Shown: one piece after another, positions 1 to 64,000 of the stretch
How the letters are laid out: each line of letters opens with the position of its first letter
Position numbering within the stretch: position 1 is the first letter of the stretch
Assembly: GCF_014962245.1 (NCBI RefSeq)
Contig: NZ_CP063144.1
Location: 52,582 to 116,581, forward strand
Direction: 5' to 3'
Length of the DNA stretch: 64,000 bases
DNA from: Thermosphaera aggregans
GTDB lineage: Archaea > Thermoproteota > Thermoprotei_A > Sulfolobales > Desulfurococcaceae
Notes under the pieces: generated by a model
What the model was told of the DNA's origin: nothing
The model's input: only the letters and a program-made list of their open reading frames with translations
Database searches by the model: none
Translations under genes and position numbers: made by a program

Positions 1-52
1 CATGGAAGCAAGCACCTATTTTATAAAGAAATGGTTGACTCGTTATAAAAAC
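1..52 (-). promoter_or_regulatory. Start codon and promoter of a leftward gene outside the window
   Basis: On the minus strand bases 3-1 read ATG, preceded by an AGGTG ribosome-binding site (bases 17-13, nine bases away) and by an AT-rich TATA-like box near 41-51. This looks like the very beginning of a gene that runs left out of the window. No coding sequence is visible, so the product is unknown. Bases 53-186 hold no recognisable gene. Confidence 0.35.
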
Positions 53-186
53 AAGGCTGTGCCCGGAAGCCTCTTCCCTCTCAATGCGGTTTCAAGCATT
101 TCCGGATACTTCTGATTCTGCGGAGAGGTTCGACAGCTGGCAGGGGTCCAACCCCTTACCTCATAACGGATCATCAACGCCCTTGT

Positions 187-750
187 TCACAAATTCTGAA
201 GCAGCCTGAGCCGTGAAATACTTGATGCAGCCATGTCAGCAATTCTCAGAGCTTCCGGAACAGGGCTGTAGATGCAGTTTCTCTTGTAGAGGTCGACAGC
301 CTCGTCAAAGGAGATGCCTGCAGGGTAGATCTGCACAGGCTTCCAAGGTGTTTCAACAAAAGTCATTGATGAAGCTACCCTGCTGATAACTCTAAACCTT
401 TCAGCCCAGTCGGGGAAATGCTTGGATAGGGCCTCCCTTATCTTCTCAAGGTTTAAAGGATGGTGTTGAACAACTATCACAGGCTTCCCGGTCTCAGCGT
501 GAACAGCGTCAGGATCCACTACGTCGAAACCTGAGTAGGTGACGCCATCGAGGAACACCAGCTCCCCTGTCATGAGCTTAGACATTGCCGTGATAACCCG
601 TTCCGAGTCCCTAGCATCCACGACTACGACTCCATACCCCATTCTTGTTAGAACACCGTTATCCAGCTCAACCCCGGCTATAACTGTGGTTCCTCTCCTC
701 CCCTTGAAATCCAGGGGGAAGAAGCCGTCGTCGAAGCCTTCAACCCTCAT
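187..750 (-). CDS. DUF99 (UPF0215) family protein
   Basis: A 187-residue protein of the archaeal DUF99/UPF0215 family, which is related in fold to endonuclease V but has no established role. The sequence shows the family's beta-strand core: the N-terminal VEGFDDG, the stretch RKG-like to GVELDNG at about 18-31, VFLDGVTYSGFDVVD at about 65-79, and PVIVVQHHP at about 89-97. The stop overlaps nothing downstream. Its ATG overlaps the end of the upstream orc1/cdc6 gene by four bases, so the two are probably co-transcribed. This pairing hints at a DNA-metabolism role but does not prove one. Confidence 0.85.
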   Translation of the reverse strand: MRVEGFDDGFFPLDFKGRRGTTVIAGVELDNGVLTRMGYGVVVVDARDSERVITAMSKLMTGELVFLDGVTYSGFDVVDPDAVHAETGKPVIVVQHHPLNLEKIREALSKHFPDWAERFRVISRVASSMTFVETPWKPVQIYPAGISFDEAVDLYKRNCIYSPVPEALRIADMAASSISRLRLLQNL

Positions 751-1934
751 CCTAAATCCTTCAATGCTTCCTCAATATTCTTGATAATGTCCGGCTTAAC
801 CTTTATCACCTTTGTAACCCCGTGCCTACCCCTGTTAACCACTTCCGCCAGGACAAGGCCCATCATGTCTAGTTGAGAAATGATCTCGCTAACCCTTCGC
901 TGAGTGAGAGGCTCATACCCGAGGTCTCTAACCCTGTTCACGTAAGCAAGGTACACCTCCCCGGTGGTGGCTGAGCCCTTCTTCTTCACGATCTCCAGGA
1001 TCTCTTTCAAAACAAGCTTCTGGTGGAGGGGTAGGAATGAAACCGTCTGGTAAACCCTCCCCTCCTCTATTTCAACAGATGCTTTCCTAACATGCTCCAC
1101 TGTAACCTCCGCAGCACCCTCCCTCTCAGCTATCTCTCCTGCAACCCTCAGCAGGTCCAAGGCTCTCCTAGCGTCACCGTGCTCCCTAGCAGCTATTGCC
1201 GCGCAGAAGGAGATTACTCCATCGCTTATAGCCCCGGGGACGAACGCTTTCTCCGCCCTCTGCTTCAGGATAGTGTATAACTGCTCGGCATTGTAGGGTG
1301 GGAAAACCATTTCAACCTCTCCGAGGCTAGACCTAACCCTTGGATCCAGGTTTTCAACGAAATTAATATCGTTGGTTATCCCGATTAAAACCACTTTCGA
1401 GTTGGAGAGCTCCTCGTTTATCCTGACAAGCTTGTAGAGGAGGTCATCCCCCTCCCTTCTAACATAGTAGTCTATCTCGTCAAGAATCACCACGTGTAGG
1501 CCTCCCCAGTTCTCCAACGCGTTAACATACCTCCTGTACACCTCGCTCACCGCTAAACCAGTGTAGGGAACCATGAGGCCAAGCTGCCTCGCAATCTCAG
1601 CTATCACCCTGTAGGTCGTATCCACCTTCCTAGTGTTAACGTAAGCATCCTTCAGCTTTGTTCCAAGCGAGGCTGATTTCTCAACAATCTTCCTTACCAC
1701 ATACCTTGCAACAGCTGTTTTACCGGTACCGGTTAAACCATATATCAGCACGTTGCTCGGCCTAACCCCGCGGGCCACAACGATCAAGTGTTCCGCGAGC
1801 CTTTTAATCTCATTCTCCCTGTGGGGAAGGGTGTCCGGCACGTAGTCCGGCTGGAGAACCTCCCTATCCATGAAGATTTTCGAGGCAGCGCCTGTCCTCT
1901 TTATCAAATCATCTATTATCTCGCTCATGATCAA
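747..1934 (-). CDS. cdc6: Orc1/Cdc6 family replication initiator
   Basis: AAA+ ATPase that recognises replication origins and helps load the MCM helicase. Visible elements in order are Walker A GLTGTGKT (about 66-73), Walker B LDEID (151-155), sensor 1 IGITND (about 184-189), the arginine-rich DPRVRSSLG (about 197-205), sensor 2 HGDARRALDLL (about 252-262), and a C-terminal winged-helix domain (about 300-390). The length of 395 residues is normal. A start at base 1928, two codons downstream, is equally possible. A promoter-like TTTATAAC lies near 1990-1998, and a palindrome sits in the presumed leader. Nearness to an origin is possible but not shown. Confidence 0.95.
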   Translation of the reverse strand: MIMSEIIDDLIKRTGAASKIFMDREVLQPDYVPDTLPHRENEIKRLAEHLIVVARGVRPSNVLIYGLTGTGKTAVARYVVRKIVEKSASLGTKLKDAYVNTRKVDTTYRVIAEIARQLGLMVPYTGLAVSEVYRRYVNALENWGGLHVVILDEIDYYVRREGDDLLYKLVRINEELSNSKVVLIGITNDINFVENLDPRVRSSLGEVEMVFPPYNAEQLYTILKQRAEKAFVPGAISDGVISFCAAIAAREHGDARRALDLLRVAGEIAEREGAAEVTVEHVRKASVEIEEGRVYQTVSFLPLHQKLVLKEILEIVKKKGSATTGEVYLAYVNRVRDLGYEPLTQRRVSEIISQLDMMGLVLAEVVNRGRHGVTKVIKVKPDIIKNIEEALKDLG

Positions 1935-1938
1935 TCAC

Positions 1939-1956
1939 TGAAACAGGGGTGTTTCA
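1939..1956. promoter_or_regulatory. Palindrome in the orc1/cdc6 leader (possible initiator box)
   Basis: Perfect inverted repeat TGAAACA-GGGG-TGTTTCA: seven-base arms around a G4 spacer, immediately upstream of the orc1/cdc6 start and downstream of its likely TATA box. The GAAAC next to a G-run recalls the core of crenarchaeal origin recognition boxes, which Orc1/Cdc6 also uses for autoregulation. Only one copy was noticed, so this may instead be an ordinary operator. Confidence 0.4.
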
Positions 1957-2045
1957 ACTCGACCAACAAATAATCCGTGAAGGTTTCGTTATAAAGCATT
2001 AACCTAATAAAGATTAAATCATAGTGTTTAAGGGGAAGAACAGGG

Positions 2046-2768
2046 ATGTACGGCTTAGTGGTCAAGGATTCCTTGGAGATCGGCGAGGCTTCCATCAAGA
2101 TTGAGCGTTTCGAAAACCATTTGAAGTACTGGCGAAGCATGAAAGGGGATGTTAAGGAAGTCCTTCTCGACAGGAACGCGGTGGTTGAGACCAGGCCTAT
2201 CTACTCGCTTTTCCACCCCTCCTACGTGACAGGTTACATACTGTTTTCGTTTTCCAAACCGGTTGTCCTGAGCCCTAAATCCACCCTGAGAATCCAGCTG
2301 CAGCTACCTGTCGACCTAGCAATATACGCGTACAGCGGGGACTTCTACCAGTTGATCGACCTGATACCGTTGCATCCAAGCTACAAGTATGCTCTATATG
2401 GACCAGTAGTATCATCGGTTGAGGCCACGGGCTACATAGCCAGGCTTGTGAAAGGGGAACCGGTGGCTGACAACACGGCTGAGCCCTTGGAGAAGCATTG
2501 CTTGACAAGAGTGTTAATTGTGAATAAAACCCAGGATTTCGCCAGCGTCACGAAAATCCTGTTGGACGCTAAGCCCTTGAAAATATTCTATGTTCCAGGA
2601 ACGTGGAAGTGCTACACGCAGGATATTAAAATGATTATAAACTCCGACGAGCATGCTTCAATCCTCTACGAGGAGAAGCCGTGCAAGGAGTGCGTCGAGC
2701 TCGAGGAGCCCGAGGAGTTTAAAGGATTATTGAGAGCCTTAAGCACTGAAATGCTGTGGGGGTATTAG
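2046..2768 (+). CDS. DUF432 family protein
   Basis: A 240-residue soluble archaeal protein of the DUF432 family; its function is unknown. It shows the family's N-terminal VKDSLEIGEASIKIER stretch and the VVLSPKSTLRIQLQLPVDLAIY region (about 75-96), plus a late CKECVELEEPEE segment. Its stop is followed one base later by the ATG of a MscS channel. DUF432 and MscS genes often sit together in archaea, so it may be a cytosolic partner of the channel. It is divergent from orc1/cdc6, with the 110-base gap serving as promoter region for both. Confidence 0.8.
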   Translation: MYGLVVKDSLEIGEASIKIERFENHLKYWRSMKGDVKEVLLDRNAVVETRPIYSLFHPSYVTGYILFSFSKPVVLSPKSTLRIQLQLPVDLAIYAYSGDFYQLIDLIPLHPSYKYALYGPVVSSVEATGYIARLVKGEPVADNTAEPLEKHCLTRVLIVNKTQDFASVTKILLDAKPLKIFYVPGTWKCYTQDIKMIINSDEHASILYEEKPCKECVELEEPEEFKGLLRALSTEMLWGY

Positions 2769-2769
2769 C

Positions 2770-3600
2770 ATGAGCACCGTCGACTCGATTCTAAGCATCC
2801 TGAGCAACCCCCAGCTCCTAAACATCACCGTCGCGCTCATCATACTCGGCATAGGATACTTCACAGCCCTGTTAATCCGTAGAACAGTCTTCAAGGTAGG
2901 GGCTCGACTCTACGCTAGAAACATTGCAAGCCTTGTCTCCAAAATTATCTACTATGTAATCCTCCTCATAGCTCTATCCACAGCTCTCGGATACTTAGGA
3001 GTGGAGCTAACAGGCTTGATAATAGCTGGAGGATTCGCGGGCATAATAGTCGGTGTAGCATTGCAACCCTTAATGGCAAGCTTCTTCGCCGGACTCTACG
3101 TTATGGCTGAAAGAGTGATCCAGCAGGGAGAGGTTGTTTCCATAGGCAACACCATGGGGGAGGTGGTCGAGGTCTCATTAATGTTCACCAAGATAAGAAC
3201 GTTCGACGGAGTACTGGTCACCATGCCGAACAGCCAGCTCTTATCAAGCGTTATTCAAAACTACAGTAAAGCTGTTGCGAGAAGGCTTGAGTTCACTGTT
3301 TCAATAGCCTACAGCGAGGATGCTGAGAAAGCCTACAGGGTGATAAAGGAGACCGTGGACAGCCATCCCTACGTGCTGGCGGAACCGGCTCCCGATATTT
3401 TCGTGTCAAAACTCGGGGACAGCGGGGTGGTTATCACTGTCAGGGTATGGGTGCCCAGAACACTTGTATACCCTGTAACGAAAGACTTGCTATGGAAGAT
3501 TAAGAAATCCCTTGACAATGCAGGTGTTTCAATACCGTTCCCGCAGCTGGATGTCTGGATAAAAACCCCTGTCACGCTCAAGAGGGAGGGGAGCGGTTAA
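2770..3600 (+). CDS. MscS family mechanosensitive channel
   Basis: A small-conductance mechanosensitive channel of 276 residues, acting in the cell membrane to release solutes on hypo-osmotic shock. Three membrane segments lie at about 15-36, 58-78 and 80-105. The third is the glycine/alanine-rich pore helix ending in GVALQPLMASFFAGLYV. The beta domain follows (EVVSIGNTMGEVVEVSLMFTKIRTFDG, read as overlapping short motifs, about 118-146), with the family signature MPNSQLLS at about 154-161. It is translationally coupled to the DUF432 gene upstream. The gene ends about 40 bases before tRNA-Ala. Confidence 0.93.
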   Translation: MSTVDSILSILSNPQLLNITVALIILGIGYFTALLIRRTVFKVGARLYARNIASLVSKIIYYVILLIALSTALGYLGVELTGLIIAGGFAGIIVGVALQPLMASFFAGLYVMAERVIQQGEVVSIGNTMGEVVEVSLMFTKIRTFDGVLVTMPNSQLLSSVIQNYSKAVARRLEFTVSIAYSEDAEKAYRVIKETVDSHPYVLAEPAPDIFVSKLGDSGVVITVRVWVPRTLVYPVTKDLLWKIKKSLDNAGVSIPFPQLDVWIKTPVTLKREGSG

Positions 3601-3602
3601 AC

Positions 3603-3611
3603 CTTATAAAC
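3603..3611 (+). promoter_or_regulatory. TATA box for tRNA-Ala
   Basis: CTTATAAAC lies 28-36 bases upstream of the tRNA 5' end, right after the MscS stop codon. This is the spacing expected for an archaeal promoter with a transcript starting a few bases ahead of the tRNA. Confidence 0.65.
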
Positions 3612-3638
3612 CTGGTAAAAACTTATCTAACTCTAGAC

Positions 3639-3712
3639 GGGCCGGTAGCTCAGCCTGGAAGAGCGCTCGGTTGGCATCCGAGAGGTCCCGGGTTCAACTC
3701 CCGGCCGGTCCA
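3639..3712 (+). tRNA. tRNA-Ala (GGC)
   Basis: A complete cloverleaf. The acceptor stem is GGGCCGG/CCGGTCC with the G3-U70 wobble pair that identifies alanine tRNAs. The anticodon stem is CTCGG/CCGAG around the loop TTGGCAT, giving anticodon GGC at 3673-3675. The T arm is CCGGG-TTCAACT-CCCGG and the discriminator is A73. There is no intron and no encoded CCA. Confidence 0.97.
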
Positions 3713-3762
3713 CTTCTTTCCCATTTAAAATTTAAAAGACATATTTATAGGGAGTTAAAGCG

Positions 3763-3777
3763 ATATTTTTAAAAATC
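3763..3777 (+). promoter_or_regulatory. TATA box for the rpoH-rpoB operon
   Basis: The AT-rich stretch ATATTTTTAAAAATC is the strongest TATA-like element between tRNA-Ala and rpoH. It predicts a transcript start near 3797, about 40 bases before the rpoH start codon. Confidence 0.6.
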
Positions 3778-3837
3778 CGTCTAAACTTGTTAAACCAAGG
3801 AGAGCATGATTAGCTCGCCCTGTTTAAGGTGCTTATC

Positions 3838-4101
3838 ATGAAGAAGAGAATTAATATTCTGGAACACGAGCTAGTGCCAAAGCATGAAGTTCTCGACCCT
3901 AAGGAAGCCGCTGAGGTTTTGAAAAGGCTTGGACTCCATCCTTGGCAACTCCCCTGGATCTCCATCGACGACCCCGTTGTCAAGGCGATCGGTGCTAAGC
4001 CGGGGGATATCATAAGGATATATAGGAAGAGCCCTACCGCTGGGACTTCAATAGCATACAGGTATGTAGTCGTTGATGTTACCAAGAAGACGGAGGCTTG
4101 A
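3838..4101 (+). CDS. rpoH: DNA-directed RNA polymerase subunit H (Rpo5)
   Basis: Archaeal counterpart of the C-terminal domain of eukaryotic RPB5, 87 residues long. Conserved family stretches are [10 protein letters not shown] near the N-terminus, [15 protein letters not shown] (about 36-50) and [14 protein letters not shown] (about 57-70). The ATG at 3838 is preferred over the GTG at 3829 because AAGGTG at 3826-3831 is then a well-placed ribosome-binding site. It is the first gene of the polymerase operon H-B-A'-A'' and ends right before rpoB. Confidence 0.95.
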
Positions 4102-4106
4102 GGCCC

Positions 4107-7100
4107 ATGGCAGCCCAGTTAACAGTTGAAGATCTATGGCTCGTTATGAAGAAGTATTTCGAGGAGAAAGGGCTTGTAAGACAGCACCTTGACAGTTACG
4201 ACAGGTTTATCCGCGAGCTCCTGCCGGAGATGTTGAAGGAGTTTAAGGAAATCCCTATCACCGAGGACGTGAAGATCACTATTGTCGACTACCGCATTGA
4301 GGAGCCGAAGTGGATAACTCTTGAAGGGATACCTGAGGAGAAGACGCCGATGGAGTGTAGGCTGAGAAACCTCACTTACGCTGCTCCCGTAATGGTTAGG
4401 ATAAAGTATGTTGATGAAACCGGGAGGTCTAAGGAGCAGGAGTTAAAGCTGATGGATCTACCGGTGATGTTGAAATCCAGTATCGACCCGTTGAGCAAGA
4501 TGACTCCTGAGGAGTTAACATCTATCGGGGAGGACCCGAAGGATCCCGGCGGCTACTTCATAATAAACGGTAGCGAGAAGGTGCTGGTTGCTCAGGAAGA
4601 CCTGGCGAGCAACAACATTATCACGGACGTGGCGCCGGAGGGGTCGTCCTACACTCATTTAGCTAAGATAATAAGTGTTTCAAAAGGCAAGAGATCCCAG
4701 CTCGTCATAGAGCGGAGGAAGGATGGAACATTCTACGCTAACTTCCAGGGGCATAAAATACCCGTGATCGTGTTGATGAAGGCTCTGGGGCTGGTTGGAG
4801 AGGATGAAATCCTCTACGCTGTCAGCCTCAACTCAGATATTCAGCTACACCTGTTCCCCTCGATACAGGAGGTTTCGAAGATCTTTCCGAGAGAGCCTAT
4901 CCCCGAGGGACTCTCCCCCGAGGAGGAGGAGCGAGTACTAAGGGAGATAAAGGAGAAGGAGATTGAGGAAGCTTTAGACTACATAGGCTCAAGAATAGCG
5001 ATAGGCAGGCCTAGGGAGGAGAGAATAAGGAGAGCGCAGAGAGCACTGGATGAAAACCTCCTCCCGCACATAGGGACTGATCCAAGCCCTGAGACAAGGA
5101 TTAAGAAGGCTGTTTTCATCGGGCAGATGATTTCTAGAATAATCGAGCTCCACCTAGGGTTCAGGGAGCCGGATGACAAGGACCATTACAGGAATAAGAG
5201 GCTTAAGCTGGCTGGAGACCTCCTCTCCGTCCTCCTAAGAACTGCACTACTGGCTTTCACCCGGGATTTGAAAGAAAGCGCTGAGAAGTACCTGGCGAAG
5301 AACAGGAGACTAGATCTCAAAATGGTTATAAAACCCAGCGTGATAACCGATAGGATTCTCCACGCAATGGCAACTGGGAACTGGCCCGGCGGTAAAACAG
5401 GCGTCAGCCAGCTACTTGACAGGACCAACATGCTCAGCACTCTAAGCCATTTAAGAAGGGTTGTGTCACCGCTTTCGAGAGGTCAACCCCACTTCGAGGC
5501 CAGAGAGCTCCACGGGACTCAATGGGGCAGGATGTGCCCGTTTGAAACACCTGAAGGAGCTAACATCGGTCTCGTTAAAAACCTTGCTTTAATGGTTAAC
5601 GTCAGCGTGGGTATCCCCGAGTCAGAGGTAGAGCCCATACTCTACAAGCACCAGGTTAAGCCTTTGATAACGATAACCGACAAGGCAACCGGTAAGACAG
5701 TGAAGGGTATACTGGACGAGGTGAAGGAAGCTGTTAGAAAATACGGCGAACTACCCAGCGAGTACGGAGGCTGGAGCAAGGTATACCTTAACGGGAGGTT
5801 GATCGGCTACCATCCAAACGGGGAGGAGCTTGTCAAAGAGCTAAGGAAGATGAGGAGACAGGGCAAGCTCAGCACCGAGGTTAACATAGCCCATATTAAA
5901 ACAGAGTATCTCGACGAAGTCTATGTGAACACAGACCCGGGCAGGATTAGGAGGCCCCTGCTGGTTGTTGAGAAGGGAGAGGTTAAACTCACACGCACCC
6001 ACCTGGAGAAGCTTAGAAAGGGTGAGATAAGCTTCGAAGACCTTGTGAACAAGGGGATTATAGAGTACCTGGATCCTGACGAGGAGGAGAACGCTTACAT
6101 CGCTCTCTCAATCGACAATATCACGCCGGAGCACACGCATGTCGAGATCTGGATACCGGCTATACTCGGCATAACAGCATCGATAATCCCCTATCCCGAG
6201 CACAACCAGAGCCCGAGAAACATGTACCAGGCTGCGATGGCTAAGCAGAGCCTGGGACTCTACTCCGCGAACTTCCAGAAGAGAATGGATACAAGGGGAC
6301 ACTTCCTCCACTACCCGCAGAAACCGCTTGTGCAGACTCGCTCGATGGAGGTTATAGGGTATAATGAGCGCCCCGCAGGGCAGAACATGGTAGTAGCAGT
6401 GTTAACGTTCACAGGGTACAATATTGAGGACGCGCTCATCATGAACAAGAGCAGTGCTGACAGGGGGCTTGCGAGAAGCACGTTCTTCAGGCTCTACTCA
6501 ACGGTTGAATACAAGTACATGGGTGGTCAGCAGGACGAGATAGTTATACCTCCAACCAACATTAGAGGATACAGAGGGCTAAGGGCATATGAGAAGCTGG
6601 AGGAGGATGGTATCGTAGCCCCTGAGACCCAGGTCGCAGGCGGCGATGTCCTCGTAGGGAAGATAAGTCCTCCAAGATTCCTTGGAGCCCAGGAGTACAT
6701 GCTTGGAGCCGGGCTGACGAAGCAGGATACCAGCGTGGTCATGAGGCATGAGGAGAAAGGCGTTGTCGACACCGTCCTCATAACAACCGATAGTGAGGGA
6801 AACAAGCTTGTCAAAGTACGCGTGAGAGATCTAAGGATTCCCGAGCTTGGGGACAAGTTTGCTTCGAGACATGGTCAGAAAGGAGTGCTGGGACTACTGG
6901 TTCCACAGTACGACATGCCTTTCACAGAGGAAGGAGTTGTCCCAGACCTCGTCATAAACCCGCACGCCTTCCCAAGCCGTATGACAGTTGGCCAGTTGAT
7001 TGAAAGCATAGCCGGGAAAGTCGCTGCCCTGGAGGGGAGGGTTGTAGACGCTACACCATTCCATAAAACCCCTGTTAAAGAGCTTGAAATAGTGTTGAAG

Positions 7101-7595
7101 AGGCACCGCTACCTACCCACGGGAGAGGAGGTAATGTATGATGGTAGGACTGGCGAGATGATTGAATCCCCGGTGTTCATCGGCATAGTCTACTATCAGA
7201 AGCTTCACCACATGGTCAGCGACAAAGTCCATGCCAGGGCAAGAGGCCCTGTTCAAATACTAACCAGGCAACCAACCGAGGGCCGCTCAAGAGCCGGCGG
7301 GCTGAGATGGGGTGAGATGGAGGTTGACTGCCTAGTAGGACACGGTACCTCCCTGCTTCTAAGAGAAACTATCCTCGACAGGAGCGACATAACCAGGGTC
7401 TACGTCTGCGAGATCTGTGGGCATATTGGATGGTATGATAGGAACAAGGGTAAATACCTGTGTCCAATACATAAGGAGAAGGGTTCTCTGAAACCTGTTG
7501 AAATATCCTACGCGTTCAAACTCCTGCTCCAGGAGCTGATGAGCTTCGGGGTTAAGCCGAGGCTTGTTGTCAAGGACGTGAGGAAGGAGGTGTGA
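4107..7595 (+). CDS. rpoB: DNA-directed RNA polymerase subunit B (Rpo2)
   Basis: Second-largest polymerase subunit, contributing half of the active-site cleft. It is one unsplit polypeptide of about 1160 residues, as in Crenarchaeota; many euryarchaea split it into B' and B''. Visible landmarks are the [12 protein letters not shown] motif (about residue 918), the C-terminal block [20 protein letters not shown] (about 1050), and a zinc site formed by CEIC and the later CPIH (about 1100-1125). The ATG at 4107 is chosen over the TTG at 4098 because GGAGG lies at 4092-4096. rpoA' follows five bases after the stop. Confidence 0.98.
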
Positions 7596-7599
7596 TGGA

Positions 7600-10245
7600 A
7601 TGGTTAACAGGGTTTCAGAGATAAGGTTCGGCCTCCTCTCACCGGAGGAGATTAGGAAGCTGAGTGTTACACAGATCATAACCTCAGACGTTTACGATAA
7701 CGATGGAGCCCCCATAGACGGGGGAGTAATGGATAAGAGGCTTGGAGCCATTGAGCCAGGGGAGACATGCCCGGTTTGCGGAAACACCAGGGACTCGTGC
7801 CCCGGGCACTTCGGACACATAGAGCTTACGAAACCCGTTATCCACGCGGGATTCGCTAAGCACATATTAATGTATTTGAAAGCGACCTGCAGGGAATGCG
7901 GCAGGATTAAAATACCTGAGAATGAGAGGCAGGAATACCTGGCATTGATGAGGGAGCTTGAAGAGCTCAACCTGATCTACCTGCTTAAACGATTCTACGA
8001 GTATGTTAAGAGGAAGGCAAGCGTTGCGGTGAAGTGCCCTCATTGCGGGGCGAAACAGTACAGGTACAAGCTGGATAAGCCGCACTCCTTCTACGAGCAG
8101 AAGGAGACAGGGCTGGAGAAGCTGTGGCCCACGGACATCAGGGTGAGGCTGGAGAAGATTCCGGATGAGGATGTAAGGCTTCTAGGCGGGAACCCTGAGG
8201 AGGCGAGGCCTGAGTGGATGGTTCTAACAGTCTTGCCGGTGCCTCCGCGAACAGTGCGTCCTTCAGTACTGCTGGAAACAGGTATTAGGAGCGAGGACGA
8301 CCTGACACACAAGCTTGTCGACATTATAAGGGTTAACACGAGGTTGAAGGAGCATGTGGAGAGCGGGGCGCCGAGCGCGATAGTGGAGGATGAATGGGAG
8401 CTTCTACAATACCATATCACAACATACTTCGACAACGAAGCCCCAGGCATACCTGTGGCGAAGCACAGAAGCGGTAAGACCTTGAAAGGCATTGCCCAGA
8501 GGTTGAAGGGCAAGGAGGGCAGGTTCCGTGGAAACCTAAGAGGCAAAAGGGTTGACTTCTCCGCTAGAACCGTGGTCAGCCCAGACCCCAACCTAAGCAT
8601 TAACGAGGTAGGAGTCCCAGAGGTTGTGGCGAAGATATTGACAATACCTGAGAGGGTTACACCATGGAATATTGAGGAGATGCGAAAGCTGGTTTTAAAC
8701 GGGCCTGATAAGTGGCCTGGCGCAAACTACGTTGTAAGGCCGGATGGCAGGAAGATAAGCCTGAAATACGTTGACAGGAAAGCCGCCGCGGAATCCCTCG
8801 CCCCGGGATACATTGTTGAGAGACACCTGCTTGACGGAGACATAGTATTGTTCAACAGGCAGCCATCGTTGCACAGGATATCGGTGATGGCGCACGTGGT
8901 AAGGGTTCTCCCGTATAAGACGTTGAGGCTGAACGTTCTCGTATGCCCACCCTACAACGCTGACTTCGACGGGGACGAGATGAACCTTCACGTCCCGCAG
9001 AGCGAGGAGGCAAGGGCTGAGGCAAGGCTTCTAATGCTTGTTGAGAAGCACATTCTGACACCCAGGTACGGCGGCCCGATAATAGGAGGTCTCCAAGACT
9101 ATATCAGCGGTGCCTTCGTCTTAACGAGCAAGTCAACAATCCTGAGAAAGGAGGAGGTTGCCGAGCTACTTGGGGTTGCAGGCTATTACGAGGCAATACC
9201 GGAGCCGGCGATTCTGAAGCCGAAGGAGTACTGGACCGGGAAGCAACTGGTCTCGGTCTTCCTGCCTAAAGACTTAAACTATAAGAGGAACTCCAAGCTA
9301 GCCGGGGCTTCAGCCCTAAGATGTGTTGACGAGGACTGCCCGCACGACAGCATCGTGATCATTAAGAAAGGCGTTCTCCTTGAAGGTGTGCTGGACAAGG
9401 CAAGCATTGGAAGGGAGGAGCCTGAAAGCCTTGTCCACTGGTTGATAAAAGAGTACGGTGAAGACATAGGGAGGTTGTTCAAGGATAAAGTATACAAGAT
9501 GTTCCTACGAGCCAGTGAGAAATACGGGCTCACCATGGGTTACTCACACCTATCCCTGCCGGAGCCTGCTAGGGAGAGGATAAGGCAGATCATCCTGGAG
9601 AAGAAGAGCCGTGTGGAGGAGTTGATAAAGGTTTACCAGCAGGGTAAGCTCACCCCGAGGCCTGGTAAAACACCGGAGGAGACTTTGGAGGATGAAATAG
9701 TGGACTTGCTGTCGAAGAGGTTGCTTGACGATGTCGCAGACACTATAACACCATACTTCACGCTCACAAACCCCGTGGTCATCATGGCTAGGACCGGCGC
9801 GAGAGGCAACCCTGTCAACCTCACGCAGATGGCTGCCCTGCTAGGCCAGCAAACAGTAAGGGGTAAGAGGCTTTCAAGAGGCTACCTGTACAGGTCGCTA
9901 CCACACTTCAAGCCGAAAGATATAGGGCCTGAGGCAAGAGGCTTCATAGCCAACGGGTTTGTCAACGGGCTTGAAGCCCTTGAAATGTTCTTCCACGCTG
10001 CTGCTGGGAGAGAAGGCTTGATAGACACAGCTGTCAGGACAAGCCAGTCAGGGTACATGCAGAGGAGGCTGATAAACGCGTTGCAGGACCTGAGGGTAGA
10101 GTATGATGGGACGGTGAGAGCTACTTCTGGAGAGCTTGTCCAACTAGTATATGGTGAAGACGGCGTCGACCCGATGAGAAGCGATCACGGGAAAGCAGTG
10201 AATGTTAACAGGGTGATTGAGAAGGTAGTGGGGTGGAAGCTGTGA
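7600..10245 (+). CDS. rpoA1: DNA-directed RNA polymerase subunit A' (Rpo1N)
   Basis: N-terminal two-thirds of the largest polymerase subunit, 881 residues. Zinc ligands are seen in [17 protein letters not shown] (about 57-73) and in CRECG with CPHCG (about 100-150). The catalytic magnesium-binding loop [12 protein letters not shown] lies near 455. The bridge-helix region ([17 protein letters not shown]) falls near 805. It has a strong GGAGGTG ribosome-binding site overlapping the rpoB stop. The protein ends where archaeal largest subunits are split, and rpoA'' begins 13 bases before its stop. Confidence 0.98.
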
Positions 10246-11468
10246 GCTCCTTAAAAGCCCTTTCCAAGAGCGAGATCGAGAAAATACTGAAGGAGAAGCT
10301 TGAAGGATACGTGAGCCCCCAGGTGTACAACGAGGTTAGAGACAAGCTCATCGAGTTGACGAATAAGACAGAGCTCTACGAGAACGAGGTTGAGGCAATA
10401 ATATCCGAGGTGATTAGAAGGTACAGGTCCTCCATGATTGAGCCAGGCGAGGCTGTTGGCACAGTCGCTGCTCAGAGCCTTGGAGAACCCTCAACCCAGA
10501 TGACCCTCAGAGTCTTCCACTACGCTGGTCTCAGAGAGTACAACGTCACACTGGGACTCCCCAGGCTTATAGAGATCGTTGATGCTAGGAAGAAGCCTGA
10601 AACACCTATTACGGAGATATACCTGGACGATGACCACAAGTATGATGAGGAGAAGGCTAAGGAGATAGCTAGAACCATTGAGACAACGCTTCTAGAAAAC
10701 ATTGCTAAGGGAGTAAGCATAGAGCTCACGGAAATGAACATTGAGCTCGACCAGGAGATGCTGTCGGATAAGGGAATAGCTGTTGAGACAGTGGTTGAAA
10801 CCTTGAAGTCGTTAAATATTGGAGAGGTTGAGTGGAGCGAGGACAACCCGCTCGTGATCAGGATATTGTTCGAGGAAGAGGTTGACTACGTTAAAGCGGA
10901 GAAGATAAGGCAGAAGGTCCTGTCAACCAAGCTGAAGGGTGTTAAAGGAATTAAGAAGGTTATCATCCAGAAAAGAGGGAACGAGTACGTGTTAATAGCT
11001 GAGGGAAGCAATCTCGAAGAGCTCATGAAAATCCCAGGGATAGACCATAAGAGGCTGTACACCAACAACGTGTTCGAGATTGAACGGGTGCTCGGGATTG
11101 AGGCAGCTAGGGCTGCAATCATCAGGGAGATTAAGAACGTCCTGGATGATCAAGGCTTAGACGTTGACACCAGGCACATAATACTGCTAGCCGACATCAT
11201 GACTTGGACAGGGCATATAAGGCAGGTTGGTAGAATGGGTGTAGCCGGCGAGAAGCAGAGCGTCTTGGCGAGGGCAACCTTCGAGATGACTGTTCAGAAG
11301 CTCCTGGAGGCTGCCGCAATGGGTGAGTCGGACAGGCTGTACGGCATTACCGAAAATATTATAATGGGGCAAGTCATTCCTGTAGGAACAGGAATGGTTC
11401 AGATTTATATGTTCCCAACATTGATAAAACCAGAAGCCAGTGAGGAGAAAGAGGGGAGCGAGCAATGA
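10233..11468 (+). CDS. rpoA2: DNA-directed RNA polymerase subunit A'' (Rpo1C)
   Basis: C-terminal third of the largest subunit, 411 residues, containing the trigger loop and jaw. The trigger-loop region is [21 protein letters not shown] (read as [17 protein letters not shown], about 80-96). The late motifs DIMTWTG and [16 protein letters not shown]-type sequence (about 320-350) match the family. The GTG start at 10233 overlaps rpoA' by 13 bases; a GTG at 10242 is an alternative. It is followed by L30e with a four-base overlap, so translation is coupled. Confidence 0.97.
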
Positions 11469-11794
11469 GCACTGCCACTGTGGAGCTGGTTAAGGCTATT
11501 CAAACCCTGAGTAAAACCGGCCAGTTCAAGATCGGTTTCAACCAGTCAAAGAAGCTCGTCATGCTGGGAAAGGCCAAGGCCGCTGTCATCGCGGCCAACG
11601 CACCACCGCATGTTAAGAGAGACCTGAAATACTACGCGAAGCTGAGCAACATACCTGTTATAGAGTTCCCTGGAACAAACTTCGAGCTGGGGGCTTTGAT
11701 CGGTAAACCCTTCGGCGTCTCAACAATGGTGATCATCGACCCTGGCCAGTCAAACATCCTGGACCTAGCCAAGGAGGTATCGGGTAATGAGTAA
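11465..11794 (+). CDS. rpl30e: Ribosomal protein L30e (eL30)
   Basis: A 109-residue RNA-binding protein of the L7Ae/L30e fold in the large ribosomal subunit. KIGFNQSKKLVMLGKAKAAVIAANAP is read as KIGFNQSKKLV then AKAAVIAANAP; the later IPVIEFPGTNFELGALIGKP region also fits the family. The ATG overlaps the rpoA'' stop (ATGA) and the 3' end overlaps nusA by eight bases. The order rpoA''-L30e-NusA-S12 is the usual archaeal one. Confidence 0.96.
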   Translation: MSTATVELVKAIQTLSKTGQFKIGFNQSKKLVMLGKAKAAVIAANAPPHVKRDLKYYAKLSNIPVIEFPGTNFELGALIGKPFGVSTMVIIDPGQSNILDLAKEVSGNE

Positions 11795-12233
11795 GGAAAG
11801 GAGTCAAGTGAAGATAACTCCTGACGAGTTTAGGTACATGGCACTGCTACACGAGATCACGGGCGCCACCGTCAGAGACTGCATCATGGATGAGTCTGAG
11901 AACAGGGTCATATTCCTGGTTAACCCCGAGGATATTGGAAAAGCCGTAGGCCCCAAAGGCTTCTTCGTTCAAAAACTCAGGAAGATCTTGAACAAGAACA
12001 TAGAAATAGTCGGCTACAGCGACAACCTTGAGGAGCAGGTTAAGTACGCGCTTGCTCCTGCAAGGATAAAGGAGATCAAGGTGACCTCTAAACCAGGCGG
12101 GGAGAAAGTAGTCTACGTGGCGGTGGATCCATCGGACAAGGGCCTCGCCATCGGTAAGAACGGCAGGAACGTTCAAAAAGCAAAGATTATTTTAAAGAGA
12201 CACTTCAACATCGACTCTCTCATTATAGCATAA
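11787..12233 (+). CDS. nusA: NusA-like transcription elongation/termination protein
   Basis: Archaeal short NusA of 148 residues, consisting only of two KH domains and lacking the bacterial N-terminal polymerase-binding and S1 domains. KH signatures are visible as DIGKAVGPKGFFVQKL (about 52-67) and GLAIGKNGRNVQKAK (about 118-132). It binds RNA and is part of the conserved polymerase-ribosomal operon. It overlaps L30e by eight bases. Its exact role in archaea is not settled. Confidence 0.95.
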   Translation: MSKERSQVKITPDEFRYMALLHEITGATVRDCIMDESENRVIFLVNPEDIGKAVGPKGFFVQKLRKILNKNIEIVGYSDNLEEQVKYALAPARIKEIKVTSKPGGEKVVYVAVDPSDKGLAIGKNGRNVQKAKIILKRHFNIDSLIIA

Positions 12234-12289
12234 AATTTAAGAATACTTGAAACTATTTGAGTCTAGAAGAAGAGTTAAGGGATTAAACC

Positions 12290-12736
12290 ATGCCGGGCAA
12301 GAAAGCACCATACGGGATGTACGCGGCAAGGAAGCTGAAGAGGAAGCGTCTCAAGTTTAGGTGGAGCCAGAGGGATTTCAAGCTCAGGATGCTTAAGCAG
12401 CAAGGCAAGATAAGGGACCCGCTTGAAGGAGCGCCAATGGCTAGGGGAATAGTTCTTGAAAAGGTTGGAGTAGAATCCCGTAAGCCAAACTCAGCCCTGA
12501 GAAAATGTGTCCGCGTCCAGCTTGTGAAAAACGGCAAGGTGGTTACAGCATTCGTCCCGTGGGACGGTGGAGTCAACTATATTGACGAGCACGATGAAGT
12601 AGTTATTGAAGGTATTGGAGGCCCGATGGGAGGGTCTCTAGGAGATATTCCCGGAGTGAAGTATAAGGTAGTAATGGTTAACGGGGTATCTTTGAAAGCT
12701 CTCTGGCTGGGTAAGAAGCAGAAGCCTGTTAGGTAG
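12290..12736 (+). CDS. rps12: Ribosomal protein S12 (uS12)
   Basis: Decoding-centre protein of the small subunit, 148 residues, archaeal/eukaryotic S23 type. The hallmark [14 protein letters not shown] (about 64-77) is present, and the C-terminus [17 protein letters not shown] is typical. A TATA-like AAAATTTAAG at 12233-12242 right behind nusA suggests an additional promoter, with a transcript starting near 12264. The next gene, DUF151, is convergent. Confidence 0.97.
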
Positions 12737-12768
12737 GTTTAAGCTTTTAACTTGTTGAAGCCGTAAAG

Positions 12769-13257
12769 CTACTTTTCAAAATCCTCTTCTCTATCCTCAA
12801 GCTTTGAGAGCTCCTCGAAAATCTTGTAAAGCCTCTCCTGCTCATCCACGAGCTCCTCGCTAACGTAGACGGGTTTACCCGCAATTATTGCAAGATAGAT
12901 AGCGTGGCTAGGGATCATCTTCCTCCTTGTTGAAAACTTTCCGTTAACAAACTCCACTGTCGCGCTGTAAACCCCCTTGTCAGGGTTGAAGCTGTCTATT
13001 ACAACGTGTTTAAGATTCCTACTCAACGCGGCTATAAACTCGGGAACGCTCTCGATCACATCGGTGATCATGGATCGCTCCTCGTCCAAACCCTCCTCTT
13101 CAAGGTTCCTCCTTATTGAGACGAAGATGTCGTAGGAGACGTTTTCAAGGTAAAACCTCCTCCCATCCTCGAGGTGAAGGATTAAGCGTGGACTAACCTC
13201 TCCGCCGGCGAAAAGACTCGTCGATATCTTTTCGACCAACAGGTAAGACGGCTTCAA
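12769..13257 (-). CDS. DUF151 (bifunctional nuclease) family protein
   Basis: A 162-residue protein with the DUF151/BFN domain, a fold found in a few bacterial, plant and archaeal proteins, some reported to have nuclease activity. The family core is visible as SPRLILHLEDGRRF (about 22-35) and IPSHAIYLAIIAGKPVYVSEEL (split here as IPSHAIYLAIIAGKP and VYVSEEL, about 118-140), followed by a Glu-rich tail. It is transcribed against the surrounding ribosomal genes, between rps12 and rps7, so it is a lone insertion in the operon. The function in archaea is unknown. Confidence 0.85.
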   Translation of the reverse strand: MKPSYLLVEKISTSLFAGGEVSPRLILHLEDGRRFYLENVSYDIFVSIRRNLEEEGLDEERSMITDVIESVPEFIAALSRNLKHVVIDSFNPDKGVYSATVEFVNGKFSTRRKMIPSHAIYLAIIAGKPVYVSEELVDEQERLYKIFEELSKLEDREEDFEK

Positions 13258-13349
13258 CGGCTATGCCTCCTGGAAAACCTGATTAATAAATGGTCTAATA
13301 AAGCATCATCAGGGTCTGAGACTAGTGGGGAATGCGTGAATCTGCAATA

Positions 13350-13358
13350 ATTTTAAAA
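13350..13358 (+). promoter_or_regulatory. TATA box for rps7
   Basis: ATTTTAAAA upstream of rps7 predicts a transcript start near 13378-13381. That lies at or after the first in-frame ATG (13376), which argues for a downstream start codon in rps7. Confidence 0.55.
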
Positions 13359-13396
13359 AGCCTGTTAAACTGTTTATGGTTATACAGGTGTTTACA

Positions 13397-13990
13397 TTGG
13401 CTAGTGAAGGACACGTTGTGAAGTTGAGCGAGGTCAAGCTTTTCGGCAAGTGGACCTATGATAACATTGAGGTAAGGGATCCCAGCCTGAAGAAGTACAT
13501 ATGCCTTAAACCCTACATCCTTCCACACACAAGCGGGAGGCATGAGCACAGGAGGTTTGGGAAAGCCGAGGTGCCAATAGTTGAAAGGTTGATTAACAAG
13601 CTTATGCGTCCAGGAGAAAACATGGGTAAGAAGCACCTCGCCTACAATATTGTTAAAAAAGCCTTCGAGCTCATCTATTTGAAAACCGGTCAGAACCCGT
13701 TGCAGGTACTGGTCCGCGCAATCGAGAATGCAGCCCCGAGAGAGGAGACAACCAGGATCATGTACGGCGGTATCTCATACCATGTCTCAGTAGACATTTC
13801 CCCTATGAGGAGGATTGACCTAGCCCTTAGACATTTAACTGATGGTGCAAGGGAGAAAGCCTTCGACAACCCGATCACTATTGAGGAAGCCCTGGCAGAG
13901 GAGATAATAGCTGCTTCAAACAACGACCCAAAGAGCTACGCGATCCAGAAGAAGGAAGAGATTGAGAGAATAGCTTTAAGCAGCAGGTAG
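13397..13990 (+). CDS. rps7: Ribosomal protein S7 (uS7)
   Basis: Small-subunit head protein binding the 3' domain of 16S rRNA, about 197-204 residues. Core motifs include [20 protein letters not shown] (read as [18 protein letters not shown]), [20 protein letters not shown] in parts, and [14 protein letters not shown] (about 110-125). The TTG at 13397 is preferred. AGGTG at 13386-13390 is then a proper ribosome-binding site, and the ATG at 13376 lies at or before the predicted transcript start. An ATG start at 13376 would add seven residues. Confidence 0.93.
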
Positions 13991-14126
13991 CGTTTCCCGC
14001 CCTCTTTTCAATCCCCGGGATCCCTTCTCACAAGGCTTCAAACCACTTTTCAATGAAGCACTGTATATTACAAAGCCTTAACCCCGTCCACTAGTAGGTT
14101 CCCAGGGAGGGCGCGTTGGTTGTAAA

Positions 14127-14140
14127 AAGATTTTAAAAAG
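14127..14140 (+). promoter_or_regulatory. TATA box for EF-1 alpha
   Basis: GATTTTAAAAAGAC lies about 60 bases upstream of the EF-1 alpha start and predicts a transcript start near 14160. The preceding part of the 200-base gap (13991-14126) shows nothing recognisable. Confidence 0.6.
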
Positions 14141-14195
14141 ACTTACTCAATTTATTAAACTCAATGAACATGATAAAGATAGCAGGTGAGTGCGA

Positions 14196-15512
14196 ATGAG
14201 CTCTGTGCCGCAAAAACCACATTTGAACCTGGTGATCATAGGACACGTCGACCATGGAAAAAGCACCATGGTTGGACACATACTCTACCGTTTAGGGTAC
14301 TTCGACCAGAAAACCATTCAGATGATCGAGGAAGAATCGAAGAAGATGGGTAAGGAAAGCTTCAAGTTCGCATGGCTCCTTGACAGGATGAAGGAGGAGC
14401 GTGAGCGTGGAGTAACGATATCGCTATCATACATGAAGTTCGAGACCAAGAAGTACTTCTTCACCATTATCGATGCTCCCGGACACAGGGACTTCGTTAA
14501 AAACATGATTACCGGTGCAAGCCAGGCTGACGCTGCCATACTAGTTGTGAGTGCTAGGAAGGGTGAGTTCGAGGCTGGTATGAGCCCTGAGGGCCAGACC
14601 CGTGAGCACGCCCTGCTCGCGAGAACAATGGGTATCAACCAGCTGATCGTTGCCATCAACAAGATGGATGCTGCCGAGCCTCCATACAGCGAGAAAAGGT
14701 ACCAGGAGGTTAAGGAGATCCTGGGCAAGTTCTTGAAGAGCCTTGGCTACAATATTGAGAAGATACCGTTCATACCTGTCTCAGCATGGACTGGTGAAAA
14801 CCTGATTGAGAGAAGCCCCAACATGCCATGGTATACTGGGCCAGTGCTTGTAGAAGCATTAGACATGCTGGAGGTTCCGAGCAAGCCTGTTGACAAGCCC
14901 TTGAGAATACCCATTCAGGATGTTTACGCTATCTCCGGTGTTGGAACAGTCCCGGTTGGAAGGGTTGAAACAGGGATACTGAAGGTTGGCGACAAGCTAA
15001 TATTCAACCCGCCGGGCGTGATCGGAGAGGTAAGAAGCATTGAAACACACCACACGAAGATCGAGAAGGCTGAGCCAGGCGACAACATCGGCTTCAACGT
15101 GAGAGGCGTTGAGCGCAAGGATATTAAGAGAGGAGATGTGGCAGGGCATCCGACGAACCCGCCAACAGTGTCAGACGAGTTCACAGCCCGCATCTTCGTA
15201 ATGTGGCATCCGACAGCAATAACCGTTGGCTACACACCAGTGGTCCACGTCCACACCGCTAGCGTGGCGTGCAGGATCACGGAGATAGTTGCCAAGCTCG
15301 ACCCGAGAACCGGTAAGGAGGTTGAGAAGAACCCGCAGTTCCTGAAGCAGGGTGACGCCGCCATCGTGAAGTTCAAGCCGATAAAGCCTCTGGTGATAGA
15401 GAAGTATTCAGACTTCCCGGCGCTGGGAAGATTCGCGATGCGTGACATGGGCAAGACCATAGGTATCGGCCAGGTATTAGATGTTAAGGTTTTAGAGCAG
15501 CAGAAGAAGTAA
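14196..15512 (+). CDS. tuf: Translation elongation factor EF-1 alpha
   Basis: GTPase that delivers aminoacyl-tRNA to the ribosome, about 438 residues. GTP-binding motifs are G1 GHVDHGKST (about 15-23), switch [10 protein letters not shown] (about 92-99) and G4 NKMD (about 154-157). The domain II stretch [13 protein letters not shown] and domain [21 protein letters not shown] are clearly present. The ATG at 14196 is chosen because AGGTGAG at 14184-14190 precedes it; a GTG at 14190 lies inside that site. It is followed by rps10, as in most archaea. Confidence 0.98.
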
Positions 15513-15575
15513 AGGTTTTTTTAAACCCCTAAAACGCTTATGTTTTTAAGCAGGTTGCTTAAAAGGATGGTGCTT

Positions 15576-15887
15576 ATGTCGACGGTGAGAATGGTTAAGA
15601 TAAAGATTTGGAGCACGAACATAGATGTGCTCGAGGATTTCATAGGGAAGATAACCGATATTGTTAAGAAGACAGGAGTTGGCATGAAGGGGCCTATACC
15701 CCTCCCAACGAAGAAGTTGAAGATAAGGACTTTGAAACTACCCCATGGCGAGGGGAAGAAGAAGTATGAGAAATGGGAGATGAGGATTCACAAGAGACTA
15801 CTCTACATTGCTGAAGACGAGAGAGTCATGAAGCAACTAATACGTATCCGTGTGCCACCGGAGATCTGGATGGAGATAGAGCTTTAG
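15576..15887 (+). CDS. rps10: Ribosomal protein S10 (uS10)
   Basis: Small-subunit protein of about 103 residues from the ATG at 15576. The conserved features are IKIWSTNIDVLE near the N-terminus, GPIPLPTKKLKIRT (about 40-53) and HKRLLYIAEDERVMKQL (about 72-88). An in-frame ATG at 15540 would add 12 residues, but GGATGGTG at 15564-15571 supports the inner start. The gene is adjacent to EF-1 alpha. Confidence 0.95.
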   Translation: MSTVRMVKIKIWSTNIDVLEDFIGKITDIVKKTGVGMKGPIPLPTKKLKIRTLKLPHGEGKKKYEKWEMRIHKRLLYIAEDERVMKQLIRIRVPPEIWMEIEL

Positions 15888-15984
15888 TTTTTAAACAAGG
15901 CATAGGTCAAGCATTCCTAGTCTTTTAACACCACCATCCCGGAGCTATCTTTAAAGCTCCTTGTTGCCTAATATTTTTAACAGT

Positions 15985-16085
15985 GCCGGGGTGCCCGAGC
16001 GGTCTAAGGGGCTGGCCTGGAGAATAATCCCCCGGTCAGCCAGTGCCCCTAATGGGGCGCGCGGGTTCGAATCCCGCCCCCGGCG
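15985..16085 (+). tRNA. tRNA-Ser (GGA) with a 15-base intron
   Basis: Type II tRNA with a long variable arm. The acceptor stem is GCCGGGG/CCCCGGC with G73, typical for serine. The anticodon stem is CTGGC (16012-16016) paired with GCCAG (16039-16043). The mature anticodon loop CTGGAGA gives anticodon GGA at 16019-16021. The variable arm runs from 16044 to 16060 (GCCCC-TAAT-GGGGC) and the T arm is GCGGG-TTCGAAT-CCCGC. CCA is not encoded. A hairpin GGAGCT/AGCTCC at 15941-15960 lies just upstream. Confidence 0.95.
16023..16037 (+). other. tRNA-Ser intron with bulge-helix-bulge splice sites
   Basis: Fifteen bases inserted after tRNA position 37, the canonical site. A four-pair central helix forms from CTGG (16017-16020) and CCGG (16032-16035), with one G-U pair. 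It is flanked by three-base bulges AGA (16021-16023) and TCA (16036-16038), cut as AG/A and TC/A. This is the strict substrate of the archaeal tRNA-splicing endonuclease. Confidence 0.93.
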
Positions 16086-16204
16086 CTCCATGACAGGTTA
16101 TTCTAAGAGGGATCGTTAAGGCGTGATGGGTAAGTTTTAAAATATGATATAAGCTTAAAAACAGATTACTACATGGTTAGTTAAAGGATACTGCTTACTA
16201 TGCG

Positions 16205-16702
16205 GTGGGAGAAGTGAGCGTTCAGCAATCTTTCAGGCAGATCATACGCGTGCTGGAGACAGATATAGACGGGTCTCTCCCGTTGATATACGGGCTAGCG
16301 GAGGTTAAGGGGTTGGGGTATACTTTCTCTCTCGCGATTACCCGCATACTTGGATTAGACCCTAACACCAGGATCGGCTACCTCTCAGACGAGGATGTGA
16401 AGAAGATTGAAGCACTTGTGAAAAACCCGAGCTCCTACGGGCTCCCCTCATGGATGTTTAACAGGAGGAAGGATTACGCCACCGGTAAAGACCTCCACCT
16501 AGTAGGTGCTGAGCTCATTTACTTCGTGAAAGAAGATATTGAGAGGGAGAAGAGGGTGAAGAGCTGGCGCGGAGTAAGGCACGCTCTCGGCTTGAAAGTG
16601 CGCGGGCAGAGGACAAGGACGACCGGTAGGCTTGGAGTAACTGTTGGAGTAAGAAAGAAGAGGCAGGGTCCGCAGCAGCAACAACAGTCTAAACAAGGGT
16701 GA
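16205..16702 (+). CDS. rps13: Ribosomal protein S13 (uS13)
   Basis: Small-subunit head protein of 165 residues. It contacts tRNA and the inter-subunit bridge. The helix-two-turn-helix core and the basic tail are clear: SWRGVRHALGLKVRGQRT (about 122-139) and TTGRLGVTVGVRKKRQG. The C-terminus carries a Gln-rich extension. The GTG at 16205 is used; a GTG at 16214 is an alternative, and no good ribosome-binding site separates them. It opens the S13-S4-S11-RpoD gene string. Confidence 0.95.
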   Translation: MGEVSVQQSFRQIIRVLETDIDGSLPLIYGLAEVKGLGYTFSLAITRILGLDPNTRIGYLSDEDVKKIEALVKNPSSYGLPSWMFNRRKDYATGKDLHLVGAELIYFVKEDIEREKRVKSWRGVRHALGLKVRGQRTRTTGRLGVTVGVRKKRQGPQQQQQSKQG

Positions 16703-16707
16703 TGTGA

Positions 16708-17229
16708 ATGGGTGATCCAAAGAAGCCTAGGAAGAAGTGGAGTGGTCCAAGACATCCTTGGAGAAAGGATATTTTAATGTACGAGACCAAGCTCCTTGGA
16801 CAGTACGGCTTGAGAAACAAGAAGGAGTTGTGGAGGGCTTCGTCAATAATACGCTACTTCAGGCACAGGGCCCGCTCACTCCTCGGCGAGCCTGCTGAAG
16901 TCCGAGAAGTAGAGGGGAAGATCCTAATAAGCAAGCTGGTTAAACTAGGCTTGCTCAAGGAGGGCGCGAGACTGGAGGATGCTTTGAACCTTAAGGTTGA
17001 AGACCTTCTCGAGAGAAGGCTTCAAACAATTGTTTACAAGAAGGGGTTGGCTAACACTATCTACCAGGCGAGGCAGCTCATAGTTCACGGCCACATAGCT
17101 GTCGCTGGGAGAAGGGTTACATCACCAGGGTACATTGTCTCCGTTGAGGAAGAACCCCTCATAGACTACGCTCCATTCAGCCCGTTTAAGGAGAAGCCTA
17201 TTCAGCAGGTTCAGCAGGGTGGTGCTTGA
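16708..17229 (+). CDS. rps4: Ribosomal protein S4 (uS4)
   Basis: Primary 16S rRNA-binding protein of the small subunit, 173 residues. It begins [18 protein letters not shown], as in other archaea. The S4 RNA-binding domain is seen as [21 protein letters not shown] (quoted in part: [16 protein letters not shown], about 123-138). It sits five bases after rps13 and shares a stop/start overlap with rps11. Confidence 0.97.
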
Positions 17230-17630
17230 TGGCGTTCTCAGCTAGAGAGCTTAAATGGGGAGTAGCACACATTTACAGCAGCTTGAACAATACTATAATA
17301 CACATCACGGATTTAAGCGGGGCTGAAACCGTTAGCAGGTTCAGCGGCGGAATGGTTGTTAAAGCTGACAGGGAGAAGCCAAGCCCGTACGCGGCAATGA
17401 TAGCTGCTTCTAAAGCAGCATATGAAGCAATGGATAAAGGAGTAACCGCTATACACATAAAGGTGAGGGCTCCCGGAGGACACGGATCCAAAACCCCTGG
17501 CCCCGGGGCGCAGGCAGCCATCAGGGCCTTGGCTAGAGCAGGGTTCATAATAGGCAGGATCGAGGATGTGACACCGATACCTCACGACACCACGAGGCGT
17601 CCAGGCGGCAGGAGAGGAAGGAGGGTCTAA
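17229..17630 (+). CDS. rps11: Ribosomal protein S11 (uS11)
   Basis: Small-subunit platform protein of 133 residues. The family blocks [18 protein letters not shown] (about 14-31), [11 protein letters not shown] (about 56-66), and the glycine-rich [16 protein letters not shown] (about 81-96) are all present. It ends in the basic tail [11 protein letters not shown]. The ATG at 17229 overlaps the rps4 stop; an in-frame TTG one codon upstream is unlikely. Confidence 0.97.
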
Positions 17631-17639
17631 TCCACAGGT

Positions 17640-18482
17640 GTGTCCGGCTTGAAGATAGAGGTTTTGGAGCAGAAACCACTGTTCATTAAGCTAAGGATCA
17701 AGGGGGTCAGCCTCCACCTTTTAAACTCTATTAGGAGAGTGATAGTATCCGAAGTACCCACAATGGCTGTTGACTACGTAGCTTTCATGGAGAACTCCTC
17801 AGTCTTCTACGACGAATACCTTGCCCACAGGCTGGGATTAATCCCGCTGACAAGCAACGAGGCATTGTGGAAGTATAAGAGCCCCGAGGAGTGCAGGGAG
17901 GCTGGTGAGAAAGGATTGTTCTCGGAAGACTGCTTTGTCCGCCTAAGCCTTGAAGGAGAGGGAGGGGATGAGCCAGTAACACTCTACAGCGACTTCCTGG
18001 TGTCAAGCGACCCTGACGTGAAGCCTAGCTTCGGGAAGATCCCGATAGTGAAGCTGATAAAGCCTCAGAAAGTTAAGCTCGAAGCATACGCTAGGCTTGG
18101 AAGAGGTAAGGAGCATATTAAGTGGAGCCCTGTCTCGGTAGCAGCGCACAAGTATGTTCCAAAAATACTTGTGAACCAGAGGCTGTGCAGAGGAGAGGAC
18201 TGCCTTAAATGTGTTGAAGCCTGCCCTAAAGAGGTTCTCGCCTTCGAATCCGGGGAGATAAAGGTTAGGAGCGGCAAGCTACTGGACTGCACCATGTGCA
18301 AGATTTGTGAAAACATATGTCCCTCAGGAGCTATCAAGGTAAGCCATGAGGAGGACGAGTTCATACTAACCCTTGAGTTAACAGGTGCTTTATCAGCTAG
18401 AAATGTTTTATTAGAGTCTGTTAGAATACTTGAGAAAAAGCTTGACGACTTCGTTGAAACGCTGAGGGAGAAGGGTGTTTAA
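17640..18482 (+). CDS. rpoD: DNA-directed RNA polymerase subunit D (Rpo3) with two ferredoxin-type cysteine sets
   Basis: Assembly-platform subunit of archaeal RNA polymerase, homologous to RPB3 and bacterial alpha, 280 residues. Dimerisation segments lie at both ends (LLNSIRRVIVSEVPT, about 27-41, and the C-terminal LLESVRILEKKLDDF). The inserted domain 3 resembles a dicluster ferredoxin. It has C183, C188, C191 and C195, then C217, C220, C223 and C227, each set followed by Pro. All eight ligands are present, so two iron-sulfur clusters are possible. The GTG start follows rps11 by nine bases. Confidence 0.97.
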   Translation: MSGLKIEVLEQKPLFIKLRIKGVSLHLLNSIRRVIVSEVPTMAVDYVAFMENSSVFYDEYLAHRLGLIPLTSNEALWKYKSPEECREAGEKGLFSEDCFVRLSLEGEGGDEPVTLYSDFLVSSDPDVKPSFGKIPIVKLIKPQKVKLEAYARLGRGKEHIKWSPVSVAAHKYVPKILVNQRLCRGEDCLKCVEACPKEVLAFESGEIKVRSGKLLDCTMCKICENICPSGAIKVSHEEDEFILTLELTGALSARNVLLESVRILEKKLDDFVETLREKGV

Positions 18483-18484
18483 GC

Positions 18485-18847
18485 ATGATGGAGTTGAAGA
18501 AGACAAGCATAGTCTTGAGGAAAACGATTAGGGAGCTTGAAAAAGCCTCTAAAATCCATGACGCCCCGATATGGGCGAGGGTAGCTGAGGAGTTGGCGAA
18601 GCCCACTAGGAGGCGTCGAGCAGTAAACCTGAGCCGTTTAAACAGGTATACCGTGGAGGGCGATGTCGTGGTTGTCCCGGGCAAGGTACTGGGCTCCGGG
18701 AGGATAGATCACAAGATAACTGTCGCAGCCTACAGCTTCTCTAGAACAGCATACGAGCAGTTGTTGAAAGCAGGGTGCAGAGTGCTTAGCCTCACAGACC
18801 TGGTTAGGGAGAATCCTAAAGGGTCGAATGTAAAGATAATAGGGTGA
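18485..18847 (+). CDS. rpl18e: Ribosomal protein L18e (eL18)
   Basis: Large-subunit protein of 120 residues, related in fold to bacterial L15. Typical features are WARVAEELAKPTRRRRAVNL (read as WARVAEELAKPTRRR, about 27-41) and VVVPGKVLGSGRI (about 60-72) followed by TVAAYSFS. It lies three bases after rpoD; the second ATG at 18488 could also serve as the start. Confidence 0.96.
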   Translation: MMELKKTSIVLRKTIRELEKASKIHDAPIWARVAEELAKPTRRRRAVNLSRLNRYTVEGDVVVVPGKVLGSGRIDHKITVAAYSFSRTAYEQLLKAGCRVLSLTDLVRENPKGSNVKIIG

Positions 18848-18851
18848 GACC

Positions 18852-19307
18852 GTGAGCGAGGAGAAAATACTTTACGTTGATGCTTCAAACCAGATTTTGG
18901 GGAGATTAGCGAGCATTGTTGCTAAGAAACTGCTCGAAGGATACAAGGTGGTAATAGTTAACTCTGAGAAAGCCGTTCTAAGCGGTGAGAGAAGCAGGGT
19001 TATCGAGGGGTATAAGAATATTTTGAAAGCTAAAACTCATCGTAACCCGGAGAAATCCGGGATTAAAAGGCCGAGATCCCCGGTCACGATAATGAAGAGA
19101 GCTATCAAGAGAATGCTCCCCTACACCCAGCCCAAGGGGAGGGAGGCGTTGAAGAGGCTGAGAATATTCGTTGGAACCCCTGAGGGCTTGAAGGGGAGGG
19201 AGTTCGTCAGGTTTGAGGAGGCCGATGCCTCCAGGCTTAAGCAGGGTTTTGTTTACGTGAGCGAGGTAGCGGCTGCGCTTGGTTGGAGGGGTGGTTTGAA
19301 TGAGTGA
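18852..19307 (+). CDS. rpl13: Ribosomal protein L13 (uL13)
   Basis: Large-subunit protein of 151 residues. The N-terminal block YVDASNQILGRLAS (about 8-21) and the central KRMLPYTQPKGREALKRL (about 88-105) identify it. The GTG start is used, four bases after the L18e stop. The end overlaps rps9 by eight bases, so the two are translationally coupled. Confidence 0.96.
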   Translation: MSEEKILYVDASNQILGRLASIVAKKLLEGYKVVIVNSEKAVLSGERSRVIEGYKNILKAKTHRNPEKSGIKRPRSPVTIMKRAIKRMLPYTQPKGREALKRLRIFVGTPEGLKGREFVRFEEADASRLKQGFVYVSEVAAALGWRGGLNE

Positions 19308-19725
19308 AACTGTTGTCGAAAAGTTTAAGATCGTCGTAGCCTCGGGCAAGAGGAAGACAAGCATTGCTAAAGCAGTCGTTAAGCCAGGAATTGGGAGGGT
19401 TTGGATTAACGGAATACCCCTCGAGGTATTCCCAGTGGAACTGGCAAGGGTTAAGATGATGGAGCCTTTAATGCTCGTCGGCGACTTGTGGAGGAAGGTT
19501 GACATTAGAGTAGAGGTGAGAGGAGGCGGCGTCATGAGCCAGGCTGAGGCTGCCAGGACAGCTATAGCGAGAGGCCTGCTAGAGTATGTTGACAATGATG
19601 AAGAGGTTAAGAAAATATTCACCGAGTACGACAGGCACATGTTGAGCGGCGACCCCAGGAGGACCGAGTCGGAGAAGTGGGGTAGATACAGCGCTAGGAG
19701 GAGATGGCAGAAGAGCTACAGGTAG
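19300..19725 (+). CDS. rps9: Ribosomal protein S9 (uS9)
   Basis: Small-subunit protein of 141 residues whose C-terminal tail reaches the P-site tRNA. ASGKRKTSIAKAVVKPG (about 14-30) and GGGVMSQAEAARTAIARGL (about 73-91) match the family. The basic tail ends SARRRWQKSYR, with the universally conserved final Lys/Tyr/Arg pattern. Confidence 0.97.
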   Translation: MSETVVEKFKIVVASGKRKTSIAKAVVKPGIGRVWINGIPLEVFPVELARVKMMEPLMLVGDLWRKVDIRVEVRGGGVMSQAEAARTAIARGLLEYVDNDEEVKKIFTEYDRHMLSGDPRRTESEKWGRYSARRRWQKSYR

Positions 19726-19734
19726 GTGTGCAGC

Positions 19735-19935
19735 ATGCTTTTCCCTGTTAGATGCTTCACGTGCGGCGCCCCCATAGGCCACTTATGGGAGGAGTATGAG
19801 AAGAGGGTTAAGGCAGGCGAGGAGCCGGGTAAGGTTTTAGATGATCTAGGCGTTAAAAGATATTGTTGCAGGAGAATGTTTTTATCATACGTGGATGTTT
19901 CAAAAGAGGTTTTACAGTTCCCCAAGATATCGTGA
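19735..19935 (+). CDS. rpoN: DNA-directed RNA polymerase subunit N (Rpo10)
   Basis: Small zinc-binding polymerase subunit of 66 residues, homologous to RPB10. The zinc ligands are CFTCG near the N-terminus (residues 7 and 10) and the adjacent cysteines of RYCCRRM (about 43-47). A GTG at 19726 would add three residues; the ATG at 19735 matches the usual [11 protein letters not shown] beginning. The gene that most often follows in Crenarchaeota, rpoK, is absent and rps2 comes next. Confidence 0.96.
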
Positions 19936-19945
19936 GGTGAGAAGC

Positions 19946-20608
19946 ATGTTCGAGAGCGAGGATATAAGCGGTCTGGGCGAGCAGCCCGTTACCCCGAGGC
20001 CGGGAGAGAAGGTTATAGAGCTACTGGTTCCAGTGGACAAGTACTTGTCAGCCGGTGTTCACATAGGCACGCACATATGCACGAAGTTCATGGAGCCCTT
20101 CGTGTACAGGGTTAGGAGCGATGGCCTATACATTCTCGACGTGAGAAAGATAGATGACAGGTTGAGAATAGCTGGCAAGTTCCTAGCGAGGTACGAGCCT
20201 GCAAAGATAGCTGTGGTATCTGTTAGACAGTATGGTAAGAAGCCTGTGAACAAGATGTGCCAGTACATCGGCTGTAAAACATTCACTGGGAGATTCCTCC
20301 CCGGAACCTTCACAAACCCAAGCCTTAAATGGTACTACGAGCCCGACATAGTCTTGCTGACGGATCCGAGGGCTGACGCGCAGGCTTTGAAAGAGGCTGC
20401 TGAAATAGGCATACCAATAGTATCGTTCGCCGACACGGATAACAAGACCGATTTCATAGACCTCATAATCCCAGGGAACAACAAGGGGAGGAAGAGCCTG
20501 GCCCTGCTGTACTGGATACTGACGAGGCAGGTTCTCAGGGAGCGTGGAGCCCTGCCGCCGAACGGGGAGCTCCCTGAGCAGCCCACAGAGTTCGAGGCCG
20601 AGGTCTAG
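19946..20608 (+). CDS. rps2: Ribosomal protein S2 (uS2)
   Basis: Small-subunit protein of 220 residues. [18 protein letters not shown] (about 28-45) and the archaeal/eukaryotic SA-type motif [20 protein letters not shown] (read as PGTFTNP and [10 protein letters not shown]) are present. The ATG at 19946 is taken because GGTGAG precedes it; longer frames would overlap rpoN. The C-terminus is acidic, as in archaeal homologues. Confidence 0.96.
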
Positions 20609-20618
20609 GGGTGAAGTA

Positions 20619-21482
20619 TTGAAGAAGAGGCACCCGGCTGTAGCAGGTTATTTTTACCCTGATAGCAAGCGCGAGCTCGAAGCCATTATCAAATGGTCTT
20701 TCACCCATAAAATAGGTCCTGGGAAACTGCCTGAGACCTCGCCTTCTAGAAGGGTGGAGACAGTAGGCTACGTCGCGCCTCACGCAGGCTATGTTTACAG
20801 CGGCCCCGTCGCAGCCCACACCTACTATCAAATGGCTCTTGACGGCGTCCCTGAGACAGTTGTAGTAATAGGTACGAATCACACGGGTTATGGAGCTCTG
20901 GTCTCAGTATACCCTGGCGGCATGTGGGAAACACCGCTGGGTCTACTCGAAGTAGACTCCGAGCTTGCGAAAACCCTTGCGGATAAAAGCAGCATAGCAG
21001 AGCTTGACGAGTACGCACATCTCGAGGAACACTCTGTTGAGGTGCAGCTCCCGTTCATCCAGTATATTTACGGGGACAGGGTTAGAATACTCCCCGTGGT
21101 CATGAGGCTGCATACCCCTGATGTTGCAAGAGACGTTGCTAAATCACTCCTTGAAGCAGCATCCTCGTTGAAGAGGGATATAATCATTGTTGCGAGTAGT
21201 GATTTCAACCATTACGACCCCCACGATGTAACGGTGAGGAAGGATAAGGAGGCAATATCCATGATACTCAGGCTTGATTCAGCAGGCTTCTACAACACGT
21301 TGCTCAGGGAGGACGTGTCGGTGTGCGGTCCTGGCGGCATCATGGTTTTAATAGAGTACGCCAAGCTCAAGGGGGGAGCAGGCGCGAGGGCTGAGTTGTT
21401 GAAATATGCGACGAGCGGGGACGTGTCAGGCGATAAATCACACGTTGTCGGGTACGCGTCTATAAGGTTTTCAACACAGTAG
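20619..21482 (+). CDS. MEMO1 family protein
   Basis: A 287-residue protein of the MEMO1 family, related in fold to class III nonheme-iron dioxygenases. Human MEMO acts in cell migration and copper handling, but the archaeal role is unknown. Family features are RHPAVAGYFYP at the N-terminus, YVAPHAGYVYSGPVAAH (about 48-64), IGTNHTGYG (about 86-94), the EEHSVEVQLPF segment, and SSDFNHYDPH (about 193-202). The TTG start at 20619 follows AGGGGTG at 20607-20613. The MEMO gene after rps2 is a conserved archaeal arrangement. Confidence 0.93.
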   Translation: MKKRHPAVAGYFYPDSKRELEAIIKWSFTHKIGPGKLPETSPSRRVETVGYVAPHAGYVYSGPVAAHTYYQMALDGVPETVVVIGTNHTGYGALVSVYPGGMWETPLGLLEVDSELAKTLADKSSIAELDEYAHLEEHSVEVQLPFIQYIYGDRVRILPVVMRLHTPDVARDVAKSLLEAASSLKRDIIIVASSDFNHYDPHDVTVRKDKEAISMILRLDSAGFYNTLLREDVSVCGPGGIMVLIEYAKLKGGAGARAELLKYATSGDVSGDKSHVVGYASIRFSTQ

Positions 21483-21568
21483 TTTGAAACCCGTAATCCC
21501 CCGATCAATTATCTGGCTAGTTTTATATTGTCTGTTTAGCTAATTCTTCATGTTAAAGGTGTAGACTG

Positions 21569-22681
21569 TTGAGCGATATTTACTGGAGGAAGATACAGCA
21601 TTTGGAAATAGTTGTAAACCGCGACGTCGACTTCAAGGACAGGTGTGAGGAATACTTCAAAGACATAATCCTGATCCACCAGGCAATTCCTGGTTTCCGG
21701 AGAGAAGGTGTTGACACGTCCACGAGGTTCCTAGGCTACGAGCTTAAAGCACCCGTCATGATAACCGGGATAACCGGAGGGGCTCGCGAAACCCTTGACA
21801 TTAACAGGAGGCTTGCTCAAATAGCTAGTCAACACGGGATAGCATTAGGGCTTGGAAGCCAGAGGCCAATCCTAACCAGCAATTTCAACAGTGAAGTGGT
21901 TGAAACCTACAGGGTTGCACGGGATGCCGCTCCCAATATCCCGTTGATAGGGAACATAGGTTTCAACACTCTTAAAACACTCGGGGTTCAGGAGGTTAAA
22001 CAGCTTGTCGATGCTGTGAAAGCCGATGCGCTCGCCGTACACTTAAACCCAGCCCAGGAGGCCATACAGCCGGAGGGGGATACTGATTTCTCGCTTGAAG
22101 CACTCAGCGTTCTGAGAGAGGTTGTGAAGGAGGTTGGCGTCCCTGTTTTGATCAAGGAGGTTGGGAACGGTCTCTCATACGAGGTTGTCAGGAAGATCAC
22201 CGCTGACACAGGGGTTAGAGTATTCGATGTTGCCGGGGCCTGCGGGACCAGTTGGGTGAAGGTTGAAATGTACAGGACCGCTGACGATGTTAGAAAACAT
22301 GTTGCGCAGCTGATAGGGGAATGGGGTATTCCCACGCCGCTCTCCGTTATCGAGACGCGGCTGGCAAGCCCGGATTCAACAATTATTGCCTCGGGAGGGG
22401 TTTGGGATGGTTTAAGAGCTGTCAAATCCCTGGCGATCGGCGCGGACATGGCCGGGTTTGCGAAGCCTGTTTTAACAAGGCTTTTGAAGGAAGGGTTTGA
22501 ATCAGCCTCAAGGTTTGTTACCGAGTACGTTGAATCAATGAAAACAATAATGTTCCTGGTAGGTGCTGAGAAACTAAGCGATCTAAGGAGAATACCCGTG
22601 GTTGTTGGGCCGGCTTTAAGAAACTACGTGTCCTCGCGGGGCTTCAGCCTCGACAAGTACTTGGAGATGCTTAGGAAATGA
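21569..22681 (+). CDS. fni: Type II isopentenyl-diphosphate delta-isomerase
   Basis: FMN- and NADPH-dependent enzyme that interconverts isopentenyl and dimethylallyl diphosphate, the building blocks of archaeal membrane lipids; 370 residues. Signature stretches are MITGITGGARET (about 63-74), LGSQRP (about 98-103), VHLNPAQEAIQPEGD (about 157-171), LIKEVGNGLS (about 194-203) and the late phosphate loop IIASGGV. The TTG start follows AAGGTG at 21555-21560. Mevalonate kinase and isopentenyl phosphate kinase, common neighbours elsewhere, are not here. Confidence 0.96.
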   Translation: MSDIYWRKIQHLEIVVNRDVDFKDRCEEYFKDIILIHQAIPGFRREGVDTSTRFLGYELKAPVMITGITGGARETLDINRRLAQIASQHGIALGLGSQRPILTSNFNSEVVETYRVARDAAPNIPLIGNIGFNTLKTLGVQEVKQLVDAVKADALAVHLNPAQEAIQPEGDTDFSLEALSVLREVVKEVGVPVLIKEVGNGLSYEVVRKITADTGVRVFDVAGACGTSWVKVEMYRTADDVRKHVAQLIGEWGIPTPLSVIETRLASPDSTIIASGGVWDGLRAVKSLAIGADMAGFAKPVLTRLLKEGFESASRFVTEYVESMKTIMFLVGAEKLSDLRRIPVVVGPALRNYVSSRGFSLDKYLEMLRK

Positions 22682-23187
22682 GCAACTACTTCTTTCCCGA
22701 GGCTTATGTTGAAAACGGTGTTGAATCAGGGAAGAAAATATGCTTCAAAGGCGGCAATGTATACGTCGCTCTTGCAAGAGATGCTGTGCCAGGTGAGTGC
22801 GTCAAAGTATTTGTGAACACGCCGTTCGAGAAGCTTTTAGAGTACATGGACTTGGAGAAGCCCTGCTTCCTAAGAGATGTAATAGTAGTATACAAGGAGG
22901 AGGAAGGCGGCTACAAGGGCATCCTGGTTGAGAATGGGGAGAAGCTGTACCTGCTTGAAGCCTCAGGCTCAACAATAGCTATCTCGAAGAGAGAGGGGGA
23001 GGTTGTAGAGCCCCATGAGAAAATAGGATACATCATCACCAATAAGAGAGAGGTCAGGGTGATCAAGGCTCCGTTGAAAGGTATATTACTAGCTGTTATA
23101 GATTTAACCTGGGAGAAGCCTGAAAAAGTCATAATGGTGTTTACCGGTGAGCGGCCAAGAGAAGTCTTTATTGGAAAAAGTGCGTGA
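22678..23187 (+). CDS. DUF2118 family protein
   Basis: A 169-residue crenarchaeal protein of the DUF2118 family, without known function. The C-terminal half (VEPHEKIGYIITNKREVR, about 105-122, then APLKGILLAVID) looks like a barrel-sandwich, biotinyl/lipoyl-like fold, but no Met-Lys-Met biotin site or lipoyl-lysine loop is visible. It overlaps fni by four bases and gltX by 41, so it belongs to that operon. Confidence 0.75.
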   Translation: MSNYFFPEAYVENGVESGKKICFKGGNVYVALARDAVPGECVKVFVNTPFEKLLEYMDLEKPCFLRDVIVVYKEEEGGYKGILVENGEKLYLLEASGSTIAISKREGEVVEPHEKIGYIITNKREVRVIKAPLKGILLAVIDLTWEKPEKVIMVFTGERPREVFIGKSA

Positions 23188-24907
23188 AACTGGGTTTAAG
23201 CACGCCCTGTTGAACGCTGTGAAGTATAATGGCAAAGCCGATTTGAAAGCCGTTACCTCCAAGATAATCGGGGAGCTCCCTGAGATCAGAAGCGTCCTGC
23301 GAGAATACATTGACGTTATAAGAAGCATTGTCGAGGAAGTGAACAAGCTACCGCTTGAGAAGCAGCGTGAAATAGTGAGGAGTAATTGGCCAGAGCTACT
23401 GGAAGAGAAGAAGGAGGTCAGGGAGAAGGAGCTTCCCCCGCTGCCAAACGCTGTTGAAGGAGCCGTTGTAACAAGGTTTGCCCCCAACCCGGACTACACT
23501 ATACACCTGGGTAATGCAAGGCCTGCACTGCTAAGCTACTGGTATGCATCAATGTACAAGGGAAGGATGGTTTTAAGGTTTGAAGACACTGACCCCCGGA
23601 CCAAGTCCCCCTACCCGGAGGCTTATCAGATGATAAAACAGGACTTGGAGTGGCTTGGGGTTAAGTGGAGCGAGGAGTATGTTCAAAGCTTGAGAATACC
23701 CTTGTTCTACGAGGTGGCTAAGAAGCTGATAGAGAAGGGCGGGGCTTACGTTGACAAGTGCGGCGAGAAAGAGTTTAAAGCATGGAGGAAGGAAGGGAAG
23801 GCGTGTCCCCACAGGGATCTCCCCGTTGAGGCTCAGCTTGAAGAGTTCGACAAGATGCTCTCGGGGCACTACGGGGAGGGAGAGGCTGTAGTCAGAGTTA
23901 AAACCGATCTCCAACACCCAGACCCCAGTGTGAGGGATTGGGTTGCGTTCAGGATTATAGACACGTCTAAAACACCCCATCCTGTCGTAGGTGAAAGATA
24001 TATCGTATGGCCTACCTACAACTTCGCCGCAGGCGTTGACGACCACTTGATGGGCGTGACCCATATTCTAAGGGCTAAGGAGCATGTTTCAAACACTGTT
24101 AAGCAGAAATACCTGTACGACCACATGGGTTGGAAATACCCTGAGACAATCCACTTCGGCAGGCTATCCCTTGAAGGAGTCATCCTGAGCAAGTCGAAGA
24201 TGAGGAAGATGATTAAGGAATCCGGTGTCGAAGCATACTCGGACCCGAGGCTTGGAACGCTTTCAGGGTTGAGGAGGAGGGGTATTACAAGGGAGTGTTT
24301 GTGGAGGATCATCAAGGATGTCGGGATCAAGCCTGTTGACGCTAAAATAAGCTATGCAAACCTCTCCGCGATCAACAGGGTTATCGTTGACCCTGTTGCA
24401 AACCGTTACATGGCTGTTGAAGACCCTGTCCAGGTAATCCTGGAGGATGTTCCCGAGGATATTGAAGCCAGCATACCGGTCCACCCGTCAAGGAAAACCT
24501 ACTACACATACAGGCTCGGCAGGGAGGCAGTGGTTTACGTGTCTTCCAAGGACCTCCCTGGGAGTGGGAACGGGTTGTTCAGGCTGATGGGGGTTGGCAA
24601 CTTCCAGGTCACAGGAGCATCCCTGGTGAATGGGAAGCCAGTTGTCACCGCCAGGCTGCACAGCAGGGATCAGGAGGAGGCTAGGAAGCACGGCCTCCAA
24701 ATCATTCAGTGGGTTAAAGACGATGAGAAGATCCCGCTGGAGCTCTTAATCCCCGAGGGGATGAGGCTTGTCAGAAAAACCTTGCTGGCGGAGAAGAGGA
24801 TTCTAGGGGAGAAGGAAGGCTCTGTAATCCAGTTGTACAGGATAGGTTTCGCGCGGATTGAGAGGATCTGGGAGGAGTCAGCGGTCGCGATCTACGCTCA
24901 CGACTAG
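23147..24907 (+). CDS. gltX: Glutamyl-tRNA synthetase (archaeal type)
   Basis: Class I synthetase charging glutamate onto tRNA, 586 residues. It has the archaeal N-terminal extension before the catalytic core. The HIGH-like motif HLGNAR lies near 120, FEDTDPR near 145, and the KMSKS-like LSKSKMRK near 345, followed by the beta-barrel anticodon-binding domain of the archaeal/eukaryotic type. It is probably non-discriminating, with Gln-tRNA made by an amidotransferase elsewhere; that is an inference from the lineage. The GTG start overlaps DUF2118 by 41 bases. Confidence 0.96.
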   Translation: MSGQEKSLLEKVRETGFKHALLNAVKYNGKADLKAVTSKIIGELPEIRSVLREYIDVIRSIVEEVNKLPLEKQREIVRSNWPELLEEKKEVREKELPPLPNAVEGAVVTRFAPNPDYTIHLGNARPALLSYWYASMYKGRMVLRFEDTDPRTKSPYPEAYQMIKQDLEWLGVKWSEEYVQSLRIPLFYEVAKKLIEKGGAYVDKCGEKEFKAWRKEGKACPHRDLPVEAQLEEFDKMLSGHYGEGEAVVRVKTDLQHPDPSVRDWVAFRIIDTSKTPHPVVGERYIVWPTYNFAAGVDDHLMGVTHILRAKEHVSNTVKQKYLYDHMGWKYPETIHFGRLSLEGVILSKSKMRKMIKESGVEAYSDPRLGTLSGLRRRGITRECLWRIIKDVGIKPVDAKISYANLSAINRVIVDPVANRYMAVEDPVQVILEDVPEDIEASIPVHPSRKTYYTYRLGREAVVYVSSKDLPGSGNGLFRLMGVGNFQVTGASLVNGKPVVTARLHSRDQEEARKHGLQIIQWVKDDEKIPLELLIPEGMRLVRKTLLAEKRILGEKEGSVIQLYRIGFARIERIWEESAVAIYAHD

Positions 24908-24933
24908 TTTCTCTTCCTCACACATACTCCACA

Positions 24934-24944
24934 ATATTTATAAG
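24934..24944 (+). promoter_or_regulatory. TATA box for rpl7ae
   Basis: ATATTTATAAG, followed by a predicted transcript start near 24966 and a strong GGAGGAGGA ribosome-binding site at 24984-24992 before the rpl7ae ATG. This is one of the clearest promoters in the window. Confidence 0.7.
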
Positions 24945-24998
24945 ACACGATAGTGTTAAACCCCTAGTATGGACGACCAATAGGGAGGAGGATGAAGT

Positions 24999-25382
24999 AT
25001 GCCTAAACCATTCTATGTGAAGTTCGAGGTACCGCCTGAGCTGGCTGAAAAAGTCTACGAGACCGTGAAAAAAGTCAGGGAAACCGGCGGCAAGATCAAG
25101 AAGGGAACTAATGAGACCACGAAGGCTGTCGAGAGAGGGCAGGCAAGGCTTGTAGTGATAGCAGAGGATGTTGACCCACCGGAGATTGTTGCCCACTTAC
25201 CACTACTCTGTGATGAGAAGAAAATACCCTACGTCTACGTTCCAAGCAAGCAGAAGCTTGGCGAGGCAGCAGGTATTGAAGTAGCGGCTTCAAGCGCTGC
25301 GATCGTGGATGCTGGCGAAGCCAAGTCCATGGTTGAAGAAATAGTTAAGGCTGTGCAGGAGCTCAGGGCTAAGAGCGGTTGA
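24999..25382 (+). CDS. rpl7ae: Ribosomal protein L7Ae (eL8)
   Basis: A 127-residue kink-turn RNA-binding protein. In archaea it works in the ribosome, box C/D and H/ACA guide RNPs, and RNase P. The RNA-contacting [19 protein letters not shown] (about 36-54) and the loop [15 protein letters not shown] (read as [15 protein letters not shown]) are intact. It has its own strong promoter, consistent with high expression, and is followed by the oppositely oriented rps28e. Confidence 0.97.
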
Positions 25383-25428
25383 GAATAGAGGATTATTTTT
25401 CTTTTTTCCTTTAAAACAATATTCTTCA

Positions 25429-25707
25429 CTAACGTTTCGTTGAAAGCTTCCTAGCCTCTCTCTCAGTCTCTCTGAGAATAACAATATCCCCTATCCTGAC
25501 AGGCCCCTTCACGTTCCTAGTGATAATCCTGCCCTTATCCCTTCCCTCTAGAACCCTAACCCTAACCTGGATTATCTCGCCGGAAACGCCGGTTCTACCT
25601 ATTATTTGAATAACCTCCGCCGGGAAGCCCAGCTCGTCAACTATATTGATCTTCGGCGGCTCCACAACTATTCTCTCCGAACCCTGCTCACTGCTCAAAT
25701 CATTCAC
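25429..25707 (-). CDS. rps28e: Ribosomal protein S28e (eS28)
   Basis: A 92-residue small-subunit OB-fold protein. The signature is [20 protein letters not shown] (about 37-56), with [23 protein letters not shown] following in two parts. Here it lies on the strand opposite to rpl7ae and rpl24e. In most archaea the order L7Ae-S28e-L24e is on one strand, so this segment was inverted locally. The N-terminus is about 20 residues longer than in typical homologues of 70 residues. A TATA-like CTTATAAGG lies at 25736-25745. Confidence 0.95.
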
Positions 25708-25735
25708 CTATTTCCCTATACACATGTTATTTATC

Positions 25736-25766
25736 CTTATAAGTGTTGCCTGGGAAAATTTAAAAA
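25736..25766. promoter_or_regulatory. Divergent promoters for rps28e and rpl24e
   Basis: Two TATA-like boxes lie back to back. CTTATAAGG (25736-25745 region) reads leftward to rps28e, with a transcript start expected near 25714. GAAAATTTAAAAACC (25752-25766) reads rightward to rpl24e, with a start near 25788. Confidence 0.55.
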
Positions 25767-25818
25767 CCTTGTTAACACATTAACGAGAGTTAGCGAGTGC
25801 TTCAGCACGGTGGAGAAT

Positions 25819-26004
25819 ATGGCAAGGCTTGCTAAATGCGTGTTTTGCGGGAGCGATCTCGAACCGGGGACAGGGTTGATGTATGTTTTAAACAATGGGA
25901 CAATAATGTGGTTTTGCAGCAGGAAGTGCTTCAAGAACTACAATATGAAGAGGGATCCGAGAAAGCTTAAGTGGACCCTGAAGTACGGGTCTAAGACAAG
26001 GTAG
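25819..26004 (+). CDS. rpl24e: Ribosomal protein L24e (eL24)
   Basis: A 61-residue zinc-finger protein of the large subunit. The four ligands are in CVFCG (residues 7 and 10) and CSRKC (about 34 and 38), with the conserved GTGLMYV between them and KWTLKYG near the end. The ATG at 25819 follows GGTGGAG at 25809-25815. A nucleoside diphosphate kinase, which often follows in archaea, is absent here. Confidence 0.95.
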   Translation: MARLAKCVFCGSDLEPGTGLMYVLNNGTIMWFCSRKCFKNYNMKRDPRKLKWTLKYGSKTR

Positions 26005-26075
26005 GGTTTCAGGCACTGCTAAACCTACTGGTAAAGCATATTAATTAGTCCTTTCATCCCATTCTCGGTGTCTGC

Positions 26076-27056
26076 TTGGGTAGGCGTGAGCTCATAGCAT
26101 CTTTAGCGTTCTCAATAACTTTCTCGATAGCACTGGCTTACGCGTCCATAGAGGTTATCAGGATTGTTAACTTATGGATGCTGGGGTTCATCCCGGACTG
26201 CGTTCTCCTGTCAGACTTCCCAAGGTGTCAGGAGCTAGAAGCGTTGTTTAGACTAGTGGGATATGCAGGGCTGGCGGCAATCCTATTGGTAACGGTTGCT
26301 GGATTCCTGTTGAAGAAGACTAGGCTAGCCCTCCTGGGCTCGCTAGCCATTTACCTTCCAACCATAGGGTACTTCGCCTTCACCATGTTCTTCCTAGCTG
26401 GGGTAGGGGTCTTGAGACTCCTCTGGCTTCCATTCACGGATTCCGATGTTTTCGTAAGGATTGGCTTAATAACATTCCTCCCAGCATGGTTTGTTAACAC
26501 TGCAGTCACCTGGGCTGTGAAACTAGCGGCGCCAGGGTTTACCGGGGATTTCTCAGCACCGGTGGGGTTCGTCTTCATGATTACCGGGCTGGCATTGTTC
26601 ATCCTAGCCACTTTCACATGGGTTAGCGATAGGTTGAGAGGAAAGGTTTTGAGCACGGAGGGGGTTTACAAGTTCTCTAGACACCCGATGTACCTGGGAT
26701 TCATAATATGGAGTTACGGGCTCCTATACCTTGCCAGCACGGTTGAGGGAGGTAGAGGCTGGTCTCCTCCTGCGCCGGGACTGCCGTGGCTACTCTCCGC
26801 GGTAATCATTATCGGGGCAGCATTGCTCGAAGAGGCTGAGCTGAGGAGCAAGGTCGGAGAGTATGTTAAGTACGCTGAGCACACTCCATTCATGATCCCA
26901 TTGCCCAGGAGGCTGGGTAAAGCCATCACTTACCCTGTTAGAAAGCTAATAGGTAAGGATTTGCCGGATACTAGGAGGGAAGTATTAACCGCCATGTTGG
27001 TTTACCTAGCGTTAACCTCGCTAATCTCTCTCGCTGTTTCCTACTTCATTATTTAG
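26076..27056 (+). CDS. Isoprenylcysteine carboxyl methyltransferase-like membrane protein
   Basis: A polytopic membrane protein of 326 residues with about seven hydrophobic segments. The C-terminal part carries the ICMT/PEMT methyltransferase signature: SRHPMYLGF (about 201-209), then after two more membrane spans the acidic EEAELRSKVGEYVKYAEHTP (about 251-270), which binds S-adenosylmethionine in this family. The substrate is unknown; a membrane lipid or prenylated molecule is likely. A TTG start at 26076 is assumed. The last hydrophobic segment lies at the very C-terminus. Confidence 0.75.
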   Translation: MGRRELIASLAFSITFSIALAYASIEVIRIVNLWMLGFIPDCVLLSDFPRCQELEALFRLVGYAGLAAILLVTVAGFLLKKTRLALLGSLAIYLPTIGYFAFTMFFLAGVGVLRLLWLPFTDSDVFVRIGLITFLPAWFVNTAVTWAVKLAAPGFTGDFSAPVGFVFMITGLALFILATFTWVSDRLRGKVLSTEGVYKFSRHPMYLGFIIWSYGLLYLASTVEGGRGWSPPAPGLPWLLSAVIIIGAALLEEAELRSKVGEYVKYAEHTPFMIPLPRRLGKAITYPVRKLIGKDLPDTRREVLTAMLVYLALTSLISLAVSYFII

Positions 27057-27175
27057 CATTCTACCTCTGCAGGCATGGGCTAAACGCTTTTTTTACCCAA
27101 TAATCCCTCCTCGATTTAGGGCGGGAAAGGTTTGAGGAAGAATTGTGAAAAAACTCTGAATTCGCTAGTCAACCA

Positions 27176-27616
27176 CTACTCTTCATACTTCTTTATCAGG
27201 GATGAAAGCAGTTCGTGATGGATCCGCTCGTTTTCAGCTAAAGCTTCCGCTAACTGCTTCAACACAGGGTACTTTAACGACTCAGCAAGTTGCTTGTATG
27301 TAGCGATCATGTCGCTCTCTATGATTAAGTGTTCTTTCAAAAGCTTCACTATCAAGGCTTTCTCAACCGCGGAAGGCTTAACCTGTTCCAGCTCCTTCAT
27401 TACCTGGCTCTCCTTTTCCAGGGCTTCCTCGTAAGCTTTAAGCATTCCCTTCATTAACTCTTTGTGGATCAGGGTTTCAACAGCTATCTTCTTAATAACC
27501 TCCTCAAGGTCTCTTACCTCAATGCCTCTCAGCCTTAGAATACCTATTGAATGGAAGTAAGATGCTGTAGCCTTTTCCTCAACGTCTAAAGCTTTCTTAA
27601 TCAACTCATAGGACAT
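27176..27616 (-). CDS. Ferritin-like (rubrerythrin-type) four-helix protein
   Basis: An all-helical protein of 146 residues. Four helices carry the spacing of a diiron ferritin-like site: EEKATASYFH (about 12-21), ETLIHKELMKG (about 47-57), EHLIIESDMIATYK (about 97-110) and ENERIHHELL (about 131-140). Glu and His residues that could bind two metals are thus present. No rubredoxin domain follows. The probable role is in metal storage or oxidative-stress defence, but this is inferred from the helix pattern alone. Confidence 0.65.
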   Translation of the reverse strand: MSYELIKKALDVEEKATASYFHSIGILRLRGIEVRDLEEVIKKIAVETLIHKELMKGMLKAYEEALEKESQVMKELEQVKPSAVEKALIVKLLKEHLIIESDMIATYKQLAESLKYPVLKQLAEALAENERIHHELLSSLIKKYEE

Positions 27617-27703
27617 GCTAATACACCATGTAATTATTTTGCTGGAAAGTTAATAAATATCTAGTCAGGGTTGATTTCCCAAACTAGAAGCGTGCTGGGA
27701 GAA

Positions 27704-29521
27704 CTAGGCTGTGAAGCCGTAGAAGGGGTCCTGCTTCTTCTTAATCTCTATAATCTCCTTCAACACCAAGTATTCATCAGTGCTCAGCTTATCCCTGTGC
27801 TTGGTCAACCACATTGTCACATGCTCCTTGGGTATGCTCGTGTAGAGGATGTCTCCTTCATCAACATGGCGTCCCACCATGATCCTTCCTTTAATGCTTA
27901 TTGCTACCTGTTGCCCAGCCCTCGCTTCTTTGAGAACGTTATCCCTATCCCTTATCTGCACAACCATGCCCAGCTCCATTCCATCACTCCTCATCACGTT
28001 GCAACCGGGTCTTAAAACACCTCCCAGAACCTCTATGCCGACAATCGCTGGGTCGCTACGCCTGAATATGAAGCCTGGGAGTATCCTGATCTTCGCAGGC
28101 CTCACAAGTGATGAAACCTCCTTCTCAACCTCCTTCTCCCTCAGCTCCTTAACCCATTTAGCATACTCCTCTATGATATGGTAGATGATGTTGCTCTGGA
28201 ACACCTTGACGCCCTCCCTGGCCGCCAGCTCCTCCGCCTCGGGCAGGAGCTTGACGTTGAAGGCTAGGATTACCCCGTACTCGGGCTTAGATTTCTTAAC
28301 CACCGATGCCTCTATCACATCATTCCTCGAGACATTGCCAACGTCCGCCAGCCTCACAGGTATTTTCTCCCTCCTCATCGCCTCGAGGAGGGCTTCGAGA
28401 GACCCGAGCGTGTCTGCTTTGATAACGACGCCGTCGCTCTCAACCTTAAACCTCAGCTCTGAAACCTCCTCCGAAACCATCTTCAAGTAATCCTGCAGCC
28501 TGGTCTCATCAGGGATAACGTAGAATGGTGATCCAGCAAGGGCGTCGTCGAGATCAGGGGCGGAAACCTTTACGCCTGTTGCAGCGTAAACCTCTTCAAC
28601 CTGTGTGAACCTACCCTCATGCATCCTCATATCCTGCAGAGGCCTCGGCATTAGCAGAGCCCTAACCCTTGTTACAACAGGCTTGGATTTACCGGCTATG
28701 ATGAACAAGTCGTTCTTCTTTAAAACCCCCTCGTAAATTATGACGTCAATGGTTGTCCCGAGGCCAGGCTCCTCCTTCACCTCTAGCACGACGCCTTTCG
28801 CTGGCTCACTGCTTGTCACCAACTTCTTCTTCATGAACTGCTGGACGAGGCCCGTCATGAGGGCGAGGAGCTCGCTCACGCCCTCCCCGGTTTTCGCCGA
28901 GATAGGTATTATTGCAACAGTCCTGCGGAAATCCCTCACCCTGTCAAATCTTTCAGCCTCGAAACCGTGGTTGTAAAGCTCCCCGGCTATCCTGTATATC
29001 TTCTCCTCGAGAATGTTAATGGTTCTCTGAGACTGATTCCTAATGGTTTCCAGGAACGGGGCGTCAGGCGTTGGCTTCCAGCCCTCAATCCTGTCAATCT
29101 TGTTAGCTGCGACAACGAACGGGACCTTCTTCTCCTTGAGAATGTTGATGGCTTCAACGGTCTGGGGCTGGAAACCCTCCATCACATCCACGACGAGAAT
29201 AGCCATATCGGCCACGCTCCCACCCCTCTTCCTCAAGTTGGCGAAAAGCTCGTGGCCAGGGGTGTCTATGAAGAGTAGTCCAGGTATTTCTATCTGGAGC
29301 TTCGGGAAGTATTTTCTAAGAGGCTCCGCTATTTTCTTCAACACGCTGGCTGGGACAATGCTTGCTCCTACATGCTGGGTTATCTCGCCAGGCTCCTTCC
29401 TAGCCACCGCTGTACCCCTTATCTTGTCTAGAAGGGTTGTCTTACCGTGGTCGACGTGGCCCATGACAACTATTATCGGCTGCCTAATCCACTCCCTGCT
29501 AGTACTGCTCAATGGAACCAC
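27704..29521 (-). CDS. infB: Translation initiation factor aIF5B (IF-2)
   Basis: GTPase promoting ribosomal subunit joining, 605 residues. G motifs are GHVDHGKTTLLDKIRG (about 21-36), DTPGHE (about 86-91) and NKID (about 140-143). Switch I TQHVGAS lies near 50. The later domains II-IV follow and no bacterial N-terminal extension is present. The GTG at 29521 is used; a TTG at 29512 is also possible. It is divergent from rps6e, and a symmetrical TATA element lies between them. Confidence 0.97.
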   Translation of the reverse strand: MVPLSSTSREWIRQPIIVVMGHVDHGKTTLLDKIRGTAVARKEPGEITQHVGASIVPASVLKKIAEPLRKYFPKLQIEIPGLLFIDTPGHELFANLRKRGGSVADMAILVVDVMEGFQPQTVEAINILKEKKVPFVVAANKIDRIEGWKPTPDAPFLETIRNQSQRTINILEEKIYRIAGELYNHGFEAERFDRVRDFRRTVAIIPISAKTGEGVSELLALMTGLVQQFMKKKLVTSSEPAKGVVLEVKEEPGLGTTIDVIIYEGVLKKNDLFIIAGKSKPVVTRVRALLMPRPLQDMRMHEGRFTQVEEVYAATGVKVSAPDLDDALAGSPFYVIPDETRLQDYLKMVSEEVSELRFKVESDGVVIKADTLGSLEALLEAMRREKIPVRLADVGNVSRNDVIEASVVKKSKPEYGVILAFNVKLLPEAEELAAREGVKVFQSNIIYHIIEEYAKWVKELREKEVEKEVSSLVRPAKIRILPGFIFRRSDPAIVGIEVLGGVLRPGCNVMRSDGMELGMVVQIRDRDNVLKEARAGQQVAISIKGRIMVGRHVDEGDILYTSIPKEHVTMWLTKHRDKLSTDEYLVLKEIIEIKKKQDPFYGFTA

Positions 29522-29533
29522 CGTTCACAATCA

Positions 29534-29547
29534 TGCGAATATATAAA
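29534..29547. promoter_or_regulatory. Shared TATA region between infB and rps6e
   Basis: GAATATATAAAAAC lies in the 84-base gap between the divergent genes. For rps6e it predicts a start near 29567, followed by the strong GGTGGAGGA ribosome-binding site. Read leftward, the same AT stretch would start infB nearly leaderless. Confidence 0.55.
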
Positions 29548-29605
29548 AACCTCTTAATAGCTTATTAGTGAAACAGCCCACCGGGCAACTGGTGGAGGAT
29601 GCTGT

Positions 29606-30259
29606 ATGCCGGATTTCAAAATAGTTGTAAACGACCCTGAAGCACCGAAGAACCGTAAAACAGTCAAGGTTAAAGTAGTAGGGGATGCTGAAGTACCCTT
29701 CACGGATCAGATGAAGGATAAGTTCGAACTCCCCGTTATAAGGGTTGGGAGGAAGCTTCTAGAAGAGCTTAACGCTGTCCACGGAGTAGCAACAATTAGG
29801 ATGAGAAGGCCTGACACCGGGGACAAGATCAAGATCACTGGAAGGCTTGAGCCCGCTGACAACGTTCCCGAAAACACTGTACTGGTTAACTCAGAGTTCT
29901 TGATAAACCTCTCAGGCAACACGGAGCTTGAGGGCGAGATTTTCAGGGCTAGCGCCTGGCAGGTAAGAGTAAACGATGAGAGGACAGCGTCGCTTGTAGG
30001 GTTGAAGATAGGTGACGAGGTAGACGGCTCCATCATCGGTTTAAGGAACGTTAAGCTGAGGATAACGGGCGGGAGCGATATAAGCGGGTTCCCGATGAGG
30101 CCTGACATACAGGGGCCTGTTAAGAAGAAAGCCCTTCTATCAGGACCCCCCGGCTTCTACCCTGAGAGGAATGGTGAGAGAAGGAGGAAGATGATCAGGG
30201 GGGACACCATAGCCCCAGACATCGTACAGGTTAACACCGTGATCGTCTATCCTAAGTAG
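29606..30259 (+). CDS. rps6e: Ribosomal protein S6e (eS6)
   Basis: Small-subunit protein of 217 residues. The N-terminal domain shows ITGGSDISGFPMRPDIQGP (about 153-171), the eS6 hallmark, followed by the basic RRRKMIRGDTIAPDIVQVN. The upstream part (about 1-110) is the beta-barrel-like archaeal form. It is divergent from infB and upstream of the aIF2-gamma gene, as in other Crenarchaeota. Confidence 0.94.
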   Translation: MPDFKIVVNDPEAPKNRKTVKVKVVGDAEVPFTDQMKDKFELPVIRVGRKLLEELNAVHGVATIRMRRPDTGDKIKITGRLEPADNVPENTVLVNSEFLINLSGNTELEGEIFRASAWQVRVNDERTASLVGLKIGDEVDGSIIGLRNVKLRITGGSDISGFPMRPDIQGPVKKKALLSGPPGFYPERNGERRRKMIRGDTIAPDIVQVNTVIVYPK

Positions 30260-30324
30260 TTTCTTAGTATAAAAGCAACCTCGCCCATAAATCCTAGAGG
30301 ATTGGTTTTAACAAGGGATTCATC

Positions 30325-31575
30325 ATGCCCTGGGTTAAGCAGCAGCCGGAAGTCAATATTGGCGTGGTCGGGCACGTAGACCATGGTAAGACAACACTGG
30401 TTCAGGCTTTAACAGGTATTTGGACTGCGAGGCATAGCGAGGAGCTTAAGAGAGGTATGACTATTAAGCTAGGCTACGCGGACGGTAACATAGCGGTTTG
30501 CGAGGACATGGAGCCTCCTGAAGCCTACACCACGGAGGAGGTCTGCCCAACAGGCTCCGAGTCAAGGCTTCTCAGAAGAGTAAGCTATGTTGACGCCCCC
30601 GGCCACGAAGCTTTAATGGCTACCATGCTGAGCGGTGCAATGCTCATGGATGGAGCAATACTGGTGGTGGCTGCGAACGAGCCGTGCCCACAGCCCCAGA
30701 CTGTTGAACACCTGGTCGCTTTGAACGCTATAGGGATAAGGAATATCGTGATAGTTCAGAACAAGATAGATGTTGTGACAAGGGAGAGGGCTCTTGAAAA
30801 CTACAGGGAGATAAGGAACCTGGTGAAGGGAACTGTAGCGGAGGATGCGCCGATAATACCTGTCAGCGCCCTTCACAAGACGAATATTGACGTCCTCCTC
30901 CAGAGCTTCCAGGAGCGGATACCCACGCCTAAGAGAGACCTGAGCAAGCCCCCGTTAATGTTTATTGTCAGAAGCTTCGATGTTAACAGGCCTGGGACAT
31001 CGTTCCAAGACCTGGTGGGAGGCGTGATAGGGGGTTCACTAATCCAGGGCGTGTTGAAGGTTGGGGATGAAATAGCCATCCTCCCCGGTGTGAAAACACC
31101 TGTGGGAGGCTCTAAAACAGCTTACAAGTATGAACCAATCACCACGAGGATTGAGGAGATAAGGTTCGGCGAGCTACAGGTTGAGGAGGCGAGGCCTGGA
31201 GGGTTGGCAGCTGTTAGAACACCGCTCGACCCTTCGCTGACGAAGGCTGACTCAATGGTTGGAAACATTGTCTCACACCCTGACCACCAGCCGCCTATTG
31301 CTAAAATGCTTGAAATAGAGTACAGCGTGCTGGAAAGAGTCGTAGGGGCTAAGGAGATGACCAAGCTCCCGCCGATACAGGTTAAGGAGACCATTGTCCT
31401 CACCATAGGAACCGCCACCAGGATCGGCGTGGTAACAGGGGTGGGCAAGTCCGCTATGACTGTCGAGCTCAAAGATCCCGCCGCCGTCTGGGAGGGCGGG
31501 AGGGTGGCGATAAGCAGGAGGGTTCTGGGAAGGTGGAGGCTGGCAGGCTGGGGTGTTGTTAAATCAGTCAGCTGA
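30325..31575 (+). CDS. eif2g: Translation initiation factor aIF2 gamma
   Basis: GTP-binding subunit of aIF2, which brings initiator tRNA to the small subunit; 416 residues. G motifs are GHVDHGKTTL (about 16-25), DAPGHEA (about 93-99) and QNKID (about 148-152). The zinc-knuckle insertion at about 60-78 reads CEDM and later CPTG. Each pair thus keeps only its first cysteine, whereas homologues usually have CxxC twice. The downstream PIN gene overlaps its stop. Confidence 0.96.
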   Translation: MPWVKQQPEVNIGVVGHVDHGKTTLVQALTGIWTARHSEELKRGMTIKLGYADGNIAVCEDMEPPEAYTTEEVCPTGSESRLLRRVSYVDAPGHEALMATMLSGAMLMDGAILVVAANEPCPQPQTVEHLVALNAIGIRNIVIVQNKIDVVTRERALENYREIRNLVKGTVAEDAPIIPVSALHKTNIDVLLQSFQERIPTPKRDLSKPPLMFIVRSFDVNRPGTSFQDLVGGVIGGSLIQGVLKVGDEIAILPGVKTPVGGSKTAYKYEPITTRIEEIRFGELQVEEARPGGLAAVRTPLDPSLTKADSMVGNIVSHPDHQPPIAKMLEIEYSVLERVVGAKEMTKLPPIQVKETIVLTIGTATRIGVVTGVGKSAMTVELKDPAAVWEGGRVAISRRVLGRWRLAGWGVVKSVS

Positions 31576-31982
31576 GGAAGCCGTCGCTGATTGTTTTAGA
31601 CACTAACATGCTCCTCTTAATGGCTGAGGGCTTCCCACTCCTCGAGATGATTGAGGAGCAGGTCGCGTTCAAGCCTGAGTGCGTTGTCCTAACACACTCC
31701 CTCAGGGAGTTGGAAGCGATAGGGGAGAGGGAGGGTGGCTTGATGAGGAAGAAGTGCGGGCTCGCTGCTAGGATTGCAAGAGAGAAGTGTAGGATAGTGG
31801 AATACCGGGAGGATTTAAAGAATACTGATGACGCGATCATAGAGTACGCCGTGTTAAACAATGCCGCAGTAGCCTCTAACGATAAGGAGCTGAGGAGGAG
31901 GGCGAGGGAGAAGGGTTTATCAGAGGTATACCTGAGGGAGGAGTCGCGTAGAATAGTGATTGAGGGCTTGCTCGAGTACTGA
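31572..31982 (+). CDS. PIN-domain ribonuclease-like protein (non-standard start)
   Basis: A PIN-domain protein of about 136 residues, of the FCF1/VapC-like class that often follows aIF2-gamma in archaea. Conserved acidic residues are VLDTNML near the N-terminus, ELEAIGE (about 50), DDAIIEYA (about 89-96) and SNDKELRRRA (about 105-114). The first catalytic Asp lies upstream of the first ATG (31608), so translation must begin earlier. The frame is open from 31563 and has no ATG, GTG or TTG before the motif. A CTG at 31572 overlaps the aIF2-gamma stop as CTGA, in the position of the common ATGA overlap. Confidence 0.8.
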   Translation: MRKPSLIVLDTNMLLLMAEGFPLLEMIEEQVAFKPECVVLTHSLRELEAIGEREGGLMRKKCGLAARIAREKCRIVEYREDLKNTDDAIIEYAVLNNAAVASNDKELRRRAREKGLSEVYLREESRRIVIEGLLEY

Positions 31983-32076
31983 GGAGTGTTTTTCAATACT
32001 TAAGTTATTTATAAAAGGATTATTGATTTATACTATAAAGTGCTTATTAAAACATCAATGACAAGGTGTTGCGTGA

Positions 32077-32628
32077 TTGTACAACGTTATCAAGGTTAAA
32101 GACGTTGTCAGAATACCGCCCTCGAAGTTCGGGAGACCCTTAGAGGAGGTTGCTCTGGAAGAGCTTAGGGAGCAGTACGAGGGATCGGTTGTCATCTTGA
32201 AAAACCCGTTTACCGGTGAGGAGAAGAAGGAGCCTTCAATAATTGTTACCATTCTAGGCTTAGACATTGAGCCCTCGGGGAAGATCATACCGGGCGACGG
32301 GGCTACATACCATAACGTTGAGTTCGAAGCACTTGTCTTCCACCCATTCCTGAAGGAGGTTGTAGAGGGAGAGGTTGTAACGGTAACCAAGAACGGGCTC
32401 TACGTTGACCTGGGAGTGCTCGACGGCTTCGTATACATTAACCAGGTGGCTGATGAGAAGGTAACCTACGATGCTGGAAGAGGCGCCTTATTCCTCGAGG
32501 AGTCTAAGAAGTATGTTGATAAAGGAGATGTTGTGAGAGCGAGAATATTCAACATCGCACCCATGCCTGGCAAGGGCTTGAGAGTCCACATGACTATGAG
32601 GCAGCCTCAGATGGGCAAGATAGGGTAG
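32077..32628 (+). CDS. rpoE: DNA-directed RNA polymerase subunit E' (Rpo7)
   Basis: Stalk subunit of RNA polymerase, homologous to RPB7, 183 residues. The N-terminal RNP-like domain includes VVRIPPSKFGRPLEEVALEE in parts, and the S1/OB domain starts at about 83 (VVEGEVVTVTKNGLYVDLGVLDGFVY, read as GEVVTVTKNGLYVDLG). The TTG at 32077 follows AAGGTG at 32063-32068 at a good distance. A TATA-like TTATTTATAAAAGG at 32003-32016 stands upstream. Confidence 0.95.
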   Translation: MYNVIKVKDVVRIPPSKFGRPLEEVALEELREQYEGSVVILKNPFTGEEKKEPSIIVTILGLDIEPSGKIIPGDGATYHNVEFEALVFHPFLKEVVEGEVVTVTKNGLYVDLGVLDGFVYINQVADEKVTYDAGRGALFLEESKKYVDKGDVVRARIFNIAPMPGKGLRVHMTMRQPQMGKIG

Positions 32629-32638
32629 GGTGGTAGGG

Positions 32639-32845
32639 TTGAGCAAGAGGGGTAAGCCTTTCAAAGCCTGCAGAAACTGTAAGGCACTGGTTGAGAGAGA
32701 GGTTGAGGTATGCCCGAAATGCGGGTCGAGAAGCTTCACCGATGAGTGGAACGGTATCATTATTGTTTTAAACCCTGAGAAAAGCGATATCGCCAAGAAG
32801 CTGGAGCTTAAGGATAAGGGAAGGTACGTGGTTAAGATTGGCTAG
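32639..32845 (+). CDS. spt4: Transcription elongation factor Spt4 (RpoE'')
   Basis: A 68-residue zinc protein that forms the DSIF-like complex with Spt5 and binds the polymerase clamp. Zinc ligands are CRNC (about 11-14) and CPKCGS (about 26-31). FTDEWNGIIIVLNPEKSDIAKKL follows the family pattern. The TTG at 32639 is preferred, with the GGGTGGT ribosome-binding site just ahead; a GTG at 32630 would add three residues. It overlaps the next gene by eight bases. Confidence 0.94.
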   Translation: MSKRGKPFKACRNCKALVEREVEVCPKCGSRSFTDEWNGIIIVLNPEKSDIAKKLELKDKGRYVVKIG

Positions 32846-33323
32846 TGCCGGGAGAGCAATTCCTTGCTTAAAACCCCCGGACTACTTGAGGAAAACCCTC
32901 AGCCTCCCCCAGGGCAAGCTGTATGTTTCCGAAAAGCACGCTATAACAGGGCTGTCCTGCGACGCAGCCGTAGGCGATGTTGTCTCCAGAAACCACTATG
33001 CAAGGATAAGGATTATTGATTATAAAACCAAGAGGAGCATACCTGCTGAACCAGGGTCTGCAAGGGGCAGGGTGCTCAGGGTTGCGAACCCTCCAGGATG
33101 CGTAAGCCTCAACTCCTTCACGATAAGCTTCCTGAAAGGCGAGCATGTTGTCGAGGTTGTTGGGGAGGAGGATCTTCTCGTCTTCCCCCTAGCCCTCCCC
33201 TTCACAGGGGTCTCCAAGATAATCTACGGGCAGCCCAACGTAGGGGTTGTGGAGCTTGATGCCCAGGGGGTTAGGGTTTTAAAGCTTCTTAAAACATTTA
33301 AACCAGTTAATGGTTTCATATAG
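32838..33323 (+). CDS. GTP-dependent dephospho-CoA kinase (DUF359 family)
   Basis: A 161-residue member of the DUF359 family, shown in Thermococcales to phosphorylate dephospho-CoA with GTP in the last step of coenzyme A synthesis. Family motifs are VGDVVS (about 45-50), DYKTKR (about 61-66), VANPPGCVS (about 82-90), EVVGEEDLLVFPL (about 109-121) and YGQPNVGVV (about 134-142). It sits in the conserved rpoE-spt4-DUF359-rps24e string, and the function is assigned by family. Confidence 0.85.
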   Translation: MASAGRAIPCLKPPDYLRKTLSLPQGKLYVSEKHAITGLSCDAAVGDVVSRNHYARIRIIDYKTKRSIPAEPGSARGRVLRVANPPGCVSLNSFTISFLKGEHVVEVVGEEDLLVFPLALPFTGVSKIIYGQPNVGVVELDAQGVRVLKLLKTFKPVNGFI

Positions 33324-33338
33324 TAAGGTGATTACAGC

Positions 33339-33671
33339 GTGGCTAAGACGATTCAGCTTGACAAGTATCTCGGAGAGGTATTAGAGGAGCGGTATAACCC
33401 GCTGGTTAAAAGACTCGAGCTTGTCATAAGGCTCGGACACCCGGGCGAGGGAACCCCTAGCAGGGGTTTGCTGAGAATCGCCTTGTCCAAGCATTACGGC
33501 AAGCCTGTTGAACAGGTTATTATCAGGAGTCTTGAAACAGAGTACGGGGTTCAGGTTAGCAGGGTTGAGGCTCACGTCTACGACAACGCCGCAAGCGTTA
33601 AGCTTTTCGAGCCCGAGTACATTATTAAGAGGAATGATGAATCATTACAAAAGGTTCAGCAGCAAGGGTGA
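33339..33671 (+). CDS. rps24e: Ribosomal protein S24e (eS24)
   Basis: Small-subunit protein of 110 residues. The family features are NPLVKRLELVIRLGHPGEGTP (quoted in part: LVKRLELVIRLGHPGEGTP) and the GKPVEQVIIRSLETEYG segment (about 55-71). The GTG start follows AAGGTG at 33325-33330 by eight bases. It lies just ahead of rps27ae. Confidence 0.93.
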   Translation: MAKTIQLDKYLGEVLEERYNPLVKRLELVIRLGHPGEGTPSRGLLRIALSKHYGKPVEQVIIRSLETEYGVQVSRVEAHVYDNAASVKLFEPEYIIKRNDESLQKVQQQG

Positions 33672-33677
33672 TGTTGA

Positions 33678-33839
33678 ATGCCCTATGTTCACAAGCTCTA
33701 CGAAGTGGATTACAAGACGGGGAAGCTGGTGAGGAAGAACAAGTCATGCCCTAAATGCGGCTCCTTCATGGCTTTCCACAAGCAACCAGTCCCTAGATGG
33801 CACTGCGGGAGATGCGGCTACGTCGAGTACGCGAAGTAG
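33678..33839 (+). CDS. rps27ae: Ribosomal protein S27ae (eS31)
   Basis: A 53-residue zinc-ribbon protein of the small subunit; in eukaryotes it is made as a ubiquitin fusion, in archaea it stands alone. The sequence begins MPYVHKLYEVDYKTGK and has four zinc ligands, CPKCG (about 24-27) and CGRCG (about 43-46), ending YVEYAK. The start is preceded by AAGGGTGATG right at the end of rps24e. The order S24e-S27ae-Kae1 is conserved in archaea. Confidence 0.95.
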   Translation: MPYVHKLYEVDYKTGKLVRKNKSCPKCGSFMAFHKQPVPRWHCGRCGYVEYAK

Positions 33840-33883
33840 TAGAGGCTTGTTTTTAAACCCAGGTTGAACGGCTGGGTCCGGGT

Positions 33884-34945
33884 TTGCCCCTCCTCTACAA
33901 GGTACCCTACAAAATACCCGTGGACAGGGAGCTGGTCTCCCTGGGGTTTGAGTCCACTAGCCATACTTTCGGGGTAGGGATTGTAAGGCTTAGGGAAGGG
34001 TTTGCAGAGGTGCTCGCCAACGTTAACAGCCAGTACAAGCCTTTGAAAGGAGGCCTCCACCCGAGGGAGGCGGCGCTACACCATATGGAGAAAGCCTACC
34101 CTCTTCTCAAGCAAGCTCTCAGGGAGGCTGGTCTCAGCCTCAGCGATGTCTCAGTGGTAAGCTACTCGATGGGGCCGGGGCTGGGGCCTTGTTTAAGGGT
34201 TTCAGCAAGCGTTGCAAGATTCATAGCATCATACTATGGTAAGCCCCTGATCCCCGTCAACCACGCGGTAGCCCACATAGAGGTTGGAAGGCTTTTCAGC
34301 GGGCTTGAAGACCCGTTAGTAATATATGTGTCAGGAGGCAACACCATGATCGTCGCGGCGAGGGACGGGGGTTACAGGGTTTTAGGCGAGACGCTTGACA
34401 TCCCGCTTGGAAACCTCCTGGATACTTTCGCGAGAGAGGTGGGAATAGCCCCGCCTTACGTCGTCGACGGGAAGCACGCTGTTGACATCTGCGCTGAGTG
34501 GAGCCGGGAGTTCATCCCCCTACCCTACACTGTTAAAGGAAGCGATCTAAGCTTCTCCGGGCTGCTGACAGCGGCCCTCCAGAAAGCCAGGGGGGCTGGC
34601 AGGGATGGGTTAGGGGCTGTCTGCAACAGCTTGAGGGAGACCGCTTTCAACATGCTCGTGGAGGTTGCTGAGAGAAGCCTCCTGCTAACCGGGAAGAAGT
34701 CGATACTCCTGGTGGGAGGGGTTGCATCCAACACTGTCTTGAAATGGAAGCTGGAGAAGCTGGCCGAGACCCACGGTATCCCCTACTACGGGACGCCTCC
34801 AGAGGTCGCAGGCGATAACGGCCTCATGATATCTTACACTGGGCTTTTAATGTACCTACACGGTTTCAGCGTTGAGCCCGAGAAGGCTGTGGTGAAGCAG
34901 AGGCTGAGGCTTGACGAGGGTGACTACCCGTGGCTGAGAGAGTAG
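33884..34945 (+). CDS. kae1: KEOPS subunit Kae1 (tRNA t6A synthesis)
   Basis: ASKHA-fold enzyme that transfers threonylcarbamoyl to A37 of ANN-decoding tRNAs, 353 residues. The metal ligands are His127 and His131 in NHAVAHIEVGR. Other motifs are LGFESTSHTFGVGI (about 20-33), SMGPGLGPCLRV (about 95-106), VSGGNT (about 149-154), and the late GDNGLMI. The N-terminus is about 16 residues longer than usual before the first strand, with a TTG start at 33884. It overlaps bud32 by 16 bases. Confidence 0.96.
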   Translation: MPLLYKVPYKIPVDRELVSLGFESTSHTFGVGIVRLREGFAEVLANVNSQYKPLKGGLHPREAALHHMEKAYPLLKQALREAGLSLSDVSVVSYSMGPGLGPCLRVSASVARFIASYYGKPLIPVNHAVAHIEVGRLFSGLEDPLVIYVSGGNTMIVAARDGGYRVLGETLDIPLGNLLDTFAREVGIAPPYVVDGKHAVDICAEWSREFIPLPYTVKGSDLSFSGLLTAALQKARGAGRDGLGAVCNSLRETAFNMLVEVAERSLLLTGKKSILLVGGVASNTVLKWKLEKLAETHGIPYYGTPPEVAGDNGLMISYTGLLMYLHGFSVEPEKAVVKQRLRLDEGDYPWLRE

Positions 34946-35607
34946 AATACTTTAACAGAGGGGCTGAGGCGGTTCTCTACAGGGTTAGAATCCTCGGCTC
35001 AGACCTCATTGTTAAGAAAAGGCTTGACAAACCCTACAGGCATGAAGCCTTTAACAAGGTTTTCAAAGAGTATAGGACAAGGGTTGAGGCCAGGATACTC
35101 TCCCACTTGAGAAGCCTAGGGCTCAACGTACCAGCCCCGCTGATAGTGGATGTTTCAAAAGGAATCCTGGTACTGGAGTATGTGGAGGGAACCCCTCTCT
35201 CAAGGCTTGTAGACTCTATGAGCAGTGAGGAGCGGGGAAGGGTTGCAGGCGAGCTTGGGAGGCAGGTTGCCGTGATGCATTCCAACAGGATTTACCACGG
35301 CGACCTAACCCTTGCTAACACAATCTACAGCGGGGGAAGGGTTTACATAATAGACTTCGGGCTGGCAGGATACAGCGATGACGTCGAGGAGTACGCTATA
35401 GACCTCCACCTCCTCTACAGGAATCTACAGGCAATGCACCCTGGAATAGCCGAGGAGTTCATGAACCAGTTCCTTGAAAATTATAGGCAGTGGTACAGCG
35501 GTGTTTTCGAAGAGGTTAGGAAAAGGTTTCTCGAGGTAAGGGTTAGGGGGAGGTATGTTGACAGAGAGTTGAGGAAGACTGTTATGAGGGATAGGTATGT
35601 ATCGTGA
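34930..35607 (+). CDS. bud32: KEOPS kinase/ATPase Bud32
   Basis: Small atypical protein kinase of 225 residues that acts as the ATPase partner of Kae1. Kinase elements are the glycine-poor GAEAVLYRV (about 11-19), Lys29 or Lys30 in VKKRL, the catalytic loop HGDLTLAN (D125, N130) and the IDFGL motif (D142). The GTG start overlaps kae1 by 16 bases. In some archaea the two are fused, so adjacency supports the complex. The end overlaps the ITPase gene by 11 bases. Confidence 0.95.
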   Translation: MAERVEYFNRGAEAVLYRVRILGSDLIVKKRLDKPYRHEAFNKVFKEYRTRVEARILSHLRSLGLNVPAPLIVDVSKGILVLEYVEGTPLSRLVDSMSSEERGRVAGELGRQVAVMHSNRIYHGDLTLANTIYSGGRVYIIDFGLAGYSDDVEEYAIDLHLLYRNLQAMHPGIAEEFMNQFLENYRQWYSGVFEEVRKRFLEVRVRGRYVDRELRKTVMRDRYVS

Positions 35608-36169
35608 AATATGCTTCGCAACAGGAAACGCGCACAAATATGCTGAAGCAGAAGCTGTCGCGAGAGAATACGGGATCACTCTCAAGCAATGCCCGGGCGT
35701 TAAACGAGAGATCCAGTCAGACAGCCTTGAGGAGGTTGCTAAGCACGCTGCTTTAACAGCATACATGGAGCTGGGGCAGCCCGTGCTGGTTGAGGATGCT
35801 GGCTTGTTCGTTAAAGCATTAAACGGTTTCCCAGGACCCTACAGCAGCTACGTGTATAAGACAATAGGGTGGAAGGGGCTGCTCAAGCTCATGGAGGGCG
35901 TGGAGGATAGGAGCGCCTGCTTCAAATCCGTGGCGGTACTCGTCTACGAGCCATTCCTGATAACAGGTGTCGGTGAAGTATGCGGGGCTGTGGCAACCGA
36001 GGCTAGGGGTGTTAAAGGATTCGGATTCGACCCGGTCTTCATACCAGAAGGATACAGCGTTACCTTTGCCGAGATGGATGTTGTGGAGAAGAACATGGTG
36101 AGCCATAGGGCAAGGGCTCTTCGAAGCGTTTTCAAAACCCTAAGAGAATACTTGGAGAGGCTTGAATAA
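35597..36169 (+). CDS. XTP/dITP diphosphatase (HAM1/RdgB family)
   Basis: Nucleotide-pool sanitising enzyme of 190 residues that hydrolyses inosine and xanthosine triphosphates. Family motifs are CFATGNAHKYAEA (about 5-17), VEDAGLFVKALNGFPGPYS (about 57-75) and GFGFDPVFIPEG (about 140-151), followed by SHRARAL. It overlaps bud32 by 11 bases and is followed by the rps15 promoter. Confidence 0.93.
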   Translation: MYREICFATGNAHKYAEAEAVAREYGITLKQCPGVKREIQSDSLEEVAKHAALTAYMELGQPVLVEDAGLFVKALNGFPGPYSSYVYKTIGWKGLLKLMEGVEDRSACFKSVAVLVYEPFLITGVGEVCGAVATEARGVKGFGFDPVFIPEGYSVTFAEMDVVEKNMVSHRARALRSVFKTLREYLERLE

Positions 36170-36178
36170 ATTTAAAAC
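36167..36178 (+). promoter_or_regulatory. TATA box for rps15
   Basis: TAAATTTAAAAC overlaps the ITPase stop codon and predicts a transcript start near 36200. AAGGTG lies just ahead of the rps15 ATG, so rps15 can be expressed independently of the KEOPS genes. Confidence 0.55.
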
Positions 36179-36230
36179 CCGTTTTTAATATGGATTCCAA
36201 TATAGCAGTGTTTAAGGGGAAGGTGTCTTT

Positions 36231-36731
36231 ATGAACAAGAAGAGGGACAAGGGGCAGTCACACTCCAACAGGCCTGCGAGGGCTGGCCCGCCGAGATGGT
36301 TGAAGCTTGACATGAGCCCGAGCGATGTGGAGTTGCTCGTGGTGGAGCTAGCTAAGAAAGGCTACACGCCCTCTATGATAGGGGTGTTACTGAGAGACCA
36401 GTACGGGATACCTCTCGTGAAACAGGTTACTGGTAGGAAGCTTGCCCAGATACTTGAGAAGCATGGTGTTAAAATAGCTATCCCCGAGGATTTAATGGCT
36501 CTCATGCAGAAGGCTGTGAACCTGAGGAGACATCTCGACGAGCACCCGAAGGATTATCACAGCAAGAAGGGCTTGATAGAGGTTGAATCCAAGATACACA
36601 GGCTGGTGAAATACTATAAGAGAACCGGTGTCCTCCCGCCTGACTGGAAGTATGACCCGGAGAAGGCAAAGCTCCTAATATCTGGTGGAATGTACAGGTT
36701 TGAAACCCAGGAGAGTGTTCAAACGGTTTAA
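36231..36731 (+). CDS. rps15: Ribosomal protein S15 (uS15)
   Basis: Small-subunit protein of 166 residues, a little longer than the usual 150 because of a C-terminal tail. Archaeal features are the N-terminal [15 protein letters not shown] (about 20-34), [17 protein letters not shown] (about 44-60), and the rRNA-binding [15 protein letters not shown] (about 100-114), with [15 protein letters not shown]. Its stop codon lies inside a perfect 13-base inverted repeat. Confidence 0.95.
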
Positions 36732-36752
36732 ACCCTTCCAAACCGTTTGAAC
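36717..36752. terminator. Perfect 13-base inverted repeat over the rps15 stop codon
   Basis: Arms at 36717-36729 and 36740-36752 are exact reverse complements (GTTCAAACGGTTT and AAACCGTTTGAAC) around a ten-base loop. The rps15 TAA at 36729-36731 begins at the arm/loop junction. It may be an RNA hairpin that ends or stabilises the transcript, since a T-rich stretch follows at 36755-36767. An operator role is an alternative. Confidence 0.55.
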
Positions 36753-37067
36753 ATTATTTCTTAACTTACATGTTTAAAAACATTTATTTAAGAAGGGTTG
36801 CCATACAATATTATATATAGAGCTCGCTGTCAGAGATTAAAAACATGACTAAATCATTCTCAAGCATGAAGAGGCTGGGGCTGTGTGAACAGCCTATTTG
36901 AATCTGTACTGCTGCGGAGGGTTTTCGGCTGATGAGTGGTGAAGCAGGGCTTCAAGGGTTTAACACTATAGGTGTTTCAAAGCACGTTGACCTTGGAGAG
37001 CCTCCCAGGTCTGGATTAGGCGTTTCCCGTTTTAAAAAGCAAGATATTTTAACGGGGGGTCCTCGAA
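36753..37067 (+). promoter_or_regulatory. Long leader/promoter region ahead of the glycosyltransferase locus
   Basis: This 315-base stretch has no clear gene. A strong TATA element ATATTATATATAG (36808-36820) predicts a transcript from about 36842. Just after it come an 18-codon frame (ATG at 36845) and a hairpin-capable AGGCTG/CAGCCT. A second TATA-like GTTTTAAAAAGC near 37029-37040 would start transcription about ten bases before the glycosyltransferase. The region may hold a small RNA or a regulated leader. Confidence 0.45.
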
Positions 37068-37078
37068 TTGAGGAGTAA
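36932..37078 (+). CDS. Possible small protein of 48 residues
   Basis: An open frame with ATG at 36932, GGAGG at 36916-36920 and TAA at 37076-37078, overlapping the start of the next gene. The predicted product begins MSGEAGLQGFNTIG and has no recognisable motif. It could equally be chance; only conservation or ribosome profiling would settle it. Confidence 0.2.
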   Translation: MSGEAGLQGFNTIGVSKHVDLGEPPRSGLGVSRFKKQDILTGGPRIEE

Positions 37079-37979
37079 TAGTTGCAGAGACTACACGGTT
37101 GTCATTCCTGTGTTAAACGAGGCTGAAGCACTCCCATTAGTGCTGAAGGAGTTAACCGAGAATGGCGTGCCCAAGGAGAACGTGCTGATCGTTGACGGGC
37201 ACTCGGTGGACGGGACAAGGAAGGTTGCAGAATCTATGGGATTCAAGGTAATACTCCAGGAGGGAACGGGGAAGGCGATGGCCATTAAAACCGCTGTTGA
37301 AACCGTTGAAAGCGATTGCTACGTCTTCATGGACGGCGACTACACCTACCCTGCCAAGCACATTCCTGAGCTGTTGGAAAAGCTTGGGCAAGGCCGTGAC
37401 CTGGTAATAGGTTCAAGGGTTTATGTGGAGAAGGGGGCTCAGGGCTTCCTGTTCAGGCTGGGGAACAAGGCTCTCTCAATGTTCTTTAAAATACTATTCG
37501 GTGTTCAAGTAAGCGACATTTTAAGCGGGATGTACGCTGCGAACAAGAAGGTTCTCGGGGAGGTTAATTTCGAGTTCAAAGGCTTCAGCGTTGAATCGGA
37601 GATAGTTGCCCATGCAGCTTCAACAGGCTTCCGGGTTTGCGAGATACCGATATCATACAGGAAGAGAATCGGGAGGAAGAAGCTCGGGGTTAGGCACGGG
37701 TTTAAAATAGCGCTAGACATGGTTAGGCTCACGTGGAGATATAACCCGGCATTCCTTATATTCGCGGTCGGAGCGTTAATGCTCATCCCGGGGGCATACC
37801 TGGATGCCTACGTCCTCTACAGATGGCTGTTCCACGACGTAGTACACCATGTAAAAGCATTGGCAGGAATAGCTCTGTCAGGTCTTGGACTACTAAGCTT
37901 GATGCTAGCCTTTATCTCACTATACTTGAAAAGATTCGAAATAAGGGTTATGAAAACTATGAGGGGGATTGAGGAGTAG
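37068..37979 (+). CDS. Family 2 glycosyltransferase, dolichyl-phosphate sugar synthase type
   Basis: A 303-residue GT-A enzyme. The N-terminal domain has VVIPVLNEAEAL (about 9-20), VDGHSVDGTRKVAE (about 42-55) and the metal-binding DGDYTYP (about 88-94). The middle matches dolichyl-phosphate mannose/glucose synthases (GSRVYVEKGAQG and KRIGRKKLGVRHG). Two C-terminal membrane spans lie at about 224-245 and 263-285. It probably makes a polyprenyl-phosphate sugar donor for surface glycosylation and is followed by a GT-C-like gene. The TTG start has a G-rich region upstream. Confidence 0.88.
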   Translation: MRSNSCRDYTVVIPVLNEAEALPLVLKELTENGVPKENVLIVDGHSVDGTRKVAESMGFKVILQEGTGKAMAIKTAVETVESDCYVFMDGDYTYPAKHIPELLEKLGQGRDLVIGSRVYVEKGAQGFLFRLGNKALSMFFKILFGVQVSDILSGMYAANKKVLGEVNFEFKGFSVESEIVAHAASTGFRVCEIPISYRKRIGRKKLGVRHGFKIALDMVRLTWRYNPAFLIFAVGALMLIPGAYLDAYVLYRWLFHDVVHHVKALAGIALSGLGLLSLMLAFISLYLKRFEIRVMKTMRGIEE

Positions 37980-38025
37980 CTTGAGGAGAAGAGGAGTTCC
38001 AGGAGAAGATAGGGTTTGATTATAA

Positions 38026-40032
38026 ATGCAGAAGGACTTGTTGAACAAGGTTTTAAACAAGCTCATGAATCCTGGCTCAGGGTTTTACAACGTCGTGTTC
38101 TCGTCACTCTCGCTGGCACTATCTCTCTACGGGATATTCTACCACAACCCTATCTTAACGGGGAGGGTTACCTACGACTATCTTGTTTGGGCTTCAACAG
38201 TGATCTCGCTAATAATCGTCTACAGGGAGCTTAAAAGGCTACGGGGTAAACCGTTCTATTCTTCAATCCTAATCCTCCTAGCCGGGGCTACCATGGTTGT
38301 TCTCGGAAGGGTTGCAAGCATCTACTACAACTACACCTACATGATCGGATACTTCGGCGCGCTAGTGGGTGACGACTACACTATTGAAGGCTATGCTTAC
38401 TCTCTCCTAGTGGCAACCGGCTCACTATTCATCACTTTAACCATTCTCGTCCACCTGTTAACAGGGGATGTATTAGCTGTTAAGTCCGATCCAAGCCTTG
38501 AAGACGTTTATAGAAATCTACTGCTCCTAGCCCGTGGAGCCGGAGGGTTCCTAGACAAGCACCCGTTGATCACTGCATTCATAGTGAGCGTTTTCGCATT
38601 CATCTTCAGGTTTATGCCTGAGCTGAAGTGGTGGCCTTGGCTGATAGGTTGGGACACTCCTGAGTATGTTGCACACTTGCTAGACTTCAAGGAGAGGCTT
38701 AACCCGTTCACCAGCTACTACTGGATGGGTGGTTGGAGGAACACTCCGCCCCTACTACCAATGCTTCTAGCCCCGTTCACCTACCTCGTGGACGCGTGGT
38801 ACGTGTTCAAAGTCTACCCGAGCATAGCGTTCAGCATTCTAGCAGGATTATCTACCCTACTTGCTGTGAAGGTTTACGGGAAGGGTTGGAGGACTTGTTT
38901 GCTAGCAGGCTTCTTAACCACCACGTTCATCTTAAACCTGAGGATATCGTGGGATTACCAGAGACAGTTGCTGGGCTCTGTGTTTATGCTTGCAACGATA
39001 ATAGTGCTGGAGAGGTGGGGTTTCCCGAAAGATTGGAAGTAATCCCTGGCCACCATCCTACTGCTCGCCGGGTGCGGGCTAAGCATGGAGGTAACGGGTT
39101 TCACAGGGCTGGCGTTCTCCCTGGTTCTAGCCTACAGGGCTTGGAGAGCTAGGAGCAGACATGGTTTGGCGAGCGGTTTAGCAGGTCTCCTCGTTAACAC
39201 AGCACTGGAGACATGGTACTGGAGGAGGCCGTACAGCGTGGTCGGGGCTGTTGGAGTCCTGCCGCCGGGGCTTGTCCCAAGCTTTGAGCAGTCACAGGTT
39301 GTTTCATACCTTGTAGCAGGTTACGGGATCATGCTTCCACTAGTTATCACGGCTCTTGCAAAACATAGAAAGCCCTACGTAGCATCAACAATGCTCGCGC
39401 TACTCCTCGCAGGCGTCTCACCCCTAATAGCACCATACTCATCCACTACTACATGGTACAGGTTCCTAATTGGGGCTGCACCATTAGCCAGTACCCTGGC
39501 AGCTATAGGACTTGTTGAAGCGGTGAAGGATGGAAGGGCGATAATGATCTACCTTGTGATAGCTTCTCTCCCAGGGCTTTCCTTCGCATACGGGTATAAC
39601 TGGTCTTACGACTACTACAAGTCTCTTAGAGAGTTCCCGTCAATACTGGCACCATCCCTTGCTGACAATAGATTGATAGAGACTATGTGGTTCTTCCAGA
39701 ACAACAGCTTTATGCTGGACGATGCAGTAGTCGTGGCCCACCCGGACTATGCAAGATACGTACACCTAGCTGTGAGAAACCCTGATCCCTCAAGATTTAT
39801 TTGGGCATGGAACGGTGTGGCGAACGAGACATTGTGCAGGATCCTGAATTATACGGAAGCCCGTAGTGTAATCCTAGTAGTGCATAGAGAAAACTCGTTT
39901 AACACTACATACTATACGTGCCTAGAATACTTGGAACCTATAAGTGAGAAACTGTCCTGGATCTACGTGGGAAAGATAAGCAGGAACATGGTGCAAAACC
40001 AGGCTGTGCGGGAAGCCCCAGGTGAACCGTGA
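38026..40032 (+). pseudogene. GT-C-like polytopic membrane protein interrupted by an in-frame TAA
   Basis: One reading frame of 669 codons is broken only by TAA at 39040-39042. The sequence on both sides is continuous membrane-protein coding (upstream LERWGFPKDWK, downstream SLATILLLAGCGLSMEVTG). The first 338 residues hold several spans and an acidic loop GWDTPEYVAHL (about 207-217). That loop, with YYWMGGWRNTPPLLPML after it, recalls GT-C glycosyltransferases such as archaeal oligosaccharyltransferase-like proteins. The second half adds about five spans and a soluble C-terminus. A restart at ATG 39085 is possible, but a nonsense mutation is the simplest reading. It follows the GT2 gene by 46 bases. 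Confidence 0.75.
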
Positions 40033-40244
40033 GCAAGCACTCGCTCCACGTGTATCGATGAAGTGAAATATTATGTGAAGCAGGCGCAGTTAAGGTTCTT
40101 AGCAACAGTATTGTCAATGTTTAATGCTATCATGGCGGCGTACACTTGTGTGATCATTAACAATATTCTATGAGAGTCTACTACGTGATTGACAAGCGCT
40201 TCCAATCACTCTAAAAATTATTCAGACCTTGCCGAGAAGTATTA

Positions 40245-41110
40245 TCAGGTTGCAGGCGTGGTTTTCTCCATTTTTGTTGTCACATCTATGGGTTTCGCCC
40301 TATAAGGAGCAGAGGTTACTATTACGTCTACCCCGACGAAAGCGTACTCCTCAATGTTTTCCAGCGTTATCCCGCCCCCCACTCCTACGACTACCCTGTT
40401 GCTCATGGACTTTACCTTTTCCACGTACTCGGCCAGTATTCCAGGTGGTGTTTTATCGAATTGTATGTAATATGCTCCGGCCTCTACAGCCTCCAATGCT
40501 TCTTCAGGGCTTTCAACCTCCACCCCGATACTCCTACCTCCGCTTGATGCCAGGGCCTTCTCGACCGTTGCGCGCATCCCGGGCCTCCGAGGAATACCCT
40601 ATGGTTGTCAAATACCAGTATAGAGTCTGAGAGCGACTGCCTATGCACTACTCCGCCACCGGCAATCACAGCCTTAAGGTAGAACGCTCTTGCACCCGGC
40701 GGTGTCTGACGTGTTGTAGCCACTACTACCTGTGGATTCAGCCTCCTTGCTTTCTCAACCATTCTACGAGTGTATGTTGCAACCCCGCTACAATATGCTA
40801 GCAAAGTCTGGGCAGTTCTCCAGGCAAGGTGAAGTGATGTAGCCCTGCCATGCGTCTCTAAAACCAGCTGGTTTGTCGAAGCTTCTTCACCACTCCTGAG
40901 GAAATAATCGACTCTACCGCCAGCGAGCTCGTAGATCCTGGCGGCCTCTTCACTACAGGCAACAACACCATCCTCTCTAAAGAAAACTGACGCCGCGCCT
41001 TCTAAATCGCCTATTCCGAGAACACTAGTGGTTAGATCCAGGTATTGAACATCCTCAAACAGTAACCCCTGCAATAGAGAATCGCCCATGTGTGGAATCA
41101 TTGAAAACAC
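40245..41110 (-). pseudogene. ModD/NadC-like phosphoribosyltransferase, frameshifted
   Basis: A homologue of quinolinate phosphoribosyltransferase and of ModD, split over two frames. The first part (about residues 1-170, from GTG 41110) has DLTTSVLGIGD, CSGVATYTRRMVEKAR, VATTRQTPPGARAF and HRQSLSDSILVFDNH, closer to ModD. The family continues in another frame from about 40577 (MRATVEKAL to VGVGGGITLENIEEYA and VTSAP). A one-base shift within the G/C run near 40578-40590 explains the break. It is divergent from a broken ABC importer, which suggests a shared former function in uptake of an anion or cofactor precursor. Confidence 0.75.
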
Positions 41111-41313
41111 CCTATTCTCCCATAATATCGTTTACAACGTATTAAACCCAGGGACTCGGGGGTTAACTACGCAGGCAGTGTTTTCCACGTGCCCTCGTGC
41201 TTACGGAGCAAGCGTTAACGTGTTTTGATTAACAATCAATTAGCACTAGGTTTAAAGCATTAGCGTCTCATCCCTTTTCCAATTGAAGACGGCCTGGCTA
41301 GCAAGGCGGTTTA

Positions 41314-42252
41314 ATGAGGAGGAAACCCCTGGTCGCAACCATTACTCTCGCATTGGTGCTTCTCAAAGCTTTAGGAGTGTACTACGGCTTCTACTCAGGG
41401 AGTACTAGTACTGCTAAAGCAGTATCCCTGGGGCTCGAGTTCAATGCTCACGCAACACCATTCTACATGGTTTTAGACAATGCCTTACTAGAGATGAAAG
41501 GAGTAAACGTAACCAATATTCTCTTGTTTAAGACCGGTATGGAGCTAGCGGCCGGCGTCGCACGCGGAGACATTGCCGCCGGCCAGGCTTGTCTAGGACC
41601 TATTTTAGTAATGATCGATAAGGGCATACCCATAAGGATTATTGGGAAAATACACGACGGAGGCTTCGCAGTCATTGTGAACCCGGATAGGGTTAGCAGT
41701 GTTAAAGATCTTAACGGGTGAGCGGTCTACACGCCTGGACCAGGGAGTCAGGCATACTTACTAGCTTTAAAGATACAGGATGAATACGGTGTTAAATTCT
41801 CGGAGATTAAGACCCTGCAACCGCAGGAGATATTAACAGGCCTTGTCGGCGGCTACATAGACGTTGCCATACTCCCTGAGCCATACCCGGAGGTTGCGGA
41901 GTCCAAAGGGCTTATGATACTGCTCCTGAGTAGCGAGGTCTGGCCTGACATGCCTGGAAGCTACTTGTTCACCACGGTTGATTACCTGGAGAAGAATCGG
42001 GATGTGTTGAGAATTATAGCAGACCTTGTTGGAGAGATGGTGGATGAGGTTGAGGAAGATCCTTCCAAAGCGGTTGAAACGCTATCCAAGTGGCTTGACA
42101 TCAGCGGGGACGATGCGTTAAGGGCTATTCAACGTATTCAATGGAATACAAGTCTCGATGGAGACCAAATACAGGCGTACATTGACTTCGCATACTCTAA
42201 GAGAGTGATCAAGGAGAGGTATAATGCAACCCTTCTCGTCGAGTCAGTATAA
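41314..42252 (+). pseudogene. ABC transporter substrate-binding protein (NMT1/SsuA-like) with in-frame TGA
   Basis: A 313-codon frame broken by one TGA at 41719-41721. The first part begins with a signal/anchor segment (KPLVATITLALVLLKALGV) and continues with GLEFNAHATPFYMVLDNALLE and IPIRIIGKIHDGG. After the stop the family's ligand-binding sequence goes on as AVYTPGPGSQAYLLALK, then GYIDVAILPEPYPE and the helical C-terminus. In homologues the interrupted spot reads DLxGKxVxxPGPGS. It overlaps the permease frame by 29 bases. The substrate is unknown. Confidence 0.8.
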
Positions 42253-43012
42253 GAGTTTAAAACCTGTGAAAGCCCTAGTATCGTTCACGATTCTCATACT
42301 AGTGTGGGAGCTCGTTGCTAGAGCCCGTGTATACCCGTCGTACATACTACCCTCCTTCAGCGAGGTTGCAGGCTGTTTCCTAGACGGGGACTATATGCGC
42401 ATTGTTCTCGAAAACGCTGTTTTAACAGTGATCAGGGCTGGAGCAGGGTTTGCCGTGGGAGTAGTAGTTGGTATCGCTCTTGGATTACTAGTCGTAGGCT
42501 TGAAGATTGATGAGTATGTTCAGCCAATAGCCTCAATACTATTCACACTGCCCACTGTTGTCTGGGTTCCCCTACTACTCTTATGAGTAGGCCAAGACTC
42601 GCTCGCGCATCCTGCAACCGCTTCATTCATTTGTAGCTTCCCACCAATACTATATGGTGTGTTAAACTCTTCGCGGACAATAAATTCTGAGATTTTAGAG
42701 GCTGCTTTTACACTGGGCGCTAATTCATGGAGCACGCTTGCAAGGATTGTAGCACCTATATCACTCCTAAAGATCACGCCCATTGTTAAAACCGAGGTTG
42801 TAATGGTGTTTAAGACCACGCTTATTGTTGAAATGCTTGTTTTAACAAGCGGTCTAGGACACCTCTTACTCTTATACTCGTTAACCATAGATGTTAAGCA
42901 TTTATTGTCAACGATGATAGCTCTAACCATCCCTATAGTGGTAATTGTCGAATCCATAGACGTGGTTGAGAAGAAAGTTTCATCTAAGTGGATTGGTGAG
43001 AAACGGTGGTAG
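42224..43012 (+). pseudogene. ABC transporter permease (SsuC/TauC-like) with in-frame TGA
   Basis: A binding-protein-dependent transport permease of about 262 codons interrupted by TGA at 42584-42586. The upstream part ends LFTLPTVVWVPLLLL, and related permeases have Trp at the next position, so TGG to TGA is likely. Downstream the frame continues with VGQDSLAHPATASF, the EAA-type loop GANSWSTLARIVAPISL and further membrane spans. It lies between the broken binding protein and the ATPase, overlapping the latter by seven bases. Confidence 0.82.
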
Positions 43013-43629
43013 GTGTCTCGCTGAGAAGTATTGAGAACTACGCCCTGCACGGGGTTACGGTTGACATACCATCTGGTAAGATAACAGCTATTATAGGCCC
43101 TAATGGAGCCGGTAAGACAACAATGCTTAAAGTAATCGCCGGCCTGACACTGTACAAGGGAAGCGTGTTATTCGATGGGAAGCCGGTTGATAATACACCA
43201 CCCTACAGAAGAGGCGTCGCATATATTCCACAGAAGAATGCGTTGTTCCCCCATATGACTGTCTGGGATAACATAGCGTTTCCATTGAAGATAAAGGGCT
43301 TCTGTGAAAACGCGATCAAAGATAGGGTTGAATGGGCCCTTAGAAAACTATCTATTGAACACCTCGCCTCGAAACACCCCTCCCAGTTAAGCGGTGGAGA
43401 GGCTAGGAGAGTTGCCATAGCTAGGTCCCTGGTGGCCGGTGGAAACTCGTTCCTGGCGGACGAGTTGGAGCAAAGCCTTGACGCTGCTATGAGGCTTGAG
43501 ATATACGAAGAAATCAAAAGAGTCAATAGAGAAGAAGGATTATCAATAATTATTGTCACACACGACCTCAACTGGGCAGTGAATACTGTCGACAAAGTCA
43601 TCTATCTCGTCAATGGAAGAGTAGCATAA
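43006..43629 (+). CDS. ABC transporter ATP-binding protein
   Basis: A 207-residue ATPase with Walker A GPNGAGKTT (about 32-40), Q-loop YIPQK (about 73-77), signature LSGGEARRVAIARSL (about 127-141) and the H-switch HDLNWAV (about 185-191). The Walker B region reads FLADELEQSLD. The Asp-Glu pair is kept, but the usual hydrophobic residue before it and the Pro after it are changed. The reading frame is intact, yet its binding protein and permease are both interrupted. The GTG start overlaps the permease by seven bases. Confidence 0.85.
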   Translation: MVGVSLRSIENYALHGVTVDIPSGKITAIIGPNGAGKTTMLKVIAGLTLYKGSVLFDGKPVDNTPPYRRGVAYIPQKNALFPHMTVWDNIAFPLKIKGFCENAIKDRVEWALRKLSIEHLASKHPSQLSGGEARRVAIARSLVAGGNSFLADELEQSLDAAMRLEIYEEIKRVNREEGLSIIIVTHDLNWAVNTVDKVIYLVNGRVA

Positions 43630-43756
43630 GAAGGCCCGCCCGGAAACCTTAACGTAGACATGGTTAGATCAAAACCATTAGCTTGGTTTAAAAACCCTGC
43701 ACACGTCTCCAGCTTTTTAGCTTTCATGTAAATCGTATATTTTAGAGGAGTTTTAA

Positions 43757-44980
43757 GTGAGGATTTTAGCATTAACTCATGGCTTATGGCTTGGCGGAGC
43801 CCAAATCGCTACTTTAGAGCTACTGGAGCTCCTCAAAGATAAGGTTGAGTTGAAGGTTTTAACATGCGACCGGGCTAATGAAGAGTTCACGTCTAGAATA
43901 ACCTCCATGGGGATTCCGGTGCACCGGGCCCACTGCAAGCTTGAAGCAGGCTACCCTGTGATAGGGGTTAACTCTGCCCAAAGCCTTATACAATGGGCTG
44001 ACGTTGCCTGGATTACGGATGTAGAATATCCTACTGCACGACTCGTGAAAAATGTGAAGAACATTCCTGTTATAGCTCATCTTCACTCTTACGCTTTAAT
44101 ATGCCCTCGATGGGACTCCCTCTATGGTCGTGGCGAGGTGTGCCTAAAAAAGTGTTCTCCGTGGAGAATCATCAGGTGTAGGCAAGGCCATAGATCCATG
44201 CTCTTCAAGGTGGGGGCGTTGAGTATTGGTATGGCAGGAATGTTTGCCACTTTGGATATCGCTAAAGGACCGTACAAGTACATGAAATGGGTGAAACTGT
44301 TAAACATGGTTCTAGAAAGCATAGATGGCTATATCCCGGTCTCCAATACGCTCTGGGACATTCACGTAAGGCACGTGCCCGAGCTGGGGGGTAAACCTTA
44401 CGCGGTCGTCTACAACCCAGTTATAGAACCCTTAAAGTACGTGAAGCCGAATCCCAATGAGCCCTATGGGAACTACATATTCTACGCTTCAGGCCCCAAC
44501 CCTGTTAAAGGCCCACACATACTCCTGGATGCATGGTCCACCGTATCCAAGCAGTTTAAAGATTTAAAACTCTACATGGTCGGCTGCAAAGATAGTTGGG
44601 TCGAGAAATACGCTAAACGCCTAAGCTTAAACAACATTGTTTTCGTCGACAAACTCCCCAGCAGAAACTACTACCACACCATGTACAAAGCCAGAGCTGT
44701 CGTCATGCCCTCTATATGGCCCGAGGCATTTGGTAGAATACCCGTTGAGGCTAACAGGCTTGGTGTGCCGGCTGTGGTAACTGATCAAGGAGGCTTAAAG
44801 GAGATCGTTGAGGACGGGGTAACAGGTTACTTATCCAAGCCAAGAAGCGAGGAGCTGGCGAGTAAAATAATGAAGGTCCTGGAAAAAAGTTTCAATAGAG
44901 AGGCAATAATACAAGAATCCTACATAAAGGTTGATCCGGGTAAGCAAGTGGAAAAAATGCTAAACCTGGTTGCAAAATAG
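43757..44980 (+). CDS. Family 4 glycosyltransferase
   Basis: A 407-residue GT-B enzyme. The N-terminal LTHGLWLGGAQIATLELLE (about 5-23) is the acceptor-domain loop. A Cys-rich insertion (CPRW, CLKKC, RCRQGH, about 113-142) is seen in many GT4 proteins. The C-terminal nucleotide-sugar domain has GPNPVKGPHILLDAW (about 248-262) and the E-x7-E motif PEAFGRIPVEANRLGVP (about 323-339). It probably works in surface glycan or glycoprotein synthesis. GAGGAG at 43745-43750 precedes the GTG start. It is intact, unlike its neighbours on both sides. Confidence 0.88.
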   Translation: MRILALTHGLWLGGAQIATLELLELLKDKVELKVLTCDRANEEFTSRITSMGIPVHRAHCKLEAGYPVIGVNSAQSLIQWADVAWITDVEYPTARLVKNVKNIPVIAHLHSYALICPRWDSLYGRGEVCLKKCSPWRIIRCRQGHRSMLFKVGALSIGMAGMFATLDIAKGPYKYMKWVKLLNMVLESIDGYIPVSNTLWDIHVRHVPELGGKPYAVVYNPVIEPLKYVKPNPNEPYGNYIFYASGPNPVKGPHILLDAWSTVSKQFKDLKLYMVGCKDSWVEKYAKRLSLNNIVFVDKLPSRNYYHTMYKARAVVMPSIWPEAFGRIPVEANRLGVPAVVTDQGGLKEIVEDGVTGYLSKPRSEELASKIMKVLEKSFNREAIIQESYIKVDPGKQVEKMLNLVAK

Positions 44981-45059
44981 TGTAAGGAGCTTCTAGCTAC
45001 ATGTTTTCCGCAACATGAACTTACAGTAAAAATATAAGCGAACCTTAATGAAGGTAGAA

Positions 45060-45079
45060 TAGCTTTCCTTGGAAAGCTA
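45060..45079. terminator. Nine-base perfect palindrome between convergent genes
   Basis: TAGCTTTCC-TT-GGAAAGCTA, arms 45060-45068 and 45071-45079. It lies about 80 bases behind the intact GT4 gene and just behind the end of the broken, convergent GT4 gene. This is the position of a bidirectional terminator or transcript-end hairpin. Confidence 0.4.
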
Positions 45080-45089
45080 CCAGGTCTTG

Positions 45090-46041
45090 ATCAATATTTG
45101 ACACTATATCGGTCCGTGCCCCTATCCCTGTAAAATATTGAGATGGCGCCAGCGGCCTCAGCCTCGGCCACTGAGAGGCCAAAATGCTCTGGATACAGCG
45201 GGTGCATGTAGAACTTTGCCCTTGCCAAGACCGTTTTTAACTCACCCTGGGCATGTTTACCTTAACCTCAACGTTCCCAAGACCATCCCTCTCGACCCCG
45301 CCCCAGAGCTAATCTAACACCTTACGCGAAACCCTTGTCGCAGAGCCTACAATGTAAAGTTTATAGTCAGGTAGCTTCTCTACTACTGTAAGAATGTTTT
45401 TAAGCCCCTCCTCCAGGCTGAACCTTGACCCTGCGACAATCAACGCATCCCTGCGGTCGCTGTGGAAATACTCTACGTCGAAAGGAAGGTGTAAAATCTC
45501 CACCCTGTATTTCAACCCGTAGATGGATTCAAATACTCTCATAGTCCATGTGCTACTAACCAGGACTAGCTTGGTATCACCTGTTAAGGACTAAGCCACC
45601 CTTCTCACAAGCCAGTTATAGGTTTTCCTCGCCAACCCTGTGTCAGCATAAGGAAGCACGAGGGGACATGGACATGCACTATATCCAATGGATATGGAAG
45701 ATAGGGAACCGTATCAACAAATAATTCACCTTGCTTTCTTTCAACCTTAACTAGCAGGTATCGGGTTAGCAGGCCCCTTAACCTTACAAGCCTTCCACGA
45801 GTGAAGTCCATGGTGGCTTTGTTAATAATCTTACTCATTAAAGGAGCTTCGTGGAGTTCGATGGCAGGGTTGAAACCTTGTGTCATCAACTCGATAGTTC
45901 TTTTAAATCTTTCCTTACCTACGACAATTGTGATCAGCTTCGATTCAAAACCTAGCTCAAGAAATGCCTTATGCATCTCCACCTATAGCTTCTCTTCCCC
46001 CCGCCTACTTCTAAAAGAGGGTGGAAAACCAGGATTCTCGT
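45090..46041 (-). pseudogene. Broken family 4 glycosyltransferase, paralogous to the gene at 47.3-48.4 kb
   Basis: Pieces of one GT4 gene are spread over several frames. The N-terminus RILVFHPLLEVGGG (from an ACG at 46041) is followed by a frameshift into VEMHKAFLELGFESKLI (about 45990-45935). Then come in-frame stops near 45600 and 45588. VAGSRFSLEEGLKNIL appears at about 45440-45395, a frameshift lies near 45240, and PEHFGLSVAEAEAAGAI at about 45195-45145. The last part, with NVEVKVNMPRVELKTVLARA ahead of it, aligns position by position with NVEFKPDIPRYELRELLGRA of the intact neighbour. At least two frameshifts and two stops make it non-functional. Confidence 0.85.
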
Positions 46042-46321
46042 ACTGAGTCGCTACTCTAATGTTTTTCGGTTCTTACTTATTATTGTTTACCCGGGAGATT
46101 ATGAAGAGGCTTCCTCGACCAAACCCTAAGTTTCATTATTCACCAAACCCCTCCTACATTTCAAACACTTAAACTTCTAATCTTATACATCCAAGGTAAT
46201 CCCGGTTATAGTGGTTGCGAAAAATTAAAGCTTCTAACTCATCCTTAAGTTTAAGAAAAGCTAAATAACTAATCAGGCATCAACACTTGAATTACTCTTT
46301 AAGGTAGGAAGGGTTCGTCCG
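46042..46321. other. Intergenic stretch without recognised gene
   Basis: About 280 AT-rich bases between the broken GT4 gene and the intact GT2 gene. No tRNA, small frame with family signature, transposase remnant or terminal repeat was recognised. It may be further decayed coding sequence. Confidence 0.5.
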
Positions 46322-47260
46322 CTACTTCAACACTGTCACATTAACTACCAATGGAATAAGCGATTTATCAATAAGCTGTGGAGTATTGTAATATAAGACC
46401 CGGACATTGCGAGTCTTGAGACGAAACTTCCACAGACTCCCTGAAACAAGGCTTAAAGCTTTTTCATCAATTGCTTTTTCACCACCCTTCACTAAGTTTA
46501 TCAAAGTGAGTGTAGCCCCAAATTGAAAGAATTTCTCATCTATACCAGCCTCTCTTAAAGGGACAGCCTTGGTAAGGGTGGTTAAATCAATCCATGTTAA
46601 ATTATCAGGTCTCCGGTTCCTGTAAAACCCTAATAACCTAGCTGGAACGTAGAAGATCGCTAGTCTTTTACTTCTGCTTACTATCAATCGATATATTGAA
46701 GGAGCGCTACCTCTCAACTCGTCTAGGGTTCCCTTCACGACTCTCTTCAACCCACCGTACCTTCTCTCGCGCTTAGTCATGTAAGCTGATGCAATCTCGT
46801 TGAAACCTGAAACAATAGGTAGGTGTATATGAAATCCTATTTTTGAAACAAACTCCACATCCTCGCCATAGTTCAGATCCCGCCAACCCCCTTTGCCGAG
46901 AGCAAGCTCTCGTCTGACTATCAATAGTCCTCCGGCGTTCACAACCTGCTTTGTTTCCACAGCATACTCTATCGCTTTATGATAAGCCGGAGTATATACC
47001 GTATCCAGATCGAACCATGCAGTCGTAGAATTTTCTGGACATTTATAGAGTGCTATGTGCCTACCTAATCCCCTAGTACATTGGTATCGATAAAGCTTAA
47101 GATTGTAATCTTTTCTGAGCTCTAAAAGCTTCTCCCATGTTCCATCAGTGGAGTAATTATCCACGATCACGATATCGTGCTCCGGCCTCCAAACAGACTC
47201 CACACTCTCCTCTATGGTGCGGACGTTATTGAATACTGTGCCGTAAATGCATATCTTCAA
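46322..47260 (-). CDS. Family 2 glycosyltransferase
   Basis: A 312-residue GT-A protein, probably cytosolic. Motifs are YGTVFNNVRTIEESVESVW (about 6-24), VDNYSTDGTWEKL (about 33-45), the metal-binding FDLDTVYTP (about 83-91), and GEDVEFVSKIG (about 129-139). The C-terminal third (about 180-312) is unlike common GT2 proteins and has no membrane span. It follows the GT4 gene by three bases and probably forms a two-gene unit with it for assembly of a surface glycan. Donor and acceptor are unknown. Confidence 0.8.
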   Translation of the reverse strand: MKICIYGTVFNNVRTIEESVESVWRPEHDIVIVDNYSTDGTWEKLLELRKDYNLKLYRYQCTRGLGRHIALYKCPENSTTAWFDLDTVYTPAYHKAIEYAVETKQVVNAGGLLIVRRELALGKGGWRDLNYGEDVEFVSKIGFHIHLPIVSGFNEIASAYMTKRERRYGGLKRVVKGTLDELRGSAPSIYRLIVSRSKRLAIFYVPARLLGFYRNRRPDNLTWIDLTTLTKAVPLREAGIDEKFFQFGATLTLINLVKGGEKAIDEKALSLVSGSLWKFRLKTRNVRVLYYNTPQLIDKSLIPLVVNVTVLK

Positions 47261-47263
47261 ATG

Positions 47264-48415
47264 TCACAGCTCCTGTGCCAGCTTCTTAACTCTCAATATG
47301 TAATTCACTTTATCTACAATGCTCTTCCTAAAATTATCATAGCTGAAAATAATGGAGTTCTCAATGCCCTTCTCCTTTAGCTTGCTATATAATTCCTTGT
47401 CATCCTCTATTGATTTTATAATGCTTGGGACCTCACTTATACTGCTATAGCCGAGCATGCTAGAAACCTTGCTAACCACGTCATACCATGCACCTCCATC
47501 CTTATACACTATTGGGATAGCACCGGCTGACATTGCTTCAACAACCGATATCCCAAAGTGTTCTGGGAAAGGCGGGTGAAGATAGAACATTGCCCTACCA
47601 AGCAGTTCCCGCAACTCATACCTAGGAATGTCTGGCTTGAACTCCACATTCGTTAATTTCAACTCATCTCTTAATGCTTTCAGTTTTTCAAAAACCGACG
47701 CAGACCCCTCAGTGGTGGTCCCTGCTATAACAAACTCGTAATCCGGTAACTGCTTAGCTACCTCAACTAGTATTTTGTCAAGGTTTTTCTCATAAACAAT
47801 CCTGCTAACGGTGACAACAAGCTTCTCTCGCTCCGCATTCCCTGAAACCTCCCTGAAATACTCAACATCCACGGGCGGGTAGATAATGTCCGGGACCACA
47901 TTATATGCCTTGTAAACCATGCACGCGGTCCAGGTAGAATTGGCTATAACCCTGCCAGTATGTTTTGACAACCTTTTAGCCACTAGGTTAACCAGTCCAT
48001 TGTAAGCATCCCATTGAAGGCCAGCCTTATCCCTGGGCGGAAGAACCGCGGGATAATGTATGTATGACACGTCCGCCCCGGAGGGAACATTGCTCTGTGT
48101 GTCAATTACGAGGTCGGCTTCACTCATAGCTTCATCTATCTCTTTTAAATAGAATAGAAGCCTGCGAAGCCTTTCAAACCTGCCGCGGGACATCTTTTCT
48201 ATGAGCTGTGCCAACCTATTCTTTCTAACACTCAACCTCGTAGGGATTACGTTGCCGTACAAGTCCTTAATCTTCTCATCTTCAACAGGAGTCTGAGTCC
48301 ATATTTCAACGTCGAAACCCTGCTCTATCAACGCCTGCGAGAGCCTAAGTACAAGCAACTCCCCGCCTCCGAGAACATTGAGAGAAGCGTGTAGAATCAA
48401 TATTTTACCGGACAC
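47264..48415 (-). CDS. Family 4 glycosyltransferase (ALG11-like)
   Basis: A 383-residue GT-B enzyme. The N-terminus ILHASLNVLGGGELLVLRLS (about 5-24) carries the glycine-rich acceptor loop. SYIHYPAV (about 118-125) and NSTWTACMVYKAY (about 157-169) are typical of ALG11-like mannosyltransferases. VVTVSRIVYEKNLDKIL (about 198-214) and the E-x7-E motif PEHFGISVVEAMSAGAIP (about 284-301) form the nucleotide-sugar site. A broken paralogue lies at 45.1-46.0 kb on the same strand. Confidence 0.88.
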   Translation of the reverse strand: MSGKILILHASLNVLGGGELLVLRLSQALIEQGFDVEIWTQTPVEDEKIKDLYGNVIPTRLSVRKNRLAQLIEKMSRGRFERLRRLLFYLKEIDEAMSEADLVIDTQSNVPSGADVSYIHYPAVLPPRDKAGLQWDAYNGLVNLVAKRLSKHTGRVIANSTWTACMVYKAYNVVPDIIYPPVDVEYFREVSGNAEREKLVVTVSRIVYEKNLDKILVEVAKQLPDYEFVIAGTTTEGSASVFEKLKALRDELKLTNVEFKPDIPRYELRELLGRAMFYLHPPFPEHFGISVVEAMSAGAIPIVYKDGGAWYDVVSKVSSMLGYSSISEVPSIIKSIEDDKELYSKLKEKGIENSIIFSYDNFRKSIVDKVNYILRVKKLAQEL

Positions 48416-48640
48416 TCAAATACACCACCGCATTCTTCGCAACTACTTAAACAATTTTTACACTATGGAGAGATATTTAAACGCTCAGAACCATGTACAC
48501 GGGAGTATACCATTTAACATGTTCATCCCGTCTAAACAATCACTTCACAAATGTTATTTACTCATTTTCAATTAACATAATTCGATGGATATTGGAAAAT
48601 GCCGGTTTTAAACCATTGAAATGAGTAACCCGGTAATCTC

Positions 48641-49102
48641 TTATGTGAAGTCTTTCAGTCTTTTATTATTGCTTTTCTCCCACTCCTCTACGTCGCCTTC
48701 AACAACTCTGAAAACAGGGTTGGCTTCAATGCTACTCGGGTCTACTCCTCTAATTCTTTCAAGCCAGGCCTTGTCGCGTTTCTCAAGCTTTCTAATTAAG
48801 TGGTTGAACTCGTAAATGAGCTGTCCACGGGTTACCTCTACTGCTTCATGGAGCTCGACCACCCTGATCTTTGAAAGGCTGAACCTGTAGCCTCTCGCGC
48901 AAGCTTCCAGGTAGACCTGGTAGAGGTATGCGTCGATCAGGTCCAGGGGTTTCTCATACTTCTTAAACCTTGCAAGCTGGGGGTGGTTTCTGTAACCCTT
49001 GGTCAATCCCTGGAGAACACGTCTTGCTAGCAAGCCCTCCCTCCACAGTGCTACCAGCCCTATCCTATCCAGGTATTTCGGATGTATTGACCACAGTCTC
49101 GT
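48641..49102 (-). CDS. Pyrimidine dimer DNA glycosylase-like protein (non-standard or lost start)
   Basis: A protein of about 153 residues resembling the Pyr_excise family (T4 endonuclease V relatives), which removes UV-induced pyrimidine dimers. Conserved stretches are RLWSIHPKYLDRIGLVALWR at the N-terminus, TKGYRNHPQLARFK (about 36-49) and YLYQVYLEACARGY (about 60-73). The conserved N-terminus begins at an ACG (49102-49100), where homologues have ATG. No ATG, GTG or TTG lies between it and the upstream in-frame TGA. A TTG at 49033 would remove 23 conserved residues. The gene either uses ACG or has lost its start. Confidence 0.65.
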   Translation of the reverse strand, partial: TRLWSIHPKYLDRIGLVALWREGLLARRVLQGLTKGYRNHPQLARFKKYEKPLDLIDAYLYQVYLEACARGYRFSLSKIRVVELHEAVEVTRGQLIYEFNHLIRKLEKRDKAWLERIRGVDPSSIEANPVFRVVEGDVEEWEKSNNKRLKDFT

Positions 49103-49235
49103 TGAAAATCCCTCTTCGAATCCATTGTTTAAGCTAGTGTTTCACAAGCAACTGAATCCCTTCCATCATCATGGGGTTTTAAAAAATGCTGCATGATAAT
49201 GGGAGGAGTTGACTACGTAGTATTGGCTATGGTGC

Positions 49236-50639
49236 CTAGTATCCTCCAACCTCCTCGTAAGCTTCCTCAACAGCCTCTTTAGCCTTCTCCTCCTCAAGCC
49301 TCTCCTTCTGCTTTATGAGGAACCTTCTCCTATCCAGCACGCCCCAAGCGTAGATCGCGATGGCTGGGAGTGCTAGTAGGAGGAGTAGCAGGGCATCCCC
49401 TGCCGCTGGTGTAACGGGGAGAGTGTTGGACAGCTCTATCGGCTTGGGCATGCCGGGAGAGATCTCGGGCATGAACCTGTTCACGTTCCAAGCAGCCAGC
49501 GCTAGCATCAGCCAGTTTGTCGCGAAGTTTATCAAGCCCTGCCTGCTCGGCCCCAGCATCAGCCCAGGTATCCTCCTCTTCGTCAACGGCGGGAATAGGA
49601 CCGAGCCCATGAAGCCCAGCTGGTCTTCCAGGACATGCATCGCGTGTCCCAGCATTGACGCTACTGCGAGGTAGAACCAGTTAGCGTAGCCTAGTGCAAG
49701 GGTTGCAAGCCCTATTAACCCACCGATCACCACGCTCGCTGTCAAGCTGTGGGAGAAGCCCCTGTGCCACGGTATGAACACCTCCTCGACAACATCCCCC
49801 ACTTTCTCATAACCTATCTCGGGGCCTGAGAAAGCATCTATCACTGTTGGCCTAGGGTAGACCTTTCTGAAAGCATGCTTCGTCTCAGCAACCCCTATCC
49901 TCCTGTACTCAGGGGGCTCTGTCCCCTCGAGGGGTAAGCCTCCAGTGGAGACCAGCGGGCCCATGTGAACGATTATCCTCCTGTTCTTGGAGTCGTACTG
50001 GATTAGGAACCTCCTGTAGAAGTCCCCCGGCATCCTTATATTGTGTATTTTAACGGTTACCATCCTCCCGGTCTCGTAAGCCTCGTCAATAGCTCTTGCA
50101 ACAGCGTCTGCAACATACTGCGGGTGTGGGGCGTCCGCAACATTCCAGTAGACTGAGCCACCCTCGTCCACCTCCAGGTAGCCCGGTATCCTCACCCTCC
50201 TGCCCGATGCTGCCAGCTCCTTAATGCTTGACCCGAGCATTCTCCTAAGCTTTTCGTAATCCCCGTTCCTGGCGACCACTACCACCGACCCGGTTTCATC
50301 CGCTAGCTTAAACCTCGCGTAACCCTCCCTCTCCTCCAGCACATCCTCGATCCTCCCCTCAAGATAGTAAAGCCTCCATCTCAAGCCCTGGGAGAGCTCG
50401 CTAACCCTTATCCTCCTGGGGGAGAGTTTTCTCAACGGATCCCTTGGGGCGGGATCCACGAGGTAGTCCACTCTCCACAGGAACTTCTTGAACTTGAAGT
50501 CCAGGAAGTCTGGCAGGTATGCTGAAACCCCTGCTAGAACCGGCCACATGACTCCTTTGACAAGGTCTGAGAGCAGGGGCGGGAAGAACATTGCCATTGC
50601 TAGACCGGACAAGTAGTGCGTCCACCCTCTCATCCTCAA
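49236..50639 (-). CDS. DUF457/YdjM-type membrane protein with an OB-like insertion
   Basis: A 467-residue membrane protein related to predicted membrane-bound metal-dependent hydrolases. Candidate metal ligands are His8 (GWTHYL), Asp44 (YLPDF), HRGFSHS (292-298) and GHAMHVLED (331-339). Hydrophobic segments lie at about 12-42, 300-335, 370-385 and 413-435. Between the two halves, at about 85-170, an OB-like beta unit is inserted (YYLEGRIEDV, VVVARNGD, RVRIPGYLEVDEGGSVYW). A charged coiled tail ends the protein. Its ATG overlaps the TctA-like gene by four bases; it is last in a three-gene operon. Confidence 0.75.
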   Translation of the reverse strand: MRMRGWTHYLSGLAMAMFFPPLLSDLVKGVMWPVLAGVSAYLPDFLDFKFKKFLWRVDYLVDPAPRDPLRKLSPRRIRVSELSQGLRWRLYYLEGRIEDVLEEREGYARFKLADETGSVVVVARNGDYEKLRRMLGSSIKELAASGRRVRIPGYLEVDEGGSVYWNVADAPHPQYVADAVARAIDEAYETGRMVTVKIHNIRMPGDFYRRFLIQYDSKNRRIIVHMGPLVSTGGLPLEGTEPPEYRRIGVAETKHAFRKVYPRPTVIDAFSGPEIGYEKVGDVVEEVFIPWHRGFSHSLTASVVIGGLIGLATLALGYANWFYLAVASMLGHAMHVLEDQLGFMGSVLFPPLTKRRIPGLMLGPSRQGLINFATNWLMLALAAWNVNRFMPEISPGMPKPIELSNTLPVTPAAGDALLLLLLALPAIAIYAWGVLDRRRFLIKQKERLEEEKAKEAVEEAYEEVGGY

Positions 50640-51970
50640 CCACCTAGCCCTAGCAGTTCAAGGAAGAAGCCGGCGAACCCCATGGTGTTTGCGAGAACGG
50701 GGAGGATTAGGGAGCCCAGGCAGTAGCTCAGCCTCGTGTTGAAGACCATTGCAGCGAAGCCAACGCTTGTCGCCGCGAGCATTAAAACCAGGCCCACGGG
50801 CCCTGTCAAATAGTATACGAGGCTCACGAGGAACACTAGGGTGGCAGCGGAAATGTAGACGTAGCTCACCCTGGTTAGAAGGCGTGCCACGGCTTTCGAC
50901 AAGTATAGGGTGACAACGAAGGAGACGGCTGCTGCTAGGATGATGAAGGCTGCTCCAACATAGAACTCAGCCCATGTCTTAGGCGTGTAAACCCCTCCTA
51001 CAAGCCATGCAACCGAGCCCCTGGTTATCCTCATGGTTGGGTGGAACAGGAAGAAGAGAGCACCAGTGTAGTATACTGTTCTAGCAGCTCCCTGGCTGAT
51101 CAGGAAGGTGTCGTCGCCCCTGCTACTCGCCATGTGCCCCCCAACCAGCGCCCCCATTCCCCCGGTTATTATTGGGAAGAACGCAGCTATCCCTCCCCCT
51201 ATTATCCCGGATGCACTGCCGTTTACGACCGCGCCTGGAGCCGTCTCCACAACATCCCTCGTATCCTGCCTGGGAATGCTCCTCCTGGAGATAAGGTTTC
51301 TCAGAACCCATGGGAAGCCGAAGAAGCCTATGAACAAGGGTGTTAGCCTAGCGTACGCTGCTTCAATCCTTAATAAACCCGAGTATGAAGCTATGAAGCC
51401 CAGTATGCCTGATGCGAAGAACACCAACACCCCGCCTAACACCTGCCTCCAGGCAAGCCACAGCTTCTCCCTAGGCGTCCTCCCATGGTCGGCTTCCTTA
51501 GGGTACTCGCTCATGAACATGAAGACAACTATTGCCAGCAGGATGAACCAGTAGTATGGGCTGAAGAGATTATATATCACGGGCATTGCGTAAACGCCGA
51601 TTGTTGCCATGAACACTGCGAGGAAAACCCCCCCTGTCAACGCGCCGATCAGGTAGAGCAGTACAGCCCTGTGACCCCTCCCCGCTAGCAGATACCTCTG
51701 CGACGGGAAGAGCATAAGCATCATTGACTCGTCTGAAACACTGAGATATGTTGAAGCAATGGAGCTGGCGAACGAGAACCCTACTACAGCTCCGAGGGCG
51801 AAGTATGGGAGAGCGTAGATGTTGGAGGTTATGAACCCCGGGGCCAGGGCGAACACAAGAACCAGGAGGTTGAAGATGTGGAGCCCCGGGATCCACGATA
51901 GCAGTAAGCCCATGAGGGTGCCTGTTAAACCCCATGTTAAAACATCGACAGGGTTGACTAAAGCCTCCAT
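50636..51970 (-). CDS. TctA-family membrane permease
   Basis: A 444-residue polytopic protein of about ten to twelve spans, related to the large permease of tripartite tricarboxylate transporters (COG1784 in archaea). Family signatures are GLLLSWIPGLHIFNLLVLVF-type sequence in TM1 (about 21-40), GFSFASSIASTYLSVSDE (about 64-81) and the glycine-rich GSASGIIGGGIAAFFPIITGG in parts (about 250-270). No TctB- or TctC-like partner is encoded nearby, so it is unlikely to be an ordinary three-part importer. It lies between two proteins with OB-like units. Confidence 0.8.
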   Translation of the reverse strand: MEALVNPVDVLTWGLTGTLMGLLLSWIPGLHIFNLLVLVFALAPGFITSNIYALPYFALGAVVGFSFASSIASTYLSVSDESMMLMLFPSQRYLLAGRGHRAVLLYLIGALTGGVFLAVFMATIGVYAMPVIYNLFSPYYWFILLAIVVFMFMSEYPKEADHGRTPREKLWLAWRQVLGGVLVFFASGILGFIASYSGLLRIEAAYARLTPLFIGFFGFPWVLRNLISRRSIPRQDTRDVVETAPGAVVNGSASGIIGGGIAAFFPIITGGMGALVGGHMASSRGDDTFLISQGAARTVYYTGALFFLFHPTMRITRGSVAWLVGGVYTPKTWAEFYVGAAFIILAAAVSFVVTLYLSKAVARLLTRVSYVYISAATLVFLVSLVYYLTGPVGLVLMLAATSVGFAAMVFNTRLSYCLGSLILPVLANTMGFAGFFLELLGLGG

Positions 51971-51980
51971 AACCCTGCAC

Positions 51981-54029
51981 CTACCCTAGAACCGTGAACC
52001 CGTTCTTAGAGATCACCACGATCTCCTGCTTGCTACCGTAGACATCCCTGTACCCTGCAACCTTGACCAGTGATCCGTTAGGCGGTGGCGAGGACATTCC
52101 GAGATCGCTGACGGTTGAAGAAGGTATGAACACTGTTATAACAGCGCCTGTTGAATCAGTTATGTTGATCTCCCAGTTGTTTCCTGATAAAACCCTAGAG
52201 CTCACCACTGTGGCGTTGAGAACCATCAGGGGCCTGCCTAAAGGCTGCGCCAGGGCTTCCTGAACAGTAACTGTTAACGGAGCCCTGAGCTCAACCACTT
52301 CACCGTACACGTACTCTACAAGGCTGGCTGACTTAACAGTGCCGTTGATCCTTATGAGCGATTTCCAACCCACTATGGCCGGATCCAGGAAGGATATAAG
52401 CTGCGTCCTGCTCATGGAAACGTTGACCGCGAAGCCTTCATCGCTCGACCTCACCTCGACATAGTATATTCTCTGGGAGCTGTCGTAGCGTATCGCGTAG
52501 AAGAGTCCTGTGAACGAGACGTTGGAGCCAACGTAGCCTGGCACACTCCTAATGTCTATTTCGATGAAGGCAGGGGGTTGCGGAGGCGGCGGTGGCGGAG
52601 CTGTCTCAACGGTAATCCCGTTCACAGTGTAGACAACGATCTCGTCCGTGCTACCGTAGACATGCCTGTAGCCGGCGACCGAGATGTAAGTGCCCTTCGC
52701 CGGGATTTCAAACCCCATCGACTTAGCCACTGTCGACGGGACGAACACCAGTATGTTGTAGCCTGATGGATCGCTCACGTAAATCCTCCAGCTACCACCG
52801 CTTGTCGTGCTTGATGATGAGACGGTTACGTTTCTCAGAACTATGATCCTACCCCTCTCCTGCGAGAGGGCTTCCTCAACACTACTGGTTTCAAACGGGG
52901 GTGCAACCTCCACCGGGTCTGCCGCATACGCGACCATGTACGTTGAATTGACCACGTTAACAGTTAAGTTGAACACTGTGCCGGAGCCCACGCTCCACGG
53001 GTCAAGCGCTGTTGCCATGAGAGCTTTAGGCATCATAATGTCTCCCGTAATACCCTGGCCCTCCACATCCTCGAAGACAAGCCTGCACGGGTCGTCGAAA
53101 GCCTCGCAGTAGACTCCTAGGAATCTTGCCTGCGTCCTAACCGTCTGCCCCTCGTAGAAGGCTGTGTTGAACACCAGGTCTCCGAAGCTCACTGTTTCAG
53201 CCACGGGTAGCACTCCTATGTTGACATCCTCGAGCTCGCGGACAACGATCTCTGGCGAAGTACCCCTATAGTAGTAGACCACTCCGCAGACGTCCACGGG
53301 GACTCCCCCGGCTGAAATAGCTGATAAAACCGGGGTAGCGTCATCCCCGTAGACATGGTTTATTATTGTTGGTATCAGAACCGTCACAGCACCCCTGGAT
53401 GTTGCGACGTCGAAGAGCAGTCCCGATGAAACATTACGGGGGCTTTTAACCAAGCCCTGCACGCAAACATACGAGTACTCGGCGATTTCTTCCAGCGAGT
53501 CCACGTAAACCTTTCCATCACCGCTCCCGGGTCTCTCAAGTATTTCAACACCCCTCAGCTCCTGGAGGTAGGCGTAAGCGTAATCCTCCCTCACCCTCAG
53601 CTGGACGAGAAGCCTCACCCTGTCCCCTATGAAAGGTATTTTCCGAGCCTTGATCATATCGGATGCGAGAGGGTCGTAAGCGTAGACTGATAGGCTCACG
53701 GGCGTTGAGTTATCGTTAACGGTTACCGTAATCCTCAGCTTCCCTCCTGAGTAATCCACGCGAGGAGGCTCCACGACAACGCCTTCAACGTAGAATGTGG
53801 CGTAGTTCATTAACACGTTGCCCTGGACATCGCTGATCCTTACAACCGGGATGGGCGAGTACCGTGCCGCGGCGAAAACACCTACAACGCTCGCGAGCAC
53901 TAGGGCTACGGCTATTATCTTGAGGAAGCCCACGTTGTAGAGCCTTCGCTCCTCGGTTTCGGGATAGTAAAGGTACTTCTCGATCTCCGAATACTCGCGG
54001 GAGTCAGACGTAGAAGCCACCTCGATCAT
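51981..54029 (-). CDS. Membrane-anchored protein with six tandem OB-like modules
   Basis: A 682-residue protein with a single N-terminal membrane span (about 34-56) and a large, probably extracytoplasmic part. Six beta-rich modules of about 90-100 residues can be traced: 62-165, 178-272, 278-375, 383-475, 488-582 and 588-680. Modules 4 and 6 are clear duplicates: VEEALSQERGR with VAGYRHVYGSTDEIVV, and VQEALAQPLGR with VAGYRDVYGSKQEIVV. A proline run links modules 4 and 5 (about 477-487). NxS/T sites are frequent in the outer part. It opens the operon with the TctA-like and DUF457 genes; its function is unknown. Confidence 0.75.
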   Translation of the reverse strand: MIEVASTSDSREYSEIEKYLYYPETEERRLYNVGFLKIIAVALVLASVVGVFAAARYSPIPVVRISDVQGNVLMNYATFYVEGVVVEPPRVDYSGGKLRITVTVNDNSTPVSLSVYAYDPLASDMIKARKIPFIGDRVRLLVQLRVREDYAYAYLQELRGVEILERPGSGDGKVYVDSLEEIAEYSYVCVQGLVKSPRNVSSGLLFDVATSRGAVTVLIPTIINHVYGDDATPVLSAISAGGVPVDVCGVVYYYRGTSPEIVVRELEDVNIGVLPVAETVSFGDLVFNTAFYEGQTVRTQARFLGVYCEAFDDPCRLVFEDVEGQGITGDIMMPKALMATALDPWSVGSGTVFNLTVNVVNSTYMVAYAADPVEVAPPFETSSVEEALSQERGRIIVLRNVTVSSSSTTSGGSWRIYVSDPSGYNILVFVPSTVAKSMGFEIPAKGTYISVAGYRHVYGSTDEIVVYTVNGITVETAPPPPPPQPPAFIEIDIRSVPGYVGSNVSFTGLFYAIRYDSSQRIYYVEVRSSDEGFAVNVSMSRTQLISFLDPAIVGWKSLIRINGTVKSASLVEYVYGEVVELRAPLTVTVQEALAQPLGRPLMVLNATVVSSRVLSGNNWEINITDSTGAVITVFIPSSTVSDLGMSSPPPNGSLVKVAGYRDVYGSKQEIVVISKNGFTVLG

Positions 54030-54125
54030 GCAGGGTAGTGTATTATCTTATTTCTCCCCAAACCTTAAAATATTTAAAATAACCTGTTCAGTAGAGTAGG
54101 TGAACACTACCTGTCTAAACCCGGG

Positions 54126-54521
54126 TTGCTTGCAAGGATTGTTTTAAACCTTGCTAGAAATGTTTTCCAAGCATACGCTGTGCTATGGCTTCTGAAACCT
54201 CGCAAGGCTTCATCAATGAGCGATGTTTTCAAACTATTCTACCTCGACTTCTTAGTGCTGGATGAAAAGCACGTGGAGATCGTCAAGCTGAGCGATAACG
54301 AACTGGTGACAAGATGTAGGAATCCCTGCCCGATACTCGAGCTCTCGCAAAGATTAAGGGTTGACACAAGGGTTTCCTGTAGAATAGTCTCGGAACCCGT
54401 CTGCAAGTACGTGCTTAATAAACTGAACCCTAAGCTGGTTTTCGAGAGAAACTACGAGCATATAAGACCATACGCGGACAGTTGCGAGGAGAGAGTATAT
54501 TTCGGGGGCACGCAGGCTTGA
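54126..54521 (+). CDS. Cysteine-rich protein of unknown function
   Basis: A 131-residue protein from a TTG start. The N-terminus (LARIVLNLARNVFQAYAVLW) is hydrophobic to amphipathic. The C-terminal half is better defined: CRNPCPILELS (about 66-76), VSCRIVSEPVCKYVLNKLNP (about 84-103) and YADSCEERVYF (about 115-125). The pattern of cysteines around Pro and Asn-Pro loosely resembles the C-terminal region of V4R or thiazoline-carboxylate hydrolase-like proteins, but I cannot assign it. It is divergent from the OB-module operon. Confidence 0.55.
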   Translation: MLARIVLNLARNVFQAYAVLWLLKPRKASSMSDVFKLFYLDFLVLDEKHVEIVKLSDNELVTRCRNPCPILELSQRLRVDTRVSCRIVSEPVCKYVLNKLNPKLVFERNYEHIRPYADSCEERVYFGGTQA

Positions 54522-54751
54522 ACGTGAGGTTCTATCCACTCGTTTAAAAATCGTTGAGACGGGGCTTTCACAACGTTTGAAGGAATACTACACCTCGAAA
54601 CATCTTCCCTCAGTCTTTTCTCATCGCTTCTAGTCTCGGTTTCGATCGGCAGGGTTTTTCAAGTCTTACAATGTTGTCACTGATAAAGCGGTTGTGAGAA
54701 GCAGGTTGTTAAAGACCTCAAATACTTGCCCAGGCCTCGATGATTGATAAA
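54522..54751. other. Intergenic stretch without recognised gene
   Basis: About 230 bases between a rightward and a leftward gene, so it holds the ends of two convergent transcripts. I see no tRNA, terminal repeats or conserved small frame here. Confidence 0.5.
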
Positions 54752-55444
54752 CTACAACCTATCCCTGGTGAATAACAATAGTATCGCTGAAACAACTACT
54801 ATCACAGGTGCAGCCACCAGTAGAGCAGGCTCCGGGATGGGGACAGGCCCTCCACTGCCCGGTTTCACGGAGACGTAATCACATCTCGCAGTGTCGTTGC
54901 TAATGTAGACTGTGAAGCTTATTTCCCCGGCGAGCGGGGTTAAGTAGTTCTTGCCGACCACAACCTCTAATGTGTCGTTTAATACTGTTTTAGCATAAAC
55001 ACTAGCTGATACCTCAGCACTACCCGCCTCCTCCCAATCCCATGTTGAGCCACCACCTACATACTTGTAGAGCTTAACAACCGGGCTCGACACGGTGGTG
55101 CCATCGATATATGCTTCCAAAAGGTAGTCTGCCCCGATACCTGTCCAGTGTTCAAGACCTGTTGAAGAATCATTATCGCTATCTATTAACACTCCGTAGA
55201 AGTATGTAGCTTCAGAGGGGAGGGGGATATTGCCGGTAACGGTTATGTTAAAGCCTACGTGCGTTACGTTAAACCCGTATCCGACAGCTAATATGTCCGT
55301 GAATCCAAGTGCACACTTACCGTCCCCGAGGCTGTCGCTGAAATCCCTGGTGTAATCCCAGCTTGCAATAACAGTGATCGATGCGGTTAGAATCAACGCC
55401 AGAGTTACAGCTGTTAGCACTTTGGCTTTCCGCAAGCATAACAC
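54752..55444 (-). CDS. Secreted surface protein with a PEP-like C-terminal anchor
   Basis: A 230-residue exported protein. An N-terminal signal peptide (about 5-28, VLTAVTLALILTASITVIAS) precedes a beta-rich domain containing LIDSDNDSSTGLEHW (about 87-101), a calcium-loop-like acidic segment, and several NxS/T sites. The C-terminus has Pro-Ile-Pro-Glu-Pro (202-206), a hydrophobic span (207-225) and a short basic tail RDRL. That tripartite pattern resembles sorting tails cut by exosortase/archaeosortase. The ligand or partner is unknown. Confidence 0.7.
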   Translation of the reverse strand: MLCLRKAKVLTAVTLALILTASITVIASWDYTRDFSDSLGDGKCALGFTDILAVGYGFNVTHVGFNITVTGNIPLPSEATYFYGVLIDSDNDSSTGLEHWTGIGADYLLEAYIDGTTVSSPVVKLYKYVGGGSTWDWEEAGSAEVSASVYAKTVLNDTLEVVVGKNYLTPLAGEISFTVYISNDTARCDYVSVKPGSGGPVPIPEPALLVAAPVIVVVSAILLLFTRDRL

Positions 55445-55562
55445 CTTGCTTCATGTGTGCTAAAAACATATGTTTTCCTTCACAAGTATTTAAACATCAG
55501 CCTGGTTGAGCGCTAATCCCTGAAGCGTGAATTCTCGGGAAGCCTCGTAAATGCGTTGAGCA

Positions 55563-55928
55563 CTATTTACCGTAGTATTTCTTCGCGAGCTCGTAGGCTT
55601 TAACACCATAAGCTAACGCCGGGCCGCCCCCCATGACCACTGCTGTTTTCAAAGCATCCAGCACTTCCTCAAAGCTTGCACCAGCCTTGTAACACTCCTC
55701 CATGTGCCACATGATGCATGGCTCGCACCTGATGACTACTCCTATGGCGAGCGAGATCAGCTCTTTCGTCTTCTTGTCAAGCGCCCTGCTTGATTCAGCT
55801 GTCTCAACGAACTTCATGAACAGCTGGAGCTCCTCGGAGAGGGCTAGCATTTCGTTAAGCTTCTCCTTAAGCTTTTCAAGCTCAGAATTCTGATACGTGC
55901 TCAACACCCCACATAATATATTATGCAT
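55563..55928 (-). CDS. Carboxymuconolactone decarboxylase/AhpD-like protein
   Basis: An all-helical protein of 121 residues in the AhpD/CMD family. The redox signature CEPCIMWHMEECYKAGAS (about 73-90) has the CxxC pair with the following His seen in alkylhydroperoxidase-type members. The helix DALKTAVVMGGGPALAYG (about 94-111) completes the domain. A peroxide- or disulfide-reducing role is likely but its electron donor is not encoded here. It may share a transcript with the following YbaK-like gene. Confidence 0.85.
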   Translation of the reverse strand: MHNILCGVLSTYQNSELEKLKEKLNEMLALSEELQLFMKFVETAESSRALDKKTKELISLAIGVVIRCEPCIMWHMEECYKAGASFEEVLDALKTAVVMGGGPALAYGVKAYELAKKYYGK

Positions 55929-55955
55929 CCATGGATAAAACGTTTTCAGCGAAGA

Positions 55956-56429
55956 CTACTCGGCAATATCGGAGACGACGGGCTGGGTTAGAGCCAGTAA
56001 ATCCCTGGTCTTCAACTCTAGAAGGGAGTGAGTGCTACCACCGCCCCCGATCACCGTCTCCCTGTTCAACACCTCCCTGTCGACATAGGTTTTCAAACCA
56101 TGTCCAACAGGCGGGACCGCTCCAACAGGGTATCCCGTCGCCTTTTCAACCTCTCTCGCCCTGGCCAGCCTGAGCTTTCTACCAGTAATGCTTGAAAGCT
56201 TGTCCAGGCTCAACCTCTTATTACCAGGGATGATTGCCGCCAGGGGCTTACCCTCCTCGTCAACCAGCACGAGCGTTTTAACAATCCTGCCAGGATCCAC
56301 GCCCAGCTGCTTGACAGCTGCCTCAACCGTTGCAGTATGCTCTGGGAACTCGTACAGCCTGTGCCAGACGCCTTTCTCCTCCAGGAGCCTTCTCAAACTC
56401 TCAGTACCCCCTCGCAGGCTCATCAGCAC
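55956..56429 (-). CDS. YbaK/ProX-type aminoacyl-tRNA deacylase
   Basis: A 157-residue protein of the YbaK/EbsC family, which removes wrongly attached amino acids from tRNAs. Family features are HTATVEAAVKQLGVDPG (about 31-47), IVKTLVLVDEEGKP (about 49-62), the lysine of IPGNKRLSLDKL (about 68-79), and TGYPVGAVPPVGH (about 97-109), the loop around the active site. The C-terminal VIGGGGSTHSLLEL is also typical. It is a free-standing trans-editing enzyme with unknown specificity. Confidence 0.88.
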   Translation of the reverse strand: MLMSLRGGTESLRRLLEEKGVWHRLYEFPEHTATVEAAVKQLGVDPGRIVKTLVLVDEEGKPLAAIIPGNKRLSLDKLSSITGRKLRLARAREVEKATGYPVGAVPPVGHGLKTYVDREVLNRETVIGGGGSTHSLLELKTRDLLALTQPVVSDIAE

Positions 56430-56480
56430 TCCCCTTAGAGCCTTATCCTAACGTTTAAATATAATACCCTCCACGAATCC

Positions 56481-56924
56481 TTAACCAGCCCTGAGCCTGT
56501 GCCTCATGATTAATCCTTCGACAAGGAGGATTGTGAAAGCCGCTATGCTCGTGATCAACGCTACAATGCTTTCAGGGCTCGCCCTCCGGGCCGCAACAAT
56601 CAAGTATGACTGCCCTATGGCAATGCCTAGGAAGAACATTGAATATATGAGTAGCCTGGGGATGAGCCTTCTCCAGAGGATAACATAGCCTTCCAGGGGT
56701 ATTGCCTTAGCGATCACGTAGCCCTCGCGGGCCCGGGTGATCACGCCCAGTTCCTCAAGCCTTTTCAAATGGTAGAAGACGCTGCTGACAGGTATGTTAA
56801 GAGCTCTCGCAACATCCCTGACACCCCTGGGCTCCCGCGACTCTAGAAGGTAAACATATATTCTCAGCGCTGTGCCGCTCAAGTCCTCGCTACTAGAATC
56901 CATCAGCCTGCGCCCATTCAACAA
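56481..56924 (-). CDS. Membrane-anchored winged-helix transcriptional regulator
   Basis: A 147-residue protein. The N-terminal winged helix (about 17-70) shows RIYVYLLESREPRGVRDVAR (in part) and the recognition helix PVSSVFYHLKRLEELGVI (about 50-67). Two membrane spans follow at about 90-110 and 120-140. A DNA-binding domain tied to the membrane suggests sensing of envelope or redox state. It is divergent from the beta-propeller gene, with a symmetrical TATA-like CATTATAAGC near 56941-56950 between them, so it may regulate that gene and itself. Confidence 0.75.
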   Translation of the reverse strand: MLNGRRLMDSSSEDLSGTALRIYVYLLESREPRGVRDVARALNIPVSSVFYHLKRLEELGVITRAREGYVIAKAIPLEGYVILWRRLIPRLLIYSMFFLGIAIGQSYLIVAARRASPESIVALITSIAAFTILLVEGLIMRHRLRAG

Positions 56925-56990
56925 TTAATTACTGATTCATCCATTATAAGCGATCCCTTTAACCAGGATTGTTCTAAAACCTGAACAAGA

Positions 56991-59063
56991 GTGTTCAAAC
57001 CATGGAGTTATCAAGCCGTAAGCATTAATGGTAAACAGGTGGTTGATTTGAGAAAACATGTTTTCATAACCCTTGCGCTCGCAGCAGTGTTGATCGGTGC
57101 TTCCATACCCCCGTTGATGACAGGATTCCTAAGCCAAGGGGGTTTCACCACAACTACGACTCAAATCCCAGGTGGAGCACCCCCTACATACAATCTCGAA
57201 GGCTTGAAAAAGTTCAGCAACTACGGCGAGCTGGCAGAGTTCTTGCAGAAGGCTTCAATTGTGAACAAGTGGTACCCGGGGCCGCTTTACGGGCCGCTAA
57301 TAGCGATGAGAGAGGAGTCGGGCGGTGGTGCGGGGTCCCAGCCTGCTTCTAAAACCAACGTGCAGGTTGAAGGGGTTGACGAGCCTGATATTGTAAAAAC
57401 CAACGGGGAGCTCGTGGTTGTTGCCTCAGGGAACAAGGTTTTCGTAGTAAGCACTTTGGAAAAGGCTGTCGAGTCTGTGATCGCTTTTGAGACAGGCGTT
57501 AGGGGATTGTTCCTTTACAAGGAGAAGCTTGTTGTTCTCGCCGAATCCTACGGATACTACTACGAGGGCGTGGAAACGGTTCAGTATTTAGCACCGCCTA
57601 TTGGAGCACCCAAGCTGATTGTTCACTTCTACAACCTCACAAACCCTGAAAACCCCGTGCTTCTCGGGAAGGTTTCCGTGACAGGGTACATGCTTAGCTC
57701 AAGGCTTCTCGACAGCTACTTGTACCTTGTAGCGAACACCTACATACACGAGCCCATCATCCCCTACGTTAACGAGAAGCCCGTGCCTCTTGAAACCCTT
57801 GCAGCAGTGGATCAGCATCCTGACGCTTACGCTGTAATACTCGTAGTCGATCTCGAGGAGCTTGCCTACGCAACCTACACCTTCCTTATTAGGAGCGGCG
57901 GCTGGCTTTACATGTCTCTCAGCAATCTCTACATCGCCTGCGAGAAGCCATTATGGCTTGCTGAGGCCTACGCCATGGTGCTTGAAGCAATCGCTGAGCA
58001 CATGCCTCCTGAGCAGAAGGGCGAGGTTTTAAACCTGCTGAACCAGGGATTGGTGGATAGGGCTTACGAGAAGGTTAACAAGTACTTGTCAGGCTTAAGC
58101 GATAACGCTAGGAGGAGGCTTCTCGACGAGGCTGTCTCCAGGGTTAACGCGGAGCCTAGGAGAGATGAGACAACGTTCTATGTTTTCACCGTTAACGGTC
58201 TCTCAATAAGCTTGAAAGGATCCTTCACTATTCCAGGATTACTGCTAGACCAGTTCGCCATGGAGGAGGCTGGAGAATTCTTCATCACCGCTACAACGGA
58301 GGCCAATTACACGGTTACGGCTGACTTCCTCCCCGTTGTATACACAATATACTATGAGAACCAGGGGATAACTGAATCCTCGTTTAAAAACACGACAGGC
58401 GCCCTCTACGTAGGCTGGAGCAACACTATGATGGGCAACAGCGTGTTCATCGTAGACTTGAACAGCCTCAGCGTGGTTGGATCCCTGAGAAATCTAGCCC
58501 CCGGTGAAAGAATATACTCTGCAAGACTGATCGGTAGAATCTTCTTCCTCGTAACCTTCAGGCAGGTAGACCCGTTGTTCGCAATAGATGTTTCAGACCC
58601 GGGCAACCCATCCGTTATAGGCTTCCTTGAAATACCCGGGTTCAGCGAATACCTCCACCCGTTAAGCCATGACAGGCTCCTTGGCATAGGGGTTGAGGAT
58701 GGGTGGCTTAAAATATCGCTGTTCAACGTAACAGACCCTGTTAACATGAGCGAGATATTCAAGATCAACCTGCCGTCGACGTGGTCCCAAGCCCTATACG
58801 ACCACCACGCTGTCACCGTGCACCCTGAGAGACAGCTTGTTTTAATACCCTTCGCAAGCTACGGCGGGGGCGGCATGTCAAGCGGGGCGCTCGTGATCAA
58901 GTATAACAGTGATGAGTTAAGGGTTGACGCCGTACTGCAGCACCAGTCCTGCGTCCGCACAGTATACGTTGGCGGTGAGCTATACACTATCTCTCCCGGG
59001 CTGATCAAGGTGTTCAGCCTTGAAACCTACGAAGAGCTTTTAGAAATACCGCTTCAGGGTTAA
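56991..59063 (+). CDS. Secreted beta-propeller domain protein
   Basis: A 690-residue exported protein of the archaeal/bacterial beta-propeller family (COG4880). A hydrophobic signal or anchor segment lies at about 24-45, followed by a Thr-rich linker. The domain begins with the conserved TNVQVEGVDEPDIVKTNGE (about 123-141). A long helical insertion (about 320-385) and many short beta blades (for example SVFIVDLNSLSVVGSL) follow. DHHAVTVHPERQLVLIPF (about 604-621) is typical. The GTG start at 56991 is taken; a TTG at 57048 right before the signal segment is possible. It probably acts at the cell surface. Confidence 0.85.
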   Translation: MFKPWSYQAVSINGKQVVDLRKHVFITLALAAVLIGASIPPLMTGFLSQGGFTTTTTQIPGGAPPTYNLEGLKKFSNYGELAEFLQKASIVNKWYPGPLYGPLIAMREESGGGAGSQPASKTNVQVEGVDEPDIVKTNGELVVVASGNKVFVVSTLEKAVESVIAFETGVRGLFLYKEKLVVLAESYGYYYEGVETVQYLAPPIGAPKLIVHFYNLTNPENPVLLGKVSVTGYMLSSRLLDSYLYLVANTYIHEPIIPYVNEKPVPLETLAAVDQHPDAYAVILVVDLEELAYATYTFLIRSGGWLYMSLSNLYIACEKPLWLAEAYAMVLEAIAEHMPPEQKGEVLNLLNQGLVDRAYEKVNKYLSGLSDNARRRLLDEAVSRVNAEPRRDETTFYVFTVNGLSISLKGSFTIPGLLLDQFAMEEAGEFFITATTEANYTVTADFLPVVYTIYYENQGITESSFKNTTGALYVGWSNTMMGNSVFIVDLNSLSVVGSLRNLAPGERIYSARLIGRIFFLVTFRQVDPLFAIDVSDPGNPSVIGFLEIPGFSEYLHPLSHDRLLGIGVEDGWLKISLFNVTDPVNMSEIFKINLPSTWSQALYDHHAVTVHPERQLVLIPFASYGGGGMSSGALVIKYNSDELRVDAVLQHQSCVRTVYVGGELYTISPGLIKVFSLETYEELLEIPLQG

Positions 59064-59183
59064 ACCAAATCCCGCCCTTCAGCTCTAAGTCTTTTTTCCA
59101 TCCCACCCTTGTCCCGGAGCCTAATCCTTATTATTAATCAAGCACAATATTTAAACAGCTGGTGCAGTGGCTTGGGCAGGGAA

Positions 59184-60314
59184 GTGCTCATAAACTTTAT
59201 ACAGCGCGAGAAGAGCTTCAGGATAATCCCCAGCAGTGACATTGACTCCTTGCTCGCCTCAGCCATTCTTTTGAAAAACCTTTCCCAGCATGGCTACGAT
59301 GTTAAGGTAAGCCTTGACTTGAAGAGAATAATCGACGAGCCCGGGGAGCCAGCATTGCTTCTTAACCTGAAGCCTGTTAAACCCTCAAGCCAGGTTGTCC
59401 TGGAGCCGGCGAGAGATAGTGGTTTAACCGGTACAGTGGTTAGCGTGCTGGACGAGTACTTCGGCGTTGACAAGTGGGACAAGATCCTCGCCGTTACAGC
59501 CGGGGTTTACAAGGGGCTTGACACGGGGGGAGAGGGCTTCAAAGGGGTTGAGAAGAATATTTTGAACAGTCTTCTAGAAGGCGGCGAGATATCGTCCGAG
59601 CTGAGCTTCAGGCTTTGGGGGCATAGGAGGGTTGGGCTTTCCAAGGCGTTCACCAGAACCCTCAACCCGTTCATCCCCGGGTACACAGGGGTTCGCGACA
59701 GGGTTGAGGAGTTGTTGAAGAACATATCCAGGGGGAGGCCTGTTGAGAAGCTTCAGGCAGCCGACTTCTTCACCGACTCGGGGAAGCCGATGCTGACCGA
59801 CCTGGTTAGAACACTGCAGAACACTGTTAAAGCGCCGCCGGATTACGTTAAAAACAGTATTCTAAAATTGATCGGTTTCGAATACTCAACATCCATTGAC
59901 ACCAGGAGGATCGAGCTTCTCGAGCTGGCGGGGGCTCTCATGGTTTACGCAAGCCTTAAGGCTGAGAACCCGGCCAGGATACTGGGGGTGACGCTTCCAA
60001 GCGTTGCAACACAGATCCTGGCGATATACGAGGAGGTGATCGACGAGCTCGCCGCAGTACTCGCCTCCTCAATACCCGGGTACTTGTTCGAGGGAAGGCC
60101 TGTTGACGTGGAGGATTTCCTGGAGAGGGCTGACATCGTGGCTGACGTTGCAGGCTGGTACCTGCCGCAGGTTAAAACCCCTGCCTCAATCATCCGGGGC
60201 GACCGCGTCTACACTGTGGCGAGGGAGCTTCTCAGGGTTGGCTGGGATCCGAGAAAGGTTTACGAGTCCTGCGATGATAAGCAACTATGCGTGATCCAGG
60301 GTGGCGGGGTTTAA
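59184..60314 (+). CDS. Cdc45/RecJ-like (DHH family) protein, probably inactive as a nuclease
   Basis: About 376 residues from the GTG at 59184. It begins IPSSDIDSLLASAILLKNL, which corresponds to motif I of DHH phosphoesterases, but only the Asp-x-Asp of the usual HxDxDG remains and no DHH motif is seen. The gene precedes pcc1 and rps3ae, as the RecJ/Cdc45-like gene does in Sulfolobales, where it joins MCM and GINS in the replicative helicase. A TATA-like AATATTTAAAC at 59145-59155 predicts a transcript start near 59176, excluding the earlier TTG at 59109. Confidence 0.75.
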   Translation: MLINFIQREKSFRIIPSSDIDSLLASAILLKNLSQHGYDVKVSLDLKRIIDEPGEPALLLNLKPVKPSSQVVLEPARDSGLTGTVVSVLDEYFGVDKWDKILAVTAGVYKGLDTGGEGFKGVEKNILNSLLEGGEISSELSFRLWGHRRVGLSKAFTRTLNPFIPGYTGVRDRVEELLKNISRGRPVEKLQAADFFTDSGKPMLTDLVRTLQNTVKAPPDYVKNSILKLIGFEYSTSIDTRRIELLELAGALMVYASLKAENPARILGVTLPSVATQILAIYEEVIDELAAVLASSIPGYLFEGRPVDVEDFLERADIVADVAGWYLPQVKTPASIIRGDRVYTVARELLRVGWDPRKVYESCDDKQLCVIQGGGV

Positions 60315-60561
60315 AGCGGTTGTTAAAGCATCATCAGGAAACCCGTGCTTCATCGCCTCGGTTTACAGGATGCTCCACCCGGATAACGCAACGCCTCCGA
60401 AAGGGGTTGTCATAGAGGAGAGGGTTAGCGGGGAAGGCTCCTCCTACGAGCTTGTTTTCACAGCCCCTGGGGGTTTGAAGGAGCTTAGGACTTTGAAGGG
60501 GGGTGTTGACGAGGTTTTGAAGCTACTGGAGGTTGCTGAGAAGCTGGCAATGTTTAAATAA
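60301..60561 (+). CDS. pcc1: KEOPS subunit Pcc1
   Basis: An 86-residue dimerisation subunit of the KEOPS complex, which makes t6A in tRNA together with Kae1, Bud32 and Cgi121. Its alpha/beta pattern is FKAVVKASSG, YRMLHPDNAT (about 21-30), VVIEERVSG (about 35-43), and LRTLKGGVDEVLKLLEVAEK (about 63-82). The GTG overlaps the preceding gene by 14 bases. It is far from kae1 and bud32, which lie at 34-35.6 kb. Confidence 0.85.
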   Translation: MAGFKAVVKASSGNPCFIASVYRMLHPDNATPPKGVVIEERVSGEGSSYELVFTAPGGLKELRTLKGGVDEVLKLLEVAEKLAMFK

Positions 60562-60570
60562 CCCCTAAAA

Positions 60571-60580
60571 CGATATAAAC
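60571..60580 (+). promoter_or_regulatory. TATA box for rps3ae
   Basis: CGATATAAAC lies about 27 bases before the first rps3ae ATG, which would make that mRNA leaderless. A second AT-rich box at 60552-60560 would give a short leader instead. Confidence 0.5.
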
Positions 60581-60601
60581 CCTACCTAGACATGGAAAGG
60601 G

Positions 60602-61249
60602 ATGATTATGCCGGCTAAAGCCAAGTATACTGCGCGAGACAAGTGGAAGATGAAGAAATGGTATGAAGTGCTCGCGCCGAAAGCTTTCGGAGAGGTGTCG
60701 CTGGGCACTACCCCGGCGGATGAGCCCGAGAAGCTTATCGGCAGGGTTGTTGAGACAACCCTTTACGACTTAACAGGCGATATTTCCCAGGTACATGTCA
60801 AGCTGTACTTCCAGATCGTGAGCGTTGAGGAGGGTAAGGCGTACACCAGGTTCAGGGGGCATGAGCTGGCGAGAGACTATATGAAGAGCTTGATCAGGAG
60901 GAAGAGCAGCAAGGTCCAGGCAATACTCGACGTTACAACCAAGGATGGGTACGTAATGAGGCTCACCATAGCGGCCTTGACAAGCTTCAGGTGTAAGACA
61001 AGCCAGAGAAGAGCTATCAGGAGGATTATCAAGGACTACATTGCTTCCAAAACCCCGGAGCTCACTATGGATGAGCTGGTGAACGAGATACTGAGCGGTA
61101 AGATATCTAATGAAATAGCCGAGCTTGCTAGGAAGATATACCCTATCAGGCGTGTTGAAGTATACAAGTCTAAGCTCATAATGATCCCCACGGAGGAAGG
61201 GCCCAAGCCAGCCGTGGTTGTCTCCCCGGTTCAGTTGAAGTCTAAGTAG
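60602..61249 (+). CDS. rps3ae: Ribosomal protein S3Ae (eS1)
   Basis: Small-subunit protein of 215 residues near the mRNA exit. Characteristic stretches are ARDKWKMKKWYEVLAPKAFG (about 10-29), LIGRVVETTLYDLTGD (about 44-59) and the C-terminal FRCKTSQRRAIRRIIKDY region (about 129-146). The start is ATG 60602 or 60608. The promoter is placed so that the mRNA may be nearly leaderless. Confidence 0.95.
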   Translation: MIMPAKAKYTARDKWKMKKWYEVLAPKAFGEVSLGTTPADEPEKLIGRVVETTLYDLTGDISQVHVKLYFQIVSVEEGKAYTRFRGHELARDYMKSLIRRKSSKVQAILDVTTKDGYVMRLTIAALTSFRCKTSQRRAIRRIIKDYIASKTPELTMDELVNEILSGKISNEIAELARKIYPIRRVEVYKSKLIMIPTEEGPKPAVVVSPVQLKSK

Positions 61250-61305
61250 CCTTACACGATTCTTTATTAACAAACACTTGTTCTTAACAATAATATGTGA
61301 ATGCT

Positions 61306-62547
61306 ATGAAAGCCGTTGTCCTAGCCGCAGGTAACGGTGTACGCTTAAGACCTGTTACGGAGACGAGGCCTAAGCCGCTCATCCCAGTTCTCTGCAAGCC
61401 GGTTTTAGGCTGGCATCTCGAATGGCTGAGTCGTTTAAACATTGACGAGGTGGTATTGGTCGTAAACTATATGAAGGAGATGATCATGGAGTACGTGAGC
61501 AGGTTTCACAGGGGGCTCAGGGTCAGGTACGTGGTTCAGGACCCGCCGTTGGGCACTGGCGATGCCGTGGTCAAGGCACTGGACCACCTGCCGTACGGTG
61601 AGGACGTGCTCATAGTGTACTCGGATGTTTTCATGAAGGATGCGAGCGTTTACAGGGAGCTGGCCAGTATTAAAGAACCCGTCATCCTCGGAGCCGTTGT
61701 GGATAAGCCTGAACACTACGGGGTGCTCGAGCTAGAGAATGGGAGGTTGAAGAGGATTGTGGAGAAGCCACCGCAACCCCCCTCACCCATCGCTAACGCA
61801 GGGGTCTACAAGCTCAACACTAAGGATATTGACGAGCATAAGAACGTAGGGGTTAGCGTTAGAGGGGAGGTGGAGTTCACCGACATAGTTAGCAACATAG
61901 CCAGGGTGAAGCAGGTGAACGTGTACACGTTGCCTAAGGGGTGGTGGATAGATATAGGGAGGCCGTGGCACATACTGGAGGCTAATAAGATGGCTCTCGA
62001 AGACTTGAAGAGGAGTATTAAAGGAGTGGTGGAGGAGCCTGTCAGGATAACCGGGGAGGTGTACGTGGGAGAAGGCTCCACGGTCCACTCGTTCTCATCG
62101 CTGGAGGGGCCGGTTTACATAGACTCTAACGTGGAGGTGGGGCCGAACGCGAGGGTGAGGCCTTTCAGCGTTATATGCAGCGGCTCTAAAGTAGGGTTCA
62201 GCGTTGAAGTAAAGGAGAGCGTCTTGTTCGAGAACGTTAGAGCAAGCCACCTCGCTTACATAGGCGACAGCGTCGTATGCGAGAACGTCAACCTGGGGGC
62301 GGGCACGATCACTGCGAACCTCAGGTTTGACGAGAAGCCTGTTAAAATGATGGTGAAGGATAGGCTGGAGGATACGGGAAGGGTTAAGCTAGGGGCTGTC
62401 ATCGGCGGGTATGTGAAAACAGGCGTTAACGTTTCAATAATGCCGGGGGTTAAGATAGGCTCGTACTCCTGGATCCTGCCGGGGGCTGTTGTCCACAGGG
62501 ACGTGCCCTCGAAAACCACATACCCTGAGCAACCGCGCAGGTTATAA
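61306..62547 (+). CDS. Sugar-1-phosphate nucleotidylyltransferase with left-handed beta-helix (GlmU-like)
   Basis: A protein of about 413 residues that activates a sugar phosphate with a nucleotide, possibly also acetylating it. The N-terminal Rossmann domain has the signature LAAGNGVRLRPVTETRPKPL (about 6-25), the metal-site VYSDVF (about 103-108) and PKGWWIDIGRPWHIL (about 211-225). The C-terminal hexapeptide-repeat helix begins at about 250 and includes NLGAGTITANLRF (about 333-345), as in archaeal GlmU-type proteins. It may supply UDP-GlcNAc or a related donor to the glycosyltransferases. The ATG at 61306 is preferred to the GTG at 61297. Confidence 0.9.
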   Translation: MKAVVLAAGNGVRLRPVTETRPKPLIPVLCKPVLGWHLEWLSRLNIDEVVLVVNYMKEMIMEYVSRFHRGLRVRYVVQDPPLGTGDAVVKALDHLPYGEDVLIVYSDVFMKDASVYRELASIKEPVILGAVVDKPEHYGVLELENGRLKRIVEKPPQPPSPIANAGVYKLNTKDIDEHKNVGVSVRGEVEFTDIVSNIARVKQVNVYTLPKGWWIDIGRPWHILEANKMALEDLKRSIKGVVEEPVRITGEVYVGEGSTVHSFSSLEGPVYIDSNVEVGPNARVRPFSVICSGSKVGFSVEVKESVLFENVRASHLAYIGDSVVCENVNLGAGTITANLRFDEKPVKMMVKDRLEDTGRVKLGAVIGGYVKTGVNVSIMPGVKIGSYSWILPGAVVHRDVPSKTTYPEQPRRL

Positions 62548-62582
62548 GCCGGGTTGACAAGATATTTTACACGATGATGTAA

Positions 62583-62951
62583 ATGATCCATGATATCGAA
62601 GAGTTCAGGAAGAAGTACCCGAACCTCTACAAGGAGCTCGTGGAGGATAAGGGGAAGAGCATAACAGTCGGCTTCGACCCCTCCAGCATAGATCCTTGGA
62701 GAGGCTATGTCCCAGGAGTTGTAGACTACATAAGAAGGTGTAGGAGTGTTGAGGAAGCCCTTCGAGTCGTCGACTACCTGAGGGAGCGTGGTGAGATCGG
62801 GGAGAAGGAGGCTTCAGAGCTGAAGAATATTCTAGAGGAGAAGGGACTCGGTTTCTTCGGCGGGAGAAAAAGCGACGACTACTACTACAGGGAGGCTTCA
62901 AAGTACTGGGAGAGCTTGAGGGCTAGGAGGAGCGATCGGGAAGGGGATTGA
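62583..62951 (+). CDS. DUF2095 family protein
   Basis: A small soluble protein of 122 residues assigned to the archaeal DUF2095 family. It shows EEFRKKYPNLYKELVE (about 6-21), DPWRGYVPGVVDYIRRC (about 37-53) and CRSVEEALRVVDYLRERGEI in parts (about 53-72), all predicted helical. The charged C-terminus has YYYREASKYWESL. Function is unknown. Its stop abuts the end of the convergent ychF gene with no gap. Confidence 0.75.
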   Translation: MIHDIEEFRKKYPNLYKELVEDKGKSITVGFDPSSIDPWRGYVPGVVDYIRRCRSVEEALRVVDYLRERGEIGEKEASELKNILEEKGLGFFGGRKSDDYYYREASKYWESLRARRSDREGD

Positions 62952-64000
62952 TCAGGACTTAGTGGACACTATCTTCACCACATCCCCATTCTTCAACACA
63001 TAGCTCTCACCAATCCTCTCCTTCCTCTTAGCGTCGACAGCGTAGAGGAAGCCCTGCCCCAGCTCGGTGTGAACCATGTAGGCTAGCTCCCTGGCCGTCG
63101 TGTTGCCTGGGACAAGGTAGGCGTCCGGGAGGATGTTGCCCGAGTGATCCGTGTACTTGTTCTGATCCTCAACCGGGTAAACCACTATCAGCCCGAGCTT
63201 CCTGAACACTGCGTAGTTTAGAAGCTCCTGCACGCCCGTGGACCCGTATTTCTCGAGAACATTAACCCTCACCAGCTCCAGCGCCCTGGACTGCTCCCTT
63301 GACAGCTCAACCCCTGGCTTCACCGTGAACCCTGGGTCGCCGGGCAGGTAGTCTATGAGGCCTGATTGAGCCGCCTTTCTCAGAATCATCTCCGCGAGGC
63401 CGCTGACAGGCTTCACATCGTCACCATACTTCTCCCTCAGCCTTTTCACATTCTCCTCCGCTACGGGATGGTCCGCCTTGTTAGCAGCTATCACTATGGG
63501 CTTGGCAACCTGCCTAAGCTTGAGAGCGAAAAGCTCGACATCGCTGGTGGACCAGTTCTTGAAGGGCTTCGACTCCAGGCCGGACTCCCTCAACGCCTCG
63601 ATAACATGGTGCTTCCTAATGCTGAGGCCTGACAGGTTCTGCGTCACAAGGTCGAGAGGGGTTGAGGATGATTGAATGCTCTTCGCTATCTTCGCCTCCC
63701 ACACTCTTTTAACAACCGAGGAAAACCACTCGTCAATCTCCCTCCTGATAAGCTCAACCTCCTCCAAAGGATCTTGGGTGCCGGGCTTAACCGGGTTTCC
63801 CTCGAGATCTGTCCCGCCCGATGCATCGACAACGTGTATGAGAACGTCAGCCTGCCTCAGGTCATCCATGAACTTATTACCCAGCCCTCGTCCCCTGCTA
63901 GCTCCTGGTATGAGCCCGGCAACATCCATTAGCTTGACAGGGATAAACCTGAAGCCTCTGGCGCAGAAGCCTGTTCTAGGATTGCACTGCTTGAGGCCGA
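62952..64000 (-). CDS. ychF: YchF/OLA1-type GTPase (5' end cut by the window)
   Basis: OBG-family nucleotide-binding protein; about 350 residues are visible and the reading frame stays open to base 64000, so the N-terminus with the G1 motif is outside. Visible parts are GFRFIPVKLMDVAG (G3 DVAG), PGASRGRGLGNKFMDDL, DVLIHVVDASGG, the G4-like NKAD (about residue 150 of the visible ATG-started part), and a C-terminal TGS domain ending GESYVLKNGDVVKIV. YchF proteins often prefer ATP and associate with ribosomes. Confidence 0.93.
   Translation of the reverse strand, partial: GLKQCNPRTGFCARGFRFIPVKLMDVAGLIPGASRGRGLGNKFMDDLRQADVLIHVVDASGGTDLEGNPVKPGTQDPLEEVELIRREIDEWFSSVVKRVWEAKIAKSIQSSSTPLDLVTQNLSGLSIRKHHVIEALRESGLESKPFKNWSTSDVELFALKLRQVAKPIVIAANKADHPVAEENVKRLREKYGDDVKPVSGLAEMILRKAAQSGLIDYLPGDPGFTVKPGVELSREQSRALELVRVNVLEKYGSTGVQELLNYAVFRKLGLIVVYPVEDQNKYTDHSGNILPDAYLVPGNTTARELAYMVHTELGQGFLYAVDAKRKERIGESYVLKNGDVVKIVSTKS

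Follow-up and report, generated by a model that had tools for sequence, protein, structure and literature searches.

What do an OB-fold protein, a permease of the TctA family and a YdjM/DUF457 membrane protein do together when their genes lie side by side in an archaeal genome? The question is raised by a locus in a 64,000-nucleotide stretch of DNA from Thermosphaera aggregans (here called the window), where a preliminary description had proposed an undescribed envelope complex that binds an external polymer, nucleic acid or glycan, and processes or moves it. As argued below, we consider it fairly probable that the three-gene cassette is a DNA importer for natural transformation; judged from homology and gene context, a role in handling DNA is probably correct.

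The three open reading frames were verified at 49236-54029, all on the minus strand and as tightly packed as had been described, with a gap of 10 bp between the OB gene and the TctA gene on the same strand (Table 1). Gene 3 is listed with a TTG start at 50639, from which its residues are numbered here, but the ATG at 50633 is the more likely start because relatives begin with MRGW. Comparison with the sister species gave dN/dS values of 0.12, 0.043 and 0.078 for genes 1, 2 and 3, respectively, and all three cassette genes are thus under strong purifying selection (range 0.04-0.12). Glycosyltransferase genes are located just downstream of the cassette (46322-48415).

Table 1 Features of the cassette, with positions in the window and, for gene 3, residues counted from the TTG at 50639.
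Feature	Position	Strand	Basis and remarks
Possible cassette promoter, TATA-like TTTAAATA	54071..54078	(-)	by eye; ~42 nt upstream of gene 1
Gene 1, OB protein	51981..54029	(-)	ORF; 682 aa, single-span, N-terminus predicted cytosolic, six OB modules in tandem predicted extracellular
Transmembrane helix, residues 33-57	53859..53933	(-)	AF2 helix; hydropathy peak 29-60
OB module 1, residues 78-165	53535..53798	(-)	secondary structure of AF2 model
OB module 2, residues 187-271	53217..53471	(-)	secondary structure of AF2 model
OB module 3, residues 296-381	52887..53144	(-)	secondary structure of AF2 model
OB module 4, residues 395-475	52605..52847	(-)	secondary structure of AF2 model
OB module 5, residues 503-580	52290..52523	(-)	secondary structure of AF2 model
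OB module 6, residues 600-680	51990..52232	(-)	secondary structure of AF2 model
Gene 2, TctA-family permease	50636..51970	(-)	PF01970; 444 aa; proposed channel for translocation
Gene 3, YdjM/DUF457 membrane protein with OB insertion	49236..50633	(-)	PF04307; proposed hydrolase subunit
Motif LPDFLDF (Asp44, Asp47), candidate metal ligands	50496..50516	(-)	invariant 17/17
OB insertion, residues 91-167	50139..50369	(-)	AF2 model; fold matches; missing from short cassette forms
Conserved soluble region, residues 190-290, cassette-specific	49770..50072	(-)	alignment; missing from generic YdjM relatives examined
Motif HRGFSHS (His292, His297), candidate metal ligands	49746..49766	(-)	both His invariant 17/17; also in generic YdjM
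Motif HVLED (His335, Asp339), candidate metal ligands	49623..49637	(-)	His and Asp invariant 17/17

In the AlphaFold2 model of the gene 1 product (mean pLDDT 85.8), one membrane helix is followed by exactly six repeated OB-type beta barrels, which is the single-span architecture that the preliminary description had suspected, and with the barrel in gene 3 described below, OB folds are present in the models of both genes 1 and 3. The ectodomain carries 11 NxS/T sequons where 3.4 were expected (p=0.0006). A profile scan gave no Pfam match for the window OB protein itself, while relatives from the same type of cassette match PF01336 far above the cut-off (E=2e-23, 9e-18 and 1.5e-19), and near OB module 2 the family profile touches the OB domain of the archaeal DNA polymerase II small subunit (E=0.0018, profile positions 155-217). 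When the model was submitted to Foldseek, the top matches were almost all DNA-binding OB proteins, namely HIN-200, CST, RADX, RPA and POT1.

Gene 2 matches PF01970 over the full profile (E=4.8e-44), and neither TctB nor TctC was found by profile scan among the adjacent genes, confirming a TctA-family permease without the usual partners; a sequence search against solved structures returned no homologues of TctA. On the TctA tree, OB-linked TctA proteins mostly fall apart from those with no OB partner, of which some occur in archaea, and gene 2 belongs to a cassette-specific clade that forms a single group (SH-aLRT 100).

A single-span OB protein beside a TctA-family permease, with no TctB or TctC, resembles a pair of adjacent genes in Methanococcus maripaludis. 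According to a 2023 report, MMJJ_13020 (OB-fold, single helix) and MMJJ_13030 (TctA-like) are each essential for natural transformation, deletion of either abolishing it and complementation being included, and a TctA homologue is likewise essential for transformation in Methanoculleus thermophilus (PMC10133366). The likeness to our locus is judged by Pfam family, architecture and gene order. The window locus differs from the pair described there in that its OB protein has six OB modules, in that a YdjM/DUF457 subunit bearing an OB domain of its own is added, and in its host, which belongs to another archaeal phylum; the text consulted mentions no YdjM partner for the M. maripaludis pair (PMC10133366). 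The proposal of an undescribed system thus has to be given up for the OB-TctA pair and holds for the three-part cassette, which is apparently new, and in the literature found YdjM appears to be a third subunit with no earlier link to DNA uptake.

This third protein matches PF04307 (E=3e-11, 43.6 bits against a curated cut-off of 29), and its model (pLDDT 87.5) contains an OB barrel for which the PF01336 match is sub-threshold (E=0.002). The OB domain dominates the fold search, with matches to RPA, the MCM N-terminal domain and aminoacyl-tRNA synthetase OB folds; a sequence search found no solved-structure homologues of the YdjM core. Residues H8, D44, D47, H292, H297, H335 and D339 are invariant across 17 aligned sequences. 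Both the metal-site candidates and the OB insertion of the preliminary description stand. Sequon counts and charge bias suggest that the OB insertion and the His/Asp motifs are on the cytoplasmic side and not outside the cell. Generic YdjM/DUF457 proteins (~150 aa) have in common with gene 3 the transmembrane core and the LPD, HR..(S/T)H and H..xD motifs, but they align to it only outside residues 190-290; the cassette protein differs by ~100 conserved extra residues, by its link to TctA and, in most Thermoproteota forms, by the OB domain. DUF457 may be related to P1-nuclease/phospholipase C enzymes.

The distribution of the cassette is patchy. Of 398 genomes sampled in the window's phylum, 8 carry the cassette-type TctA, and the YdjM subunit was found in exactly these 8; beyond Thermoproteota, the three genes also occur together outside the source genome in Lokiarchaeota and Methanomassiliicoccales. 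YdjM accompanies TctA in 4/4 cases in Thermoplasmatota and in two Lokiarchaeota, and it adjoins TctA in the cassette loci examined, except in a WOR-3 genome. In the phylum sample around one Lokiarchaeota genome, cassette-type TctA was present in 1 of 148 genomes, which is that genome itself. One genome (G115) has lost the whole cassette as a block with the flanks intact, and the sister genome G071 has no cassette stretch matching the DNA of the window locus. The neighbour genes of the cassette vary from lineage to lineage.

An OB gene upstream of TctA proves to be a general arrangement. In 46 of 69 Thermoplasmatota TctA loci the gene immediately upstream of TctA, in the same orientation, encodes an OB protein as called by Pfam, and in none is such a gene downstream; the same order is seen in WOR-3 and on two cyanobacterial plasmids. 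A plasmid tblastn search with the window TctA and YdjM as queries gave no matches; the cyanobacterial pair was found with a Thermoplasmatota TctA query. Next to OB-TctA lie genes for secreted LTD-PLD proteins in Thermoplasmatota and Lokiarchaeota, PLD is found near the cassette in genome G101, and in Cylindrospermopsis a NERD nuclease-related gene lies beside OB-TctA. No PLDc_2 proteins were found in the window genome or in the sister genome G077, which rules out an LTD-PLD nuclease as a universal partner; the window genome already indicates that a nuclease-like partner is not universal, and the LTD-PLD link may be lineage-specific.

These LTD-PLD and NERD neighbours could mean that external DNA or RNA is bound and degraded outside the cell, with TctA importing nucleotides, nucleobases or phosphate as nutrition, which would suit the small-anion carriers related to TctA and the phosphoribosyltransferase genes that adjoin some Thermoplasmatota TctA genes without OB partners. 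We find this scavenging unlikely, since the phosphoribosyltransferase-linked genes fall in a separate no-OB clade, PLDc_2 proteins are missing from the window genome, and the M. maripaludis pair is required for plasmid transformation and hence for intact DNA (PMC10133366).

A classical TctABC importer was rejected, as the cassette shares with it the TctA permease subunit (PF01970) but has OB and YdjM partners in place of TctB and TctC. We count against a DNA importer that annotations call TctA relatives carboxylate transporters and that some TctA genes of archaea have no OB partner. The gene 2 family and the possibility that archaeal TctA proteins act alone as carboxylate carriers (PMC5898192) would also allow an importer of carboxylate or another small anion, with the OB protein standing in for TctC as the binding protein and YdjM in an accessory role. 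We regard this as quite improbable in view of the missing TctB and TctC, the six OB modules that match DNA-binding proteins, the nuclease-like neighbours and the transformation phenotype of the M. maripaludis pair, in keeping with the earlier view that simple carboxylate uptake is unlikely.

Since OB folds can bind sugars, the downstream glycosyltransferase genes might point to envelope glycan or lipid processing, in which the OB modules would bind sugar and YdjM would hydrolyse glycolipid intermediates in the membrane. This is very doubtful: the folds match those of nucleic-acid binders, and most neighbour lists of cassette relatives contain no recognised glycosyltransferase-like genes, the argument from nearby glycosyltransferases being rejected because cassette neighbours vary by lineage. 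Of the preliminary proposal we retain an envelope complex that would bind and move an external polymer, and the best matches of the OB model and the secreted PLD and nuclease-related genes beside OB-TctA elsewhere favour DNA over glycan. Export, release or cell-to-cell transfer of DNA or RNA has a very slight chance of being correct, for although direction is not readable from sequence and the systems by which hyperthermophilic archaea exchange DNA go back to type IV secretion machines (PMC9905601), the only tested relatives are needed for uptake (PMC10133366).

The DNA importer is supported by the computed folds, tight packing, kept gene order, co-occurrence, block loss, purifying selection and OB-linked TctA kinship. 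The six-OB protein, tethered by its single helix and exposed on the outside, would capture and hold DNA, probably single-stranded judging from the fold. Going by the M. maripaludis knock-outs, the TctA-like permease would be the membrane path. YdjM/DUF457 would join as a further subunit on the cytoplasmic face, where, speculatively, its OB domain could receive the strand and its candidate His/Asp metal centre may cleave or process it. The cassette has no ATPase gene, and the literature found holds no report of DNA uptake by T. aggregans. The Ced/Ted systems, with proposed DNA import in related archaea, have a VirB4-type ATPase, a VirB6-type channel and pilins (PMC9905601), components that the cassette lacks; a profile scan of the three cassette proteins found no VirB4-type ATPase or VirB6-type channel domain.

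ComEC homologues have not been identified in competent archaea, for which reason the authors of PMC10133366 proposed the TctA homologue as DNA transporter. The cassette resembles ComEC/Rec2 in logic only, with an OB domain, a polytopic channel in the membrane and a putative hydrolase with a metal site, but it consists of separate polypeptides and has a TctA-type channel. Competence and beta-lactamase nuclease domains were absent from all three cassette proteins in the profile scan. DUF4131, which we take to be the ComEC OB domain, gives sub-threshold matches in related OB proteins (best E about 1e-5 to 1e-3) and none in the window protein. It is tentatively possible that the cassette is a multi-protein archaeal ComEC counterpart, in which tandem OB modules serve as receptor, a TctA derivative as channel and a membrane-embedded YdjM/DUF457 metallohydrolase as the subunit that processes the strand.

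The passage of DNA across the membrane of competent archaea is an open question, ComEC homologues not having been identified there (PMC10133366). Our analysis extends a two-gene genetic result to a conserved set of genes that is more widely spread than arCOG04469, whose reported distribution is euryarchaeal (PMC5898192). It contributes a candidate third subunit in which the potential metal ligands are invariant, support for the receptor from DNA-binding folds, and nuclease-like partners in other lineages. The proteins and residues on which binding, nuclease and complementation work could be based are named exactly, and G115 provides a natural block deletion of the cassette. If the ComEC-like reading is true, an enzyme of DNA translocation would be among the DUF457 proteins, and evolution would have made a DNA channel out of a TctA-type carrier.

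The cassette in the 1.305 Mb genome of T. aggregans consists of three leftward genes, encoding a single-span OB protein (gene 1), a TctA-family permease (gene 2) and a YdjM/DUF457 membrane protein (gene 3), genes 1 and 2 lying 10 bp apart and genes 2 and 3 touching. ATG 50633 is the likelier start of gene 3, because relatives begin with MRGW; YdjM residue numbers follow the listed ORF (TTG start 50639). Compared with the sister species G077, dN/dS was 0.12, 0.043 and 0.078 for genes 1, 2 and 3, respectively, and the genes are therefore under selection. A Pfam search gave no match for the OB protein in the window; in sister cassettes its counterparts score well above the cut-off with PF01336 (OB-fold nucleic acid binding domain). 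The glycosylase-like ORF lies just 3' of the cassette, and G077 too has it downstream. At its end, the nearby secreted protein combines a short Pro/Glu motif with a hydrophobic helix and basic residues; by eye this resembles an archaeosortase-type sorting tail.

Cassette genes and neighbouring ORFs in the window
Feature	Position	Strand	Length	Pfam
Cassette	49236-54029	minus
Gene 1, OB protein		minus	682 aa	no match
Gene 2, TctA		minus	444 aa	PF01970, E=4.8e-44
Gene 3, YdjM/DUF457		minus	467 aa	PF04307, E=3e-11
Pyrimidine dimer DNA glycosylase-like ORF	48641-49033			PF03013, E=2.4e-9
Secreted protein	54752-55444			no match

The six OB modules claimed for gene 1 in the preliminary description are borne out by an AlphaFold2 model (10-sequence alignment, pLDDT 85.8), where a single membrane helix (residues 33-57) is followed by six OB-type barrels (approximately 78-165, 187-271, 296-381, 395-475, 503-580 and 600-680). 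Its top Foldseek matches in the PDB are nearly all DNA-binding tandem OB proteins, including HIN-200 p204, human CST, RADX, RPA, POT1 and telomere end-binding proteins, and, at E=0.0018, the family profile also touches the small subunit of archaeal DNA polymerase II. The YdjM model (pLDDT 87.5) has six membrane segments and an OB barrel (residues 91-167) closest to the OB folds of RPA, the MCM N-terminal domain and aminoacyl-tRNA synthetase; a sequence search found no solved relative of its core.

The gene 1 ectodomain carries 11 NxS/T sequons where shuffling predicts 3.4 (p=0.0006), and 10 relatives together carry 64 against 28 expected. YdjM has none in the window and no enrichment across its family. 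Positive charges on the six-segment topology suggest that both YdjM termini and the large insert are cytoplasmic, which would place the residues H8, D44, D47, H292, H297, H335 and D339, invariant in 17/17 sequences, at or near the cytoplasmic face. From sequon counts and charge bias we infer that gene 1 projects outside the cell and that the YdjM OB domain probably faces inward.

The genes also co-occur elsewhere, as the preliminary description had left to be surveyed. In raw genome counts that ignore kinship, all three are present in 4 of 117 genomes of the order (the window genome, G077, G067 and G101), and across the phylum the cassette TctA and the YdjM subunit occur in the same 8 of 398 genomes, adjoining each other in the loci examined. 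Cassette-type YdjM is found in 4 of 141 Thermoplasmatota genomes, each time next to TctA. A scan of named genomes added Thermofilaceae, Geoarchaeota, two Lokiarchaeota, Methanomassiliicoccales, one more euryarchaeal genome and a WOR-3 bacterium. The gene order is OB, TctA, YdjM, except that WOR-3 has the OB-TctA pair and YdjM on separate contigs; distant cassettes have a zinc ribbon at the OB protein start and a YdjM without the OB insertion. In genome G488, TctA and YdjM are preceded by a run of three OB proteins, of which two or more have an N-terminal zinc ribbon (L128:2-4295). G115, a congener of G067, lacks TctA, nearly the whole YdjM gene and one half of the OB gene, whose remnant lies between intact flanks (L023:7561-8094 vs L021:6926-10311); this is a natural loss of the cassette as a block.

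The OB-TctA pair extends beyond the cassette. Among 69 TctA loci in Thermoplasmatota, a profile derived from such upstream neighbours placed an OB protein directly upstream on the same strand in 46, with gaps from -92 to +76 bp and an independent PF01336 match in 22 of the 46, and downstream in none; the few matches elsewhere in these loci lie within OB clusters, and contig edges truncate some loci without a match. Two cyanobacterial plasmids (L175, NZ_CP060823.1; L174, NZ_CP112877.1) carry both genes, followed on one by a NERD (nuclease-related) gene. A quick TctA tree, midpoint-rooted and with some long branches, unites the cassette clade, WOR-3 included (SH-aLRT 100), and sets a no-OB clade (n=19) apart from the OB-linked group. 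Members of the no-OB clade lie directly 3' of phosphoribosyltransferase genes in five Thermoplasmatota genomes (L131, L134, L135, L137, L138) and are possibly nucleobase or orotate carriers.

In several Thermoplasmatota and in Lokiarchaeota OB-TctA adjoins genes for large secreted LTD-PLD proteins, with lamin-tail domains and two PLDc_2 domains, which lie beside mostly OB-linked TctA (L142-L146, L148, L151, L088, L089, L033) and are candidate extracellular nucleases for DNA processing. In G101 a PLD protein is encoded upstream of the OB gene at a distance of approximately 4.3 kb; PLDc_2 proteins are absent from the window genome.

In earlier comparative work archaeal TctA (arCOG04469) was listed as euryarchaea-specific, mostly stand-alone and a possible carboxylate carrier (PMC5898192). 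PMC10133366 reports that transformation screens in Methanococcus maripaludis found MMJJ_13020, a single-helix OB-fold protein, the adjacent TctA-like MMJJ_13030 and the archaeosortase gene ArtE, that in-frame deletion of MMJJ_13020 or MMJJ_13030 abolished natural transformation, restored by complementation, and that Methanoculleus thermophilus has a TctA homologue that is indispensable for it; its authors suggest that the TctA-like protein is the DNA transporter. The window pair is likened to MMJJ_13020/13030 by family, architecture and gene order. The OB-TctA pair has been known as a transformation factor of methanogens since 2023. To the extent of the open-licence PMC papers searched, what is new is the form with six OB modules, YdjM as a subunit, the presence in Thermoproteota and in Lokiarchaeota, the partners that resemble nucleases and the loss of the cassette as a block.

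Rival readings would have the cassette scavenge nucleic acids, take up anions, process glycans or act in export. The best reading, which we consider somewhat more probable than not, is that the cassette is a DNA importer, where gene 1 would catch DNA outside the cell, TctA would form the channel and YdjM would take over or process the strand inside, tentatively as a strand-processing hydrolase.
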